This document shows positions 1-64,000 of a stretch of DNA of 64,000 nt, in pieces. Within the stretch, counting starts at the first letter, position 1. Every line of letters starts with the position of its first letter. The DNA comes from Mariniplasma anaerobium (GTDB taxonomy: Bacteria; Bacillota_I; Bacilli_A; Acholeplasmatales; Acholeplasmataceae). The notes under the pieces are model-generated. The model searched no databases, was not told where the DNA came from, and worked only from the letters and a program-made list of their open reading frames with translations. The stretch covers positions 310,001 through 374,000 of the forward strand of contig NZ_AP024412.1 in the NCBI RefSeq assembly GCF_016865445.1, in the 5' to 3' direction. Both the position numbers and the translations under genes were made by a program.

Positions 1-2
1 TC

Positions 3-1391
3 TCGCAATTAGCGGGTATGCGTGGACTGATGAATAACCCTAAGGGTGAAACTATTGAAGTTCCAGTACAAGCATCATTTAGAGAAGGCTTGACTGTATC
101 TGAATTCTTTATTTCTACCCATGGGGCTAGAAAAGGGTCTACCGATACAGCGTTAAAGACAGCTGAATCAGGATACTTAACACGTCGTTTAGTTGACGTT
201 TCACAAGATGTTATCGTTGTTGATGAAGATTGCGGTACTGAACGTGGCGTTGTGATGAAATCTGTTATGGATGACACAAAAGAAATCGTGCCATTATATG
301 ATAGAATCGTTGGACGTTTTGCGTCTAAAGATGTTTTAAATCCAAAAACTAAAGAAGTACTAGTTAAGAGAAATGAATTGATTACAGAAGAAATTGGTAC
401 AATCATTATTCAAGCTGGACTTACACAAGTAGAAATTAGATCAAATCTGACATGTAATTCTGATAACGGCGTTTGTGCTAAATGTTATGGTAGAAACCTA
501 GCAACTAACACAAGAGTTGAAGTTGGAGAAGCTGTTGGGGTTGTTGCAGCTCAATCTATTGGTGAACCAGGGACTCAGTTAACCATGAGAACCTTCCATA
601 CCGGTGGTGTTGCCTCAGCATCAGATATTACCCAAGGTCTACCTCGTATTCAAGAGTTATTTGAAGCGAGAAATCCAAAAGGTAAAGCAGTATTATGTGA
701 AGTTGATGGAAAAGTTAAATCTGTTGATCGTCAACGTGGTGGTACAACTATCATTACGATTACTGATGTAGAAAATAAAGAATATAAATATACAATTGAT
801 CCAAATGTAGAATCTCTAGTTCGTAAGAGCGCAACAGTTAAGGCTGGGCAAAGATTAACATTAGGTTCAATTAATCCTAAAGAATTATTGCGTATTGTAT
901 CTACTGAAGCTGCTGAGATGTATATCTTAGAAGAAGTTCAAAAAGTTTATCGTGCTCAAGGTGTTGAGATTAGTGATAAGCATATTGAATTAATCATTAG
1001 ACAAATGCTTAGAAGAATTAGCGTTGTAACTGAAGGAGATACTGAATTATTACCAGGTACTGAAGTATCAGTTTCATCATTTAAACGTGAAAATAGAAAA
1101 GCTTTTGCAGCATTCAAGCGTCCTGCAGTAGGTCGTCCAATCTTATTAGGTATTACAAGAGCTTCATTGAGATCTGATTCATTCTTATCAGCAGCATCAT
1201 TCCAAGAAACAACTAGAATTTTAACGGATGCAGCGATTAGAGGTAAAACAGATGAACTACATGGCTTAAAAGAAAATGTTATCATTGGTGGATTAATTCC
1301 TGCTGGTACAGGTATCCTAAGAGATAAATCATTTGAATACGATCGCTCGAATACTTCATTTGATGAAGAGGAAGACGATTATCAATTCTAA
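3..1391 (+). CDS. rpoC: DNA-directed RNA polymerase subunit beta' (C-terminal part, 5' truncated by window edge)
   Basis: This is the catalytic beta' subunit of RNA polymerase, of which only the C-terminal ~460 residues are in the window. The reading frame is open to the left edge and runs [10 protein letters not shown], a conserved beta' stretch, so the ATG at 18 is internal and not a start. The trigger-loop region follows ([20 protein letters not shown]). The second zinc site is visible as DCGTERG and then [13 protein letters not shown]. The conserved block [18 protein letters not shown] comes next. The protein ends in an acidic tail, EEEDDYQF. The catalytic NADFDGD motif lies outside the window. 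A strong terminator follows directly. Identity is certain. Confidence 0.98.
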
Positions 1392-1398
1392 TAAATAT

Positions 1399-1432
1399 AG
1401 ACACACTTGGCTTAGCCAGTGTGTCTTTTTTT
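1399..1432 (+). terminator. Rho-independent terminator of rpoC operon
   Basis: GACACACTTGGCT pairs imperfectly with AGCCAGTGTGTC around a very short loop and is followed by a T7 run. It starts 8 bases after the rpoC stop codon and separates rpoC from psuK. Confidence 0.9.
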
Positions 1433-1506
1433 CGATATACCTACATAATATGTAAATACACTTAAATTATAGGGGTAAAAATGGTAAAATAGATACAGGT
1501 GATGAA

Positions 1507-2391
1507 ATGAAAAAAGTACTAGTAATAGGCGGATCAGTCATAGATATATTCGCATATCCTAAAGAAAAATTAATCTTAGGAGATTCAAATCCAGGATATT
1601 TAAAAAGATCATTAGGTGGTGTAGCAAGAAATATAGCTGAAAATTTAGCTAGATTGGATGTTGATACCACACTTTTTACTGTTTTAGGCAAAGATGAAGG
1701 CAGAAGATGGATTATGACTTCAGCTCAAGAAGCTAAGCTAAAATTATCAGCTACCACTGTTGAACAAACACCTTCATATTTATCTATATTAAATGAAGAA
1801 AATGAACATGTAGTGTCAATAGCACTCATGGATCAAATAGAAACTTTAAGCATTGAAGATGTTAAAAAGAGAAGTAATATATTCAATCGAATTGATATCA
1901 TTGTATTAGATACAAATCTTCATCAAGATACACTTGATTATATTGCTAAAACTTATAAAGATAAAGATATTTATATTGATGCGATTTCTTGTCAAAAAGC
2001 TGATAAGATTAAATCTATATATCCTTATATCCATACGCTTAAGATGAATTTGCTAGAAGCAAATTATTTAGCGAAAGCTGATAATCAACTAGATGATAAG
2101 ATGTTAGGAAAATATTTTATTTCTAAAGGTGTTAAAGAAGTATATATTACTAAAGGACGTGAAGGTTCTTTTTACGTCTCAAATGATGAGTTTAGAGAAA
2201 TGAAAGCTAAAAAAGTTGAGATTAAAAATGTTGCAGGTGCTGGAGATGCATATTTTGCTGGTGTTATTTATGCAAAATTAAATGATCTAGATCCACTTAT
2301 TTATGGTACAAAAGCTGCACGTATTACATTACAAGATGAAAAAGCTGTTTCTCAAGAAATGAGTACAGAGAAAATCAAGGAGATAAATTAA
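1507..2391 (+). CDS. psuK: Pseudouridine kinase, PfkB family
   Basis: A 294-residue carbohydrate kinase of the PfkB/ribokinase family, which phosphorylates pseudouridine to pseudouridine 5'-phosphate in the cytoplasm. The N-terminal family signature is seen around residues 36-47 (SLGGVARNIAEN). The C-terminal anion-hole and catalytic-base motif is GAGDAYFAG near residue 245. The start has AGGTGATG just upstream. The stop codon overlaps the ATG of psuG by one base (TAATG), so the two are translationally coupled, and this pairing is what narrows the substrate from sugar to pseudouridine. A -10-like TAAAAT lies about 20 bases before the start. Confidence 0.85.
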   Translation: MKKVLVIGGSVIDIFAYPKEKLILGDSNPGYLKRSLGGVARNIAENLARLDVDTTLFTVLGKDEGRRWIMTSAQEAKLKLSATTVEQTPSYLSILNEENEHVVSIALMDQIETLSIEDVKKRSNIFNRIDIIVLDTNLHQDTLDYIAKTYKDKDIYIDAISCQKADKIKSIYPYIHTLKMNLLEANYLAKADNQLDDKMLGKYFISKGVKEVYITKGREGSFYVSNDEFREMKAKKVEIKNVAGAGDAYFAGVIYAKLNDLDPLIYGTKAARITLQDEKAVSQEMSTEKIKEIN

Positions 2392-3299
2392 TGAACAAAT
2401 ATATAGAAATACACCCAGATATTCAAAAAGCTTTAGATGAAAAAAAGCCAGTTGTTGCTTTAGAATCAACAATTATATCACATGGTATGCCTTATCCTGA
2501 AAATGTCGCAATGGCATTAAAAGTTGAGCAAATCATTAAAGCAGAAGGTGCTATGCCTGCTACAATTGCGATTATAGATGGTGTGATTAAAGTGGGGCTT
2601 ACAGAAGATGAAATTAAATATTTAGCGCAAAAGAAAGATGTCTTAAAAGTAAGCAAAAGAGATTTTGGATATTGTGTTTCTCAAAAGAAAACAGGTGCAA
2701 CTACAGTATCAGGAACCATGTTAGTTGCTAACATGGCAGGTATAAAAGTATTTGCTACTGGTGGTATCGGTGGCGTGCATCGTGGCGCAGAATTATCATT
2801 TGATATTTCAAGAGATTTAGAAGAATTAGCAGAACTTGATGTAGCAGTTATATGTGCAGGAGCTAAGTCAATTCTAGATTTAGGATTAACTTTAGAATAC
2901 CTAGAAACAAAAGGTGTTGAATTAATAGGATATCAAACTAAAGAGCTACCAGCATTTTACTCTAGAGAAAGTGGATTTGATTTGGAAATTAAATTAGATA
3001 CTCCAAAAGAAATTGCAGATCTAATGAAAGCGAAATGGTCTTTAGGTATTAAAGGCGGTATGGTGATTGCTAATCCAATTCCTAAGGCTTTTAGCCAAGA
3101 TGCTAAGATGATGAATGAAGTTATAACAAAAGCATTACAAGAGGCTAAATTAGAAGGTATTAAAGGTAAAGATGTAACACCATTCTTGCTAGCTAAGGTT
3201 AAAGAATTAACAAAAGGTGTTAGCCTAGAAGCTAATCTTGAGTTAGTTTATAATAACGCAAGACTTGCAGCACAAATAGCTAAGTCATACAATAATTAA
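2391..3299 (+). CDS. psuG: Pseudouridine-5'-phosphate glycosidase
   Basis: A 302-residue enzyme that reversibly cleaves the C-C glycosidic bond of pseudouridine 5'-phosphate to uracil and ribose 5-phosphate. It has the hallmark N-terminal block VALESTIISHGMPYPEN and the later block FATGGIGGVHRG, typical of the IndA/PsuG family, and it matches the family's usual length of about 300 residues. It is coupled to psuK. Uracil released here could be salvaged by upp (28223-28849), and ribose 5-phosphate connects to rpiB (27784-28230), so both products have a use encoded in this window. Confidence 0.93.
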   Translation: MNKYIEIHPDIQKALDEKKPVVALESTIISHGMPYPENVAMALKVEQIIKAEGAMPATIAIIDGVIKVGLTEDEIKYLAQKKDVLKVSKRDFGYCVSQKKTGATTVSGTMLVANMAGIKVFATGGIGGVHRGAELSFDISRDLEELAELDVAVICAGAKSILDLGLTLEYLETKGVELIGYQTKELPAFYSRESGFDLEIKLDTPKEIADLMKAKWSLGIKGGMVIANPIPKAFSQDAKMMNEVITKALQEAKLEGIKGKDVTPFLLAKVKELTKGVSLEANLELVYNNARLAAQIAKSYNN

Positions 3300-3308
3300 A
3301 ATAATCTT

Positions 3309-3339
3309 ACGGTATATATTATATATATACCGTTTTTTT
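3309..3339 (+). terminator. Terminator after psuKG
   Basis: ACGGTATATA and TATATACCGT form a perfect 10-bp stem with a 5-base AT loop, followed by a run of seven Ts. It begins 9 bases after the psuG stop. Confidence 0.88.
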
Positions 3340-3382
3340 AACTAAATTTATATCTTAAGATAAATCAAAGGATTAATTAGAC

Positions 3383-3411
3383 TTGACCTTTTGGCCTTAA
3401 TCTACTACAAT
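3383..3411 (+). promoter_or_regulatory. Promoter of the spt-sdr-fnt operon
   Basis: TTGACC, a 17-base spacer and TACAAT make a good sigma-70 type promoter about 110 bases upstream of the spt start. A GATTAA (3371-3376) / TTAATC (3397-3402) inverted repeat brackets the -35 box and could be an operator, but its arms are only 6 bases. Confidence 0.65.
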
Positions 3412-3419
3412 AGTATATG

Positions 3420-3463
3420 TTCATTCAAATGCACATTTTAAAATGTGTCATTAATTGAGTGAA
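3420..3463 (+). promoter_or_regulatory. Long hairpin in the spt 5' leader
   Basis: TTCATTCAA (3420-3428) can pair with TTGAGTGAA (3455-3463), with one G-U pair, and inside it CACATTTT pairs with AAAATGTG. No T-run follows, so this is not a standard terminator. It lies between the promoter and the ribosome-binding site GTGAGGA near 3506-3512. Any function is unknown. Confidence 0.45.
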
Positions 3464-3519
3464 AAACAATGTCTTATATTATAATAGACATATGCAGTTT
3501 TTAAAGTGAGGAAAAAATT

Positions 3520-4707
3520 ATGGATTTATTTAAGAAGTGTTTTAGTTATGATGCAGTTAAAAATGCTAAAAGGGATGGTTACTATCCTTATTTTCATGTA
3601 CTAAACTCAAAACAAGATACAATCGTTGAAATGGAAGGCAAAAAGATGATTATGATTGGTTCTAATAACTATCTAGGACTAGCATCTCATCCAGAAGTCA
3701 TAAAAGCAGCAGTTGATGCTACTAATGAATATGGAACTGGCGTTTCAGGATCAAGATTTTTAAATGGAACACTCGATTTACATATACAATTTGAAAAAGA
3801 GTTGTCGGAATTTCTTCATAAAGAAGATGCAACTATTTTCTCAACAGGATTTCAATCAAATTTAGGTATTATCTCAGCTATTGCAGGTAGAAATGATATT
3901 ATTTTTTCTGATAAAGAAAATCATGCAAGTATCTATGATGGTACAAGATTATCTTATGCTGAAGTTGTAAGATTTAATCATAGTGATATGGAAGACTTAG
4001 AATTAAAACTTAGTAAAGCAGATCCAAACAAAGGAAAACTCATCTTAACGGATGGTGTATTTTCAATGAGTGGAGATATTTGTGATCTTCCTGAAATTGT
4101 AAGACTTGCTAAAAAATATGAAGCAAGAGTTATGGTTGATGATGCTCATGGTTTAGGTGTCATGGGTAAACATGGTAGAGGTACTGCTGAACATTTTGGT
4201 CTAGAAGATGAAGTAGATATCATTATGGGTACATTTTCAAAATCACTAGCAAGCCTAGGTGGTTATGTTGCTGCTAGTCATGATGTTGTTGACTATATAA
4301 GACATAATTCAAGACCATATATCTTCTCTGCAGCGATTCCTGCATCTAATGCAGCAGCTGCTCTTCAAGCATTAAGAATTTTAAAAAGAGAACCTGAAAG
4401 AGTACAAGCCCTAAGAGATATCGCAAATTATATGCGTGCTGGACTTAAAAAAAGAGGATTAGAATTAAGACCATCAGAAACACCAATTATCCCAATATAT
4501 ACATACATGCCTTTAAGAACTATGGTTGCATGTAACCAATTATTTGAACATGGTGTTTATGTGAACCCTGTTGTTCCACCAGCTACTACAGTGGGAGAAT
4601 GTTTAATCAGAACAAGCTATACAGCAACACATACAAAAGAACAAATGGATGAAGCTATTGATAAAATAGTAGAAGTATTAAAAGGATTGGAAGATTTAAA
4701 TGAATAA
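3520..4707 (+). CDS. Serine palmitoyltransferase-like alpha-oxoamine synthase (PLP)
   Basis: A 395-residue pyridoxal-phosphate enzyme that condenses an amino acid with an acyl thioester. The Schiff-base lysine is K241 in GTFSKSLASLGG, with the supporting residues H135 (ENHAS) and DDAH at 207-210. The N-terminus GYYPYFHVLNSKQ followed by IGSNNYLGL resembles bacterial serine palmitoyltransferases more than AONS (BioF) or KBL; this is recalled family resemblance, not a search. Its 8-base overlap with a short-chain reductase fits the first two steps of sphingoid-base synthesis. KBL is the main alternative, but no threonine dehydrogenase or biotin gene is nearby. Confidence 0.75.
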   Translation: MDLFKKCFSYDAVKNAKRDGYYPYFHVLNSKQDTIVEMEGKKMIMIGSNNYLGLASHPEVIKAAVDATNEYGTGVSGSRFLNGTLDLHIQFEKELSEFLHKEDATIFSTGFQSNLGIISAIAGRNDIIFSDKENHASIYDGTRLSYAEVVRFNHSDMEDLELKLSKADPNKGKLILTDGVFSMSGDICDLPEIVRLAKKYEARVMVDDAHGLGVMGKHGRGTAEHFGLEDEVDIIMGTFSKSLASLGGYVAASHDVVDYIRHNSRPYIFSAAIPASNAAAALQALRILKREPERVQALRDIANYMRAGLKKRGLELRPSETPIIPIYTYMPLRTMVACNQLFEHGVYVNPVVPPATTVGECLIRTSYTATHTKEQMDEAIDKIVEVLKGLEDLNE

Positions 4708-5506
4708 TTCAAAAGTAGTAGTCATTACAGGAACTTCAAGCGGTATTGGTTTTGAAGTCGCAAAATTTTTAAGCATGAAAAACTATATCGTTTATGGTAT
4801 ATCTAGATCAAAAGTTCATGATAAATGCGTCAAAAGTATACAAGCAGATGTAACTGATTACGAACAATTAAAACAAGCATATCAAGATATATTTGATGTT
4901 GAAGGGCATATTGATTGTTTAATTAATAATGCTGGTATGGGTATCTCTGGAAGTATTGAACAAACTTCACTAGAAGATGCTAAATACATGATGGATGTTA
5001 ACTTTATGGGCGTTTTTCACTCTACTAAAGCGATGCTTCCATTTTTGAGACAATCAAATAAATCAAAAATAATAAATATTAGTAGTGTAGCTGGAAGATT
5101 AGCTATACCTTTTCAAGGCTTTTATAGCAGCTCAAAAGCTGCAATTAATGCTTTTTCTGAAAGTTTAAGAATTGAATTAAGTCCACTTCATATTCAAGTC
5201 TGTAGTGTCATGCCTGGAGATATTAAAACTGGGTTTACTAAAAACAGAAGAAAAAATGAAAACGAAAGTGAACTTTATCAAAAGCGTGTTGATAAATCTA
5301 TTCAAGTTATGGAAAAAGATGAACATAACGGTATGGATGCTGAATATGCAGCTAAAGTAATATATAAATTAGTTAAAAGAAAAAGAATGCCTATATATAA
5401 AACCATAGGTGTTAAATATAAAGTATTTATATTCCTTCAAAAATTACTACCTGCAAGATTAGTTAATAATCTTGTCGGATCAATTTATGGATTTAAGAAA
5501 GGATAG
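4700..5506 (+). CDS. Short-chain dehydrogenase/reductase, candidate 3-ketosphinganine reductase
   Basis: A 268-residue classical SDR. It has the nucleotide-binding TGTSSGIG at residues 10-17, NNAG at 76-79, catalytic S128/S129 and Y142-x3-K146. After the catalytic core it has a basic and hydrophobic tail (KRKRMPIYKTIG, then FIFLQKLLPARL) that could rest on the membrane, as in 3-ketodihydrosphingosine reductases. It overlaps the upstream PLP synthase by 8 bases, which argues for sequential reactions on the same substrate. SDR substrate cannot be read from sequence alone, so the specific activity is inferred from context. Confidence 0.72.
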   Translation: MNNSKVVVITGTSSGIGFEVAKFLSMKNYIVYGISRSKVHDKCVKSIQADVTDYEQLKQAYQDIFDVEGHIDCLINNAGMGISGSIEQTSLEDAKYMMDVNFMGVFHSTKAMLPFLRQSNKSKIINISSVAGRLAIPFQGFYSSSKAAINAFSESLRIELSPLHIQVCSVMPGDIKTGFTKNRRKNENESELYQKRVDKSIQVMEKDEHNGMDAEYAAKVIYKLVKRKRMPIYKTIGVKYKVFIFLQKLLPARLVNNLVGSIYGFKKG

Positions 5507-5509
5507 AGT

Positions 5510-6139
5510 ATGAAACATACTTATCAAACACTTATGCTAGCTCTATTTTCCGGAATATTAGTCGGTATTGGTGGCATATTATATGTAAGCTCATCAAATA
5601 AAATTATAGGCGGAGTATTATTTAGTTTTGCACTTCTCTTAATTGTTAGTAGAGGATATTACTTATTTACAGGTAAAGTTGGATATTTACTTCCTTATAA
5701 AAAAGGAAATTTAAAATTAATAGGATTAACTTTATTAGGTAACACAGTAGGTATTTCTTTAATTTCAGCATTGTTTTTATTATCAGGTAAGAATAATGCA
5801 CTGTTAAATGCTCAATACATCTTTGCAGGTAAGCTTGCTCAATCTTGGTTAGAAACATTAGTGCTTGCGATATTTTGTGGGTTCATGATGTATTTAGCAG
5901 TAGATAGTTATGATAAAATTAAAAATCAAATCGCATCAGTTTTTGTAGTGATCTTTGCAGTAGTAATCTTTATTGTCGCAGGATTTGAACATAGTATTGC
6001 AGATATGTCATACTTAGTATTATCAAAAACTTTTACGTTTGAATCATTACTATTTATAGGTATTGTTATCATTGGAAATTTGATTGGAGCAGTTGCTTTA
6101 AATCTGTTACAAGAACAAGTAAAAAAAGCATTAAAATAA
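5510..6139 (+). CDS. Formate/nitrite transporter (FNT) family membrane protein
   Basis: A 209-residue protein with about six hydrophobic segments. It carries FNT landmarks: the first-repeat motif YLFTGKVGYL and the second-repeat motif AGFEHSIADMSYL, whose histidine is the conserved pore histidine of FocA/NirC-type channels. FNT proteins usually have 250-280 residues, so this is a compact member; the usual asparagine of HSxANM is aspartate here. It starts three bases after the SDR stop, with AAAGGA upstream. Its role in this operon is not evident; transport of formate or another small monocarboxylate is the family-level expectation. Confidence 0.75.
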   Translation: MKHTYQTLMLALFSGILVGIGGILYVSSSNKIIGGVLFSFALLLIVSRGYYLFTGKVGYLLPYKKGNLKLIGLTLLGNTVGISLISALFLLSGKNNALLNAQYIFAGKLAQSWLETLVLAIFCGFMMYLAVDSYDKIKNQIASVFVVIFAVVIFIVAGFEHSIADMSYLVLSKTFTFESLLFIGIVIIGNLIGAVALNLLQEQVKKALK

Positions 6140-6150
6140 ATAAAAATTAT

Positions 6151-6179
6151 AAGACCAAGAAAACCCTTGGTCTTTTTTA
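6151..6179 (+). terminator. Terminator of the spt operon
   Basis: AAGACCAAG and CTTGGTCTT form a 9-bp stem with a 6-base loop, followed by six Ts. It starts 11 bases after the FNT stop. Confidence 0.92.
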
Positions 6180-6265
6180 TTTTGTATATATAAAATCAAT
6201 AAATACATATGATTGTAAATATATGTAAAAATATGCGTAAAACAGCAAAAAAAGCATTAAAAATG

Positions 6266-6294
6266 TTGACAATAACTACATTATATTATATAAT
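6266..6294 (+). promoter_or_regulatory. str operon promoter
   Basis: A perfect consensus promoter: TTGACA, a 17-base spacer, TATAAT. It predicts transcription from about 6301, leaving a leader of about 115 bases before rpsL. Confidence 0.9.
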
Positions 6295-6332
6295 TAAAAC
6301 GCTGTGTTATTTACACACTGTATGACTAATTA

Positions 6333-6394
6333 ATTTGGCCTTATAAAGCCAAATATATTTTTTAAACAAAAAAAGAAACACATGGATATGTGTT
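6333..6394 (+). promoter_or_regulatory. str operon leader hairpins (possible attenuator)
   Basis: Two hairpins lie between promoter and rpsL. The first (6333-6354, ATTTGGC/GCCAAAT, 7 bp) is followed within five bases by a T-run, so it resembles a weak intrinsic terminator. The second (6377-6394, AACACAT/ATGTGTT, 7 bp with a GGAT loop) ends directly before the ribosome-binding site GAGGAAAGGAG. Either could serve growth-rate or autogenous control; the sequence alone does not decide. Confidence 0.5.
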
Positions 6395-6414
6395 GAGGAA
6401 AGGAGAACAACCAA

Positions 6415-6828
6415 ATGCCTACAATACAACAACTTGTAAAAAAAGGAAGATCTACTAAAAAGTACAAATCAAAATCACCAGCTCTTGGTTATGGATATAA
6501 CAGTCTACAAAAGAGTGAAAGTGATTATACATCACCACAAAAACGTGGGGTATGTACTCGTGTTACAACAATGACACCTAAAAAACCTAACTCGGCTTTA
6601 CGTAAATATGCACGTGTTCGTTTAAGTAACCAAACAGAAGTTACAGCTTACATTCCAGGAATTGGACACTCTTTACAAGAGCATAGTGTGGTACTTATCC
6701 GTGGTGGTCGTGTTAAAGACCTACCTGGTGTACGTTATCACATTATCCGCGGAACACTTGATACTTCAGGTGTAGCAAACCGTATGCAAGCCCGCTCTAA
6801 GTACGGAGCAAAACGACCTAAAAAATAA
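6415..6828 (+). CDS. rpsL: 30S ribosomal protein S12
   Basis: A 137-residue decoding-centre protein of the small subunit. It begins [12 protein letters not shown] and contains the universally conserved [15 protein letters not shown] loop and [17 protein letters not shown]. The lysine in TPKKPNS is the streptomycin-relevant position and is the wild-type residue. It carries a short insertion after KSKSPAL ([16 protein letters not shown]), as in many low-GC Gram-positives. AAAGGAGAAC gives a strong ribosome-binding site. First gene of the str operon. Confidence 0.98.
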
Positions 6829-6870
6829 AAATAAAAAGAACAATCAAAAGAAAGGAAGTAGGTGAACTAC

Positions 6871-7341
6871 ATGCCACGTAAAGGACATATAGTAAAACGC
6901 GATGTTTTACCAGATCCAATTTATCAATCGAAATTAGTAACACGTATTGTAAATACAATTATGGTCGATGGTAAAAAAGGTACAGCTCAAAGTATATTAT
7001 ACGGAGCGTTTAACCGCGTCAAAGCAGTAACAGGACGCGAACCAATAGAAGTATTTAATGAAGCATTAAATAATATTATACCAGTATTAGAAGTTCGCTC
7101 ACGCCGTATTGGTGGGCAAAACTATCAAGTACCAGTAGAAGTAAGAGCTTCAAGAAAAACAACATTAGGATTAAGATGGTTAATTAATTATGCAAGATTG
7201 CGTAATGAAAAGACAATGGAAGAAAGATTAGCGAAAGAAATCATGGACGCATCACAAGGATTAGGTGCTGCTGTGAAGAAACGTGAAGATGTACACCGCA
7301 TGGCTGAAGCAAATAAAGCATTTGCTCACTATCGCTGGTAA
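6871..7341 (+). CDS. rpsG: 30S ribosomal protein S7
   Basis: A 156-residue 16S rRNA-binding protein that nucleates 30S head assembly. The start is taken at ATG 6871 ([11 protein letters not shown]), because AAAGGAAGTAGG lies at the right distance; the in-frame GTG at 6862 overlaps that site. Conserved [19 protein letters not shown] and LRWLINYAR are present. S7 is the autogenous repressor of str operons in other bacteria, so the rpsL-rpsG gap is a possible target here too. Confidence 0.98.
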
Positions 7342-7359
7342 TAAAGGAGATTTAAAATT

Positions 7360-9432
7360 ATGCCTCGTGTATTCCCATTAAACAAAGTGCGTAATATTGG
7401 CATCATGGCCCATATTGACGCTGGAAAGACAACAACTACAGAGAGAATTTTATTCCACACTGGTAAAATTCATAAACTGGGTGAAGTTCACGATGGTGCA
7501 GCTACAATGGACTGGATGGCTCAAGAACAAGAGCGCGGTATTACGATTACTTCAGCAGCTACAACAGCTTTCTGGAAAGATCATAAGATTAATATTATCG
7601 ATACTCCAGGTCACGTTGATTTTACAGTAGAAGTATCTAGATCATTGCGTGTGCTTGATGGTGCTGTTACAGTACTAGATGCACAAGCAGGAGTTGAACC
7701 TCAAACTGAAACAGTTTGGAGACAAGCTACTGAATATAAAGTTCCAAGAATTGTCTATATTAATAAAATGGATAAAATTGGTGCGGATTTTGCTAGAGCT
7801 ATCAAAACGATTCATAATCGTTTAGGTGTTAAAGCAGTTCCTATTCAATGGCCAATCGGCGCTGAATCAGAATTTGATGGTATTATTGACTTAATTGAGA
7901 AAAAAGCATATCATTTCGACGGTAACTCAGAAGAAGTTACTAAAGAAATTGCTATACCTGCTCATTTGGCTGACATTGTCGAAGAAAAAAGATTAGAATT
8001 AATTGAAGCAGTTGCGGATTTTGATGAAGACATTATGATGAGTTACCTTGAAGGTGAAGACGTATCTATTGATAAAATCAAAAAAGCAATTAGAAAAGGC
8101 ACATTAGCTGTTAAATTTTTCCCAGTTGTGTGTGGATCTTCATTTAAAAATAAAGGTGTTAAATTTGTATTAGATGCAGTTATCGATTATCTTCCTGCTC
8201 CTACTGATGTAGAATCAGTAACAGGATTAGACTCAGATGGAAACGAAGTAAAACGTAAATCAAATGATGATGAACCATTTACTGCGCTAGCATTTAAAGT
8301 TATGACAGACCCATATGTTGGACGTTTGACATTCTTTAGAGTGTATTCAGGAAAATTAGAAGCTGGATCATATGTATTAAACACAAACAAAGATAAAAAA
8401 GAAAGATTTGGACGTATTCTTCAAATGCATGCCAATCACCGTGAAGAAATTAAAGAAGTATTCGCAGGCGATATAGCAGCAGTTGTTGGACTTAAGAATA
8501 CTACAACAGGAGATACACTTACTTTAGAAAAAGATGATATCATCTTAGAATCTATGGTATTCCCTGAACCTGTTATCAATGTTGCGATTGAACCTAAAAC
8601 AAAACAAGATCAAGATAAAATGAATGTTGCTCTTGTAAAACTTGCAGAAGAAGATCCAACGTTTAAAACATTTACAGATCATGAAACTGGACAAACAATT
8701 ATTGCTGGTATGGGTGAACTTCACTTAGATATTATTGTTGATCGTATGAAAAGAGAATTTAAGGTAGAAGCTAATGTTGCTGAACCTCAAGTTTCTTATC
8801 GTGAAACAATTAGTCAAGAAGCTGATATCGAATCTAAGTTTGTTAGACAATCTGGTGGGCGTGGACAATATGGACATGTTATCATCAAGTTTGAACCAAA
8901 TCCTGGTAAAGGATTCCAGTTCGTAGATAAAATTGTTGGTGGTGTAATTCCTAGAGAATACATTCCATCAGTCTTAAAAGGTTTAGAAGAATCAATGCCT
9001 AATGGTATCATTGCTGGTTATCCTGCAATTGACATTAAAGCAACTCTACATTATGGATCATACCATGAAGTGGATTCATCAGAAATGGCGTTTAAAATTG
9101 CAGCTTCTATGGCTTTAAGAGAAACTAGAACACAATGTGCTCCAATATTACTAGAACCAATTATGGATGTTGAAGTCGTTGTTCCAAATGATTATGTTGG
9201 TAACGTTATTGGTGATATTACATCAAGACGTGGACGTATGGAGAGTCAAGAAACAAGAGGAAATGCAGCAGCAATTCGTTCATTTGTGCCTTTGGCAGAA
9301 ATGTTTGGTTATGCAACATCTCTTCGTTCAAATACTCAAGGTCGCGCAACGTTTATGATGCAATTTAGTCATTATGACCGTTGTCCAAAATCAATTATGG
9401 AAGAAATTATGAAAAAGCGTGGCATGAACTAG
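7360..9432 (+). CDS. fusA: Elongation factor G
   Basis: A 690-residue translocase GTPase. The G1 loop [14 protein letters not shown]3 DTPGHVDFT and G4 NKMDKIGAD are all visible, followed by domains II-V, including the RGQYGHV block. Length is normal for EF-G. It starts 18 bases after rpsG with AAGGAGAT upstream and is the third str-operon gene. Confidence 0.98.
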
Positions 9433-9523
9433 TTCGATGCTTGCAAAATCATAAAAATTAATATAAAATAAATATGATATATAAAATCAAAAAATCAATC
9501 AAAAAATAGGAGGAACTATTAAA

Positions 9524-10708
9524 ATGGCAAAGAAAAAATTTGAAAGAACAAAACCACACGTTAACGTTGGAACAATTGGTCACGTTGACCATGGTAAAAC
9601 TACTTTAACTGCTGCAATTACTACAGTATTAGCTGGAAAAGGATTAGCAGACATTAAAGATTATGCATCAATCGATAGTGCACCAGAAGAAAAAGAACGT
9701 GGTATTACAATTAATACAGCACACGTTGAATATGCTACAGAAGCTCGTCACTATGCACACGTTGACTGCCCAGGACATGCTGACTACGTAAAAAATATGA
9801 TTACTGGTGCTGCACAAATGGATGGCGGAATCTTAGTTGTATCTGCTGCAGATGGCCCTATGCCTCAAACTCGTGAACATATCTTACTTGCTGGTCAAGT
9901 TGGAGTACCTAAGTTAGTTGTTTTCTTAAACAAATGTGACATGGTAGATGACGAAGAACTTTTAGACTTAGTTGAAATGGAAGTTCGTGAATTATTATCA
10001 GAATATGATTTCCCAGGTGATGACATTCCTGTGATCCGTGGATCTGCACTTGGTGCATTAAACGGAGATCCAAAATGGATTGGAGCTATTGAAGAATTAA
10101 TGGAAGCTGTTGATACTTATATCGATACTCCAGTTCGTCAAACAGACAAACCATTCTTAATGCCAGTTGAAGATGTATTTACAATTACTGGACGTGGAAC
10201 AGTTGCTACAGGCCGTGTTGAACGTGGTCAAGTTAAAGTTGGAGACCAAGTAGAAATAGTTGGTTTAACAGATACTAAAACTACAGTTGTAACTGGTGTT
10301 GAAATGTTTAGAAAATTATTAGATTACGCAGAAGCTGGAGATAACATTGGTGCTTTATTAAGAGGTATCAACCGTGAACAAGTTGAACGTGGTCAAGTAT
10401 TAGCTAAACCTAAATCAGTTAATCCACACGCTAAGTTTGAAGCACAAGTATACGTTTTATCAAAAGAAGAAGGTGGACGTCATACAGCATTTTTCTCAAA
10501 CTATCGTCCTCAATTCTATTTCCGTACAACTGACGTAACAGGAGTTATTACACTTCAAGAAGGTACTGAAATGGTTATGCCTGGTGATAATACAGTTATG
10601 AACGTAGAATTAATTCATCCAATCGCTATCGAAGAAGGAACTAAGTTCTCAATTCGTGAAGGTGGACGTACTGTTGGTGCTGGTTCAGTAGTTAAAATTA
10701 TTGAATAG
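9524..10708 (+). CDS. tuf: Elongation factor Tu
   Basis: A 394-residue GTPase that delivers aminoacyl-tRNA to the ribosome. G1 is [12 protein letters not shown], followed by the switch-[15 protein letters not shown] and NKCDMVDD motifs and the C-terminal GRTVGAG. AGGAGG precedes the ATG by the usual distance. The 91-base gap after fusA is AT-rich and may carry a secondary promoter, but I see no clear -35/-10 pair. A terminator follows. Confidence 0.98.
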
Positions 10709-10727
10709 TATTTAAAACAATAACTTA

Positions 10728-10752
10728 AAAGAGACGAAAGTCTCTTTTTTTA
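10728..10752 (+). terminator. Terminator of tuf
   Basis: AAAGAGAC and GTCTCTTT form an 8-bp stem closed by a GAAA tetraloop and run into a T-tract. Confidence 0.92.
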
Positions 10753-10790
10753 TGCACTTTTTTAAGGTAAAATAGATGTGAGAGGTTTAT

Positions 10791-11975
10791 ATGAATCCAA
10801 AGAAACTATATATCCTACAAGTAAGTATTCTTAATTTAGCAATGACCATGATGATGACAGCAGCAATCGTTTATAGAATTGATTTAGCTAAATTAGAACC
10901 ATATCAATTAATCTTATTAGGTACTGCGTTAGAGATTGCAGTCATTTTTTTTGAGATACCTACTGGCTTAGTAGCTGATAAGTATTCAAGGAAATTGAGC
11001 GTGATTATTGGATATTTTATTATTGGGCTAGGTTTTTTAGTCGAATTAGCAACCTTAAAATTCATATGGATATTTGTTGCACAAATTATTTGGGGATTTG
11101 GATATACCTTTATTTCTGGTGCACTTGATGCATGGGTTTCAGATGAAACGCATAATGAAAAAATAGAACATACATATATTAAGGCCAATACCGTTAGTAA
11201 AATTATGACCATTTTAGGTATTGCAGGTGCGTTTGCATTAGGTATTATTGATATCAGATTACCAATGCTTATTAGTGCAATATTATATTTTTTATTAAGT
11301 TTATCTTTGATAGTTGTGATGAAAGAAAAAGTCAAAAGAGAAAAACAAACACATTCTATGTTTGTTCAATTTAAAAAAGGATTAAAACATATCTTTAATC
11401 ATCCAATGTTAAAGATATTTGTAGTCACTGCATTTTTGTTAGGTCTTTATAGTGAGGGTATTGATCGCTTAGAAGAATTTATTATTCTAGATAAAGCTAG
11501 TTTAACTGTTTTTGGTCAACTTGATTCCATTTATGTAGTAAGTGCCATGCATATGATGATGGCAGTTTTAGGCTTTGTGATGTTGCTTATCATAAAACGA
11601 TTTGTTAAAGAAGGTATAAAAACATATCAATGGTTTTTAGGACTAACTCTTTTAATGAGTTTAGGATTATTATTGTTTGCGTATATGGTTAATCCATATA
11701 TCGCAATAGGTGGGTTCTTCTTTTTTAGGATGACAAGACAAGGACTAGATCCTCTATATACAAGCATACAAGCGCGTCAAATCCCTTCAAATATCAAAGC
11801 AACTGTTATGTCTACCTTTGGACAAATTGATGGTATAGGTCAAATATTTAGTGGGATTTTAATGACCACTTTAGCTTTTGTTTTAGGAACACAAGCAATT
11901 TTAACTGTTACAGCACTTATCCTTTTAGGAGTTGCGTATACTGTTGTGTTAATGATTAGAAAAATCAAAGTTTAA
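10791..11975 (+). CDS. Major facilitator superfamily transporter
   Basis: A 394-residue integral membrane protein with about twelve hydrophobic segments. After helix 2 it has the MFS signature-like loop GLVADKYSRKLS (typical G-x3-D-x2-G/S-R-R/K). A cytoplasmic loop rich in lysine (KEKVKREKQTHS) splits it in two halves at about residue 180. Substrate is not predictable; many relatives are annotated as drug or metabolite exporters. It is monocistronic, with GAGAGG as ribosome-binding site and its own terminator. Confidence 0.82.
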   Translation: MNPKKLYILQVSILNLAMTMMMTAAIVYRIDLAKLEPYQLILLGTALEIAVIFFEIPTGLVADKYSRKLSVIIGYFIIGLGFLVELATLKFIWIFVAQIIWGFGYTFISGALDAWVSDETHNEKIEHTYIKANTVSKIMTILGIAGAFALGIIDIRLPMLISAILYFLLSLSLIVVMKEKVKREKQTHSMFVQFKKGLKHIFNHPMLKIFVVTAFLLGLYSEGIDRLEEFIILDKASLTVFGQLDSIYVVSAMHMMMAVLGFVMLLIIKRFVKEGIKTYQWFLGLTLLMSLGLLLFAYMVNPYIAIGGFFFFRMTRQGLDPLYTSIQARQIPSNIKATVMSTFGQIDGIGQIFSGILMTTLAFVLGTQAILTVTALILLGVAYTVVLMIRKIKV

Positions 11976-12009
11976 TATAGGATATTTTTGAAATATGTTA
12001 AATGTTAAA

Positions 12010-12036
12010 GAAGAGGCTAAATTCCTCTTTTTTTTC
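12010..12036 (+). terminator. Terminator of the MFS gene
   Basis: AAGAGG and CCTCTT form a 6-bp stem with a 7-base loop, followed by a long T-run. Confidence 0.82.
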
Positions 12037-12079
12037 TTATTTTGTGATAAAATAGAAATATTCAAAGGATATGATGAAA

Positions 12080-12853
12080 ATGATTGTTGACACACATCTA
12101 CATCTAAATGTAGAAGACTATGATAAAGACTTAAATGAAGTAATTAAAAGAGCATTTGACAAAGGTATACAAAAGTTAATTGTTATAGGCATGGATGAAA
12201 AAACAAGCCTAAAAGCAATTAAAATCGCAGAAACATACGAGCATGTTTATGCTTCAGTAGGACTTCATCCTGGATATGTAGATGATAGTAATACTGATTT
12301 TATAGAATCACTATTAAATCATCCTAAAGTGGTTGCAATCGGTGAAACTGGCTTAGATCTATATTGGACAAAAGACAAAACAGATAGACAAATCGAAATG
12401 TTTATCGCACAAATTAAATTGTCAATTAAACATCAAATGCCTTTAATTATTCATACAAGAAATTCTTTTAATGAGGCTTATGAAACAATCAAACCTTATA
12501 AAGATAAAGCATTTGGCGTCTTTCATTGTTTTTCTTCAACAGTAAATGATGCTAAAAAAGCTGTTGATATTGGATTTTATATAGGTGTTGATGGACCCAT
12601 TACATTTAAGAATCCTAAAGATATACTACCTATCGTAGAGCAGATAGATTTAAAACATATTTTAGTAGAAACAGATAGTCCATATTTAGCACCAATGCCA
12701 TATCGTGGCAAAAGAAATGAACCAAGTTATCTATTTGAGGTTGTTAAAAAGATTGCAGAAATCAAAAACTTATCAGTTGAAGATGTCAGCAACATAACAA
12801 CTCAAAATGCATATAAACTATTTCATATAGGAGGAAATAATCATGAAACATAA
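12080..12853 (+). CDS. tatD: TatD family metal-dependent hydrolase
   Basis: A 257-residue TIM-barrel nuclease/hydrolase of the TatD family (3'-5' DNase or RNase activity in characterised members). Metal ligands are seen in order: DTHLHLN at residues 4-10, GETGLDLYW, IIHTR, FHCFSS, and ETDSPYLAP. Three in-frame ATGs exist (12071, 12074, 12080). AAAGGA at 12064-12069 is too close to the first, and the third gives the usual family start MIVDTH, so 12080 was chosen. The 3' end overlaps the next gene by 11 bases. Confidence 0.9.
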   Translation: MIVDTHLHLNVEDYDKDLNEVIKRAFDKGIQKLIVIGMDEKTSLKAIKIAETYEHVYASVGLHPGYVDDSNTDFIESLLNHPKVVAIGETGLDLYWTKDKTDRQIEMFIAQIKLSIKHQMPLIIHTRNSFNEAYETIKPYKDKAFGVFHCFSSTVNDAKKAVDIGFYIGVDGPITFKNPKDILPIVEQIDLKHILVETDSPYLAPMPYRGKRNEPSYLFEVVKKIAEIKNLSVEDVSNITTQNAYKLFHIGGNNHET

Positions 12854-13946
12854 AAAAATATTATTAAGCATTTTAACTTTACTACTTACTCTATCACTCA
12901 TTGGATGTACATTACAGACTAGAGCTGATGTTTTATATGAATCTCCATCAACTTATGAACAACTAAGAATTGATATGATTGCAGAAGTAGAACCATCAGT
13001 AGTTGCAGTTATGACTGAAACTGGTCATGGATCTGGAATTATATATAAATCTGAGTTAGTGACTTCAGAAGATCCTGAAGAAGTTATAGAAGAAGGATTA
13101 ACAAGATACTATATTTTGACTAACTATCATGTTGTTGAAGATGGTGGAGAAATGAAAATTCATTTTGGAGTTGGTCAAGATGATATTGATGTTGTTGATT
13201 TCCAAGGATATGAACTTTTTGATATAGCAGTTGTTAGAATTGAAACAACAAGAGAACTTAGAGTACATCATGTTGGACCAATTGATGATAATACAATTAC
13301 AGAAATTATCAAAGGTCAAGATGTTTTTGCAATTGGTTCTCCACAAGACTTAGATAAATTTAACTATGTAACTTCAGGTGTTGTGAGTTTAACAACATAT
13401 GCTTATAATGGTATTCCTGGCCTAGCTCTTATGCATGATGCAGAATTAAATCCAGGCAATAGTGGTGGTCCCTTATTTAATCTAAATGGAGATTTAATAG
13501 GTATTAATGTTGCTAAAGTTGCAGATATTCCAACCGTAGATGGAACGATTGCAGCTGAAGGATTAAACTATTCATTAAATATCAATAAGATAGCTCCAAC
13601 AATTAGAAATTTTGCTGAAGCAAACTATGAAGCAGTTGTAAGAAAACCTCGCTTAGGTGTGACTATACAAGAAATAGATACATTCTTATTAGAAAATGAT
13701 GCTTCTTTACTTCCAGTTGACCCTGTTGGTGTTGTAATCGTAGGATTTGATTTAACAAGAAATGCATACCTACAATTAGAAGAATTTGATTTGATTATTG
13801 AAATGAATGGTATCGCTATTACTGAGATAGCAGATCTTGCAGCACAATTAGAAGATGCAGAATTTGGTGATGTACATGAACTTAAAGTATTAAGAAATGT
13901 TGATGGCATTTTCCAAGAATTCACTGTAAGCATTATATTATCATGA
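12843..13946 (+). CDS. HtrA/DegP-type serine protease, lipoprotein
   Basis: A 367-residue extracytoplasmic quality-control protease. A signal peptide ends in the lipobox LIGC (C22), so it should be lipid-anchored. The trypsin-like triad is H96 (NYHVVED), D127 (FDIAVV) and S207 (NPGNSGGPL). A C-terminal PDZ-like domain starts near residue 270 (KPRLGVTIQEID). Instead of a transmembrane anchor, as in B. subtilis HtrA, it uses lipidation, which fits a wall-less cell. GGAGG lies inside the end of tatD, so the two are co-translated. Confidence 0.9.
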   Translation: MKHKKILLSILTLLLTLSLIGCTLQTRADVLYESPSTYEQLRIDMIAEVEPSVVAVMTETGHGSGIIYKSELVTSEDPEEVIEEGLTRYYILTNYHVVEDGGEMKIHFGVGQDDIDVVDFQGYELFDIAVVRIETTRELRVHHVGPIDDNTITEIIKGQDVFAIGSPQDLDKFNYVTSGVVSLTTYAYNGIPGLALMHDAELNPGNSGGPLFNLNGDLIGINVAKVADIPTVDGTIAAEGLNYSLNINKIAPTIRNFAEANYEAVVRKPRLGVTIQEIDTFLLENDASLLPVDPVGVVIVGFDLTRNAYLQLEEFDLIIEMNGIAITEIADLAAQLEDAEFGDVHELKVLRNVDGIFQEFTVSIILS

Positions 13947-14404
13947 TAAGTAAAAAAACATTCGATAAATGTTTAGAAAAAGGCATTACAATGGCATTTG
14001 CTGAAAGTATGACAGGAGGAGCTTTAACCTATGAAATGGTTAAATATCCAAATGCATCTAAGGTTGTTATAGGTAGTGTCATATCATATCAAAGAAAAAT
14101 TAAAGAACAATTATTAAACGTTGATGCAAAAGTTATAGATGAGTATTCAATAGTAAGCAAGGAAGTTTCTAATCAAATGGCTTTAGGTATTTTCGATCAA
14201 ACTCAGGCAGAGCTTTGTATTTCTATTACTGGAAATGCTGGACCTACCTATGAAAAGAACACTGAAAAACTAGAAGCATTTATCACTATTTTATATCAAC
14301 AAAAATATACGAATTATCATCTGATTTTTAAGAATCAACAAAGAGAAAAAAACATAAGAGATTCAATAGATTTTATTTATCAAAAGGTATATGAAATCAT
14401 TTAA
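13943..14404 (+). CDS. pncC: CinA C-terminal domain protein (nicotinamide-nucleotide amidohydrolase-like)
   Basis: A 153-residue stand-alone CinA C-terminal domain. The family motif AESMTGGALTYEMV is at about residues 20-33, and SITGNAGPTYEK corresponds to the usual TGxAGP. In characterised members this domain deamidates NMN to NaMN in pyridine-nucleotide recycling. It overlaps the HtrA stop by 4 bases (ATGA). The sequence is somewhat divergent, so activity is family-level inference. Confidence 0.8.
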   Translation: MISKKTFDKCLEKGITMAFAESMTGGALTYEMVKYPNASKVVIGSVISYQRKIKEQLLNVDAKVIDEYSIVSKEVSNQMALGIFDQTQAELCISITGNAGPTYEKNTEKLEAFITILYQQKYTNYHLIFKNQQREKNIRDSIDFIYQKVYEII

Positions 14405-14423
14405 AAAAATATAAAGGATATTA

Positions 14424-14452
14424 TTGTAATATATCTAATATTATGATATAAT
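14424..14452 (+). promoter_or_regulatory. rpsF-ssb-rpsR promoter
   Basis: TTGTAA, a 17-base spacer and TATAAT, with an extended -10 (TGaTATAAT). The leader to rpsF is about 57 bases and contains a small GTCTT/AAGAC hairpin near 14477-14490, which might belong to an S6:S18-type control element; I could not identify the conserved binding box. Confidence 0.75.
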
Positions 14453-14515
14453 TATTTGGCGTAAGATATAATCCTTGTCTTATCAAAGACCATAGACCAG
14501 AAGGAGGTGGAACAG

Positions 14516-14803
14516 ATGAAAAAATACGAAGTTATGTATATCATCCGTCCAACTGTAGAGAGCGAGAACATCAAGCAAATTGTTAATCATTTTAACGAAA
14601 TATTTGTAAATTTCAATAGTGAAGTTCTTGAACTTAAAGAGTTGGGGCTAAAAGACTTAGCTTATGAGATCGATCATCATAAAAAAGGCTATTACGTTTG
14701 GTTGCTTGCAAATGCAACTCCAGAAGCAATTGCTGAATTTAACCGTGTCGTAAGAATTACTGAAACGGTCATTCGATTTATCGTTGTAAAGGAAGGCGAA
14801 TAA
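14516..14803 (+). CDS. rpsF: 30S ribosomal protein S6
   Basis: A 95-residue small-subunit protein that pairs with S18 on the platform. It begins [12 protein letters not shown] and contains [21 protein letters not shown], the S6 core. The start is ATG 14516, placed after a strong AAGGAGGTGG; the in-frame GTG at 14507 is inside that site. First gene of the conserved rpsF-ssb-rpsR operon. Confidence 0.97.
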
Positions 14804-14804
14804 T

Positions 14805-15251
14805 ATGATTAATAGAGTTGTTTTAGTGGGAAGAATCACAAAAGATCCTGAACTTAAATCTACACAATCAAATATTAATTTCGTAAACTTTACGCTTGCT
14901 GTAAATCGTCAATTTACAGACCAATCAGGTGAAAGACAAGCTGACTTCATACAATGTATTGTGTGGAGACGACAAGCAGACAATTTAGCACGCTTTATAA
15001 AAAAAGGTGCACTTTTAGGTGTGGAAGGCCGTATTCAAACAGGAAAGTATGAAGCGGACGGAATCACACGTTATACAACTGATGTTGTTTGTGACTCTGT
15101 ACAGTTTTTAGAAAACAAAGGTGATTCATCATCTTCATCTAATGACAGAACAGAATCAACATACACTGACGATAGTCATAACGAAAAAGACAGTGACGAG
15201 TTTTATGAAACATCAAAACAACTTGCTGCTGAAGAAGATCTACCATTTTAA
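14805..15251 (+). CDS. ssb: Single-stranded DNA-binding protein
   Basis: A 148-residue protein with the N-terminal OB-fold ([58 protein letters not shown]). An acidic low-complexity linker follows, and then the partner-binding C-terminal tip EEDLPF. It binds and protects ssDNA and recruits repair and replication proteins through that tip. It starts one base after the rpsF stop, the standard arrangement. Confidence 0.97.
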
Positions 15252-15262
15252 GGAGGAAGAAC

Positions 15263-15502
15263 ATGCAAAACAATAATAGACGTGGCGGTTTTAAAAGACG
15301 TAAAAAAGTTTGTTACTTTACACAAAATAAAGTTCAACATATAGATTTTAAGGATGTTGAGTTATTAAGACGTTTTATTACAGACCGCGGTAAGATATTA
15401 CCAAGACGTGTTACTGGCACAACAGCTAAATGGCAACGCCCATTAGCAGTAGCTATTAAAAGAGCACGCCATATGGCATTACTACCATTTGTTAAAGACT
15501 AA
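15263..15502 (+). CDS. rpsR: 30S ribosomal protein S18
   Basis: A 79-residue S6 partner. [20 protein letters not shown], then [18 protein letters not shown] and [11 protein letters not shown] are all conserved S18 signatures. AAGGAGG is upstream. Its terminator is followed immediately by an insertion sequence, which separates it from gdpP-rplI-dnaB; in many Firmicutes these two clusters are near each other. Confidence 0.97.
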
Positions 15503-15517
15503 TAAAAAAAACAAACA

Positions 15518-15547
15518 AAAAGTGTTGCATTTGCAACACTTTTTTTA
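15518..15547 (+). terminator. Terminator of rpsR
   Basis: AAAAAGTGTTGC pairs with GCAACACTTTTT around an ATTT loop, followed by Ts. The end of its T-tract is part of the 8-bp target site TTTATTTG duplicated by the ISL3 insertion. Confidence 0.92.
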
Positions 15548-15551
15548 TTTG

Positions 15552-15605
15552 AGTTATGTAAAAAGGATGGTGGCTAAAGATAGGCTGTCCAAAAGGTGGT
15601 GGCAG
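15552..15605 (+). repeat. Left terminal inverted repeat of the ISL3 element
   Basis: Contains TGTAAAAAGGATGGTGGC, then GGCTGTCCAAAA and GGTGGTGGC. It matches the complement of the right end with a few gaps. Confidence 0.75.
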
Positions 15606-15643
15606 AGCACCATTTATTTTAAAGGGTCTTTTAGGTTTAAAAA

Positions 15644-15704
15644 GAAGACCTCTTCTTATGCTACAATTATAGTGTCTAGCTAAATAGTAGAAAGAGAGGT
15701 CTTC
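15644..15704 (+). promoter_or_regulatory. Internal transposase promoter and read-through-sensing hairpin
   Basis: GAAGACCTCT (15644-15653) is the exact complement of AGAGGTCTTC (15695-15704), the latter containing the transposase ribosome-binding site and ending next to the ATG. An extended -10 (TGcTACAAT, hexamer 15662-15667) lies between the arms. Transcripts made from it would lack the first arm and be translatable, while read-through RNA from outside would hide the ribosome-binding site. Confidence 0.65.
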
Positions 15705-17000
15705 ATGAATGATGATACCATAAAACTACTTAATCTCGAACATATCGATCATTTAATTGAATCGATAAGTTCTATTTCTTTAGAAGGTCTAATTGAGATG
15801 CATATTAAACTTTTTAAGTCTCCTCAAACATGCCCAAATTGTCTGAATGAGACTGAGCGTTTCCATAGTTTCAGAATTAGATCTATTACCCATAGTGTTC
15901 TCATAGACAAGAAGTATCTTCTTATCTATTATGCTAGAAGATATAAATGTCTATGCTGTGGGAAAGTCTTTTATGAAAAAAATCCTTTTTCTAAAAGATA
16001 TGAATCTATATCAACGTACACTAAATTATCTATTTTAGAACATTTAAAAGATTATACACATACCTTTACTTCTGCAGCTAATGCTTACTTTGTTTCTAAA
16101 CAGTCAGTTATCAACATCTTTGATCATTTTGTCGAGGCCAGGAGAAGACTTCTTCCAGAAGTTATTTGTATGGATGAGTTCTATACTTCAAAAGTCTCAA
16201 AATATAAGTATGCTTGCGTCCTTTTTGATTTTAGGAATCATAAACTTATTGATATTTATCCAACAAGGCATAAAAATTACTTGATTAAAGTTTTTTCAAG
16301 ATTTCCCAAAGCTGAGAAGATTCGTGTAAAGGCATTTGTTATTGATATGTGGCCATCTTACAAGGAAGTTATTGAACGGGCGTTTCCTCATGCTTTAATT
16401 GCTGTAGACTCATTTCATATCATTAGAAACTTAAATGAGGCGATACGCCATATAAGAATTGAAGTCATGAATAAATATAAATCACACAAAAGTAATCCAA
16501 TACATGAGGATATGTATTATTATATGCTAAAGAAGTTTCACTATTTTTTTCTTAAAAACTACGAGAATATTTTTGATGGAAAGATTCGTATACAAAAACT
16601 TCAAACCTCTTGGCATAAATCTACAATTCTTGATTACTTATTATCCATAGATGATATACTCAAATCTGCTTATCGTCTAAAAGAGAGATATCAAGAATTT
16701 AACTTAACCGCAGAGTATGAAACTTGTGATGAAGAACTTGACGATCTTATACGTCTGTTTAAAAATCACGATCATCGACTGTTCAGGGATTTTGGAAAGA
16801 TGATTCAACGATGGAAAATTGAGATCAAAAATTCTTTTTATAGGGTGGACAATAGACGACTTTCAAATGGTCCTATTGAGGGTGTTAATTCAAGAATAAA
16901 AACAGTCATCAAATCTTCAAATGGTATTAAAAACTTTTATAGATTAAGAAACCGCTTAATTTTCTCCATTAATAAAGATGTTCCCATTAAATTAAAATAA
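15705..17000 (+). CDS. ISL3 family transposase
   Basis: A 431-residue DDE transposase. An N-terminal zinc ribbon is visible (CPNCLNETERFHSF at about residue 43, RYKCLCCGKVFYEKNPF at about 82), then a helix-turn-helix (SAANAYFVSKQSVINIFDHF), and the catalytic core with CMDEF, VIDMWPSY and the C-terminal NGPIEGVNSRIKTV, whose glutamate completes the triad. Length is normal for the family and no frame break is seen. Start with GAGAGG in the hairpin arm described separately. Confidence 0.93.
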   Translation: MNDDTIKLLNLEHIDHLIESISSISLEGLIEMHIKLFKSPQTCPNCLNETERFHSFRIRSITHSVLIDKKYLLIYYARRYKCLCCGKVFYEKNPFSKRYESISTYTKLSILEHLKDYTHTFTSAANAYFVSKQSVINIFDHFVEARRRLLPEVICMDEFYTSKVSKYKYACVLFDFRNHKLIDIYPTRHKNYLIKVFSRFPKAEKIRVKAFVIDMWPSYKEVIERAFPHALIAVDSFHIIRNLNEAIRHIRIEVMNKYKSHKSNPIHEDMYYYMLKKFHYFFLKNYENIFDGKIRIQKLQTSWHKSTILDYLLSIDDILKSAYRLKERYQEFNLTAEYETCDEELDDLIRLFKNHDHRLFRDFGKMIQRWKIEIKNSFYRVDNRRLSNGPIEGVNSRIKTVIKSSNGIKNFYRLRNRLIFSINKDVPIKLK

Positions 17001-17023
17001 TTATCATGTTTAGCTAGAAAAAT

Positions 17024-17054
17024 AGCACCTGAAGTTTTCACTTCAAGTGCTTTT
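17024..17054 (+). terminator. Terminator of the ISL3 transposase
   Basis: AGCACCTGAAGT pairs with ACTTCAAGTGCT around a TTTTC loop and is followed by TTTATTT. It lies inside the element. Confidence 0.75.
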
Positions 17055-17057
17055 ATT

Positions 17058-17146
17058 TCTCTGCCACCACCTATTTTACAGCGGTGTTTTGCCACCATAT
17101 TTTGGACAGCGGTTTTCTTACTTGCCACCATCTATTTTACAGGGCC
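17058..17146 (-). repeat. Right terminal region of the ISL3 element with three GGTGGC-type repeats
   Basis: Read on the minus strand it runs GGCCCTGTAAAATAG, GATGGTGGC, GCTGTCCAAAATATGGTGGC and finally GGTGGTGGCAGAG. The iterated GGTGGC units may be transposase-binding sites. Confidence 0.7.
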
Positions 17147-17171
17147 TTTATTTGTTTTAAAATTCAATTAA

Positions 17172-17579
17172 TTATGATTCTTTATGGTTGATCATGTCGT
17201 TAAGTTGATCAACTTCTTTTTTATATTTTTTAGAGACGATATAAAATACAATACCATAAATAATACCTACAAAGATAAATACAATATAAATAAACGATGA
17301 AAATCTAAATAAAGCTGTTCCATAAACATTTCTAATCACAAGAATAGCTGGGATTAATACTAAATATCCAATGATTGCGTGTATAAGACCATTACCTTCC
17401 TCTAGCTTAAATAACCATATACTAAAAGATAAGAAGATAGAAACGATGAATATGCCATAAGAGACCAGAGCAAAAGGCATTTTCAAATCTGTTCTTCTAT
17501 AAACGATAATAGATAGTATCAGAAACAAAAGACTCATAAAGAAAAAACTTTTTAGGTATATATCTGCATATTTTTTCAT
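17172..17579 (-). CDS. DUF3021 family membrane protein
   Basis: A 135-residue protein with four hydrophobic segments and a short charged C-terminus (KKYKKEVDQLNDMI). Size, topology and the 4-base overlap (ATGA) with the upstream LytTR gene match the DUF3021 partners that accompany small LytTR regulators in Firmicutes. The partner may act as a membrane anti-activator or sensor; that is known only by analogy. Confidence 0.78.
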   Translation of the reverse strand: MKKYADIYLKSFFFMSLLFLILSIIVYRRTDLKMPFALVSYGIFIVSIFLSFSIWLFKLEEGNGLIHAIIGYLVLIPAILVIRNVYGTALFRFSSFIYIVFIFVGIIYGIVFYIVSKKYKKEVDQLNDMINHKES

Positions 17580-18022
17580 GTGTTTTGACCTCCTAGTTTT
17601 TCTTTTAGTTTACTCACATACAATCTTGAAATCATAACTCGATCATCATTGTCTAATCTTGCTTCCATGCGGCCATTGATAAAAGATTTAAATTTAACAA
17701 TCTTTTTTGTATTTACAATCGTGCTTTTATTTACTCTTAAAAAAGGTGTAAAAGCTAATTTCTCTTCAAGTTGATATAGTTTTTGATCGATATTGTATAC
17801 ATCTTGTTTTGTATAGACAAATACTTGATGACCAAGTGCATCAATATAATAAATATCATGAGGATCTAATTGAAAGAATTGGTCATCTTTTTTGCATACT
17901 AAATGAAGATTGTAATAAGTTAAAGCATTTTTAATCTCTTCAACTTTTTCATCTTCATTTTGGCATTTGATTATAATTTCAATTTCTTTTTGGTTTTTGT
18001 CTTTTACAATCGTCAATTTCAT
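17576..18022 (-). CDS. LytTR-type DNA-binding response regulator, no receiver domain
   Basis: A 148-residue transcription factor. The C-terminal half is a LytTR domain (DIYYIDALGHQVFVYT; FLRVNKSTIVNTKKIVKF; MISRLYVSKLKEKL). The N-terminal ~45 residues are not a phosphoreceiver. It is sandwiched in a three-gene operon, sharing single-base or 4-base overlaps with both neighbours. LytTR proteins bind paired direct repeats; the targets are probably the operon's own promoter region. Confidence 0.88.
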   Translation of the reverse strand: MKLTIVKDKNQKEIEIIIKCQNEDEKVEEIKNALTYYNLHLVCKKDDQFFQLDPHDIYYIDALGHQVFVYTKQDVYNIDQKLYQLEEKLAFTPFLRVNKSTIVNTKKIVKFKSFINGRMEARLDNDDRVMISRLYVSKLKEKLGGQNT

Positions 18023-18564
18023 TAAATTTCCTCTTCATATACTTGAACTAAATCTATAATATTTGTTAACTCTAAGTTTACTTTTTCTAGTAAGACAAGT
18101 CTATAAGTTATGATATCAGTAATATTTTGTTTCACTTCAGATTTTTCATCTTCAGTTAAAGTATCATATTGACCTTCTATAGCGATAAATTCATCTTTCA
18201 TAAGATCAAATGTATTTATAAATAATCTTCTATATGTTTTGATTTCACCCATTGATAATTTAATGTAGATTAAATCTTTTCTAGAAAGTTCTACTTCATT
18301 AGCTTCAATATAGGCTTTAAGAGTTTCAATGGTTTCAAGATTTTCTTGTATTAATGCTTTTTGTATATCAATTTCTGATTTCAAATCTGTGAAAATAGAA
18401 TCTATTGTCGCAACATCTTGTTCATCAATTTGTTGTGAAATTAATTGTACTTCGCCATTTAGACTAGATAAATCTGTTTCAGATGTTTTTAATGTTAGAC
18501 CTACAAAAACTAATGCTGATAAAATAAATATTGATAAACCAACATATAATAATTTCGTTTTCAT
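18022..18564 (-). CDS. Membrane-anchored coiled-coil protein of unknown function
   Basis: I do not recognise a family. It has 180 residues, with one N-terminal hydrophobic segment (residues 5-26) followed by an outside region rich in E, I, L and K with coiled-coil spacing (residues 30-90 and 100-175). The start is ATG 18564, because AAGGAGGTGAT lies just upstream; the in-frame ATG at 18582 precedes the ribosome-binding site. Its stop TAA overlaps the LytTR ATG by one base. It may be the sensed or regulated component of the LytTR unit. Confidence 0.7.
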   Translation of the reverse strand: MKTKLLYVGLSIFILSALVFVGLTLKTSETDLSSLNGEVQLISQQIDEQDVATIDSIFTDLKSEIDIQKALIQENLETIETLKAYIEANEVELSRKDLIYIKLSMGEIKTYRRLFINTFDLMKDEFIAIEGQYDTLTEDEKSEVKQNITDIITYRLVLLEKVNLELTNIIDLVQVYEEEI

Positions 18565-18588
18565 ATCAATCACCTCCTTCATGCTTGT

Positions 18589-18617
18589 ATCATAACAAAG
18601 AAAATGTTGATTGTCAT
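18589..18617 (-). promoter_or_regulatory. Promoter of the LytTR operon
   Basis: On the minus strand: ATGACA, a 17-base spacer, TATGAT, ending about 25 bases before the start of the coiled-coil gene. Confidence 0.7.
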
Positions 18618-18653
18618 TTAAAAGTTCATAAGATGCAAGATTGACTACATAAG

Positions 18654-18687
18654 GTGTTATTTTCTATATTTTATCATAAAATAACAC
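18654..18687. repeat. Perfect 10-bp inverted repeat between divergent genes
   Basis: GTGTTATTTT (18654-18663) and AAAATAACAC (18678-18687), with a 14-base spacer, lie between the LytTR promoter and the gdpP promoter. A second small repeat, CACATATCATTATGTG, follows at once. These may be regulator-binding sites or cruciform-forming sequence. Confidence 0.6.
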
Positions 18688-18745
18688 ATATCATTATGTG
18701 AAAAACCCTTTTATTTGTGATAATGGTTTATACGACCTTATTTGA

Positions 18746-18774
18746 TTGAAAAAGGGTCATATTATTGATATAAT
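18746..18774 (+). promoter_or_regulatory. gdpP-rplI-dnaB promoter
   Basis: TTGAAA, 17 bases, TATAAT with an extended -10 (TGaTATAAT). An ACCCTTTT/AAAAGGGT inverted repeat flanks the -35 region (18704-18711 and about 18750-18757). Confidence 0.82.
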
Positions 18775-18796
18775 ATGACTAAAGTAGGTGAGCCAT

Positions 18797-21232
18797 ATGA
18801 AACGTTGGATTTTGTTAGGAAGCGTCTTAGTTCTTTTAGGATTAAGTATTTATTTATTTTTACCATATGCTTCTTTTGAGTCAATTGAAGAAATTTTAAG
18901 TTTTTCTTTTTTAATCTTTAGTGTTGTTGTTGTGTTCGTAGGCTTATATTATAATTTAAATTTTCAAACAAGACAAAAGATTAAAACTTTACAAAATCGT
19001 CTATCTATGTGGACAAAACTATCCTACCATGTGAATCAAGTTGGTGATGAAGTTTTTAACGAACTTCCGATTGGTGTGATTGCATGCGATGAAACTTTTG
19101 AAGTTAAATGGGCTAACCCTCATGCAAAAATTATATTTGAACAAAAAATTGATGGAAAAAATCTTAAGGATATCAGTGAAAAACTTTATTCACAAGCAAA
19201 TTCAAATAAAGTAAAATTTATTGTTGATATTAAAGGTAATCAATATGATGTAACATATAGACCAGATATCAATTTCTTTTATTTATTTAATGTAACTGAA
19301 AGAGAAGAAGTAAGAAAAAAATATAGCGAACAAATACCAGCTTTAGGTATTATTTATCTCGATAATTTAGATGAAGCTTTAGGCTCACTAGATGTTTCAG
19401 AACAATCATCACTTAAAGGTGAATACTTAGCTGCAATTAATGACTGGGCTCATTTATATGATGGATATTTAAAACCTTATTCTGATGAACGTATCTTTTT
19501 AATTTGTTATCGTAAAAATCTTGATTTAATGATTGAGAAAAAATTTGAACTCTTAGATAAGATAAGAGATATCTCTAATGAAAATAAAGTAAGAGTTTCT
19601 ATTTCAATGGGTATTGCTTCTTGGGATATTGATTATGAAGCATTAGGTGTTTATGCACAAAATGCAGTCGAGCTTGCTGAAAAGCGTGGTGGAGATCAAG
19701 TTGTGGTTAATATTCAAAATCAAAAGATTATATATTTTGGTGCTAAAAATGATGCATCAAGTAAAAGTTCTAGAGTTGGCGTTAGAATTAATGCTCAAAC
19801 GATAAAAGATTTTATTGACCATTCAAGTAAGGTTTTTATTATGGGACATAATCAAGCAGATATGGATGCATTTGGATCGATGATTGCTTGTTATCACATG
19901 GCCAAAGTTTCTAATAAACCAATTTATCTGATTGTAGATATGGATAAAATGGATCGTACCGTTCAAAAAATCATAAATATTGTCAAAGATGACATTAAAG
20001 AAATATTAGAACATATGATTACAACTAAAGAAGCTTTAGAACTATTAGATAGTCAATCAACACTTATGATATTAGATACGCAATCGCCTAAGATTGCGAT
20101 GAATGCAGAAGTTTTAACAAAAACAGAACAGATTATCGTCATTGACCACCATAGAGTTGGAGATGAAGGATTTAATGCAATGTTTTCAGTTATTGAATCT
20201 TCAGCATCATCTACCATAGAGCTTGTAATGGAACTTCTAGGATTTTATAATATGAACGAAGAAATTCATATTTCACCTGTTGAAGCTACCATGATGTATG
20301 CTGGATTGGTTGTAGATACCAATAATTTCGTCTATAGAACTGGATCAAGAACATTTGAAGTAGCTGCACAATTAAAAGACTTAGGTGCGGATACATCAGA
20401 AGTTAAAACATGGCTTAGAAAAGACTTTTTAAGAACCATGGAAATTAATAAATTATTAAGTCATGTAGAAATCTTTTTAGGGCATTTTGCATTTGTAGTG
20501 ACCAGAGATATTTATGATGACAGAATTTTATTAGCACAAGTTGCTGATGCTGCACTACAAATTAATGATATAGATGCTGCATTTACAATTTCAAGAATGA
20601 GTGAAGATACCATAGGTATTAGTGCTAGAAGTTTTCAAAAGGTTAATGTACAAGTATTATTAGAAGCAATTGGCGGAGGCGGACACTTTAGTGTCGCAGC
20701 TGCTCAAATAAAAAATAGATCAATTAAAGAAGTCGTGGATGATTTAAAAAACATGATAGAATTAGAATATGGTCAAGGAGGAGAAATCGTGAAAGTTATA
20801 TTACAAGAAGATGTAAAAGGTAAAGGTAAGAAAAATCAAATTATCGAAGTTGCAAACGGGTATGGTCAATTTCTTGTCAATCAAAAAAAGGCAGTTCTTG
20901 CAACTGATGAAGCCCTTGATGCATTAGAAAAAGAAAAACAGGAAATCTTAGAAGCAAATCAAAGACATATTGCATTAATGAAATCTTTAAAAGGTGAAAT
21001 TGATGGAAAGAAAGTAACGTTAGGTATTCAAATTGGAAAAGATGGAAAACTCTTTGGAGCTATTACAACAAAACAAATTGTTGAAGAATTTGAAAAAGAA
21101 CATCATATTTTAATTGATAAGAAAAAAGTAGAATTGCAATCTGAAATAAATTCTGTTGGAATTTATACAGCATTTGTAACACTAAATAAAGAAATTAAGG
21201 CGCAATTTGAAGTACATATCGTAGAAAAGTAG
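18797..21232 (+). CDS. gdpP-rplI: GdpP-type cyclic-di-AMP phosphodiesterase fused in frame to ribosomal protein L9
   Basis: An 811-residue open frame. Residues 1-55 hold two membrane helices. A PAS-like segment follows, then a degenerate GGDEF domain whose signature reads YSDERIFLI, then a DHH domain (GHNQADMDAFG near 350; VIDHHRVG) and DHHA1 (GGGGHFSVAAAQ near 630). After residue 664, where a normal GdpP ends, the frame continues without a stop into a complete L9 sequence. The start is ATG 18797; the in-frame GTG at 18788 sits in the AGTAGGTGAG site. Such signalling/L9 fusions are known in Mollicutes; whether the long form accumulates is unclear, given the internal start annotated separately. 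Confidence 0.9.
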   Translation: MKRWILLGSVLVLLGLSIYLFLPYASFESIEEILSFSFLIFSVVVVFVGLYYNLNFQTRQKIKTLQNRLSMWTKLSYHVNQVGDEVFNELPIGVIACDETFEVKWANPHAKIIFEQKIDGKNLKDISEKLYSQANSNKVKFIVDIKGNQYDVTYRPDINFFYLFNVTEREEVRKKYSEQIPALGIIYLDNLDEALGSLDVSEQSSLKGEYLAAINDWAHLYDGYLKPYSDERIFLICYRKNLDLMIEKKFELLDKIRDISNENKVRVSISMGIASWDIDYEALGVYAQNAVELAEKRGGDQVVVNIQNQKIIYFGAKNDASSKSSRVGVRINAQTIKDFIDHSSKVFIMGHNQADMDAFGSMIACYHMAKVSNKPIYLIVDMDKMDRTVQKIINIVKDDIKEILEHMITTKEALELLDSQSTLMILDTQSPKIAMNAEVLTKTEQIIVIDHHRVGDEGFNAMFSVIESSASSTIELVMELLGFYNMNEEIHISPVEATMMYAGLVVDTNNFVYRTGSRTFEVAAQLKDLGADTSEVKTWLRKDFLRTMEINKLLSHVEIFLGHFAFVVTRDIYDDRILLAQVADAALQINDIDAAFTISRMSEDTIGISARSFQKVNVQVLLEAIGGGGHFSVAAAQIKNRSIKEVVDDLKNMIELEYGQGGEIVKVILQEDVKGKGKKNQIIEVANGYGQFLVNQKKAVLATDEALDALEKEKQEILEANQRHIALMKSLKGEIDGKKVTLGIQIGKDGKLFGAITTKQIVEEFEKEHHILIDKKKVELQSEINSVGIYTAFVTLNKEIKAQFEVHIVEK
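20789..21232 (+). CDS. rplI: 50S ribosomal protein L9 (probable separate translation start inside the gdpP frame)
   Basis: From the GTG at 20789 the frame encodes 147 residues, exactly L9 size. It begins MKVILQEDVKGKGKKNQI, continues GYGQFLVNQKKAV, and ends with the C-terminal domain (GKKVTLGIQIGKDGKLFGAIT). A strong AAGGAGGAG lies 6-8 bases upstream of this GTG, so ribosomes can probably initiate L9 independently. L9 binds the base of the L1 stalk. dnaB follows 10 bases after the stop, as in Firmicutes. Confidence 0.8.
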   Translation: MKVILQEDVKGKGKKNQIIEVANGYGQFLVNQKKAVLATDEALDALEKEKQEILEANQRHIALMKSLKGEIDGKKVTLGIQIGKDGKLFGAITTKQIVEEFEKEHHILIDKKKVELQSEINSVGIYTAFVTLNKEIKAQFEVHIVEK

Positions 21233-21242
21233 GATCTTAATT

Positions 21243-22595
21243 ATGGCAAAAAGTTTACCGTATCATAAAGAGGCAGAGCAATCTGTTATAGGCGCAATAT
21301 TTATAGATCCAAAGATAATCACTGCTGTTATCGATCAACTTAGCAAAGAGGATTTTTTTGAGCAATCTCATATCTTGATTTATCAAGCTATGCAAGATTT
21401 ATATAATGAAAATCTAAAAATCGATTATGCAAGTGTAGGATCTAAATTAGAACAAACTCAAAACTTAGTTAAAGCTGGAGGTATGAAATACATCCTTGAT
21501 TTAGCTGATTTTGTGCCATCTACAGCGCATATCGAAACTTATATTGATTTAGTTAAAGATGGATCTTTAAAAAGACAGGTCATTAATTTAGCTGATGAAA
21601 TTCTTAAAGAAGGATTTCAAGGTGAAATAGAAGCCAAAGATTATTTAACAAATGCTGAAGAACGTATTTTTGCATTAGCGCAAAAAAGAAAAACATCAGC
21701 TTTTGCAATCATCTCAGAAGTTATACAACAAGTTAAAGAAAAAACAGAAAAAAATAGAAATAAAAAAGGCGGTATTACTGGCCTTCATACTGGATTTGAA
21801 AATCTAGATCGCCTAACTGCTGGGCTTCAACCAGAGGAACTTATCATATTAGCAGCTAGACCTTCTATGGGGAAATCAGCTCTTGCGATGAATCTTGCTT
21901 TAAATATTGCTAAACATAATAAAGAAGGTAAAAGTGGCGTTGCGATTTTCTCACTTGAAATGAGTAACGAACAGCTTGCTGCACGTATGCTTTCTACTGA
22001 AGCAAATGTTGAAAATAATAAAATAAAAACTGGTAATCTAACTTCAAAAGAATGGCAACATCTTGAAGGTGGTATACAGTCTTTATCTTTATTAAATATT
22101 TCATTTGATGATTCTGCAAGTGTTACAGTTGCTGATATTAGAGCTAAATGTAGAAAATTATCACAAGAAGGTAAACTAGACTTTGTCATTATTGATTACC
22201 TACAATTAATTAAAGGTGATTCTAAATCAGGAAATAGACAAGAAGAAGTTGCAAGAATATCTCGAAGCTTAAAACAAATGGCTAGAGAATTAAAAATTCC
22301 AATTCTTGCTTTATCACAATTATCTCGTGAAGTTGAAAAGCGTGAAGATAAAAGACCTGTATTAGCAGATCTTCGTGAATCTGGAGCTATTGAACAAGAT
22401 GCCGATATCGTTATGTTTTTATATCGTGGAGATTATTACATCCATGATCCAGAAAAGAAAACTGGTGATGTTGAATTAAGCATCGCTAAGAATAGACAAG
22501 GTATGGCAGGTATTAGATTAAGTTTTAGATTTGATACAGAATATTCAAGATTTACTGCTAAAGAAGATCGAGAAGAAGAACTATATAGAGATTAA
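21243..22595 (+). CDS. dnaB: Replicative DNA helicase DnaB
   Basis: A 450-residue hexameric helicase (B. subtilis name dnaC). The N-terminal domain begins LPYHKEAEQSVIGAIF. The RecA-like domain has Walker A ARPSMGKSALAM (near 206), Walker B FVIIDYLQLI, and LSQLSREVEKREDKRP, LRESGAIEQDAD, the DnaB family motifs. No intein is present. Transcribed with gdpP-rplI. Confidence 0.97.
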   Translation: MAKSLPYHKEAEQSVIGAIFIDPKIITAVIDQLSKEDFFEQSHILIYQAMQDLYNENLKIDYASVGSKLEQTQNLVKAGGMKYILDLADFVPSTAHIETYIDLVKDGSLKRQVINLADEILKEGFQGEIEAKDYLTNAEERIFALAQKRKTSAFAIISEVIQQVKEKTEKNRNKKGGITGLHTGFENLDRLTAGLQPEELIILAARPSMGKSALAMNLALNIAKHNKEGKSGVAIFSLEMSNEQLAARMLSTEANVENNKIKTGNLTSKEWQHLEGGIQSLSLLNISFDDSASVTVADIRAKCRKLSQEGKLDFVIIDYLQLIKGDSKSGNRQEEVARISRSLKQMARELKIPILALSQLSREVEKREDKRPVLADLRESGAIEQDADIVMFLYRGDYYIHDPEKKTGDVELSIAKNRQGMAGIRLSFRFDTEYSRFTAKEDREEELYRD

Positions 22596-22600
22596 ATAAA

Positions 22601-22636
22601 AAAAAGGGCTGTTTCATAAGAAACGACCCTTTTTAT
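22601..22636. terminator. Bidirectional terminator between dnaB and dps
   Basis: AAAAAGGG-TGTTTC pairs with GAAAC-CCCTTTTT around ATAA. A-tract on one side and T-tract on the other allow it to serve both convergent genes. Confidence 0.9.
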
Positions 22637-22648
22637 TTTTAGTTTAAA

Positions 22649-23083
22649 TTATTTAGTTGTTGCTGATAACATCCAAATGTGTTTATCAAAACTTGAAATT
22701 GTACCGATTAACATATCAGCAGTTACTTCATCGCCTAATTCTTGAGCAACTAATAACAATTCTTTTAATTCAGTATTAATAAGCTTGATATCATTTAAAA
22801 TGTGTTTAGCCATAACCATTGGTGCTTCTTTACCACTTGCTTCTTTTAATGAAGTAAGTTCTAAATAAGATTTAAGATTTGATACTGGTTGTCCACCGAT
22901 CATTAATAATCTTTCTGCGAATCCATCATATAATTCGTTCATTTCATCATATAATGCTTCAAATTTTTCATGTAATTGATAAAATTGAGGCCCTTCTACA
23001 TACCAGTGATAGTGATGTAACTTTGTGAAAAAAACGCTTAAGTTTGCAACTTGCTTGTTCAATCCTTTGAATAATTTTTCCAT
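22649..23083 (-). CDS. dps: Dps-like ferritin family DNA-protection/iron-storage protein
   Basis: A 144-residue four-helix protein that oxidises and stores iron and protects DNA from peroxide. The dinuclear ferroxidase signature is LHHYHWYVEGPQFYQLHEKF (residues 22-41), followed by EALYDEMNELYDGFAERL with the D/E ligands. The start is ATG 23083 (MEKLFKGLN) with AAGGGTTGG upstream; longer in-frame starts extend through the promoter. Monocistronic and divergent from prfA. Confidence 0.92.
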   Translation of the reverse strand: MEKLFKGLNKQVANLSVFFTKLHHYHWYVEGPQFYQLHEKFEALYDEMNELYDGFAERLLMIGGQPVSNLKSYLELTSLKEASGKEAPMVMAKHILNDIKLINTELKELLLVAQELGDEVTADMLIGTISSFDKHIWMLSATTK

Positions 23084-23120
23084 AATAATTTCCAACCCTT
23101 TCCTTTTCTTTACTGTCTTA

Positions 23121-23165
23121 ATTATAACACTATTTATAATACAGTGCAACCGATACGCATTGCAC
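23121..23165 (-). promoter_or_regulatory. dps promoter with overlapping inverted repeats
   Basis: The minus strand has TTGCAC (23149-23144), 17 bases, TATAAT (23126-23121). The -10 lies in ATTATAA-N6-TTATAAT (23121-23140), which resembles a PerR/Fur-type box with altered spacing. The -35 is one arm of GTGCAA-N10-TTGCAC (23144-23165). Oxidative or metal control is therefore plausible. Confidence 0.6.
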
Positions 23166-23221
23166 GAAACTATGGAAAAAATGTTTAAAATATGGTAATA
23201 TAATTAGCAGGTGATAATAAT

Positions 23222-24286
23222 ATGTTTGATAGACTAAAGCTTATAGAAAAGCAATATGAAGAAATTCAAGAAAAGGTAATCAGTGGAACTTTAGAAGTCA
23301 AAGAAATGACTGAACTTCTAAAAGAATCTGCAGGAATTCAAGAAACTGTAGAACTCTACCGATTATATAAAGAAAAAGAAACTGAATTAAAAGACTTAAA
23401 AGAAATGATCGAATTAGAAGATGATGACGATCTTATTTTAATGGCGAATAAAGAGATTGATAAATTAGAAGCATTTTTAGAAAAATCTGAAGAGAAACTA
23501 AAAATATTACTTCTACCTACAGATCCTAATGATGGCAAAAATGTTATCGTTGAAATTAAAGGTGCTGCAGGTGGAGATGAAGGTAATATCTTTGCTGGCG
23601 ATCTTTTTAGAATGTATTCAAAATACGCTGAATCACAAAATTGGAAAATTGAAATTTTAAATACAATGGAAGGATCTATGGGTGGATATACATCTATAGA
23701 GTTTATGATTACAGGTAAGCTTGTATATTCAATGCTTAAATATGAGTCTGGAACCCATCGTGTTCAACGTGTCCCTGAAACAGAATCTCAAGGTCGTATC
23801 CACACCTCAACGGCAACAGTGGTTGTTATGCCCGAAGCAGAAGAAGTTGAAATTGATATCAGTTGGAATGATATCAGATTTGACACATTCAATTCAAGTG
23901 GTCCAGGTGGACAATCTGTAAACACAACAAAATCTGCAGTAAGATTAACACATGTACCAACAAATATCGCAGTAAGTTGTCAAGAAGGTAAATCTCAACA
24001 TGAAAATAAAGCTAAAGCTTTTATCCTTCTTAAGACAAGAATATATGATCGTATCTTAGGTGAACAAGCGGCTAAAGAAGACGAAAAACGCCATCAATTA
24101 ATTGGTAGAGGCGATAGAAGTGAGAAAATAAGAACATATAACTATCCTCAAAATAGAGTCTCTGATCATAGAATAGGATTAACCTTACAAAGATTAGATG
24201 CAATTATAGAAGGTAGATTAGATCTTATACTAGAACCTTTATTAAATGAATTTCAAAAGCGTCAGTTAACAGGAGAATTAGAATAG
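23222..24286 (+). CDS. prfA: Peptide chain release factor 1
   Basis: A 354-residue factor that terminates at UAA and UAG. The catalytic GGQ is in SSGPGGQSVNTTKSAVRLTH, and the RF1-type block VQRVPETESQGRIHTSTATV precedes it. AGGTGAT upstream, and TATAAT at 23199-23204. TGA is a stop in this genome, so an RF2 gene is expected elsewhere. It overlaps prmC at TAGTGA. Confidence 0.96.
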   Translation: MFDRLKLIEKQYEEIQEKVISGTLEVKEMTELLKESAGIQETVELYRLYKEKETELKDLKEMIELEDDDDLILMANKEIDKLEAFLEKSEEKLKILLLPTDPNDGKNVIVEIKGAAGGDEGNIFAGDLFRMYSKYAESQNWKIEILNTMEGSMGGYTSIEFMITGKLVYSMLKYESGTHRVQRVPETESQGRIHTSTATVVVMPEAEEVEIDISWNDIRFDTFNSSGPGGQSVNTTKSAVRLTHVPTNIAVSCQEGKSQHENKAKAFILLKTRIYDRILGEQAAKEDEKRHQLIGRGDRSEKIRTYNYPQNRVSDHRIGLTLQRLDAIIEGRLDLILEPLLNEFQKRQLTGELE

Positions 24287-25134
24287 TGACTTATGAACAA
24301 TTGTTAAGAGATGCTTCAAAAAAAGCTCTTGAAAAAGATAAAGAAATAGAAGCTGTTAAATTGCTTTTAATGGAATTATCTCATCAAGATCCACATGAAT
24401 TTTATTTAAACTTAAAAAACGAAGTTGACGAAACTTTTAAAATAGATTTCATAAATAAATTAAATCAATATATACTCCAAGATATTCCAGTACAACACTT
24501 AATTGGTCATGCTTATTTTTATGGCCATGCTTTTGATGTTTCTAAAGATGTTTTAATACCAAGAAGTGAAACAGAAAGATTAGTTGAAGAAGTTTTATAT
24601 TTATATGATACTTATTTTGACCAAAAAGAAGTCTTGGTTCTTGATCTTGGAACTGGTAGTGGGTGTATAGGAATCACGCTTGCATTAGAAGAAAGTCATA
24701 TGAAGGTATCAATTAGTGATATTAGTTTAGATGCTCTAAAAATAGCTTCAAAAAATAAAGATAAATTAAAAGCTGATGTTAGTATTATTCATAGTGATTT
24801 ATTTAAAAATATTAATCAAAAATTCGATATTATTGTATCAAATCCTCCATATATACCAGATGAAGAAGCTTTAGAAAATATTGTAAAAAAAGAACCTGAT
24901 GTTGCATTATTCGGTGGACAATTAGGTGTTGATTTTTATGAAAAAATATTAAAAGATATTAAACCATTTTTAAAAGAAAATTCACTCATAGCTTTTGAGC
25001 ATGGATACATGCAAAAAGATGTTATTAGAGGTTTTGCTCAAAAGCATTTGAAAGAAGCTACCATTGTGCAAAAGAAAGATTTACAACAAAAAGATAGATT
25101 TACATTTATCGGTTTTGGAGATGTTTTGAAGTGA
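24286..25134 (+). CDS. prmC: Release factor glutamine methyltransferase
   Basis: A 282-residue enzyme that methylates the GGQ glutamine of release factors. The SAM-binding loop is LDLGTGSGCIGI (about 119-130), and the catalytic NPPY is in VSNPPYIP. An N-terminal helical domain recognises the factor. GTG start shares a base with the prfA stop, the usual prfA-prmC coupling. Ends with TGA. Confidence 0.95.
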   Translation: MTYEQLLRDASKKALEKDKEIEAVKLLLMELSHQDPHEFYLNLKNEVDETFKIDFINKLNQYILQDIPVQHLIGHAYFYGHAFDVSKDVLIPRSETERLVEEVLYLYDTYFDQKEVLVLDLGTGSGCIGITLALEESHMKVSISDISLDALKIASKNKDKLKADVSIIHSDLFKNINQKFDIIVSNPPYIPDEEALENIVKKEPDVALFGGQLGVDFYEKILKDIKPFLKENSLIAFEHGYMQKDVIRGFAQKHLKEATIVQKKDLQQKDRFTFIGFGDVLK

Positions 25135-25670
25135 TGTCTGATGGAGATTTAATTATTATTCCAACAGATACTGTATACGGCTTAGCAGCAAAACTTTATG
25201 ATGATAAAGCTTTAGAGAAAATATATGAGATAAAAGATAGAGATCAATCGAAAAAGATTCCTATACTTATCTCAAATATTAATCAATTAAAAGAGATATG
25301 TATCATCAGTGATTTAAGTTTAAAGCTTATGAAAAAATATTGGCCAGGTGCATTAACAATCATTTTAAGAACGACTAAAACTTTTAAAGAAAAAACTAAT
25401 GAAGATACAATAGCAGTTAGAATGCCCAATCATCCAATAGCTTTAAAGCTTATTGACACATACGGCATCTTAAGAGTTACGAGTCTTAATAAAAGTGGTG
25501 AGCAACCACTTACAAATATCGAAGAAATTAAGAAAATATTTGGTTTATTTATTAAAGAAATATATCCGCAAGGAGATATTTCCAAGAGCGATATTTCATC
25601 AACTATTGTTGATTTAACTAATGATCATATTAATGTTTTAAGACAAGGAAATATTAATATTTCAGATTAA
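25134..25670 (+). CDS. tsaC: Threonylcarbamoyl-AMP synthase (Sua5/YciO/YrdC family)
   Basis: A 178-residue enzyme that makes threonylcarbamoyl-AMP for t6A37 modification of ANN-decoding tRNAs. The motif IIPTDTVYGLAAKLYD is followed by YEIKDRDQSKKIPILI and WPGALTIIL, diagnostic of the family. The length is that of the short TsaC form, lacking the Sua5 C-terminal domain. The start ATG 25134 overlaps the prmC TGA; a GTG at 25131 is also possible. Confidence 0.93.
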   Translation: MSDGDLIIIPTDTVYGLAAKLYDDKALEKIYEIKDRDQSKKIPILISNINQLKEICIISDLSLKLMKKYWPGALTIILRTTKTFKEKTNEDTIAVRMPNHPIALKLIDTYGILRVTSLNKSGEQPLTNIEEIKKIFGLFIKEIYPQGDISKSDISSTIVDLTNDHINVLRQGNINISD

Positions 25671-25739
25671 AAATAAAGATAAAGCTATTTAAAGTCAATG
25701 ATAACATTTTCATAGCCCCTTTTTCGAGAAATAACGCAT

Positions 25740-25766
25740 AAAGTTCCATTTCTTGGGACTTTTTTA
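25740..25766 (+). terminator. Terminator of the prfA-prmC-tsaC operon
   Basis: AAGTTCC and GGGACTT pair (one G-U) around a 7-base loop, followed by six Ts. Confidence 0.78.
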
Positions 25767-25822
25767 TATAAAAAAACACAAAAAAGGTATATAATAGATA
25801 AGGTTATGAAAAGAGGAATTAT

Positions 25823-27643
25823 ATGGATATAAGAAACATTGCAATTATTGCCCACGTTGATCATGGTAAAACAACGTTGGTAAATCAATTATTAAAAGAA
25901 AGTGAACGATACGACGAACATCAACAGATGAACGATCGTGTTTTAGATAGTAACGACATAGAAAGAGAACGTGGTATTACCATTTTAGCAAAGAATACCG
26001 CTATCATTTATAAAAATTATCGAATTAATATATTAGATACACCAGGTCATGCTGATTTTGGTGGAGAAGTTGAAAGAATTATGCACATGGTTGACGGTGT
26101 GCTTCTTTTAGTCGATGCATTTGAAGGCGTTATGCCACAGACTCGTTTTGTTTTAAAGAAAGCTTTAGAAGCTAAATTATTACCAATAGTAGTTGTTAAT
26201 AAAGTAGATAGACAATTTGCCGATATTGATAAAACAGTTAATGAAATTTACGACCTATTTATTGATTTAGGAGCAGATGAACATCAATTGGAATTCCCTG
26301 TATTATATGCTTCAGGTCTACAAGGACTTGCAAGTTATGTGCCTACGTTAAATGAACATATTCGCATGGAACCTATTTTAGATACAATCATTAAAGAAAT
26401 ACCACAACCAAACCAAGATAGCGAAGCGTCATTTTTGTTTCAACCAGCTTTAGTTGATTATAACGACTATGTTGGACGTATGGGTATTGGTAAAATTTAT
26501 AGTGGATCTGTATCAGCAAATGATATGGTAACTTGTATCCGTATGGATGGATCATTACTTGATTTTAGAATTCAAAAAATTTATCAATCAATGGGATTAG
26601 AAAAAATAGAAGTTGAAACAGCCTATTCAGGAGATATTGTCTCAATTGCTGGACTACCTGATATTCATGTTGGTGAAACAATTTGTGAAGTTGGAAAGAC
26701 AGAAGCTTTGCCTCATCTACATATTGATGAACCAACAGTTCAAATTACATTTTTAACAAACAATTCTCCATTTGCTGGTAAAGAAGGCAAGCATGTTACG
26801 GCATCAAAAATTGAAGATCGTCTTTACAAAGAAACTCAAAAAGATGTGAGTTTAAAAGTAGAACGTATTGGAAATAGCGAACAATGGATTGTTTCAGGAA
26901 GAGGAGAACTTCACTTAGGCATATTGATTGAAAATATGAGAAGAGAAGATTTTGAATTCCAAGTTTCAAGACCAAGAGTTATCGTAAAAATTATTGATGG
27001 TGCGAAACATGAACCATATGAAGAAGTACAAATAGATTGTCCAACTGATACGATGGGAACTGTTATAGAAATGCTTGGTGAGAGAAAAGGTGATTTAACC
27101 TCTATGAGTCAACTTGGAGATTATAGCCGTATTCAATACATCATGCCATCAAGAGGATTAATTGGATTTATGACACAATTTTTAACAGCTACAAAAGGAT
27201 ATGGTATTATATCTCATGTTTTCTTAGATTATAGAAAAATGATTTATGAAACTGTAGGAAATAGAAGAACTGGAGCTTTAGTTTCAATTAATACATCCAT
27301 GACAACTGCTTATGCAATTGGTAAATTAGAAGAACGTGGAGATATGTTTGTTGAACCAAGAATGAATGTTTATGAAGGCATGATCATTGGTGAAGCAAAT
27401 AAAGATTCAGATATGGTTGTTAATGTAACTCTAGAAAAGCAATTATCAAATATGCGTTCAGCAGGTAAAGATTCAACAACTATCTTAAAAAAACCTAAAA
27501 ATATGAATCTAGAAGCATGTTTAGCATTTATAAATGATGATGAACTTATAGAAATTACACCAAAAACAATTCGTCTTAGAAAAACAATATTAAGAGCTAA
27601 TGAAAGAAAAAAAGCTTATTATTCAATAAATAGAGAAGTATGA
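25823..27643 (+). CDS. typA: Ribosome-associated GTPase TypA/BipA
   Basis: A 606-residue translational GTPase related to EF-G, which supports 50S assembly and stress adaptation. G1 [15 protein letters not shown], switch [20 protein letters not shown], and NKVDRQFAD are visible. The TypA-specific C-terminal region contains [22 protein letters not shown] around 25793 and GAGGAA upstream of the start. Ends in TGA. Confidence 0.96.
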
Positions 27644-27671
27644 AAAAGATGGTGACATCTTTTTCTTTTTT
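27643..27671 (+). terminator. Terminator of typA
   Basis: AAAAAGATG and CATCTTTTT form a 9-bp stem with a GTGA loop, followed by CTTTTTT; it starts in the stop codon. Confidence 0.9.
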
Positions 27672-27742
27672 ATATTGACGTCTTTTATTCAATAAAACAA
27701 TACTTCTCTAAAGAGATATTTGAAGATATTAAAGATATATTA

Positions 27743-27751
27743 TGTTATAAT
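27743..27751 (+). promoter_or_regulatory. Extended -10 promoter before rpiB
   Basis: TGtTATAAT. No convincing -35 is visible. No terminator is seen between here and the end of the atp operon, so rpiB, upp and the atp genes may share this start. Confidence 0.55.
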
Positions 27752-27783
27752 ATATACTGGAATGTCGATATAAGGAGGAAGAG

Positions 27784-28230
27784 ATGAAACTAGCAATTGG
27801 TAGTGATCATGGTGGATATGAACTTAAAGAATATTTGAAATCATATTTTGATAAAAATCACATTGATTATGATGATTTTGGAACAAATTCAAATGAATCT
27901 GTAGATTATCCAGATTATGGGAAAAAAGTAGCACTTGCTGTGCTAGCAAAACCTTATGATTTTGGAATTGTTATTTGTGGAACTGGTATTGGTATTTCAA
28001 TAGCCGCAAATAAAGTTAAAGGCATAAGAGCAGCACTTGTTTATGATGAGTTAACTGCTAGACTTGCAAAAGAACACAATCGAGCAAATATCATCGCTTT
28101 AGGTGGTAGAACCACTAAAAAAGAAGATGCAGTTAAGATTGTTAATGCATTTATGAATGCAACTTATGAACCTAGACATCAAAAGCGTATAGATAAAATT
28201 AAAGATATCGAGGAGTCATATGATGAATAA
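27784..28230 (+). CDS. rpiB: Ribose-5-phosphate isomerase B
   Basis: A 148-residue RpiB/LacAB family isomerase converting ribulose 5-phosphate and ribose 5-phosphate. It has [15 protein letters not shown] at the N-terminus, the active-site cysteine in [16 protein letters not shown], and the [14 protein letters not shown] block. AAGGAGG upstream. It overlaps upp by 8 bases. It can supply PRPP precursor to upp and take ribose 5-phosphate released by psuG. Confidence 0.95.
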
Positions 28231-28849
28231 ATTAGTTGTATTAAACCATCCATTGATTGATCACAAGATGACAAGAATTAGAGATAAGCATACAGGAACT
28301 AAAGAATTTAGAGAAGCTGTAAGTGAAGTTGGTGGATTAATTACTTATGAAATTACAAGAGATTTTACAACAGTAAAAAAAATGATTGAAACACCTATAT
28401 GTGAAACAGTAGGTTATGAATTAGAAAAACAAATCGTTATTGTCCCTATTTTAAGAGCTGGATTGGGTATGGTTGAAGGTATCCATAATATTATTCCAAC
28501 TGCAAAGATTGGACATGTTGGATTATATCGAGATGAAGTGAGTTTAGAACCTCAAGTTTATTATTCTAAATTTCCAGATATCATTAAAGATAGTGTTGTT
28601 TTAGTGGTAGATCCTATGCTTGCTACTGGTGGGTCAGCAGCAAAAGCAATAGAAATCGTTAAAAGTACAGGAGCAACAGATATTAGATATGTTGGTTTAG
28701 TAGGATGTCCTGAAGGCGTTAAACGCATTCATGCTGAACATCCTGAAGTTCCAATTTATTTAGCAGCTATGGATTCTCATTTGAATGAGAATGGATATAT
28801 TGTACCTGGACTTGGAGATTGCGGGGACAGATTATTTGGAACCAAATAA
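28223..28849 (+). CDS. upp: Uracil phosphoribosyltransferase
   Basis: A 208-residue salvage enzyme converting uracil and PRPP to UMP. The PRPP loop is [20 protein letters not shown], and the uracil-binding C-terminus is [18 protein letters not shown]. The start ATG 28223 was preferred over the adjacent ATG 28220 because of GAGGAG spacing. upp directly before the atp genes is a common Firmicute arrangement. Confidence 0.96.
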
Positions 28850-28871
28850 GAAAGAAAAAAGAAGAAAAATC

Positions 28872-29084
28872 ATGATGACTTACACCATGGTTATGCAAAT
28901 GTTTTTTACAGTCATTGGATTGTCTGTTTTAGGTATTTACATTGGAAGAAAAATGGATCCTGAAGGAGAACTAGCAACCTATTTAGCAGCAGCAGGTTTG
29001 TTTATAGGAATTTTTATAGGATTTATGACACTCCATCAATTTATTAAAAGTGAGGAAAGATATGAAAGACGTAAGCGTAATTAA
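28872..29084 (+). CDS. AtpZ/AtpI-like small membrane protein of the ATP synthase operon
   Basis: A 70-residue protein with two transmembrane helices (VMQMFFTVIGLSVLGIYIG; LATYLAAAGLFIGIFIGFM) and a basic tail ending ERRKRN. This is the architecture of the short F0F1 gene 1 family (AtpZ), thought to assist c-ring assembly or cation movement. ATG 28872 or 28875 is the start; the longer frame from 28785 runs inside upp and is not credible. It overlaps the next gene by 23 bases. Confidence 0.75.
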   Translation: MMTYTMVMQMFFTVIGLSVLGIYIGRKMDPEGELATYLAAAGLFIGIFIGFMTLHQFIKSEERYERRKRN

Positions 29085-29475
29085 CTTAATCGCATTAGGA
29101 TATGCAGTCTTACTGGCTTTAGTATCTTTAATCTTTTTTAGAGAGTATGCTGTTTGGGCAGTATTAGGTAGTGCAACTGTATTATTTAATCACTCACAAA
29201 CCATAAGACTTACTAAAGAAAAGTTTAATGCAAGAAAAATAGGAACACATTTAGTGATTAGATTTGTAATGTATCTAGTTGTTATAGCATTTGCTTATTT
29301 TGATCAACAAGCAAATGGAACATCAGAATTGATAAGAGTGTATATATTTTTACTATTAGGATTCTTTTCAGTTAAAGTAGGCATATTTATCTATGCAACA
29401 CCATTTTTTAAATCACATAGATTAAAAGATGATATAGATATCATAGCCATTAAGGAGGATGATATGGATGTTTGA
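29062..29475 (+). CDS. atpI: ATP synthase subunit I-like protein
   Basis: A 137-residue protein with four hydrophobic segments, in the position of atpI just before atpB. In other bacteria AtpI assists c-ring assembly and is not part of the final motor. The start ATG 29062 follows GAGGAAAG; the in-frame GTG at 29050 overlaps that site. It ends in TGA, overlapping atpB by 8 bases. Confidence 0.75.
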   Translation: MKDVSVINLIALGYAVLLALVSLIFFREYAVWAVLGSATVLFNHSQTIRLTKEKFNARKIGTHLVIRFVMYLVVIAFAYFDQQANGTSELIRVYIFLLLGFFSVKVGIFIYATPFFKSHRLKDDIDIIAIKEDDMDV

Positions 29476-30151
29476 CCAAGTTTTAGATTATCTTACACAT
29501 TTACCAGTTTATTTTCTAACTTCATTAGGCATTATCTTAGTATTAATCATCTTTAGTGTTGTAATTGGAAACTATGTTTCAAAATTAGATGTTAGGGATA
29601 AACCAAATATCATAGCTACACTTGTTATCCAATTTATAGATTTTTTTAACAATTATGTTAAAAGCTATATTGGTAAACATTGGAAGTTTGTAACACCGAT
29701 TACATTGACACTTGCTCTTTATGTAGCAGTTGCCAATATGAGTGGTATCCTAGCACTTGAAGCTCCTACAAGATATACATCGATAACATTTAGTTTATCA
29801 ATCATATCATTTATAGTAGTTCAAGCGACTGGATTTATTTCTCAAAGTTGGAGACATTTATTAGGGTTATTTAAACCATTATGGCCGTTATTTCCACTAA
29901 ACTTAATTAGTGATGTAACACCAATATTATCAATGGCACTCCGTTTATTTGGTAATATTGTAAGTGGTTCAGTCATCTTAATGTTAGTTTATAAATTAAC
30001 AGGATGGGCATCAATAATCGTAGCTCCAGCGTTTCACTTAGTATTTGATATAGGCTTTGGTCTAGTTCAAACACTTGTATTAGTTTTATTAACCATTGTT
30101 TTTGCGTCAATTAAGATTGACGAAGATGATTTAGATTTTAATAAAAATTAA
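29468..30151 (+). CDS. atpB: F0 ATP synthase subunit a
   Basis: A 227-residue membrane subunit that provides the ion half-channels. The essential stator arginine is in MALRLFGNIVSG, followed by the last helices FDIGFGLVQTLVLVLLTIVF. The start is ATG 29468 because AAGGAGG at 29452-29458 abuts the in-frame ATG at 29459. Short but complete in the functional C-terminal half. Confidence 0.95.
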   Translation: MFDQVLDYLTHLPVYFLTSLGIILVLIIFSVVIGNYVSKLDVRDKPNIIATLVIQFIDFFNNYVKSYIGKHWKFVTPITLTLALYVAVANMSGILALEAPTRYTSITFSLSIISFIVVQATGFISQSWRHLLGLFKPLWPLFPLNLISDVTPILSMALRLFGNIVSGSVILMLVYKLTGWASIIVAPAFHLVFDIGFGLVQTLVLVLLTIVFASIKIDEDDLDFNKN

Positions 30152-30185
30152 AAAATATATATAAATATAAAAGGAGATAGAAATT

Positions 30186-30467
30186 ATGTTTGATTTAGTT
30201 AACGCATTTTTACCAAATGTCATGGAAGTAGTTGCAAATGAATTCTTTAGAAGTGGTATGGCTTATATTGGAGCTGGTATTGCGGTATTAACAGGTTTTG
30301 GGACTGCGATTGGCCAAGGTATTGCTGCATCTAAAGCAGTTGAAGCTGTAGGGCGTCAACCAGAAGCTGCAGGTAAAATCACATCAACTATGCTTATTGG
30401 GCAAGCTGTTGCAGAAACATCAGCATTATATGGATTGATTATTGCATTCATTTTAACAGGAAAATAA
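30186..30467 (+). CDS. atpE: F0 ATP synthase subunit c
   Basis: A 93-residue hairpin protein forming the rotor ring. The polar loop is [12 protein letters not shown]. The ion-carrying glutamate is E77 in [14 protein letters not shown]44 in helix 1 sits 33 residues before E77, the same spacing as the Na+-binding Gln/Glu pair of known Na+-driven enzymes, and T78 and Y82 fit that pattern too. AAAGGAG precedes the start. Confidence 0.97.
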
Positions 30468-30487
30468 AAAAAAGGGATTGATGATTA

Positions 30488-31021
30488 GTGAACGAAATAT
30501 TTGATCAAATCACTGAAATGGTTGAAGAAGGATTATACTCAGTTGTAAATGATCCTGGCATCGTCATTTTAAATATTCTTGCTTTACTAGTCTTGTTATT
30601 TTTTGTAAGAACATTTTTGTGGAAAAAAGTAACTGCATTTCTTGATAAAAGACAAATTGCTTTATCTGAAGCAATCGATCAAGCTGATCAAGAAAGACAA
30701 ATTGCGAAATCTTTACAAGAAAAATCTTTAAAAGAATATGAAGGCATGAAGGAAGAAACAAGACAATTAAAAGATAAACTTACTCAAGAAGCATATAAAG
30801 AACAAGAAAAACTTATTACCAGTGCTAAAGAGGAAGTTAAGCGTCGCTTAGAACAAGCAGAAAAAGATGTTGAATATGAAATTTCTCAAGCGAACGAAGA
30901 CATTAAACAATCGATTAAAGAGATTGCTTTTTCAGCTGCAAGTAAAATTGTGAAAAGAGAAATCGATCAAGCAGTTCATCAAGATATCATTGATGAAATC
31001 TTAGATGAAAGAGAAATTTAG
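30488..31021 (+). CDS. atpF: F0 ATP synthase subunit b
   Basis: A 177-residue peripheral stalk subunit. One N-terminal membrane helix (GIVILNILALLVLLFFVRTFLW, about residues 24-45 - listed here as two parts: GIVILNILAL and LVLLFFVRTFLW) precedes a long charged coiled coil (residues 55-165). GTG start at 30488 after AAAGGGATTGATG; no better in-frame start exists before the membrane helix. Confidence 0.93.
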   Translation: MNEIFDQITEMVEEGLYSVVNDPGIVILNILALLVLLFFVRTFLWKKVTAFLDKRQIALSEAIDQADQERQIAKSLQEKSLKEYEGMKEETRQLKDKLTQEAYKEQEKLITSAKEEVKRRLEQAEKDVEYEISQANEDIKQSIKEIAFSAASKIVKREIDQAVHQDIIDEILDEREI

Positions 31022-31024
31022 TCT

Positions 31025-31531
31025 ATGACTAAATATGCTAAAGCACTGCATCAACTGGCAGTAGAACAAAAAAAAGTAGATCGAATTAATCTTCATTTTG
31101 ATGAGCTAAGAAGTTTAATCTCTAAAAACCCAAAATGGGTTGAGATGATGGATTCACCTATGCTTAATCTTAAAAAGAAGATGGAGATGATGGATACACT
31201 GGATTTTGATCCTTTATTTTTATCATTTCTAAAAACATTAGCAGAAGAGCATTTGATGCAATACATTGATGAAACATACGAAGAATGGAAACATCTAATG
31301 CGCGCATCTCAAAAGATAGCACATCTTCACGTATATTTAGCAAATCCGATTACAGATATACAAGAAGAAAAATTAATAAATGTTTTAAAACCAAGATTTA
31401 AAGGACAAACAATATCTCTACACAAAACAATAGATACGTCTTTAATTGGTGGGATTAAGATCACATATCAGGGTCAATCCTTAGACAGATCAGTTGTACG
31501 TGAATTAGAAGAGCTATTTACAATGATTTAA
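31025..31531 (+). CDS. atpH: F1 ATP synthase subunit delta
   Basis: A 168-residue stalk protein linking b to the alpha/beta hexamer. The conserved C-terminal block reads [21 protein letters not shown]. The N-terminal helical domain begins with [15 protein letters not shown]. It starts 3 bases after the atpF stop. Confidence 0.93.
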
Positions 31532-31544
31532 GGTGGTGACGACA

Positions 31545-33050
31545 TTGTCAAAAATAAAAGTAAAAGAAATGACTGAGGTCATAAAAAAACAAATAGAATC
31601 TTTTGAACAAGACGTAAAACTTGAAAATATAGGTAAAGTATTATCTGTAGGGGATGGGATTGCGATTGTTTATGGTCTACAACAAGCGATGATGGGAGAA
31701 TTACTAGTTTTTCCACATAACGTAAAAGGTTTAGTATTTAACTTAGAAGAACATCAAGTCGGTGTTATTCTTCTTGGAGAAAGTAATTTAATTAAAGAAG
31801 GCGACATGGTTAAAACAACCAAACGTATCTTTGAAGTTCCTGTAGGGGATGCTTTATTAGGTCGTGTTGTTAATCCTTTAGGTGAACCACTTGATGCTGG
31901 TGGAACGATTCAAACAACAGATCGATTACCAGTTGAAAGAAGAGCTAGAGGAGTTATGGCACGTGGATCAATTAATGCATCTATGGAAACCGGGATTAAA
32001 GTTATTGATGCCCTTGTTCCAATTGGTAAAGGACAAAGAGAGTTAATCATTGGCGACAGACAAACAGGTAAAACAACATTAGCTGTTGATTCAATTATCA
32101 ATCAAAAAGGTAAAGATGTTATTTGTGTTTACGTTGCGATTGGTCAAAAAGACTCATCTGTTACTGGATTAGTTGAATTATTTAAAAAAGAAGGAGCACT
32201 TGATTATACAGTTATTGTAAATGCTGGTGCATCTAAAGAAGGTACACTATTATATCTAGCACCTTTTGCAGGAGTAACCATTGCGGAATACTTCATGGAA
32301 AAAGGTAAAGATGTTTTAATCGTTTATGATGATTTATCTAAACATGCGGTCGCATATCGTGAATTATCATTATTATTAAGACGTCCACCAGGAAGAGAAG
32401 CTTATCCAGGCGATGTTTTCTATCTACATTCAAGATTATTAGAGCGTTCTGCTAAGTTAAATGATAAACTTGGTGGTGGTTCAATTACTGCACTACCTAT
32501 TATTGAAACAAAAGCTGGAGATATCTCAGCTTATATTTCAACAAATGTTATTTCAATTACGGATGGTCAAATATTCTTAGAAACTGAATTATTTTATTCA
32601 GGCATAAGACCAGCGATAAATGCAGGATTATCTGTATCTCGTGTGGGTGGAGCTGCTCAATGGAATGCAATGAAAAAAGTTGCTGGTACACTAAGAATTA
32701 ATCTTGCTAACTATCGTGAGTTAGAATCATTTGCACAATTTGGATCAGATTTAGACCAATCAGCTAAGCGTCGTTTAGAAAGAGGTAGAAAAACTGTTGA
32801 AATGTTAAAACAAGATGTACATGAGCTTGTAAACATGCCAACTCAAATTGTAACTATCTACGCACTATCTAAAGGGATGATGGATGATCTCAATTTAGAA
32901 CAAGTTCAACTTTTAGAACAAGAAATTAACCAAGGGTTAAGAATGAATGATCTTGGTAAAAAAATTAATAAAACTTTAAATGAAACTAAAAAATTGCCAA
33001 AAGATGAGGATTTAGAGAAGTTTATCAACGGATTAAAGAGGTTGATATAA
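31545..33050 (+). CDS. atpA: F1 ATP synthase subunit alpha
   Basis: A 501-residue non-catalytic nucleotide-binding subunit. P-loop [11 protein letters not shown], and the signature block [17 protein letters not shown]. The start is probably TTG 31545 ([12 protein letters not shown]), because AAGGTGGTGA occupies 31530-31539; GTG codons at 31533 and 31536 lie in that site. Normal length. Confidence 0.96.
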
Positions 33051-33051
33051 T

Positions 33052-35676
<2,625 letters not shown>

Positions 35677-35689
35677 AAAGGAGTAACAT

Positions 35690-35899
35690 ATGGTACAAAT
35701 CATTTATTTCACATCATTAATTGTATTTTTTGCGATTAACTTAAGAATACTTGGTGCGCTACATTTTGAAAACAAATTTGAAAAATTTAAAATATGGGAA
35801 ATCAAAGCTGCATATTTTTTAGTCAGTTTAGCACTTGCTCATATGCTCGCAGAGATTATGGTAAGATTTTCTACACTTTTTGAAGGATTATTTATTTAA
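35690..35899 (+). CDS. DUF1146 (YwzB-like) membrane protein
   Basis: A 69-residue protein with two hydrophobic segments and a charged connector (FENKFEKFKIWEIKAAYF). Size and location directly after atpC match the DUF1146/YwzB family of Firmicutes, whose function is unknown. AAAGGAG at the proper distance from ATG. Confidence 0.8.
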   Translation: MVQIIYFTSLIVFFAINLRILGALHFENKFEKFKIWEIKAAYFLVSLALAHMLAEIMVRFSTLFEGLFI

Positions 35900-35915
35900 A
35901 AAAAACAAACAAAAT

Positions 35916-35976
35916 AAAAAGGGGCTGTAATGAAATGAAGAATATTTAATCTTCATGGACTACACAGTCCCTTTTT
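35916..35976 (+). terminator. Terminator formed by the left end of the IS1182 element
   Basis: AAAAAGGGGCTGT pairs with ACAGTCCCTTTTT, and inside it ATGAAGA pairs with TCTTCAT. A T-rich tail follows. No other terminator exists after the atp operon, so the insertion sequence end probably serves it. Confidence 0.8.
35921..35936 (+). repeat. Left terminal inverted repeat of IS1182 element
   Basis: GGGGCTGTAATGAAAT, identical to the complement of 37683-37698. Confidence 0.9.
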
Positions 35977-36066
35977 CTTTTGTTTTGTGGATAAACATAA
36001 AAAAATACCTGTTTTTAGGCATATTTAAAAGAGAACTTCAAAATTCTTTAGTTTTCCACAGGATAA

Positions 36067-37611
36067 CTATTGAACGAATCGTTGTTGCTTGTTATGATAT
36101 TTTGATAAATTATACCCAATTGAGAGTAACATAAACTCTAATTTAACATTTTGGATGCCACGTCGCTTAAATCTTCTAAATTTAAAGTCTTCTTTTAAAA
36201 CCCCAAATGCGCCTTCAACTTGAATTGAGCGTTGAATCCTAAGTTCTATACCTAAATCAGATTGAAGATTATCTCTTGCTTTTTTTTGATAGTTCCATAA
36301 TTCTTCATTGACTTCAATACGTCTTGGAGCTTTCCCTTTTTTACACTTTGAAGCTAGCGGACATCTTAAACAAGTAGATGACTCATAAACATCTTTACCA
36401 TTGTGTCTTGTAAATAGATAATTCATCTTTCGTCCTTTTGGACAAATTAGATTCCCGTTTTTATCTTTAGTGAAATTTTCTGCACGATAAGGACTATTTA
36501 TATAGTTCTGATTGCTGGTTTCTTTTTTATACATTGGATATTTTTGATAGAGTTCCATATCTTTGGATTTTAAATATCTATAATTTATAAGTCCACCATA
36601 TCCAGCATCTGCTACAGGATATTTAGGATAAAATCCATAGCTATGATTAAATCCTTCTAGAAATGGTTCTAATGTTTTATAATCGCTTCGATTCTGATAG
36701 ACATCCATATGCATGATATATCCATCTGACACGCCAATTTGAATGTTGTATCCAGCCTTTAATTGACCATTTCTCATATGATCGTCTTTCATGCGCATAT
36801 ATGTTGCACCATGATCTGTTCTTGCATATGAATTTCTTGATGGACCTATGATCTCTAAATCATGATTATAGCTTGTTAGTTTTTCTATGTAGTCTACGAT
36901 ATCTTCATAATCTCTTTGTAATCCACTTTTGTGGTTCCCTTTGCCATAGACAAAATCAATGCCTTCTTTGTCAATTTCATTGACTAAGAAATCTCTAATC
37001 TTTTCTAAATATGATATCTCATAATCTTCTTTGATCAGAAAGTAGATGCCTAAATGTTTATAGTCTTCATTTAATTTGTGCAGAGTCTTGGTAATTTTGA
37101 GTTGAAGTTTTTGTTTAAACTTAAGAATTGAGTTCTTCCAAACAAATTTATATTTGTTTGCGTTTGCCTCTATCTTTGTCCCATCTATATATAAGGTATT
37201 GATATCAATTTGTTCTTTTTTTGCGATATATTGATTGATCTCTAAAAAGATATCTTCGATGGATGTTTTTAAGTGGGTATTAATAAATTCTTTGATGGTA
37301 TTATGGCTTGGTTTTAACTCATTAGTCAACCACATGAGCCTAATATCATTTTTAGCTGCCTTTTCCATTGCTCTTAAACTATGGATTTTTTCCATCTGGC
37401 AAAACAATACCAATTTCAACATATTGACTGAATTGTATCCTAGTCTACCTTGATGAGATTTGGATACTAAGTATTTTTTAACCTCGATTTTTGAAAATAC
37501 TTCGTCAAATGTTCTGACTTCACTATCAAATGGTATTAAAATGTTCATTTCTAGTGGTAATTTTAATTGTTTTGCGCTAAAATAAGATTGAGTTAATTGA
37601 GTACTTTGCAT
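36067..37611 (-). CDS. IS1182 family transposase
   Basis: A 514-residue DDE transposase. The N-terminal InsH-like part (LVLFCQMEKIHSLRAMEKA; MWLTNELKPSHNTIKEF) precedes the core with YIDGTKIEANANKYKFVW and PVADAGYGGLINYRYL. A cysteine-rich segment (CLRCPLASKCKKG) and the glutamate block QVEGAFGVLKEDFKFRRF follow. Frame is intact and length normal. A TATAAT lies so close to the ATG that the mRNA may have no leader. Confidence 0.94.
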   Translation of the reverse strand: MQSTQLTQSYFSAKQLKLPLEMNILIPFDSEVRTFDEVFSKIEVKKYLVSKSHQGRLGYNSVNMLKLVLFCQMEKIHSLRAMEKAAKNDIRLMWLTNELKPSHNTIKEFINTHLKTSIEDIFLEINQYIAKKEQIDINTLYIDGTKIEANANKYKFVWKNSILKFKQKLQLKITKTLHKLNEDYKHLGIYFLIKEDYEISYLEKIRDFLVNEIDKEGIDFVYGKGNHKSGLQRDYEDIVDYIEKLTSYNHDLEIIGPSRNSYARTDHGATYMRMKDDHMRNGQLKAGYNIQIGVSDGYIMHMDVYQNRSDYKTLEPFLEGFNHSYGFYPKYPVADAGYGGLINYRYLKSKDMELYQKYPMYKKETSNQNYINSPYRAENFTKDKNGNLICPKGRKMNYLFTRHNGKDVYESSTCLRCPLASKCKKGKAPRRIEVNEELWNYQKKARDNLQSDLGIELRIQRSIQVEGAFGVLKEDFKFRRFKRRGIQNVKLEFMLLSIGYNLSKYHNKQQRFVQ

Positions 37612-37617
37612 ACTTCA

Positions 37618-37626
37618 ATTATATCA
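37618..37626 (-). promoter_or_regulatory. Extended -10 promoter of the IS1182 transposase
   Basis: TGaTATAAT on the minus strand, ending 7 bases before the transposase ATG (37611), which predicts a leaderless or nearly leaderless transcript. It lies directly downstream of the insulating hairpin at 37626-37658. Confidence 0.6.
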
Positions 37627-37658
37627 AAAACCACTCTGGATTTTCCAGAGTGGTTTTG
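37626..37658. terminator. Strong hairpin terminator inside the right end of IS1182 element
   Basis: AAAACCACTCTGGA and TCCAGAGTGGTTTT form a 14-bp perfect stem with a 3-base loop and T-tracts on both strands. It can stop yigZ transcription entering from the right and so shield the transposase gene. Confidence 0.85.
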
Positions 37659-37682
37659 TGTTTTATAGACTATAATGATTTT

Positions 37683-37698
37683 ATTTCATTACAGCCCC
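37683..37698 (-). repeat. Right terminal inverted repeat of IS1182 element
   Basis: Exact complement of 35921-35936. Confidence 0.9.
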
Positions 37699-37703
37699 TT
37701 TTT

Positions 37704-38324
37704 TTATTCTTTTTTTGTTGTATAAGGTATCCATAATGTTTTTTCATCTAATGGATGAATGGATATAAATTGATGTTTTATATCATCGAAAATTGAAACA
37801 TTTTTTTCTTTAAAATAGAGTTGATAAGTAACATGCTCTAAAAACATTTTCTCTTTAACATAAGTAATTGATTCTATCAGTTGATCCATTGTTTGAATAA
37901 GTGGATAATCAAATACAATCTCAAAACCCTTCATTTCTTTTTTTTCATAAAATTTTTGAATGTTTAACACTTCAGAAGTAGCTTTTGAATATGCTCTAAT
38001 CAAGCCACCAGCACCTAATTTAGTTCCTCCATAAAATCGAACGACAACACACAATAAATTGGTTACATCATGATGTCTTAAGACTTCTAAAATTGGAATT
38101 CCAGCTGTTCTTGAAGGTTCACCATCATCTGATGAAGTGGCATGCTCAAGCCCTTCTCCAAATAATGACGCACTACAATAATGAGATGCTTTAGGAAACA
38201 TCTCTTTAGCTTTTGCGATATTCTTTTTGATATCATCAATTTCATATAATGGAAATAATATGCCAATAAATATTGACTTATCTATGATGATTTGATGTGT
38301 TTGTATATCTTTGATATATTTCAT
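37704..38324 (-). CDS. yigZ: YigZ/IMPACT family protein
   Basis: A 206-residue protein of the YigZ/UPF0029 family. The signature region ASHYCSASLFGEG, then SDDGEPSRTAGIPILEVL and VVRFYGGTKLGAGGLIRAY is unmistakable. Eukaryotic IMPACT regulates GCN2; the bacterial role is uncertain. ATG 38324 follows GGTGAG. The stop codon lies only 6 bases from the IS1182 end, but the reading frame seems complete. Confidence 0.92.
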   Translation of the reverse strand: MKYIKDIQTHQIIIDKSIFIGILFPLYEIDDIKKNIAKAKEMFPKASHYCSASLFGEGLEHATSSDDGEPSRTAGIPILEVLRHHDVTNLLCVVVRFYGGTKLGAGGLIRAYSKATSEVLNIQKFYEKKEMKGFEIVFDYPLIQTMDQLIESITYVKEKMFLEHVTYQLYFKEKNVSIFDDIKHQFISIHPLDEKTLWIPYTTKKE

Positions 38325-38350
38325 AATCTCACCATTTTTATTATAACATA

Positions 38351-38379
38351 TTTCCATATATTTATATTTTTGTTATAAT
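38351..38379 (+). promoter_or_regulatory. Promoter of the first degV gene
   Basis: TTTCCA, 17 bases, TATAAT with an extended -10 (TGtTATAAT). Confidence 0.7.
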
Positions 38380-38409
38380 GAATACAGCAACAAATATTGG
38401 GAGGGCGCT

Positions 38410-39261
38410 ATGAATAAAAAATTAATTGTAGATACGTCAACAGGTGGTCTAGATTACTATCCTTTTAATCATGATATAGAAGTATTAAGAATTAAAATAT
38501 TTCTAGATGAAAAAGAGTATTTAGATGGGTCAGAATTAAAAGCAGAAGAATTTTATAAAATCTTAAGAGAACAACCAGAACTCATTCCAAAGACATCACA
38601 ACCTTCAGTTGGAGATGTTATTAGTTTTTTTGAAGATCTTTACGAAAAAGGGTATGATGAATTTTATGTAACGACATTATCTTCTAAACTTAGTGGAACA
38701 CATAATTCTATTGTCTTAGCTTCAAAAGAATTAAAAGATAAAATGAACATTCATGTTTTTGATACGTTAACAGTTTGTTTTTCTGAAGGATTATTTGCAT
38801 TAGAAGCTGATAAAATGTTAAAATCAGGAAAATCTTTTGAGCAAATCGATGAGGTTCTACTTCAAATGAGAGAGCATAATACTATCTTTTTTGCGGTTGA
38901 CTCACTATCTTATTTGGTAAAAAATGGCAGATTATCTAATGCACAAGCGTTTGTCGGAAAGTTATTAAAGATCAAACCAATTTTACAAGTTCAAGAAACT
39001 GGACATATAGTATCTATTGAAAAAATTAGAAATATTAAAAAAGCATTAGAATCAATTACTGCCAAAATTAAAGCATACGCAAATGGTAGAGAATTTGAAG
39101 CATATATACTATATACTGGAAATCCTAAACTTAAAGCCCATTTTATAGAAATCATTAAAACTGAACTTGGGCTCGAAAATTTATATGAATCGCCTTCTAC
39201 ACCAGTAGTAGGGGCGCATATAGGACCAGATGTATGTGGCATAGGTATATTTTTAAAATAA
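38410..39261 (+). CDS. DegV family fatty acid-binding protein (copy 1)
   Basis: A 283-residue DegV protein. In Firmicutes DegV/FakB proteins bind fatty acids for phosphorylation by FakA. The lipid-binding motifs are visible: PKTSQPSVGD (the T-S-Q/T-S-Y loop), SSKLSGTHNS, and the C-terminal VGAHIGPDVCGIG. The partner kinase FakA is not in the window. A paralogue is at 58168-59022. GGAGG upstream. Confidence 0.92.
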   Translation: MNKKLIVDTSTGGLDYYPFNHDIEVLRIKIFLDEKEYLDGSELKAEEFYKILREQPELIPKTSQPSVGDVISFFEDLYEKGYDEFYVTTLSSKLSGTHNSIVLASKELKDKMNIHVFDTLTVCFSEGLFALEADKMLKSGKSFEQIDEVLLQMREHNTIFFAVDSLSYLVKNGRLSNAQAFVGKLLKIKPILQVQETGHIVSIEKIRNIKKALESITAKIKAYANGREFEAYILYTGNPKLKAHFIEIIKTELGLENLYESPSTPVVGAHIGPDVCGIGIFLK

Positions 39262-39283
39262 GACGATTTCGTCTTATTTTTTT
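39260..39283 (+). terminator. Terminator of degV copy 1
   Basis: AAGACGA/TCGTCTT hairpin overlapping the stop codon, followed by ATTTTTTT. Confidence 0.85.
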
Positions 39284-39310
39284 ATACTACAAAAATACAT
39301 GAATTCTTGG

Positions 39311-39316
39311 TATAAT
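39311..39316 (+). promoter_or_regulatory. -10 box before cca
   Basis: TATAAT preceded by TGg (extended -10). It lies 16 bases before the start codon. Confidence 0.5.
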
Positions 39317-39332
39317 ATAACAGGTGATATGA

Positions 39333-40481
39333 ATGAGTACAATAAAAACCGCTAAAGGCGTTTTATACGAATTAAAAAAAGCAGGATATGAAGCATATAT
39401 AGTTGGTGGTGCCGTTAGGGACTATCTTTTAAGAATGCCAATTAATGATGTAGACATAACAACAAATGCTAGACCACATCAAGTCAATAAAATCTTTAGA
39501 ACAATTCCAACAGGATTAAAATATGGAACTCTAACTGTTTTATATAAAGATGAAAAATTTGAAGTTACAACCTATCGTATTGATGGTGAGTATCAAGATG
39601 ATCGTCATCCTGATAATGTAACATTTAGTGAAGATGTTCAAGAAGATGTGAAAAGAAGAGATTTTACCATTAATGGACTTCTTTTATCAGATAAACAAGA
39701 AATCATTGATTTTGTTGAAGGACAAAAGGATCTTAAAGCTAAGTTGATTAGAACTATTGGAGATCCACATCAAAGATTTAATGAAGATGCACTTAGAATG
39801 ATGAGAGCTTTTTATTTCCAATCAAAATTAGGATTTCAAATAGAAACTCAAACTAGAGATGCAATCTTTGAATTAAAAGATAATTTAAAAAATGTTGCGA
39901 TGGAAAGAATCGTTAATGAGATGATTAAGATTATCCAAGGTGAACATGCAAAAAGAGCATTCAAATCGATGGTCACAACGCAAGTACATGAAGTTCTACC
40001 GGGTCTTAAAAAAGGTATAGAACATATACTTACAATGGATGATATGCCATTTGTAGACTCCTTTTTCGCGCTATGCTTCACTTTAAATGATGGTATTGTT
40101 CCGCAAGAATGGACGTTTTCAAACAAACATAGACACAGATACCAACAAGCAGCAGTGCTTGCTAGAAAGACTAAAGTTTTTGATGCATATTATTTATATA
40201 CCTATGGCATTGATTTATGTTTGTTAGCAAATAAAGTTAATTTCATGTTAGATCGTTCTAAAAATTTAAAATCAGAAATAGAAGAAACATATCAAAATTT
40301 ACCTATTCAATCAGAGCTTGACTTAAAACTAAGAGCAACTGAAATGATTGAGATTACAGGTAAAAAAGCAGGTGCATGGTTAAAAGACATGCAACATCAA
40401 ATGGTTTTAGCAGTATTAAAAAAAGAAATGAAAAATGATAAGGAAAGCTTAATTGAATTTCTTAACAAAAATATAAAGTAG
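39333..40481 (+). CDS. cca: CCA-adding tRNA nucleotidyltransferase
   Basis: A 382-residue class II nucleotidyltransferase that builds or repairs the 3' CCA of tRNA. The head has VGGAVRDYLL and the catalytic DVDITTNARP, then RRDFTINGLL, and RFNEDALRMMRAFYF. AGGTGATATGA precedes the ATG, and the start MSTIKTAK matches the usual position before the head domain. Followed after 8 bases by a yhaM-like gene. Confidence 0.94.
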   Translation: MSTIKTAKGVLYELKKAGYEAYIVGGAVRDYLLRMPINDVDITTNARPHQVNKIFRTIPTGLKYGTLTVLYKDEKFEVTTYRIDGEYQDDRHPDNVTFSEDVQEDVKRRDFTINGLLLSDKQEIIDFVEGQKDLKAKLIRTIGDPHQRFNEDALRMMRAFYFQSKLGFQIETQTRDAIFELKDNLKNVAMERIVNEMIKIIQGEHAKRAFKSMVTTQVHEVLPGLKKGIEHILTMDDMPFVDSFFALCFTLNDGIVPQEWTFSNKHRHRYQQAAVLARKTKVFDAYYLYTYGIDLCLLANKVNFMLDRSKNLKSEIEETYQNLPIQSELDLKLRATEMIEITGKKAGAWLKDMQHQMVLAVLKKEMKNDKESLIEFLNKNIK

Positions 40482-40489
40482 GTGTTTTT

Positions 40490-41410
40490 ATGGATTTAAA
40501 AGAAAATGAAATATACAAAATTATAGGAAAAGTAGAAAATGTTAACACAGGTGCACATTTTTCAAATACAACAGTTTTGAAAAAAGATGGCACACATGTA
40601 AATATTAAATTAGAATTTGAACAACTTCAAGATATTAAAATGGGTAAAATTTATGAGTTTGAAGCTTTAGCAGTCGTAAAAGTAGAAGATGAACTTGTTT
40701 TAAAACTACAATCAATTAAAGATATTGAAGATGTATTAGAAGCAGATGAATTATCAGAACTCTTAGATTACTTTTATGTTTACGCACCCATTCCAATGGT
40801 TGAGATAAAAAAAGGGATTGAAGGATTCTTATCTAAAATAGAAAATAAAGCTTTACATGAGATAACAAAGACGATATATGATAAACACAAAAAAACTTTT
40901 TATATGCATCCAGCAGCAACTAAGTTTCATCATGCGTATGTAGGTGGATTAAGTTATCATACATTTACAATGTTAAAACTCATTGATCCATTTTTAGAAG
41001 TATATAAGTATTTAAACAAAGACTTGTTATATGCAGCAACATTACTACATGATATGTCAAAAATTAGTGAAATCTCTGGAGTAGATGGAGAATATACAAA
41101 AGAAGGCTTATTGATAGGGCACCTAGTGATGCAAACCATTGATGTTGATCAAGTTGCAAAACAATTAGGATATGAAGACTTAGAAGAAGTCTTAATCTTA
41201 AAACATATGATTTTATCCCATCATGGACAACTTCATTATGGATCTCCTAAAAAGCCGCAAACTGGAGAAGCTCTACTCTTATGGTTTATTGATACAATCG
41301 ATTCTAAGTTTACTGTCTTAGGAGAAGTTCTAGATACAACCTTAGAAGGACAATTTACGCAAATGGTAAGTGTCTTAGATAAAATGAGATTTTATAAACC
41401 CAAATTGTAA
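40490..41410 (+). CDS. yhaM: YhaM-like 3'-5' exoribonuclease (OB-fold plus HD domain)
   Basis: A 306-residue protein. The N-terminal ~90 residues form an OB-fold-like nucleic-acid domain. The HD metal-dependent phosphohydrolase domain follows (KFHHAYVGGLSYHT near 150; LLHDMSKISEI near 185; LSHHGQLHYGSPKKPQT). This is the arrangement of YhaM/CBF1 exoribonucleases. Slightly shorter at both ends than B. subtilis YhaM, so the family call is firm but substrate is inferred. Confidence 0.85.
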   Translation: MDLKENEIYKIIGKVENVNTGAHFSNTTVLKKDGTHVNIKLEFEQLQDIKMGKIYEFEALAVVKVEDELVLKLQSIKDIEDVLEADELSELLDYFYVYAPIPMVEIKKGIEGFLSKIENKALHEITKTIYDKHKKTFYMHPAATKFHHAYVGGLSYHTFTMLKLIDPFLEVYKYLNKDLLYAATLLHDMSKISEISGVDGEYTKEGLLIGHLVMQTIDVDQVAKQLGYEDLEEVLILKHMILSHHGQLHYGSPKKPQTGEALLLWFIDTIDSKFTVLGEVLDTTLEGQFTQMVSVLDKMRFYKPKL

Positions 41411-41419
41411 TAAAAAGAT

Positions 41420-41447
41420 AAAGAAGCATTTAATTGCTTCTTTTTTT
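41420..41447 (+). terminator. Terminator of cca-yhaM
   Basis: AAGAAGC and GCTTCTT pair around an ATTTAATT loop and run into a T-tract that abuts the IS30 left end. Confidence 0.9.
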
Positions 41448-41448
41448 A

Positions 41449-41477
41449 TGCAGATAATTTGTCAATTCAAGTGCAAC
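41449..41477 (+). repeat. Left terminal inverted repeat of IS30 element
   Basis: TGCAGATAATTT-N8-AAGTGCAAC. It overlaps the last codons of the transposase gene. Confidence 0.85.
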
Positions 41478-42442
41478 GCATCATAAGATTCATTGATCAC
41501 TTCTAATGGAGTTTTAAAGTTGATGCATTTTCTAGGTCTATTATTTAGACGAGTTAATACATTAAGTACTTCTACATCGTTAGTTTGTGAAAGATCCATA
41601 CCCTTTGGATAGTATTCTCTTAATAAACCATTTGAATTTTCATTAGTTCCTTTTTGCCATGCACAGTAAGGATCAGTGAAATACATCTGACAATTTAAAC
41701 TTTCTTCAATATCTTTATATTTAGCAAATTCTTTACCGCGATCACATGTGATTGTTTTCACTAATTCAGGTGGGAATTGTGATAGTAATTCAATAATAGC
41801 TGCTGTAACATTCTCGCTTGTTCTATCGGGTAGTAGTTTAACAAGGTACAGTCTTGATTTACGCTCGGCAAGTGTTACGAAACAATACTTGCTTTTTCGT
41901 TGAAAATTCACTCTTCCAGATTCCACAGTATCGGCTTCCCAATGTCCTAACGTATGTCTCTTATAGACCTCTTTAGGACGTTTTTTTATTGTTTTACCTA
42001 TGTTGAAGCGACCTCTTGTTTCTGCAGGTCGTTTGAATTTACCTTTTCGTCTCAATCTCCATATCTCTCCTCGTATAAGATATTTTTTATGTATCCATCT
42101 ATAGATAGTTGAAAAACAAGGGGAATTTTCAGGTTGTCCATTTTTTCGTTTTGCTATTTGCTCTGGTGACCATTGTTGATTTAGTTTATCTTCAATGTAC
42201 TTTTTGATAAATGGACATATTTTTACTGGTCTATGACATTTGATTCGACGCTTTTCATATTTCTTTTGCGCAATATGAGGTAAGTATTTATAGCGATATC
42301 CACATTCATTCCTCTTTAACTCCCTAGATATTGTACTAGGACTTCTTTTTACTGCTTTGCTAATTTGTCTAATGCTCACCCCTGAGAGCCATAACTGATA
42401 TATACAAGTTCTTTCTTCTATGGTAAGATGTATGTAGTTCAT
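41462..42442 (-). CDS. IS30 family transposase
   Basis: A 326-residue DDE transposase. The N-terminal helix-turn-helix reads LTIEERTCIYQLWLSGVS and then IRQISKAVKRSPSTISREL. The catalytic core has LGHWEADTVESG, TITCDRGKEFAKY and the NSNGLLREYYPKG block with the final glutamate. AAAGGAG upstream of ATG. Full length and uninterrupted. The stop codon is only 13 bases from the element's left end, so the coding region includes part of the inverted repeat. Confidence 0.95.
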   Translation of the reverse strand: MNYIHLTIEERTCIYQLWLSGVSIRQISKAVKRSPSTISRELKRNECGYRYKYLPHIAQKKYEKRRIKCHRPVKICPFIKKYIEDKLNQQWSPEQIAKRKNGQPENSPCFSTIYRWIHKKYLIRGEIWRLRRKGKFKRPAETRGRFNIGKTIKKRPKEVYKRHTLGHWEADTVESGRVNFQRKSKYCFVTLAERKSRLYLVKLLPDRTSENVTAAIIELLSQFPPELVKTITCDRGKEFAKYKDIEESLNCQMYFTDPYCAWQKGTNENSNGLLREYYPKGMDLSQTNDVEVLNVLTRLNNRPRKCINFKTPLEVINESYDALHLN

Positions 42443-42515
42443 AGTTTCTCCTTTTGTGTTTGTTTGGTCACTTACATTATATAGGAATCTATGAACTTTT
42501 TTATTTTTCTTTAGT

Positions 42516-42544
42516 GTTGCACTTGTTATTATAAATTATCTGCA
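42516..42544 (-). repeat. Right terminal inverted repeat of IS30 element
   Basis: Minus strand reads TGCAGATAATTT-N8-AAGTGCAAC. Confidence 0.85.
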
Positions 42545-42570
42545 AAAAAAAAGACCACCGAAGTGGTCTT
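42544..42570 (-). terminator. Terminator of the PrsA-like gene
   Basis: On the minus strand AAGACCAC-TTCG-GTGGTCTT followed by a T run that touches the IS30 right end. UUCG tetraloop. Confidence 0.9.
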
Positions 42571-42590
42571 ATATGAAAATGATCAATTAA

Positions 42591-45557
42591 TTAAGCATTA
42601 CCTTCTAAAATATCGATTAAATCACCAAACAATGCATCATAGTTTGCATCATATACGCCACCATTTTCAGATAACATATAACCGTTTAATTGACGTAAGT
42701 TGATTTCTCTAATTTCATCAATTCGTAGATTGTTTGCTGCATCAGTAAATACTGCATCTTCTAACAAGCTAAAGATTAATTCTCTTTGCATGTAAGTGCC
42801 TTGATAAACAGTAAGAACTGGATCTAAGTAATTTGTAATTGCTGTTTGTACATCAGTAGGAAGTTCAACACCTTCATCTGATAATGATCCAACTAGATAA
42901 TATTCTATTTGAGAAGCAGATAGAGTATCTGTTAAAACATTATAAGCGTTAAGTGTTTCGTTATCAGCTAATACATAATCTCCATCAGTATCATTGACAC
43001 CATCATACATAGCAGAAGTTGTTTCAGCAACCTTAGTTGCAAGAATTAAATGGAAACCAAAATCTGATTGTACTGATTCCATAGCTGCTTGATTAACTGC
43101 ATTACTTGTAGTTACCCATGCATCATAGAAGTCAAGATAAGGGAATAGAGAATCATCATCATCCATAGCAGCTAATGTGTCATGAATAACCATTGCACGA
43201 TCGTAAAAGACTTGGTCTAATACACTTGTACCTGTTACGAAATTAGATTTATTTGTAATTGCAGAAGAAATATTTTCGAATTTCAAATAAAAACCTAATT
43301 GACGATATTCAGCCCAAAGACTTTCTAATGTGTAATCATATGGTGGAGTTGTACTACCAATTTCTATACGACCTGAGTTGTTAAAATCAGTTGCAATTGC
43401 AGTTAAAGCTTCTGAGAAACCTTTGTACATACCAATTTGTGTATAGATTAAATCTACTAAGTCAACTAAACCATCTAAAACTTCTTGTTTAGCAACTGCA
43501 TCTAATGTGTCTAAGTAATCTTGAGGATTATCTGGAGAACCATCACCATTTTGATCAAAATAAACTAATAAATGACTAACTGTAATTGATTCGAAGTTGT
43601 TATATTGTTTTTCAGCTAATGTTGCAAGACTTTGATAAATATTAGCATTTTCAAAATGAACTTCATAATCTTCTAAATATTGTTGTCTTAAGTCTGGATA
43701 AACATATAAGTTTTCAATTGCTTCATCATTTGAACTTGAACCAAATGCGATTAATAAGAAATCTTGTCTACCTAAACTAGCTGGATAACCAGAAGAAGCG
43801 AAATTATCTGCAGAAAATTGTGAAATGATATTTTCGAATTGTTCTGTATAATCATCCATATCTGCATCAGATACAGTATAATCTTCACTAGCCATTAAGA
43901 ATTTGTTTGATAACATATCTAATGCAATGTTGATACCATAAGAAGATTCTAATTCAGAATAGAAATCATCAACTAATATTTCGATATCGCCCATTTTAGC
44001 TAATACATCACCAGTTTTATTAGAATCATCACCATCATAGCCATAGCTTTGTTCGTAGAATAATCTAACAACACCATCATAAATATCTAATGTTTCTTCT
44101 TCATACATTTCATTAACTTTAGTCGAAATGTATGTATCAGTTAATTTAGATTCAATAAGTTCATCTTTCATTTCAGCTTTAACAGCTAAAGCAGCTGTTG
44201 AGTCATCAAAGATTTCAGCATCACTGTTTTCAGGATCTTCAATTAAGATACCTTCTTCAGTTTCACTTTCATCATTTAACTTAAATACTAAGTAACGTGA
44301 GTCTCCAAAAGTTTGAATTCTTGAAGAATAAGGTTTTCCATCAGTAGTATCATCAGTATCTTCCATATCAGCTTCAGCGATTAACGTATCATAAATGTGA
44401 CTTCTAAGGCTTGTATTGATTTCTGTTAAGTCGTCATAAGTATAAGTAGTAGTGTAATCATTGCCATCGCCAACAATAGAGATACCATCTGTATCTAGTT
44501 TGACAGGAGCTGCTGGGTTAAGTAAATTATATATTTCGATATATTTTGCTTTTACGCCATCAGGTAATAATTTAACATCTGAGAAACCATCGTTTCTATC
44601 AGTGTTGATAACATATGCTTTATAATAATCTTCATAATCATCAACTGTAATCATCTCACGAGATTCTCCATCAACACCTAATTTAGATGTGATATCTAAA
44701 TCATCTAAGATTTCAGATACATAAGCATAATCCGGATTGTCTAAATCAACATATCCTGCGTTACCTTCTTTAATACGGATGTCAGGTAGTGCATACCAGA
44801 ATCCTTTTGAATCAGGTTTTAGACCAACTTGATATAAAGCAGCGTTTGCTTCATTTAAGTTAATGAAACGTACAACTAGTGCGTCTACATCATATTGACC
44901 TTCTTTATTGTTCTTGTAATAAGTAACAATATTTTCATCTGAGATATAAGCATCACTTTCTTCATCTAAAACTTCAACTGCTAATAGTTCTTTAGCATAT
45001 GCTCTTTGAGCAACTCTTAAAGCATAACGTTCTAGTAAGAAGTCTAATGTTTGATATCCAGTGAATGGATTATCTTCGGTTTGTGCTAAACCAAGAATTG
45101 CATCAATGACATCTTGAATAACAATACTGTTATCAAGTAAATAAACTGAGTCTGCATATTTTTCAATATTTCTAATATATAATTCAGGGTTATCATCATA
45201 AAGACCTTGTAAATCTTCTTTATCTGTAACACCATAAATAGCTGAATTTACTGTATCATCTAAGTATTCGATTAATGTTTCATCGCCAGCGATAAGATCA
45301 GCTTTAGCAGCAGTTATTTGTGTCTTAAATATTTCTTCATCTACCATAGTTGCCAAAGTAGCAGCACCTTGCATACGAAGTTGATCATATAATTCTTTTT
45401 CTGTTACCTTTAAATCTCCATATGTTAAGTAGACATCGTCGCTTGAGATACTACCATATGGTGTCTTTTCGCTACCGTTACATGCAGCTAATGTTAGAAC
45501 ACTTGCTACTACAAGCACAAGTAGTGCAAATCTTCTAAAACTTTTTAATTGATTCAT
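42591..45557 (-). CDS. Very large PrsA/SurA-like peptidyl-prolyl isomerase lipoprotein
   Basis: A 988-residue lipoprotein. The signal peptide ends at LAAC (near residue 25), so it should be anchored on the outer face of the membrane. After it, LTYGDLKVTEKELYDQLR and MVDEEIF resemble the N-terminal chaperone domain of PrsA. Parvulin-like marks are TVSHLLVYFD (near 690) and SDFGFHLILATKV (near 865), with a large insertion between them. A second chaperone-like repeat seems to lie around residues 540-620. PrsA proteins are usually about 300 residues. The start ATG 45557 follows GAAGGAGTG; in-frame ATGs farther upstream lack such a site. Confidence 0.75.
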   Translation of the reverse strand: MNQLKSFRRFALLVLVVASVLTLAACNGSEKTPYGSISSDDVYLTYGDLKVTEKELYDQLRMQGAATLATMVDEEIFKTQITAAKADLIAGDETLIEYLDDTVNSAIYGVTDKEDLQGLYDDNPELYIRNIEKYADSVYLLDNSIVIQDVIDAILGLAQTEDNPFTGYQTLDFLLERYALRVAQRAYAKELLAVEVLDEESDAYISDENIVTYYKNNKEGQYDVDALVVRFINLNEANAALYQVGLKPDSKGFWYALPDIRIKEGNAGYVDLDNPDYAYVSEILDDLDITSKLGVDGESREMITVDDYEDYYKAYVINTDRNDGFSDVKLLPDGVKAKYIEIYNLLNPAAPVKLDTDGISIVGDGNDYTTTYTYDDLTEINTSLRSHIYDTLIAEADMEDTDDTTDGKPYSSRIQTFGDSRYLVFKLNDESETEEGILIEDPENSDAEIFDDSTAALAVKAEMKDELIESKLTDTYISTKVNEMYEEETLDIYDGVVRLFYEQSYGYDGDDSNKTGDVLAKMGDIEILVDDFYSELESSYGINIALDMLSNKFLMASEDYTVSDADMDDYTEQFENIISQFSADNFASSGYPASLGRQDFLLIAFGSSSNDEAIENLYVYPDLRQQYLEDYEVHFENANIYQSLATLAEKQYNNFESITVSHLLVYFDQNGDGSPDNPQDYLDTLDAVAKQEVLDGLVDLVDLIYTQIGMYKGFSEALTAIATDFNNSGRIEIGSTTPPYDYTLESLWAEYRQLGFYLKFENISSAITNKSNFVTGTSVLDQVFYDRAMVIHDTLAAMDDDDSLFPYLDFYDAWVTTSNAVNQAAMESVQSDFGFHLILATKVAETTSAMYDGVNDTDGDYVLADNETLNAYNVLTDTLSASQIEYYLVGSLSDEGVELPTDVQTAITNYLDPVLTVYQGTYMQRELIFSLLEDAVFTDAANNLRIDEIREINLRQLNGYMLSENGGVYDANYDALFGDLIDILEGNA

Positions 45558-45687
45558 TGTGTTCACTCCTTCAATTGTTTCATACAAGCAAGTATAATAT
45601 AGCATTTTTTGGGGTGTAAATGCAACCACTTTCATTTTATTTTATAATATCACATATTTATATGTTATTATTATAGAAGGTGATACT

Positions 45688-46458
45688 GTGGAAATATACG
45701 TTTTAGCCAGTGGTTCAAAAGGAAATATGACCTACTTAAAAGTAGGGCATATTAAATTATTTGTTGATGCAGGCATAAGTTATAAAAGAATTAGAGAAAA
45801 AATGGAAGCTTATGATCAAGATTTATATGACGTAAAAAGCATATTAATTACGCATGAACACTCTGATCATGTGACGGGCTTAAGATTGTTGTTAAAAAAT
45901 AAAATAATCGAAGATGTTTATCTTACATCTGGAACATATGAAGCATTAAGTGATGAGGTTAAAATCTTGATTAAAAATGTGCATATTATTAAGTCTGAAG
46001 ACACCTTTGATGTCTTAGGATTGAAAGTTAGTACATTTATGGTTTCTCATGATGCAAACCAGCCAGTTGGATATGTTATTGAAGATGGTTCTAAAAAAGT
46101 GTGTTTTGTTAATGATACAGGTTATGTAGATCAAGTCTATTATGATTTGTTAAGTAATGCAGATTGTTATTTGTTAGAAGCCAATCATCATCCAACAAAA
46201 CTAATGCAATCTCCAAGACCTTTTTTACTTAAAAAAAGGATTTTAGGAGAACGTGGTCATTTATCAAATGATGACGCAGCATGGCTTATAAACCGCTTTG
46301 TTAACAATAAAGATAGTAAGTGGATTGTTACTCATATTTCTGAAGATTGTAATTCAGTACTAGATATAGAAGAATCTATTGTTAAAGCATTTGATGACCC
46401 CACTAAAGTTGAGGTCTTTTATGCAACAAAAGATGGACTACCGGTGATAAAAATATGA
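45688..46458 (+). CDS. walJ: WalJ/YycJ-type metallo-beta-lactamase fold hydrolase
   Basis: A 256-residue MBL-fold phosphodiesterase/nuclease. It begins MEIYVLASGSKGNMTYL, with the metal motif ITHEHSDHVTG near 55-65, FVNDTGYV and LEANHH. GTG start with GAAGGTGAT upstream. In Firmicutes walJ ends the walRK operon and is followed by rlmH, as here, but no walRK genes are visible in this window. Confidence 0.92.
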   Translation: MEIYVLASGSKGNMTYLKVGHIKLFVDAGISYKRIREKMEAYDQDLYDVKSILITHEHSDHVTGLRLLLKNKIIEDVYLTSGTYEALSDEVKILIKNVHIIKSEDTFDVLGLKVSTFMVSHDANQPVGYVIEDGSKKVCFVNDTGYVDQVYYDLLSNADCYLLEANHHPTKLMQSPRPFLLKKRILGERGHLSNDDAAWLINRFVNNKDSKWIVTHISEDCNSVLDIEESIVKAFDDPTKVEVFYATKDGLPVIKI

Positions 46459-46898
46459 TAAAATTAATAGTAGTAGGTAAAATGAATCATAAGTATCTAA
46501 ATGAAGGTATAAGTTATTATAAGAAACAACTACCGGTTGATCTTGATATCATTGAAGTTAAAGATGAAAAAAATATTGAAGGTATGAAGCTTGAAGGACA
46601 ATATATCTTAAGTAAGATTAAAGAATCTGATGTAGTTGTTGTATTAGCTATTAATGGAAAGATCTTAGATAGTATTGGTTTTTCAAAAATGATTGAAGAT
46701 GTCAACACATATCAACAAGGAGATTTGGTTTTTGTGATTGGGGGATCTTATGGTTTGAGTCCTGAAGTTTATCAGAGAGCAAACCAAAAGATATCATTTT
46801 CAAAAATGACATTTCCTCATCAATTGATGAGATTAATATTGGTAGAACAAATTTATCGTGGGTTCATGATTATGAAAAATCACCCATATCATAAGTAG
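46455..46898 (+). CDS. rlmH: 23S rRNA pseudouridine-1915 N3-methyltransferase
   Basis: A 147-residue SPOUT methyltransferase. The knot region reads FVIGGSYGLSPEVYQRA, followed by SKMTFPHQLMRLILVEQIYR and the C-terminal NHPYHK, all RlmH hallmarks. It is about ten residues shorter than most members. ATGA overlap with walJ. Confidence 0.95.
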   Translation: MIKLIVVGKMNHKYLNEGISYYKKQLPVDLDIIEVKDEKNIEGMKLEGQYILSKIKESDVVVVLAINGKILDSIGFSKMIEDVNTYQQGDLVFVIGGSYGLSPEVYQRANQKISFSKMTFPHQLMRLILVEQIYRGFMIMKNHPYHK

Positions 46899-46907
46899 GT
46901 GAATAAT

Positions 46908-47546
46908 GTGTTTAAGAAAAAGTATATATTTTGGGATTTCAATGGGACAGTTTTAGATGATAAGAGATTATGTTATGACATCTTAAATCAAATGCTAGAA
47001 GAAAGTGGAAGAAAAAAAGTAACATTAAAAGATTATTTAATGATATTTGATTTTCCTGTGAAGAATTATTACGCAAAAGTATATGATTTAGAAGAAACAC
47101 CATTTGAAGTATTATCAAAAAGGTTTATAGAATTATATCAACCAAGTAGTTATAATGAAAAATTGCATAAAGGTATTTTAGATTCTCTGTTTTATTATAA
47201 ATCTATGGGAGTCAAAAATATATTGTTATCCGCATCAGAGAAAAAGAATTTAGATCAACAAATTAATCACTTTAGTATTGGTCATTATTTTGATGATGTC
47301 CTAGGGACAACTAATACCCATGGAGAATCTAAAATTGGTGTTGCTAAAGCTTATGTTGAAAAACATAAGATTAATCCAAAAGACGCAATCATCATTGGTG
47401 ATACGCTTCATGATGCAGAGGTTGCGGAAAGTTTAGGCATGGATGTGATTTTATATACTAAAGGACATCAACACAAATCGAGATTGAAAAAATATAAAAC
47501 CATTGATAACTTTTATGAGTTAAGTGAGATTATCAATAAAAAATAA
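46908..47546 (+). CDS. HAD-superfamily hydrolase (phosphoglycolate phosphatase-like)
   Basis: A 212-residue HAD-type protein. Motif I is IFWDFNGTVLDD: the nucleophilic aspartate is present, while the usual second aspartate is asparagine (DFN). Motif II is LLSASEK, motif III includes ESKIGVAKAY, and motif IV is IIGDTLHDAEVAESLG. Substrate unknown. The GTG 46908 start follows AGTAGGTGA; the earlier in-frame GTG 46899 lies inside it. 9 bases after rlmH. Confidence 0.82.
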   Translation: MFKKKYIFWDFNGTVLDDKRLCYDILNQMLEESGRKKVTLKDYLMIFDFPVKNYYAKVYDLEETPFEVLSKRFIELYQPSSYNEKLHKGILDSLFYYKSMGVKNILLSASEKKNLDQQINHFSIGHYFDDVLGTTNTHGESKIGVAKAYVEKHKINPKDAIIIGDTLHDAEVAESLGMDVILYTKGHQHKSRLKKYKTIDNFYELSEIINKK

Positions 47547-47571
47547 TGTAGTAAATCAAGTGAGGACTTTT

Positions 47572-48450
47572 ATGTTTACAAGTGATGAATTTGATCGAAT
47601 ACAAAAAGAATTTAAAGTTAGACAGATCAGTCGAAAACAAAAGCTCATAAAAATATGGGGTTTCTTTTTAAGTATCATTATTATTGCGATTGTTTCGTTG
47701 ATTGTTATATTTCCAAAACAATTTAGTAATGGTGATACAGTTTGGATCCTACCTACATATGGAGGTATTCTTCTTTTAGGAACTTTAACTGGTTTTCTCA
47801 TTAGTTTAAAGTATGTTAGTGAAAAGCCTTTTTTTGAATATTTATACGATGTAATCATAGATAAAATCAATCAACATGAAGGCTTGTTTTTAAAATACAC
47901 ACCTTATGATAAAACAAGTAGAGATTTTAATAAAACGGGTGGGTTGTTCACACCATATGCGAATGTGAATGTAAAAAGACATATTGAAGGTATGACATCT
48001 GATCAACATGAATTTCATATTTATGATACGATGTTAACAACTTCGACTAATAATGGTCAACAAACTCATTTTGATGGCATCTACTTTGTATTAAATAAAT
48101 CGACTCACACTATAGTTCAAGTTAGAACAAATGGTAAACCTAGAGTCAAGGGACATAAGTATGTTAAAGTTGATACACAAAGCGAATTAAATGTATTTAA
48201 AGAAGTAGATCATAATATAAGTAGCTTAGATTATAAATATCTAAACTTTATCGAAAAGTTAAGTCAAAATTTAGATATTAAAAGAGTATATTTCAGTTCA
48301 GTAGAGCATCAATTACATTTAGCCCTCTGGTATAAAAATCACCCTGGTAGAAAATTAAAAAATATTTCATATGAAACATTAAATAAATTAACTGAGTATT
48401 TCTTAAGTGAGTTTAAACTAATGGAAGATTTACTTGAGATTGATGAGTGA
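47572..48450 (+). CDS. DUF3137 family membrane protein
   Basis: A 292-residue protein with two adjacent transmembrane helices (about residues 27-47 and 60-80), followed by a large soluble domain containing VNVKRHIEG and GQQTHFDGIYFVL. This topology and the soluble block match DUF3137, of unknown function. ATG 47572 follows GTGAGGAC; the longer frame overlaps the HAD gene. Confidence 0.72.
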   Translation: MFTSDEFDRIQKEFKVRQISRKQKLIKIWGFFLSIIIIAIVSLIVIFPKQFSNGDTVWILPTYGGILLLGTLTGFLISLKYVSEKPFFEYLYDVIIDKINQHEGLFLKYTPYDKTSRDFNKTGGLFTPYANVNVKRHIEGMTSDQHEFHIYDTMLTTSTNNGQQTHFDGIYFVLNKSTHTIVQVRTNGKPRVKGHKYVKVDTQSELNVFKEVDHNISSLDYKYLNFIEKLSQNLDIKRVYFSSVEHQLHLALWYKNHPGRKLKNISYETLNKLTEYFLSEFKLMEDLLEIDE

Positions 48451-48461
48451 TGATAAAAAAT

Positions 48462-48488
48462 AAGGATGCGAATTTTCGCATCCTTTTA
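48462..48488. terminator. Bidirectional terminator between DUF3137 gene and lipoprotein gene
   Basis: AAGGATGCGAA and TTCGCATCCTT, with A and T tracts on either side. Confidence 0.88.
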
Positions 48489-48490
48489 TT

Positions 48491-49546
48491 TTATAGATAA
48501 ATAAATATAATACCTATATAACTGTTTCCGTTTTTCTGAAGCTGATAACTAAAAGCTATATTTTCTCTATCAGGATTTTCAGCTAGTATAGATTCTATGT
48601 ATGAAGCATAAATTGTTAATGTACCATCTTCAAATGTATAATCTGAAGTTTCTAGTAGATATCCACTAAGTTGAGCAAATGTTCCACCTAATAGATTAAA
48701 TTCTAATTCAATGTCTTCTAAAGAAATATAGGTAAGAACATTTGGTGATAGAAGATGTGGATTTTCTGTTTCAATTACATTAATTGTAATCATGAAATAT
48801 CCTGATGCTGTATATACTTCATATGTGTTAAGACCATAAGAAGGATAAAAGAAAATGTCTTTATCAAATGTTATTGAAGTAGAAGTATATGAGTATAAAG
48901 TGTCAGCTAATATTTCGTCATCAATTTTTATATACATTAGATCATCTAATTGATCAAAGTTGACAATAATTGTCTCAGAAGAACGTAGTTCATAAGTTAA
49001 TGATTGATTCATATCAAGATGGATTAAACCATCAAATATATAAACATCAGACATATAGTCTTGAGATTCATAAATTGCATTTACTTTAATGTTTGAATCT
49101 TGATTTAAAACTACATAATCACTTATATCTATTGATGTCTCTTCAAAGGATGTTTTTAAAATATCATTTATGTATAGTTCATAAGTTGTAGGAATTGTTG
49201 ATGTAAAAGATAATATATAATCATCAACTAATAAATCTGTCGGACTTTGATATAGTCTTGAAATGTCAAAATCATAGTCGATTGATTTTTTATATCCTTC
49301 TGGATATATGATAGTTATCCTAACTGTATAAGAACCATTGATAAGCTCGCTAATATCATATGAGGGAATTGATAAAGTATATAGAGTTTCATTTAATGTG
49401 ACTTCATAACTTATAGCATCTTCAACCGCATCCCATTTGATGATTTCATCTTCAATGCGTATGTTAGAAGCAGTCTCATATTCAATTGGAGTTGAGCATC
49501 CTACAAGTATGAATAAAAGTATTGTAAGCATTATAATTCTTTTCAA
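48491..49546 (-). CDS. Lipoprotein with fibronectin/Ig-like domains, function unknown
   Basis: I do not recognise a named family. 351 residues. Signal peptide with lipobox LVGC (C17). After it come beta-rich modules: IIKWDAVEDAISYEVTLN is typical of fibronectin type III-like units that start with a W/V-x-Y pattern, and SYTVRITIIYPEG completes the fold. It is acidic and probably faces the outside. GAGGTGAG is upstream. It lies downstream of the nuclease gene and a hairpin, and may be co-transcribed by read-through. Confidence 0.6.
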   Translation of the reverse strand: MKRIIMLTILLFILVGCSTPIEYETASNIRIEDEIIKWDAVEDAISYEVTLNETLYTLSIPSYDISELINGSYTVRITIIYPEGYKKSIDYDFDISRLYQSPTDLLVDDYILSFTSTIPTTYELYINDILKTSFEETSIDISDYVVLNQDSNIKVNAIYESQDYMSDVYIFDGLIHLDMNQSLTYELRSSETIIVNFDQLDDLMYIKIDDEILADTLYSYTSTSITFDKDIFFYPSYGLNTYEVYTASGYFMITINVIETENPHLLSPNVLTYISLEDIELEFNLLGGTFAQLSGYLLETSDYTFEDGTLTIYASYIESILAENPDRENIAFSYQLQKNGNSYIGIIFIYL

Positions 49547-49570
49547 TTTCTCACCTCACTTAATTTAAGT

Positions 49571-49593
49571 AAAAGGCCTAAATAGGCCTTTTT
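49571..49593 (-). terminator. Hairpin after the endonuclease reading frame
   Basis: AAAAGGCCTA/TAGGCCTTTT with a short loop. On the minus strand it is followed by TTTTACTT, a moderate T-tract. Confidence 0.7.
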
Positions 49594-49595
49594 CT

Positions 49596-50477
49596 TTAAT
49601 TAGTTAATGTTTCATCATAAATCATTTGATAAAAATCAGGATAATCTATGAATGGATTTCTATTACCTTGAAATCCAAATATTGTATCATTTCTATGTGA
49701 CTCGAAAGTATCTACAGGATCAAAGTCATGCCATGCAACTAATGTATCTAACATAGCCATTTGATAGACTTCTGGTGTACCATTAATTAGATTGTATATA
49801 TCATACATAACTTCCATATAAAATAGGATTCTTGCGATATCGCCTTTTACTTCATCTCTAGGTGCATAAGACTCAGATGTTGTTGTGTTATCAAAGTATT
49901 TATTACCTCTTGATGAATTTGTACTAGGATTAGCAGGCTTTAAATTGTGTAAGTCAGAAGCAGCATTTGTACCACTAGCAGTAACTCCTAGTAGAGATTG
50001 TGGCCAAACGTGTTCTCTATTCCAAGTAGTTCCGCTATCCCATGTGCTATCAACTGATGTTCCTAGATAAACTAAGATAAGATTGTTTGAATTGTTAGGA
50101 TCTACATCTGTAGCCGCTAACATTGTAGTAGCATCTTCGTAAGAAGTCATTGTTGTATTAGAGTTGATAATGGTTCTTAGAGATAGAAGTAAATCATTTC
50201 CGTAAAGGCCAACTGCTTGATCATAGTAAGAACTTAGTACTAATACTGTAACTTCTATAACTTCTATGCCGCCTGTACCATTTGATGCTTCATAAGTTTC
50301 AACATACGTACCAGGTATGCTTGTGTCTGCTTGATTTGAAAAGTTTTCATCTACAACTGTTTCGTATGATGAAAAGTCACTATAACCAGAGTAATCGATT
50401 GTATCCCCTACAGAAACTGAATACACTTCATAAAGTGGATCAGGATCTGGGTCTTCTATAGGGGGAGTTACTCCCCC
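49596..50477 (-). CDS. Endonuclease I domain: 3' part of the frameshifted lamin-tail/nuclease gene
   Basis: This frame has no credible start of its own: its first 20 codons lie out of frame inside the upstream gene. From GGVTPPIEDPDPDP on it holds a spacer and an Ig-like module, and then a complete endonuclease I (EndA/NucM-type) domain: WNREHVWPQS, ASDLHNLKPAN, RGNKYFDN and RDEVKGDIARILFYM, with the catalytic histidine in REHVWP. One added base in the G5 tract at 50473-50477 would join it to the upstream frame, giving about 1124 residues. Secreted DNA/RNA degradation for nutrient scavenging is the likely role if the joined protein is made. Confidence 0.75.
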   Translation of the reverse strand, partial: GGVTPPIEDPDPDPLYEVYSVSVGDTIDYSGYSDFSSYETVVDENFSNQADTSIPGTYVETYEASNGTGGIEVIEVTVLVLSSYYDQAVGLYGNDLLLSLRTIINSNTTMTSYEDATTMLAATDVDPNNSNNLILVYLGTSVDSTWDSGTTWNREHVWPQSLLGVTASGTNAASDLHNLKPANPSTNSSRGNKYFDNTTTSESYAPRDEVKGDIARILFYMEVMYDIYNLINGTPEVYQMAMLDTLVAWHDFDPVDTFESHRNDTIFGFQGNRNPFIDYPDFYQMIYDETLTN

Positions 50478-52969
50478 ACAGTGTGAGAACCTAAATAATC
50501 TGCTGTATCTGTTGCATAAGCAATCCATTCTATACTTGGATCAAAATCATTGCTACCATCAGAATCTCCATTTAGTATAGTTGCTTTTCTAACTAAGGTC
50601 ATGTTTGCTGTAGATACTAAAGATGCTGTCCATGAACTGCCTGGATCAACACCAATCTTACCAATCACATCTACATTTGTTCCGCTTTTTGCTAATGCGA
50701 TTGCATCATCTCCATTAAAATTTATAGCACTAACTGATGTTCCTAAATAGCCATCCGCAGTTTGAGCAGCAGTTGTTATGGCTTCAACAGAAGAAGTGTG
50801 GTAAATAACATATGTTTGACCGTGTAACAAATCAAAATCAGGTAAAGACAATTCATATGAAATTGTTGAACTACCATTATTATATTGTCTAATTGAATAA
50901 TTTGCTAAATTAATTGTTGAACCGGTATTATTATATATTTCAAGTGCACGTGTAGTGCCACTACCTTCAATATATTCAGAGATAAACAAGTCATAAGAAT
51001 AACCATTAGGTGTCCATCTCGCATATAAAGTAGTATCTTCTGAGACTATAGTTTCAAAACTGTATGGGACTAAAAAAGTAGTGTCATCGGTGAACCAACC
51101 ACTAAAATAAAAGTCAGTTTTAGTAGGATCTGCAGGTTCAGTAGCTAATGAACCATTTACTATACTTTGATCAGCAACTGCGCTTCCACCATTTTCTATA
51201 AAATCAACAGTGTAATGCACTGGTTCAAGGATAGTCAAATTAATTATAACTTCAGTAGTATTTGAATCTGAATCAACTACACTGTAAGTAATTGTGTAAT
51301 CTCCAAATAACAGTGAAGAGAAATCTATAGGTTGTGGAATAACATTATCTAGATTATCTTTTGCAATATAAGTGATTTCAGAAGTTAAGTCACCATCTTC
51401 TACATCAGATGCAGTCACATTAACCAAAGGATCATATGTATCGCCTTCAGTAATTGTATCATCAGAAGTGTTATTTATTACAGGAGAAAATCCTGTTACA
51501 GGACCATAAGAAACCCAGGATAAATTATCGATAACAGTTTGTTTTACGTCACCAATTAATTTTATAGTAAAAGTCCCCTCAGTATCAAGGTTGTTTACTT
51601 CGAATACAACAATATCACCAGTCGATTTTTCACTTGTAGCAACAAGTATGTCGTTTATAAATAGTTTCAATCCAGTATCTGTACTAAATGCTTTTCTGAA
51701 GTCTATTTTAAAATCAGATATTCCATTTGGAATAGTGGCTTCAAGACTAGCTGAACTTCCTGAAAGTGTAATTGATTTGCCATCAATAGTTTGAGCACCT
51801 GCAGAATTTGTATAATCCCAAATGACATTTGTGGTACTACTTGTGAAAGTTCCAGTATTGTAAGAAGTACTTGTTTCGGGATATTCATCGAAATTTTCAA
51901 TAGTCCAATCCAAATAAATATTTGAATTTGAACTATAAACTTCAACTAATGCTAGACCAGTATCATAAATAACATAAGCTTTTGCGTTCATGTGTGAACC
52001 CGTAAGGAAACTAACCATAAACTCATTTGTAAGTGGGTTTAAGCTGTTTGCTTTTGCTATAGTCACGCCAGGTGTGTTTATCGTCAAATCTAATGTATTA
52101 TCAGTGTGAATTAAAAAACCATATTCAACGATGTCATATGCTGCAGGTATGTAAAATTGTCCTAAATATGTATGATAACCATCCCTTATTTCTAAGTCAG
52201 GACTTAAAGTGACCAAAGCATTATCAATTAAAGGAACATTCAAATATACTTTAGTTATAACTCGATCATTTAACATTGTAAATGTATACTGTAAGCTTCT
52301 GCTTAAAACAACTCCATTTTCTTCCCAGTGACTAAAAGTATCAGCACCTTGTGTTGGAGCTGCGACTAATGTAGCAACTGCATTGTGTGCGTAAGTACCT
52401 TCTAGGGTTCCATCAACAGTTAAAGTATATGTATCTGCTGATGCAGACACATATTGAAGTGCAAATACACTATCATCTGTAATAACTAAACTAGTACTAT
52501 TAGTAACCATGTTTTTCCATGCAGGATCTGCTATGGTTAATCCTGGTTTAGTTGGAAGATTAGTTGTTGGTGGAGTTCCAGTAAATCCATCTGCAAGATA
52601 TTCAGTTGACAAGATTTTGCCATTTGAATCCATGTATACAACAACATTGGTTGCGTCTGGACTATAAAGACCAACTAAATTCATAGAAGAAGTGACATAA
52701 AATGTATTATTTTCTGGTAGATCTGCTCGAACTATACCATTTACTACCCAATATTTAAATGTATATCCAGCTAAACTAGCTGGTGTAGGTGTAATGGTAC
52801 TACCATAAACTTGATCTAAAAGATCAGATTCAACTTCATTTCCTTCTTCAAAGATATAAGTAATTGATACATCAATGTTAGCTATTCCATCAGCTTTAAG
52901 ATTAAGCGGTAAAAAAGGAATAATTAACCCTAATATAACAAAAAAAGTGAGAATCTTTTTCATATTCAT
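50468..52969 (-). CDS. Secreted lamin-tail-domain surface protein (5' part of frameshifted gene)
   Basis: An 833-residue frame with a signal peptide (KKILTFFVILGLIIPFLPL). Ig-like modules follow, then a DUF5011-like module (ASDVEDGDLTSEITY; FGDYTITYSVVDSD), an InlB-type repeat (AEPADPTKTDFYFSGWF; TTLYARWTPNG), and a lamin tail domain (LFISEYIEGSGTTRALEIYN; INFNGDDAIAL). It ends at a TAA in the loop of the palindrome GGGGGAG-TTA-CTCCCCC (plus strand). Lamin tail domains usually accompany an endonuclease I domain, which follows here in the -1 frame. The ATG overlaps the stop of the 39-codon gene (TGATG). Confidence 0.78.
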   Translation of the reverse strand: MNMKKILTFFVILGLIIPFLPLNLKADGIANIDVSITYIFEEGNEVESDLLDQVYGSTITPTPASLAGYTFKYWVVNGIVRADLPENNTFYVTSSMNLVGLYSPDATNVVVYMDSNGKILSTEYLADGFTGTPPTTNLPTKPGLTIADPAWKNMVTNSTSLVITDDSVFALQYVSASADTYTLTVDGTLEGTYAHNAVATLVAAPTQGADTFSHWEENGVVLSRSLQYTFTMLNDRVITKVYLNVPLIDNALVTLSPDLEIRDGYHTYLGQFYIPAAYDIVEYGFLIHTDNTLDLTINTPGVTIAKANSLNPLTNEFMVSFLTGSHMNAKAYVIYDTGLALVEVYSSNSNIYLDWTIENFDEYPETSTSYNTGTFTSSTTNVIWDYTNSAGAQTIDGKSITLSGSSASLEATIPNGISDFKIDFRKAFSTDTGLKLFINDILVATSEKSTGDIVVFEVNNLDTEGTFTIKLIGDVKQTVIDNLSWVSYGPVTGFSPVINNTSDDTITEGDTYDPLVNVTASDVEDGDLTSEITYIAKDNLDNVIPQPIDFSSLLFGDYTITYSVVDSDSNTTEVIINLTILEPVHYTVDFIENGGSAVADQSIVNGSLATEPADPTKTDFYFSGWFTDDTTFLVPYSFETIVSEDTTLYARWTPNGYSYDLFISEYIEGSGTTRALEIYNNTGSTINLANYSIRQYNNGSSTISYELSLPDFDLLHGQTYVIYHTSSVEAITTAAQTADGYLGTSVSAINFNGDDAIALAKSGTNVDVIGKIGVDPGSSWTASLVSTANMTLVRKATILNGDSDGSNDFDPSIEWIAYATDTADYLGSHTVGE

Positions 52970-53088
52970 CACTGCCCCCAAATTTCTTCATAGTATGTAG
53001 ACCCTAATGCACTATCCGCAATACTATCTTCGATTTCAAATTCGATTACTTCAATTTCAGGTTTTACATAGATGTCTTTCTCAATCAT
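52969..53088 (-). CDS. 39-residue candidate precursor peptide with YxxP motif
   Basis: A short gene below usual ORF cutoffs. CAGGAGG sits 7 bases before the ATG, and the TGA overlaps the next gene's ATG. The peptide begins MIEKDI, then YVKPEIEVIEFEIEDS (residues 7-22), and ends ALGSTYYEEIWGQ. Y7-x-x-P10 followed by alternating hydrophobic residues resembles leader peptides recognised by PqqD-like domains in lasso peptide systems, and a PqqD-like gene is encoded 1.7 kb upstream in the same direction. The C-terminal 13 residues would be the core. It could instead be a small leader controlling the next gene, but its strong own ribosome-binding site and motif favour a peptide product. Confidence 0.7.
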   Translation of the reverse strand: MIEKDIYVKPEIEVIEFEIEDSIADSALGSTYYEEIWGQ

Positions 53089-53109
53089 AATATAACCTCC
53101 TGTTTTTTT

Positions 53110-53139
53110 AAATACAAGCTATTTGGGTAGCTTGTATTT
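53110..53139 (-). promoter_or_regulatory. Hairpin in the leader of the 39-codon gene
   Basis: AAATACAAGCT and AGCTTGTATTT form a perfect 11-bp stem directly before the AGGAGG site. No T-run follows in the minus direction, so it is not a standard terminator; it may control mRNA stability or processing. Confidence 0.6.
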
Positions 53140-53154
53140 TATATTGTTATTTAT

Positions 53155-53184
53155 ATTTTATCACAATTTAAGTTTATACTTCAA
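53155..53184 (-). promoter_or_regulatory. Putative promoter of the 39-codon gene
   Basis: TTGAAG, 18 bases, TAAAAT on the minus strand in the 125-base gap after the nucleotidyltransferase gene. It would let the peptide be made in excess over the processing genes. Confidence 0.5.
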
Positions 53185-53213
53185 AATTATTTCAAAAAGA
53201 TTTGAATAAATTT

Positions 53214-54392
53214 TTATTGTAATCCTAGATGTTCATATATGTCTTTTATTTCTTGTATATCTTTAGTCGCTGCATTAAGTTGAAAGACTCTTTTGAATGT
53301 ATCTTTAGTTCTAAGGAGAAATAGTTTTAAAAGTCTAAAAATCCAAAAAAATGGAAGTAGTACAGGAACTTTTTTAAGTGTTTTATATTGACCTTTCATC
53401 GTTTTATAACTAGGAAAAGCAAGCGTCATAAAAAGATGGAATCTAGATCTGTTTTTTAAATCATTTGAAGCGATTCTTGCTTCAAACGCATTATATTTGT
53501 GACCTTTTCCATGGAGCCCTGATCTTGCGATAAAAATTATGATTTCATCATATGCCTCATCTGTTAATAAAGGATCAAATATAAAGTTATCTAAATCTTT
53601 AAAGTGATAGTATTTGATATTAAGATAAATGATTTGCGTGAAATACTTAGTCATTTGGCTTTGATCAAGTAAAAATATTAGTTTTTCTTTGTTTATGGTT
53701 TTTTTATAATGATTTAAATAAATTCCTATATCTAATACACTTCTTAGACCTATACCACCAGAATCTAAGTGTTTAGCTAGATGGTATAAAAGATATATGA
53801 TTTCAAAAGCAGGTTCAAATCTATATTCATATGCATTTTTTTGATAAGCATAGTCCCATGGATTATTAAAAAGAGTTTCATATTTAGCATTGAAATCTTT
53901 ATATAATTTTGGATGAATCTCAATGGTTAATTCTTTTCCAATGACAAAACTATCATGTTGTTCAGAAGCTTGTTTTAATAAGATGTCATGTTCTTTAAAG
54001 ATTTGATGAACTTTTTTTAAGTTATCTGATTCAATTAAGATATCAATATCACCCATACCTCTAAGATATGTTTTGGGATAAAGGTGTTTTAAAATAGAAC
54101 CTTTCATAAAGATATGTTTAATTTGGTTTTCATTTAATATATCATTGACTTTGTCTATATATACTAAGGCCTTTGTGTCATGTGCCACAAATGCATAGTA
54201 GTGTTTTTTTAAATGATTATAAAGATCTAATGAGATGAGTTCTTTATCGACAGATTCAAAAACAAATGGAATAAGTCCATTTTCTTTTGCAAGTGTAAAA
54301 AATAACTGTTCATCATGTATAGGTTTATTGTAGGTTTTTTGATTTATAACAGATGCTGTTATATCACATAATACATTAATCATTTGATCCAT
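53214..54392 (-). CDS. Nucleotidyltransferase family protein (NTP_transf_5-like)
   Basis: A 392-residue protein. The nucleotidyltransferase motif RGMGDIDILIES at about 111-122 follows FMKGSILKHLYPKTYLR. This is the PF14907-type fold, found next to HPr-kinase-like genes in several lasso peptide clusters and in exopolysaccharide-associated cassettes. Target is unknown; nucleotidylation of a peptide or protein is an inference. The C-terminus (residues 330-370) has a hydrophobic basic stretch (LLPFFWIFRLLKLFLL). 7 bases after the peptidase gene. Confidence 0.78.
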   Translation of the reverse strand: MDQMINVLCDITASVINQKTYNKPIHDEQLFFTLAKENGLIPFVFESVDKELISLDLYNHLKKHYYAFVAHDTKALVYIDKVNDILNENQIKHIFMKGSILKHLYPKTYLRGMGDIDILIESDNLKKVHQIFKEHDILLKQASEQHDSFVIGKELTIEIHPKLYKDFNAKYETLFNNPWDYAYQKNAYEYRFEPAFEIIYLLYHLAKHLDSGGIGLRSVLDIGIYLNHYKKTINKEKLIFLLDQSQMTKYFTQIIYLNIKYYHFKDLDNFIFDPLLTDEAYDEIIIFIARSGLHGKGHKYNAFEARIASNDLKNRSRFHLFMTLAFPSYKTMKGQYKTLKKVPVLLPFFWIFRLLKLFLLRTKDTFKRVFQLNAATKDIQEIKDIYEHLGLQ

Positions 54393-54399
54393 GATATGC

Positions 54400-54831
54400 C
54401 TACTTTCTTTTTATTAATTTTAATAATATACGTCTAAAGGGCTTAACACAATGCCAAACTTTAACTTTAAACATATATGCTTTATCATTACTATGAATTA
54501 GTTTATCTTTATATTCAAACATTGATACATAGCCTAAAACATTACTCTTATCAACAAGTTCAATTGTTTTTAGAGCATCTCCACAGGTTAAATAAAACTC
54601 ACGGTCTACTTTAATAATTCTATGAAGTACAAATGCATCATTAACTTGATATAAAATCGCATCATATTTCTTATAAGCGTCTTTTCTTATTAAAGTGACC
54701 AGTGTTTCCTGATGTTTAAAAAAAGGAAGCATAGAAGTTCCTGAGATCTTAAATTTTACAGATTGATTATGCTCTAAAAGCTCTTTAATTAAAGGCATTA
54801 ACTCCTTAGATAATACTTTGACTCCACTCAT
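54400..54831 (-). CDS. S24/S26-family peptidase-like protein
   Basis: A 143-residue protein. The serine motif SGTSMLPFF (S33) corresponds to the signal-peptidase Box B, and FVLHRIIKV (H69) plus CGDALK correspond to later boxes. Histidine in place of the usual lysine resembles SipW/ER-type signal peptidases. There is no membrane helix, so it may act in the cytoplasm, where it could cleave a leader peptide. Overlaps both neighbours in the operon by about 4 bases or a few bases. Confidence 0.75.
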   Translation of the reverse strand: MSGVKVLSKELMPLIKELLEHNQSVKFKISGTSMLPFFKHQETLVTLIRKDAYKKYDAILYQVNDAFVLHRIIKVDREFYLTCGDALKTIELVDKSNVLGYVSMFEYKDKLIHSNDKAYMFKVKVWHCVKPFRRILLKLIKRK

Positions 54832-55091
54832 AATAAAATATTTTTAGATTCTAATACTGTTAAAAAGTCTTTTACATCTCTTAGGGCATCTTCTTCACTG
54901 ATGTCATAATTTTCTTTGAGAAGAAGGATAAGATCTTCAATTTCTTGTTCTTCAAGTAAGGCTTCAAACAATAATTTAGCAGTTTTGTTTAATCTAAGCA
55001 TGCCATTAAAATTGATGGCTTCGTTACCGATAGGTACGACAACATATTGGTTTGCGACATCCTTTAATATATAGCCTTCTTTAATTCTCAT
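54828..55091 (-). CDS. PqqD-like peptide-binding protein
   Basis: An 87-residue PqqD fold: three beta strands (EGYILKDVANQYVVVPIG), the N-x-T cap MLRLNKTAKLLFEAL, and helices with DISEEDALRDVKDFLTVLE. Such domains (RiPP recognition elements) hold leader peptides for modifying enzymes. ATGA overlaps on both sides show tight coupling with the kinase-like and peptidase genes. The plausible client is the 39-residue peptide. Confidence 0.85.
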   Translation of the reverse strand: MRIKEGYILKDVANQYVVVPIGNEAINFNGMLRLNKTAKLLFEALLEEQEIEDLILLLKENYDISEEDALRDVKDFLTVLESKNILL

Positions 55092-55948
55092 GAGTTCACC
55101 TTCTTAAAAAGTTTTTGATATAAGTAATCAACTGCAGTTACATCTTTTGTGACTTGATAGTTATACATAGGTATATCTTTAATTAATCTATCAATTTGCG
55201 ATAAAAGTATGAAGTAAGTTTTTTGATCTTTAGGTTTTTGTGTATTTTTTAAGACTTCTTTTAATGCATCTTTTTCATCTAACAAAGTGATTTGATTGAT
55301 TCGACTTTGTTTAATAAATAGTATTGTTTTTAAAGGTATAGAAACATTCATGTTTTCACTTGTTTTTCCACTAAAAGGAGAACCTTGAACATAAAACTTT
55401 TCATCTTTTATAAATAATAAAGGTTTATCATCATTTATAATTGAAATATTTTGATCGAATGTTTGCCATAATTTAGATTGCGTAGATTTACCGGTTGTGG
55501 AAGGTGCGGAAAATAAAATAGCTTGATTTTGGTAATTGATTGCTGATGCATGAATTGGAATAAATCCAGCCATAATTGCCATCTCTAAGAAAATAACTCC
55601 TGATAGAACGTATTCTTGAGTAGGTAGGTCATCAACATATATCGGATTGAGTCGAATAATTGCACGTTTTAATTTCTTATCAAAAACAATTTGTTGGCTA
55701 AAAATATTCTCTTTAATATCATGATAGACAGTGATAACTTCTATATCATCTGAAATAAAGTGATATCTGTTATTACGAATAATCCAATCAAAATCAAACG
55801 TTTCAAAAGTAGAAGTGAGTTCTACTAATAATTCAAAAGTATAGGGTTGATCTTTTGCTTCATATTGTTTTATAGATTCATTAAAATAATCATCAAAGTG
55901 ATACTCATATTTTATAATCATATCGCCAATTCGTAGAATAGATATCAT
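55088..55948 (-). CDS. HPr kinase-like ATP-binding protein
   Basis: A 286-residue protein whose C-terminal half resembles HPr kinase/phosphorylase: Walker A APSTTGKST at 148-156, SIINDDKPLLF (D173/D174) and GSPFSGKT near 189-196. The N-terminal ~100 residues differ from true HprK, and the HPr-kinase signature for dual activity is not seen. Related proteins phosphorylate lasso peptides in some Firmicutes. First gene of the four-gene cassette; AAGAGGG upstream. Confidence 0.8.
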   Translation of the reverse strand: MISILRIGDMIIKYEYHFDDYFNESIKQYEAKDQPYTFELLVELTSTFETFDFDWIIRNNRYHFISDDIEVITVYHDIKENIFSQQIVFDKKLKRAIIRLNPIYVDDLPTQEYVLSGVIFLEMAIMAGFIPIHASAINYQNQAILFSAPSTTGKSTQSKLWQTFDQNISIINDDKPLLFIKDEKFYVQGSPFSGKTSENMNVSIPLKTILFIKQSRINQITLLDEKDALKEVLKNTQKPKDQKTYFILLSQIDRLIKDIPMYNYQVTKDVTAVDYLYQKLFKKVNS

Positions 55949-55976
55949 AGTTATACCCTCTTATCCTTTTGATTTA

Positions 55977-55985
55977 ATTATATCA
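55977..55985 (-). promoter_or_regulatory. Extended -10 of the kinase-PqqD-peptidase-nucleotidyltransferase operon
   Basis: TGaTATAAT on the minus strand about 29 bases before the HPr-kinase-like start, in the 108-base region shared with the divergent ABC exporter gene. Confidence 0.55.
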
Positions 55986-56056
55986 CGGTTTTTTTAAGTT
56001 AAAAGTTTGTGTGAAAAAATAGATAAAAAATGATAGAATAATGATAGGTGATATGC

Positions 56057-57667
56057 TTGAAAAATAAAGAAGCAATTAAATGGTTGAAAATAAATCACAA
56101 ATATTTAAAATATCCGCTAATCGGTTTATCTCTGATTAGCTTAATTTTAAGTTTGCTTGCGATTTTTTTTGCTTATTATTCCAAAGATGTTATTAATGCG
56201 GCATTAGATGATAATAGATCTAGATTTATTTTTTTTGCAATATTGATTTCATCGCTTTTATTACTCAATTTAATATTAACTGCTTTAAATAATTATTTAA
56301 CGGCATATTATAAAGGTATTGTTAGTAAAAAGTTAAAGAACAAATATTTTTCTCAATTATTAAAAACTAAACAAAAAGATATCAATAAAGAGCACTCTGG
56401 AGTGCTATTAACGTATCTGGATTCAGATATTGATATCATTTCTCTTCAAGTTGTAGATATCATTCCTAGACTTATCTTTTATGTAGCTAGATTTGTAGGA
56501 GCGTTTATTCTTTTATTTGCGATTGATGAAGCATTTGCCCTTATCTTTTTAGCTTTAGGCCTATGTTTAATTATAGGAAGTAGACTAATCACTAAACTTA
56601 TTAAGCATAGACATCATCAATTACAAATTTCTCTAGCAGATTCTAGAAGTTTCATGCAAGAATCTATTGAAAACATAGAAGTAATCAAAAGCTTTCAAGC
56701 AGAAGAGAATATCAGTCAAAAAAATGAAGTGAAACAAAAGCATTTATTTAAAACAAGATTAAGAAAAGAGAAAGTCTCGATATTTACATCTACAGGACTC
56801 TCTTTATTTTTCTCATTTGGATATGCATTTTCAATTATATTTGGTGCATACCAACTACAGTTTGGATTAAGTGTTGGAGCGTTGCTTGCGATGATCCAAT
56901 TGGTTCAACATATCCAATCACCTTTTAATGGGCTTTCAAAAATGATTCCAAGATATTCTGAATTAATTGCATCTACAGAAAGATTAATGATTTTGGATCA
57001 ATATGAAATAGAAGAATCATATAAACCAATTGAAGAGACCTTTGATTATATTGATATTAAACATTTATCATTTTCTTATGATAAAGACATTATTATCAAA
57101 GACTTAAATTTAAAAATTAATCATGATGATTATATTCATATTCTTGGACCTTCAGGTAAAGGTAAATCAACGTTATTTAAACTTTTATTAAATCTTTTAG
57201 ATATAAAAGATGGAGAAATCAAGCTAACAACTAATCAAAATACATATCAAGTTTCAAATCAAACGAGATCTTTGATGAGCTATGTTCCCCAAAACTTTTT
57301 GATTTTATCGGGAACCATTAGGGATAATCTTAATTTATTTAAAGTTTATACAGATGAGCAAATTTATGAAGCCTTAGAAATAGCTGAAATAAAATCTTTT
57401 GTTCAAGCATTACCTTTAAAACTTGATACATTTTTAAAAGAAAAAGGTGCTGGTCTATCTATCGGTCAAATCCAAAGATTAGCAATTGCTAGAGCATTAT
57501 TAAAGGATGCACCTATCTTATTATTAGATGAAATCACATCAGCATTGGATCAAGATACAGAAACCATAATATTAAAGAATATAAAAGCATTAACTAAAAA
57601 AACTGTTATAATTAGTTCACATAGAAGAATCGAATCTGATATTATTACAAAAACTGTTGAGTTATAA
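56057..57667 (+). CDS. ABC exporter, fused permease and ATPase
   Basis: A 536-residue half-transporter. Six membrane helices lie in residues 15-300. The ATPase has Walker A GPSGKGKSTLFKLL, Q-loop YVPQNFLILSG, signature LSIGQIQRLAIARAL (a variant of LSGGQ) and Walker B ILLLDEITSALD. No N-terminal peptidase C39 domain is present. Start is likely TTG 56057 after AGGTGATATGC; a GTG at 56048 lies in that site. Divergent from the kinase/PqqD operon, so peptide export is the natural guess. The final residues after the H-loop are short, but the domain seems complete. Confidence 0.85.
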   Translation: MKNKEAIKWLKINHKYLKYPLIGLSLISLILSLLAIFFAYYSKDVINAALDDNRSRFIFFAILISSLLLLNLILTALNNYLTAYYKGIVSKKLKNKYFSQLLKTKQKDINKEHSGVLLTYLDSDIDIISLQVVDIIPRLIFYVARFVGAFILLFAIDEAFALIFLALGLCLIIGSRLITKLIKHRHHQLQISLADSRSFMQESIENIEVIKSFQAEENISQKNEVKQKHLFKTRLRKEKVSIFTSTGLSLFFSFGYAFSIIFGAYQLQFGLSVGALLAMIQLVQHIQSPFNGLSKMIPRYSELIASTERLMILDQYEIEESYKPIEETFDYIDIKHLSFSYDKDIIIKDLNLKINHDDYIHILGPSGKGKSTLFKLLLNLLDIKDGEIKLTTNQNTYQVSNQTRSLMSYVPQNFLILSGTIRDNLNLFKVYTDEQIYEALEIAEIKSFVQALPLKLDTFLKEKGAGLSIGQIQRLAIARALLKDAPILLLDEITSALDQDTETIILKNIKALTKKTVIISSHRRIESDIITKTVEL

Positions 57668-57723
57668 TATGTATTATTAGCATAAAATATGATATTATAA
57701 AATAAAAAAGGAGTCACAAAATA

Positions 57724-58155
57724 ATGAAGAATAAAGCAGGAAGTTTTTTTAAAGGCTTTAAAGAATTTATTACAAAAGGTAATATTTTAGATTTAGCGAT
57801 CGCATTTATTATAGGTACTGCATTTAAAGCAATTATTACTTCTTTAGTTAATGATATTATTATGCCACTTATTAACACACTTACAGGTGAATCAAATTTT
57901 AATGACTTAATATGGATTGTGAGTGGATCAGAAATTCGCTATGGCTCATTTATTCAACAAATTGTTGAATTTATCATTATTGCATTTAGTATATATGCTG
58001 CAATAACTTTAGTTATTAGAAGAAAAGAGTTTAACGAACGTATTGCAAAAGAAAATGCACCATTAGTTGAAGAAGAAATAAAAGTTGTTGTTCCTGAAGA
58101 TATTAAATTATTAACAGAAATTAGGGATCAATTAAAAGAACTACAAAAGAAGTAA
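57724..58155 (+). CDS. mscL: Large-conductance mechanosensitive channel
   Basis: A 143-residue channel that opens under membrane tension to release solutes, important in a wall-less cell. GNILDLAIAFIIGTAFKAII forms helix 1, followed by LVNDIIMPLIN. Helix 2 (FIIIAFSIYAAITLVI) and the cytoplasmic helix ending LKELQKK are present. AAAGGAG upstream. Confidence 0.95.
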   Translation: MKNKAGSFFKGFKEFITKGNILDLAIAFIIGTAFKAIITSLVNDIIMPLINTLTGESNFNDLIWIVSGSEIRYGSFIQQIVEFIIIAFSIYAAITLVIRRKEFNERIAKENAPLVEEEIKVVVPEDIKLLTEIRDQLKELQKK

Positions 58156-58167
58156 AAGGAGATTATT

Positions 58168-59022
58168 ATGAAGAAAGTTGCAATTTTAACATGTAGTAAT
58201 GCTGGACTAGATTATCTTGATTATCCAAAGGATATTCGCATCCTAAGATCAATGATCCATTTTGGAGCAGATGAAAGTTATAATGATTTTATAGATATGG
58301 ACGCAAAAACATTTTATAATCGCATTAAGGGAAATCCAAATGATATTCCTAAAACATCATATGTTTCTATAGGTACAATGATTCAAAACTTTGAAGAACT
58401 AGAAAAAGAAGGATATGAAGAAGCTTTAGTGATTGTAATTTCTTCTGAATTAAGTGGACTTTATGATGCAGTTGTAAGAACAGCTAGTGAAGTTAACATA
58501 AAAGTAACAGCATTTGATTCTAAAACATTAGCATATAGCGAAGCATATATGGTTTTAGAAGCTCATCGTTTAGCTGAAGAAGGTAAAAATGTTGAACAAA
58601 TCTTACCTTATTTAGAAAAGATTAGAGATAATGATAAAGTCTTTTTCGCAGTTGATACCTTATTATATCTTGTTAAAAACGGTAGATTATCAAAACTTTC
58701 AGGTACGCTTGGAACAATGTTACAGTTAAAACCTTTGTTAGTACTTGGAGATAATGGTAAAGTTGAAACTTTAGAGAAAATAAGAACAACTCGTAAAGCA
58801 CATGTAAGAGTATTAGAAAAATATGTTGAAGAAACAACAGGAAAAAATGTGATAACTTTTATTTCACATGCACATGCTGATGAATATGTTAAATGGTTTG
58901 TTGCTGAAATTAAAAAGGTTTTCCCAGAAAGAGAAGTTGTTGTTGCATATTTAACACCAGTTGTTGGTGCACATACTGGACCAAATGGTATAGGTGTGGG
59001 ATATATAAAATTAGATAATTAA
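58168..59022 (+). CDS. DegV family fatty acid-binding protein (copy 2)
   Basis: A 284-residue FakB/DegV-type protein: PKTSYVSIGTM, SSELSGLYDA, AVDTLLYLVKNGRLSKLSG, and VVGAHTGPNGIGVG. It differs clearly from copy 1 at 38410, which may mean different fatty-acid preference. Co-transcribed with mscL, 12 bases apart. Confidence 0.92.
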   Translation: MKKVAILTCSNAGLDYLDYPKDIRILRSMIHFGADESYNDFIDMDAKTFYNRIKGNPNDIPKTSYVSIGTMIQNFEELEKEGYEEALVIVISSELSGLYDAVVRTASEVNIKVTAFDSKTLAYSEAYMVLEAHRLAEEGKNVEQILPYLEKIRDNDKVFFAVDTLLYLVKNGRLSKLSGTLGTMLQLKPLLVLGDNGKVETLEKIRTTRKAHVRVLEKYVEETTGKNVITFISHAHADEYVKWFVAEIKKVFPEREVVVAYLTPVVGAHTGPNGIGVGYIKLDN

Positions 59023-59026
59023 TAAA

Positions 59027-59057
59027 AAAAGTGGTTAGGATATCCTAATCACTTTTC
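59027..59057 (+). terminator. Terminator of mscL-degV
   Basis: AAAAGTGGTTAGG and CCTAATCACTTTT form a long stem with a minimal loop (one mismatch), followed by a short T-rich tail. Confidence 0.85.
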
Positions 59058-59079
59058 TATATATAAATAGTTAATTTAA

Positions 59080-59691
59080 TTATTCTTGTGTTTGTTTATT
59101 GTTTTTTAAAGACAGTGAAAAATAAAGAATGAAAAATACGGGTATAGGAATTATGAAAAATAACCATGTTTTTGCAATTGAAAGTGAAAAAAATGATACA
59201 AGAGATATACTAAATGCTAATAATTCTGCAAAAAGGATAATTAATTTGTTTTTCTTAGAAAAAATTGCAAAGAGTAAGAAAGAAATACATATTAAAGGAA
59301 TACTATAAATAAATACAAGCCATATATAATCTTTTTGTGGATATATAAGCGTGAGTACAACAAACACTATAATAGCAATGAATAATATAGCTGATCCAGA
59401 AAGTAGAGCCAATTTTAAATTGAAAATGGTTTGTTTTTTTGCCTCTATGACATGAACTTCAGGGACATTTTTATTATAAGCGTGTTTACTTATCAATTGA
59501 TCGACTGTTATATTAAAGATTTTAGAGATCTCTTTTAAAGTAACCACATCAGGTAAAGATTCTCCTCTTTCCCATTTAGAGATTGCTTTATCAGAGTAAT
59601 GTAATTTCTCAGCTAAGTCTAATTGAGTTAACCCTAAGGTTTTTCGATAGTGTATTAAATTTTCTGCGAATATTTCTTTTATTTTTTCCAT
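59080..59691 (-). CDS. XRE-family regulator with C-terminal membrane domain
   Basis: A 203-residue protein. The N-terminal helix-turn-helix is RKTLGLTQLDLAEKLHYSDK and AISKWERGESLPDV, typical Cro/C1 type. The C-terminal ~115 residues form four hydrophobic helices. Such membrane-tailed regulators usually control their own gene or a neighbour. TATAAT lies only 7 bases before the ATG, predicting a leaderless mRNA. Cognate target sites probably include the TCTACT repeats upstream. Confidence 0.82.
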   Translation of the reverse strand: MEKIKEIFAENLIHYRKTLGLTQLDLAEKLHYSDKAISKWERGESLPDVVTLKEISKIFNITVDQLISKHAYNKNVPEVHVIEAKKQTIFNLKLALLSGSAILFIAIIVFVVLTLIYPQKDYIWLVFIYSIPLICISFLLFAIFSKKNKLIILFAELLAFSISLVSFFSLSIAKTWLFFIIPIPVFFILYFSLSLKNNKQTQE

Positions 59692-59697
59692 AACAAT

Positions 59698-59706
59698 ATT
59701 ATATCA
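59698..59706 (-). promoter_or_regulatory. Extended -10 of the XRE gene
   Basis: TGaTATAAT on the minus strand, ending 7 bases before the ATG at 59691. Confidence 0.55.
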
Positions 59707-59733
59707 CGGACTAATCAATTAAAACATACAAAT

Positions 59734-59810
59734 TCTACTATCAGTAGAGTTTAATTTTTGAATTCTACTGAAAGGATAACCTCTGTAGAGAATCTTAAAT
59801 TAGAGTAGAG
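59734..59810. promoter_or_regulatory. Cluster of TCTACT/AGTAGA operator-like repeats
   Basis: TCTACT-ATC-AGTAGA (59734-59748), TCTACT (59764-59769), CTCTGTAGAG (59781-59790) and AGAGTAGAG (59802-59810) lie between the divergent XRE and SGNH genes. The first is a clean 6-bp inverted repeat. Probable binding sites for the XRE protein. Confidence 0.6.
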
Positions 59811-59832
59811 CATGAAAAATAGATTATTGATT

Positions 59833-59838
59833 TATAAT
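59833..59838 (+). promoter_or_regulatory. -10 box of the SGNH hydrolase gene
   Basis: TATAAT, 23 bases before the start codon. No good -35 is present; the AGAGTAGAG repeat ends where a -35 box would lie. Confidence 0.5.
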
Positions 59839-59860
59839 CATAGGTGAAGGAAGTGATTTT

Positions 59861-60601
59861 ATGAGAACTGTCGTTTTTGGAGATTCAATTGCTAAAGGAA
59901 TTGTCACTATAAAAGGAAAATTGGAAACAGTTGAAGATAATGCAGTTAAACTTGTTTCAAAATATTATGGTCAAGAAATAGATAATGTCTCATTATATGG
60001 ACAAACATTAAAAAGAATATACGATAAAAAAATTGTTGATAAATATCTTAAATCTACAGGCCAAGCAGATCAAGTATATGCAGTGTTTGCTTTAGGTGGA
60101 AATGACTCTGATTATGATTGGGAAATGGTATCAAAAAATCCTTATATTAAACATAATCCCAAAACGCCTTTAAAAGATTTTGAAAGAATGCTTATCGATA
60201 TGATAGAAACTCTTACCTCTAAAGGTATAAAAGTAGTTTTAACAACAATTATTTCTTTGAATTCTCAATCATATTTTGATAATGTCATTTCTAAAATGGG
60301 GGATCCAAAAAATATGATGATCTTTTTAGAGCATGATGTTGAAAATATATCAAGACATCAAGAAATGTATAGCCAAGCAATAGTAAGATGCGCAACGAAA
60401 ACAAATTGTATATTACTTGATTTAAGAGAGAAAATGAAGTCTTTAAAAGATATTCAACCATATATGTGTAGTGATGGTGTTCATCCAAATGAGAAAGGTT
60501 ATTATTATTTAGCACAATCTGCAATTCAAGAAATTAATCAGTATGATTTGCTTAATACTTGGAGAAAGACTCCTGTAATGACTCATATCGCAAATGTATA
60601 A
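59861..60601 (+). CDS. SGNH/GDSL-family hydrolase
   Basis: A 246-residue cytoplasmic esterase or lipase of the SGNH class. Block I is VFGDSIAKGI with the nucleophilic serine at residue 9. Block III is ALGGNDSDYDW with the oxyanion asparagine. Block V is CSDGVHPNEKGY with catalytic aspartate and histidine. No signal peptide. Natural substrate unknown. GGTGAAGGAAGTGAT upstream. Confidence 0.88.
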   Translation: MRTVVFGDSIAKGIVTIKGKLETVEDNAVKLVSKYYGQEIDNVSLYGQTLKRIYDKKIVDKYLKSTGQADQVYAVFALGGNDSDYDWEMVSKNPYIKHNPKTPLKDFERMLIDMIETLTSKGIKVVLTTIISLNSQSYFDNVISKMGDPKNMMIFLEHDVENISRHQEMYSQAIVRCATKTNCILLDLREKMKSLKDIQPYMCSDGVHPNEKGYYYLAQSAIQEINQYDLLNTWRKTPVMTHIANV

Positions 60602-60621
60602 CTGTATATGAGATAAATATT

Positions 60622-60662
60622 AAAAAGCACATTGAGAGTTAAATCTCAATGTGCTCTTTTTA
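60622..60662 (+). terminator. Terminator of the SGNH gene
   Basis: AGCACATTGAGA and TCTCAATGTGCT form a 12-bp stem with a 6-base loop, followed by CTTTTTAT. Confidence 0.92.
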
Positions 60663-60680
60663 TGAAATTAAATGATATAT

Positions 60681-61643
60681 TTAAGCGTTTTCGATAACTG
60701 CAACCATTGGAATAAGTAAGAACGCTATCCAAGATATTTCAAACAAATGAAAGAAATAACCTAAAGAAAAGAATATAATAACTGCAATAAAAGGCATAAA
60801 AGGTGTTAGCTTTCTACTATTATCAAATAAATAAATTGAAGCCATAGGAATGAATAAGAATGCCATCCATGCATAAGCCCAACCATTTGCAAAAATACCT
60901 AATAAAACAAATGTTAGTGTTGATAATATAATAACAGATAGAAGTGCAAGTCCATTTTTTCTTTTTGAAAGGTCTTTCCAATTAAAGAATTCAACGGTTA
61001 TATTTCCGTAAACTATACCAACTATTATCGGAAGAATAAATCCAAGTGCACCTAAATTGAAATTATCTTGCATATATCCCATATATAAATAAAATGCAAC
61101 TGCGATAAGAAGAGAACCTATAGACAATATTTTTTGAAGCCCGTTTTTTATTTCAAACATTCCTAGTAATGGAATAATCAAGAAAATTAGCCATGTTGGA
61201 ATCCATACTTTAGTATATGTTCCAACTGTTATAAAAAATATAAGTGCTAAAAATGGAGATAAAGCTATAAGTTTTTCTTTTTTGCCTGTATTCAAAATGA
61301 TTGCAGACATTGGAATGATAAGAAACACCAACCAAGTCGGATGATAAACGTTTGAAGATAATCCAATGACCATAAATAAGATGACCGCAATAAATGGTGT
61401 TAGCGCAATAAACTTATTACGATATTGTTTTTTTCTTTTTATAGTTAATGTATCTCTTAATTCACTAATTACGTGATCAGGATTGCCTAATAATTGATAA
61501 ACTTCATCATCAGTTAACCCTCTATCTAATGCATCATCATACATTTGACTATAGTCTAGAATGACATCATCGATATCACTTTGATTTACTTCATAGTTTT
61601 GTAAAATCTCTTTTAATTCATTTATATACGATTCTTTACGCAT
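60681..61643 (-). CDS. Membrane protein with N-terminal HAAS/DUF1700-like domain
   Basis: A 320-residue protein. Residues 1-65 form a small helical domain (YINELKEILQNYEVNQSDID; GLTDDEVYQLLGNPDHVI) seen in proteins that are genetically coupled to PadR regulators. The remaining residues form about nine hydrophobic helices containing several W-L/I-V/A-FLIIPM repeats (HPTWLVFLIIPM, IPTWLIFLIIPL, AWMAFLFIPM, SWIAFLLIPM), suggesting internal duplication. It overlaps the padR gene by 8 bases. Function unknown. Confidence 0.75.
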   Translation of the reverse strand: MRKESYINELKEILQNYEVNQSDIDDVILDYSQMYDDALDRGLTDDEVYQLLGNPDHVISELRDTLTIKRKKQYRNKFIALTPFIAVILFMVIGLSSNVYHPTWLVFLIIPMSAIILNTGKKEKLIALSPFLALIFFITVGTYTKVWIPTWLIFLIIPLLGMFEIKNGLQKILSIGSLLIAVAFYLYMGYMQDNFNLGALGFILPIIVGIVYGNITVEFFNWKDLSKRKNGLALLSVIILSTLTFVLLGIFANGWAYAWMAFLFIPMASIYLFDNSRKLTPFMPFIAVIIFFSLGYFFHLFEISWIAFLLIPMVAVIENA

Positions 61644-61956
61644 TTGTTTTTCCTCCTACGATTTGGAATACACCATTTAAAAATGTTTTCCATTCATTAA
61701 GTGATTGGTCAAGTTTTTGTGAGCCTTGATCAGTGATTTTGTAGTATTTCCTTGGGGCACCTAAATTTGTTTGTTTCTGATATGTCGAAAATAGATTTTG
61801 AGTAGTAAGTCTTCTAAGTATTGGATAGACTGTGTTTTCATTTACATCTATATCTTTAGCCAGTCGTTCAATGACTTCAAAACCATACATGTCTTTTTCA
61901 TTAATAACATATAAAATACACATCTCTAGAATACCTTTTTTAAATTGAGTATTCAT
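61636..61956 (-). CDS. PadR-family transcriptional regulator
   Basis: A 106-residue winged-helix repressor. The body reads KGILEMCILYVINEKDMYGFEV, NENTVYPILRRLTTQNLF and GAPRKYYKITDQGSQKL, which is the PadR signature. AAAGGAGG precedes; ATG 61956 was preferred over 61959 by spacing. Stand-alone small PadR proteins of this type often repress themselves and their membrane partner. Confidence 0.92.
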   Translation of the reverse strand: MNTQFKKGILEMCILYVINEKDMYGFEVIERLAKDIDVNENTVYPILRRLTTQNLFSTYQKQTNLGAPRKYYKITDQGSQKLDQSLNEWKTFLNGVFQIVGGKTNA

Positions 61957-61971
61957 CATTAGCCTCCTTTA

Positions 61972-62025
61972 TTGTGTGATACACACTACTAATATATCAT
62001 AGGTAGTGTGTAAAACACAATACTA
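61972..62025. promoter_or_regulatory. Paired GTGT/ACAC operators in the padR promoter region
   Basis: TTGTGTGATACACAC (61972-61986) and GTAGTGTGTAAAACACAATAC (around 62003-62023; split here as GTAGTGTG and AAAACACAATAC) are two similar inverted repeats separated by about 30 bases. They flank the -10 region expected for padR and resemble PadR-type operators. The stretch 61960-62295 has no protein gene other than the leader peptide at 62114. Confidence 0.55.
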
Positions 62026-62056
62026 AAATGAAAAAAATGTTTTTTTTCGCTTTATC

Positions 62057-62085
62057 TTGTCTTTTTAAAATTATTGTGATACTAT
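62057..62085 (+). promoter_or_regulatory. Promoter of the aromatic amino-acid operon
   Basis: TTGTCT, 17 bases, TACTAT with an extended -10 (TGaTACTAT). It places the transcript start near 62092, about 20 bases before the leader peptide. Confidence 0.7.
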
Positions 62086-62113
62086 ATCAACAAATAGATG
62101 AGGTGTTTAGTCT

Positions 62114-62155
62114 ATGTTAAAAATAAAAAAGGTTGTCTATTATTATTCATATTGA
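62114..62155 (+). CDS. Tyrosine-rich leader peptide (attenuation peptide)
   Basis: A 13-residue reading frame, MLKIKKVVYYYSY, ending in TGA. Four of its last five residues are tyrosine (codons 62138-62146 and 62150-62152). AGATGAGGTG lies 8 bases before the ATG. It sits between a promoter and a terminator-like hairpin upstream of DAHP synthase and prephenate dehydrogenase, which lead to tyrosine. Such placement is the hallmark of ribosome-mediated attenuation; chance occurrence is unlikely. Confidence 0.82.
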   Translation: MLKIKKVVYYYSY

Positions 62156-62176
62156 TATAAGGGTTGTCTATAACAA

Positions 62177-62263
62177 GGCATTCCTTTTTGTGGATTTTAA
62201 AGGAACAGCCAAATCATGATTTAAAAATCATCCTTGGGGTTCCTTAGGGATTTTTTATTTTTT
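62177..62263 (+). promoter_or_regulatory. Attenuator with mutually exclusive hairpins
   Basis: Segment 1, TTCCTTT (62181-62187), pairs with segment 2, AAAGGAA (62199-62205), and an outer GGC/GCC extends it. Segment 2, as AAGGAAC (62200-62206), can instead pair with segment 3, GTTCCTT (62239-62245). Segment 3 lies within a terminator whose outer stem is AAAAATC (62223-62229) / GATTTTT (62249-62255), with inner CCTTGG-type pairing and a T6AT6 tail. So 2:3 pairing prevents termination and 1:2 pairing allows it. Confidence 0.78.
62223..62263 (+). terminator. Leader terminator of the aromatic operon
   Basis: Outer stem of 7 bp, 2-base bulge, inner stem CCT-x-GGG/CC-x-AGG, followed by TTTTTTATTTTTT. 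It lies 33 bases before the DAHP synthase start. Confidence 0.75.
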
Positions 62264-62295
62264 AAGGACTAAAAACAAGAAAGGGACAAAAAACT

Positions 62296-63315
62296 ATGAT
62301 TATTAAAATGAAAAAAGAGGCTACAAAAAAGCAATATAAAAAATTAGAGGAATTCTTAGAAAGTAAAAATTTAGAGATCAGAGATGTTAGTTCTAAACTG
62401 ATTCATATTTTTGGGATCATAGGAGATACGTCATCCTTTGAACCTGAAGATCTATATGCTTTCGAAGGTGTTGATGAGGTAACAAGGGTCTCGACGCCAT
62501 TTAAAAAAGCATCGAGAAGTTTTAAAAAAGAAAATACAGTTATTAAGTTTAAAAACGGAATTGAGATAGGAAGTCATCAGTTTGTGATGATGTCTGGTCC
62601 TTGTTCTGTAGAATCAGAAGAGCAGATGAGAACAATCGCAAAAACAGTAAAAGAATCTGGTGCACACATCTTAAGAGGTGGTGCATATAAACCAAGAACT
62701 TCACCTTATGCATTTCAGGGATTAAAAGAAGAAGGATTAAAGATCTTAAGAAAAGTTGGCGATGAGTTTGACTTATTGGTTGTTACTGAAATACCAAGTG
62801 CTGATCTACTTCCTTTATTTGAAAAATATGTAGATATCATTCAAGTTGGTGCAAGAAACATGCAAAACTTTGAATTGATGAAGGCTTTAGGTAAGTCAAC
62901 AAAACCAATTTTATTAAAAAGAGGCTTATCTGCAACCATTGAAGAATGGTTAATGAGTGCTGAATATATTATGAATGGTGGAAATGAACAAATTATCATG
63001 TGTGAAAGAGGGATTAGAACTTTTGAAAAATACACAAGAAACACACTTGATATATCTGCAGTACTTTCTATAAAAGAGTTGTCACATTTACCAGTTATTA
63101 TTGATCCTTCACATGCAGCAGGTCGCTGGTCTATGATTGAAAAATTATCTCTAGCAAGTTTAGCTGTTGGAGCTGATGGTTTAATAGTTGAAGTTCATAA
63201 TAATCCTGAACATGCTTTAAGTGATGGCGCTCAATCTTTAAAACCTAAAAAATATTTACATATGGTAGATAAATTAAAAGAATTATCAACACTTTTAGGG
63301 AAAGATTTTAGATGA
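62296..63315 (+). CDS. aroF: 3-deoxy-7-phosphoheptulonate synthase (type I beta, with regulatory ferredoxin-like domain)
   Basis: A 339-residue enzyme that condenses PEP and erythrose 4-phosphate, the entry to the shikimate pathway. Residues 1-70 form the ferredoxin-like regulatory domain found in Thermotoga-type DAHP synthases, where tyrosine or phenylalanine inhibits. The catalytic barrel has MSGPCSVES, LRGGAYKPRTSPYAFQG, QVGARNMQNF, LLKRG, IMCERGIRTFE and DPSHAAGRW. GAAAGGGAC upstream. It overlaps the next gene by 4 bases (ATGA). A biosynthetic aromatic pathway is uncommon among Mollicutes. Confidence 0.95.
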   Translation: MIIKMKKEATKKQYKKLEEFLESKNLEIRDVSSKLIHIFGIIGDTSSFEPEDLYAFEGVDEVTRVSTPFKKASRSFKKENTVIKFKNGIEIGSHQFVMMSGPCSVESEEQMRTIAKTVKESGAHILRGGAYKPRTSPYAFQGLKEEGLKILRKVGDEFDLLVVTEIPSADLLPLFEKYVDIIQVGARNMQNFELMKALGKSTKPILLKRGLSATIEEWLMSAEYIMNGGNEQIIMCERGIRTFEKYTRNTLDISAVLSIKELSHLPVIIDPSHAAGRWSMIEKLSLASLAVGADGLIVEVHNNPEHALSDGAQSLKPKKYLHMVDKLKELSTLLGKDFR

Positions 63316-64000
63316 AAATATTTATCGTTGGACTGGGTTTAATTGGCGCATCATATGCACAAGGATTAAAAAAAGCAGGACATGAAATTTATGCATCAAA
63401 TCGAACTGAAGCAGTCGTTGAACAAGCTATAAAAGAAAAGATAGTAGAAAAAGATAATGATATGTCGTATTTATCAAAAGTAGATCTAATTATTTTAGGA
63501 TTGTATCCTAAACACAACATAGAATTCTTATCAAAACACAAACATCTATTGAAAAAAGGACAAATCATCACAGATGTTAGTGGAACAAAAGCCTGGATGA
63601 CTAAAGAAATAGAAGCCCTTATTCCAGATGGTGTAAGCTATACATCACATCATCCAATGGCTGGTAAAGAATCATCAGGATACGCTTCTAAAGATTATAA
63701 AATCTTTAAGGATGCTAATTTTATCATTGTTAAAGGTCAAAAATCAGGACCTAAAGATGAAAAAATCTTAAAAAATATCGCAAGTGACTTGAAATTTGGT
63801 AAAATAACCATAACAGATGCACAAACACATGACGAACTTATAGCATTTACTTCACAGTTAACACATGTGATTGCGGTAAGTTTAGTTCATAGTGATCATT
63901 TAAAAGAAACACCTCAAGCGACAGGTGATTCATATCGTGATCTAACACGTATTGCTAAAATCAATGAAGTTATGTGGACCGAATTGTTTTTAGAAAATAA
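63312..64000 (+). CDS. tyrA: Prephenate dehydrogenase (3' end cut by window edge)
   Basis: The first 229 codons of a gene that is open at the right edge. The N-terminal Rossmann motif is IFIVGLGLIGASYAQ. Conserved TDVSGTKAWM and SHHPMAGKESSGY, then DELIAFTSQLTHVIAV, are typical of TyrA, which oxidises prephenate to 4-hydroxyphenylpyruvate, the tyrosine precursor. Position after a DAHP synthase and a tyrosine-codon leader supports the call. Confidence 0.93.
   Translation, partial: MKIFIVGLGLIGASYAQGLKKAGHEIYASNRTEAVVEQAIKEKIVEKDNDMSYLSKVDLIILGLYPKHNIEFLSKHKHLLKKGQIITDVSGTKAWMTKEIEALIPDGVSYTSHHPMAGKESSGYASKDYKIFKDANFIIVKGQKSGPKDEKILKNIASDLKFGKITITDAQTHDELIAFTSQLTHVIAVSLVHSDHLKETPQATGDSYRDLTRIAKINEVMWTELFLEN

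Follow-up and report, generated by a model that had tools for sequence, protein, structure and literature searches.

The stretch of DNA analyzed here (the window, 64,000 nucleotides of the Mariniplasma anaerobium genome) carries on the forward strand, at positions 18797–21232, a single open frame in which a GdpP-type cyclic-di-AMP (c-di-AMP) phosphodiesterase is followed by ribosomal protein L9 with no stop codon between them, as the earlier note on this DNA had described. The frame can be read from a GTG at 18788 or an ATG at 18797 to a TAG ending at 21232, giving 814 or 811 amino acids, respectively. Position 18797 is the likely outer start because its Shine-Dalgarno energy is −10.7 kcal/mol versus −0.6 at the GTG. 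The 811-residue protein matched the NCBIfam model NF011110 over its full length (993 bits against a cut-off of 707; residues 35–811 on model positions 57–835 of 838), and its Pfam domains are in the order PAS_GdpP, GGDEF_GdpP, DHH, DHHA1, L9_N (residues 665–709) and L9_C (729–810).

The GdpP and L9 parts and the internal start

The GdpP part (18797–20758, +) consists of N-terminal hydrophobic helices, a PAS domain (residues 79–166), a degenerate GGDEF domain (186–310), a DHH domain (345–503) and a DHHA1 domain (575–654). The helices were taken from a structure model of the fusion, with two N-terminal helical stretches at residues 2–21 and 30–82 whose hydrophobicity was judged by eye only. It is the order of PAS, degenerate GGDEF, DHH and DHHA1 after an N-terminal membrane part that places the predicted protein in the GdpP family. 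The window translation contains the IVIDHHR (IDHHR) and GGGGH motifs, the DHHR columns and G-G-G-H were invariant in an alignment of 21 rows, and c-di-AMP hydrolysis is the predicted activity of this part. The linker codons between DHHA1 and L9 (20759–20788, +), which also house the L9 Shine-Dalgarno sequence, correspond in the model to a loop of ~5 residues (659–663) that follows a helix, precedes the first L9 strand and joins the two parts, whose relative placement is uncertain (pTM 0.52). The L9 coding part (20789–21232, +) matched Pfam L9_N and L9_C as well as TIGR00158 (100 bits versus 58.6), and TCAAGGAGGAGAAATCGTG puts the GTG at 20789 at L9 residue 1, so that the L9 part has 147 amino acids (20789–21229). 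The fused copy is the sole L9 of the genome, with a single PF01281 (L9_N) match. Its two domains, normal length and status as the only genomic copy mark it as a bL9, with a predicted role in 50S assembly.

The junction sequence is TCAAGGAGGAGAAATCGTGAAAGTT, with the GTG at 20789–20791 (+) as the codon for L9 residue 1 and the Shine-Dalgarno sequence AAGGAGG (−11.9 kcal/mol) at 20774–20780 (+), in agreement with the earlier claim of an internal start at the N-terminus of an L9 of normal length. This Shine-Dalgarno energy is the strongest among 437 internal in-frame start codons, drawn from 45 window frames of at least 200 amino acids, the next being −9.6. The anti-Shine-Dalgarno sequence is intact, since the two 16S genes found in the genome both end in GGATCACCTCCTTT. 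As judged from these features, the outer ATG at 18797 and the inner GTG at 20789 are both credible starts.

Just 5′ of the fusion gene lies a promoter-like element, TTGAAA-17-TATAAT (18746–18774, +), that matches the consensus at 11 of 12 positions and has a TG before its second hexamer. It was the best of 21 such sites in the scan, against 17.8 expected from shuffled sequence, and its function as a promoter is suggestive only; with these counts we make no claim for an internal promoter. The next gene is the replicative helicase gene dnaB (21243–22595, +; DnaB_C, 7.1e-102), in the usual gdpP–rplI–dnaB order. Three further genes were noted nearby: an ISL3-family transposase gene at 15705–17000 (+; DDE_Tnp_ISL3, 3.1e-47), with the rpsR region on one side and the gdpP-L9 and dnaB genes on the other; a LytTR regulator beside a DUF3021-like protein (just below the Pfam cut-off) at 17172–18022 (−), upstream of the fusion on the opposite strand; and a putative Dps or ferritin-like gene, identified by eye, at 22649–23149 (−), between dnaB and a release-factor-like gene and also on the opposite strand.

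Distribution and origin of the fusion

In a search of the family, 87 of 88 genomes matched the fusion protein, and the complete loci among the matches listed run unbroken. The same open junction is present in a relative of 95% protein identity and in the other three genomes examined of the genus. A sequencing or assembly error that removed a stop codon or a frameshift is thus a practically negligible explanation, as these open junctions come from many separate assemblies. Class-wide, the fusion reaches families f2, f3, f7, f14, f17, f21 and f22 among the matches listed, and its carriers include Onion yellows phytoplasma OY-M, Candidatus Phytoplasma mali, metagenome-assembled genomes (MAGs) of Acholeplasmataceae and Anaeroplasmataceae, an Izimaplasma MAG and MAGs of gut Bacilli. 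L9 was found in 153 of 160, 83 of 90 and 39 of 43 genomes of three orders (275 of 293 in total), and among the matches listed nearly all of these copies sit in frames of ~800 codons. The remaining L9 frames were shorter ones, which we took to be cut at contig ends, and the free copies of the duplicated lineages described below; no genome with a free L9 alone was among the matches listed for the three orders. In G520 and G535 the short L9 frames (299 and 357 amino acids) lie inside longer coordinates, and four genomes with L9 (G009, G019, G049 and G056) that are absent from the matches listed for the first order were seen fused in the family search.

All four genomes examined of family f5 have split gdpP and rplI, and other Bacilli among the matches listed in the phylum search, which did not extend to any other class, have a free L9. 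The earlier note had called such fusions known in Mollicutes. The fusion is indeed known (NF011110), but that range was too narrow, as the fusion is wider than Mollicutes and also fills orders of uncultured Bacilli.

Several individual genomes require comment. G168, of the rplI-duplicating genus g83, is listed as 97% complete in 10 contigs and had no match to L9 or to the fusion. G054 has two equal-scoring fusion copies, one of which was used. A 397-residue L9 frame at L318 and L319 (G218 and G275) was rejected as another fusion, being a GC-rich open stretch in a frame that differs from that of the overlapping gdpP. The second L9 of G512 (L233) was not counted as a duplication because it is of a different type and 6% contamination is listed for this genome, and it is probably foreign sequence in the bin.

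The two genes are separate in 63 of 80 named loci, and 31 of those 63 share an ATGA overlap, the end of gdpP containing the L9 Shine-Dalgarno sequence. According to excerpts of two papers, gdpP and rplI of relatives lie side by side and are transcribed together (PMC4568413, PMC6398277), and in the second of these a gdpP deletion left 69 bp of the gene, preserving the L9 ribosome-binding site (PMC6398277). We propose that the ancestral gdpP–rplI pair already had the L9 ribosome-binding site inside the end of gdpP, with the genes often overlapping as ATGA, and that a small indel in the overlap would have brought gdpP and rplI into frame with the inner start kept. In a GdpP tree, all fused families and f5 formed one clade (support 0.996) within which the position of f5 was unplaced (0.22); both a single origin with reversal in f5 and an early-branching f5 are possible readings of this tree. 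The two f5 loci that were parsed, of the four, showed one ATGA overlap and one in-frame TAA just before L9.

The ease with which an ATGA overlap and a small indel can yield a fusion with its internal start intact would also suit a neutral history, in which two overlapping genes lost the stop codon between them, GdpP carries its L9 tail as a harmless passenger, and nothing beyond free L9 and GdpP activity is of importance. Set against this are the absence of any genome with free L9 alone among the matches listed for the three orders and two further observations, on linker stop codons and on selection, given below.

Conservation and loss of the internal start

The junctions compared were those of the fused matches listed in the family and class searches that reach the junction (for the class, among the matches listed), with L002 (a DHH paralogue) and L003 (a repeat of the fusion locus of the window) left out and the split loci L190 and L200 falling outside the set. 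In the 197 aligned fused junctions, the codon for L9 residue 1 was ATG in 172, GTG in 21, TTG in one, AAG in two and ACT in one, a start codon thus being present in 194 of 197. Valine at this residue was always encoded by GTG, which makes up 12.5% of the other valine codons in the same frames. Since a single substitution can replace methionine with valine only as ATG to GTG, the telling point is the absence of any later silent change of the GTG. The median Shine-Dalgarno energy was −10.2 at L9 residue 1 versus −1.5 at 3291 other internal methionine codons. When the codons of 193 single-copy loci (the four duplicated fusions being left out) were resampled synonymously, the observed energy was −9.84 versus −7.55 in the resampled sequences; p-values for this test and for the second-L9 test below ignore shared ancestry. 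The amino acids of the linker alone already favour a Shine-Dalgarno sequence, and codon choice strengthens it further. The first strong motif was in frame phase 0, 1 and 2 in 62, 53 and 10 loci, respectively. Because the Shine-Dalgarno sequence is stronger than in resampled sequences and is spread over different frame phases, it is not the by-product of one conserved peptide. Start codon and Shine-Dalgarno sequence are thus conserved beyond the constraint on the protein, as would be expected of in-frame internal initiation. Exceptions to this pattern are the phytoplasma loci L074, L075 and L076 (G073, G074 and G070), which keep the ATG, have no Shine-Dalgarno sequence and come from genomes with one L9 each.

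By parsimony, ~29 stop codons were expected over five codons of the linker that avoid the Shine-Dalgarno core (−8, −7, −6, −2 and −1), and none was found in 194 loci (three short ones, L088, L089 and L090, being left out), a count made on loci picked as unbroken frames, so that the L9 searches of the three orders are the less biased check and carry the claim of a stop-free junction. A passenger tail would have been expected to acquire such stops.

In five genomes, from two families, a second and free rplI lies immediately 3′ of the fusion. Three of these (G352, G358 and G364, of genus g83 in family f7) are the three with no start codon at the junction (AAG, AAG and ACT), and dnaB comes next at the G364 and G352 loci. 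The other two (G162 and G467, of family f3 in another order) have the order fusion, free rplI preceded by AAAGGAG, and dnaB; their fusions keep the ATG and lack a Shine-Dalgarno sequence (−1.1 and −1.9). None of the five fusions, then, has a Shine-Dalgarno sequence at L9 residue 1; ten more genomes of the order of G162 and G467, eight of them in the same genus, have kept it (−8.5 to −13.5). A weak Shine-Dalgarno sequence (above −3) was found in all five genomes with a second L9 versus 3 of 203 without one (Fisher 1.8e-8), where the test counts genomes, only about two events are independent, and the three exceptions are L074, L075 and L076. In an L9 tree the free and fused copies were sisters within each family (supports 96 in f7 and 75, which is moderate, in f3), and this grouping points to two separate tandem duplications.

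These lineages bear directly on the possibility that the fusion is the only product, with ribosomes that either use an L9 attached to the membrane or do without it, and with the internal start as a relic. L9 is non-essential in some bacteria, and there are genomes with no L9 match, such as G168. However, the start codon and Shine-Dalgarno sequence are conserved, and the genomes whose fusion lost the internal start are the very ones in which a free gene has appeared, so that we regard a fusion-only gene as very improbable. On the same evidence, it is very likely that free L9 is made from the inner start, and the suggestion of the earlier note that one mRNA could give both a fusion and a free L9 gains strong support from the conservation of that start and from the duplicated lineages.

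All five duplicated genomes retain an entire fused L9 domain. Among 191 complete single-copy fusions (L9 parts under 135 residues being left out), a pattern search recognized the N-domain motif G-aromatic-A/G/S-N/Q in 185 and the C-domain GKLFG-type motif in 180; of the four duplicated fusions searched in this way, none had either motif, and in the fused L9 of G467 both were judged absent by eye. We take both motifs to be ribosome (rRNA)-binding. The free L9 of all five genomes keeps the N-domain motif. In the three g83 genomes the free copy, too, has an altered C-domain motif, which makes the loss of that motif less specific. The fused L9 of G364 (L238) was modelled as a full L9 fold (pLDDT 93.4, from an input alignment made of L9s), with PDB 1div as its best match. 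Between G162 and G467, dN/dS (NG86) was 0.115 for the fused L9 versus 0.152 for GdpP and 0.133 for the free L9; between G364 and G358 it was 0.33 versus 0.14 and 0.16, respectively. For G352 against the other two g83 genomes the fused L9 gave 0.92 and 0.57, values near saturation that leave the constraint uncertain. In both close pairs for which it was measured, purifying selection thus acts on the fused L9, and strongly so in G162/G467. Such selection despite a free copy counts further against a harmless passenger, which we consider quite improbable; this reading, the fusion-only gene and the sequencing error were set aside on the evidence given for each.

A proposed dual-product gene

We propose that the locus is a dual-product gene, an overall explanation that we regard as likely. 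Translation from the ATG at 18797 would give a membrane GdpP with a complete L9 domain at its C-terminus, and separate initiation at AAGGAGG…GTG 20789 would give free L9, the sole source of L9 for the ribosome. The fused L9 would be an accessory domain of the phosphodiesterase, structural or regulatory, for which canonical ribosome binding is not needed. The architecture, the conserved start codon and Shine-Dalgarno sequence, the stop-free junction and the two duplicated lineages can be read directly from the sequences; from them we infer the production of both proteins and the accessory role of the fused L9. We consider it likely that cells make the fusion itself and that it is under selection. 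Because the fusion has lost its conserved L9 motifs and the internal ribosome-binding site after duplication (in three genomes the start codon too) and has kept its full L9 domain, the fused L9 would seem to have a selected role that is apparently not ordinary ribosome binding.

A different role would be that of a ribosome tether or sensor, in which the membrane phosphodiesterase attaches to ribosomes through its fused L9, so that c-di-AMP breakdown is tied to translation or ribosomes are brought to the membrane. In single-copy species the fused L9 is necessarily the ribosomal L9 sequence, with the N-domain motif kept as counted above, and the co-transcription of the two genes in relatives, reported in the excerpts cited above, also fits this role. 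Nevertheless, the duplicated lineages speak against tethering as a general role, because in both of them the fused L9 has lost the conserved N- and C-domain motifs and yet remains a complete, in-frame domain, under strong purifying selection in G162/G467. Tethering, which the earlier note had left open, is therefore unlikely as a general role and is still compatible with the data for the species of the window. As a reasoned guess, we slightly favour a fused L9 that works for GdpP over one that tethers ribosomes.

On a more novel reading, to which we give slightly less than even odds, one 147-codon stretch would have done both jobs for most of the history of the clade; duplication of rplI would then have freed at least two lineages from the conflict and allowed the fused copy to lose ribosomal residues. 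L9 has few known roles, and we know of no c-di-AMP phosphodiesterase that uses a ribosomal protein as a working domain. On the same novel reading, L9 would have become a permanent regulatory part of a second-messenger enzyme; in a bolder form the phosphodiesterase would sense the status of the ribosome or of L9, and c-di-AMP turnover would follow translation. The clade, which includes phytoplasmas and Acholeplasmataceae, is a ready comparison between one sequence in both roles (single-copy species) and roles that are separated (duplicated species), and for this reason the role of L9 for GdpP is directly testable. In practical terms, annotation that counts the fusion only hides a free ribosomal protein, and deletion of gdpP in these organisms would also remove L9. 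The fusion was already named in annotation; our analysis adds its breadth, the conserved inner start, the overlapping-gene origin and the duplicated lineages. Our search of the literature available to us found no description of a GdpP–L9 fusion, one paper mentioning, in the excerpt available, the operon only (PMC4568413).

NF011110 (PRK14538), a putative bifunctional signaling protein/50S ribosomal protein L9, has the same domain order and a full-length match; its name implies one bifunctional protein, and the portion of the entry available mentions neither an internal start nor duplicated lineages. The split gdpP (yybT), rplI, dnaB operon of Bacillus and other Firmicutes has the same genes in the same order and the L9 ribosome-binding site inside gdpP, but a stop codon separates its two proteins, unlike in the fusion of the window. 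In eukaryotic ubiquitin–ribosomal protein fusions the ribosomal protein is the C-terminal part and is separated by protease cleavage; the ribosomal protein is C-terminal in the window as well, where a second start site would be used instead of cleavage. Cas11 is the C-terminal part of a large subunit. In the internal translation of Cas11b in type I-B CRISPR-Cas, as described in an excerpt, a single reading frame yields both a long protein and, by internal initiation, a shorter functional subunit (PMC11899642), whereas in the window, where internal initiation is deduced from sequence, the short product would be a core ribosomal protein and the long one a membrane signalling enzyme.
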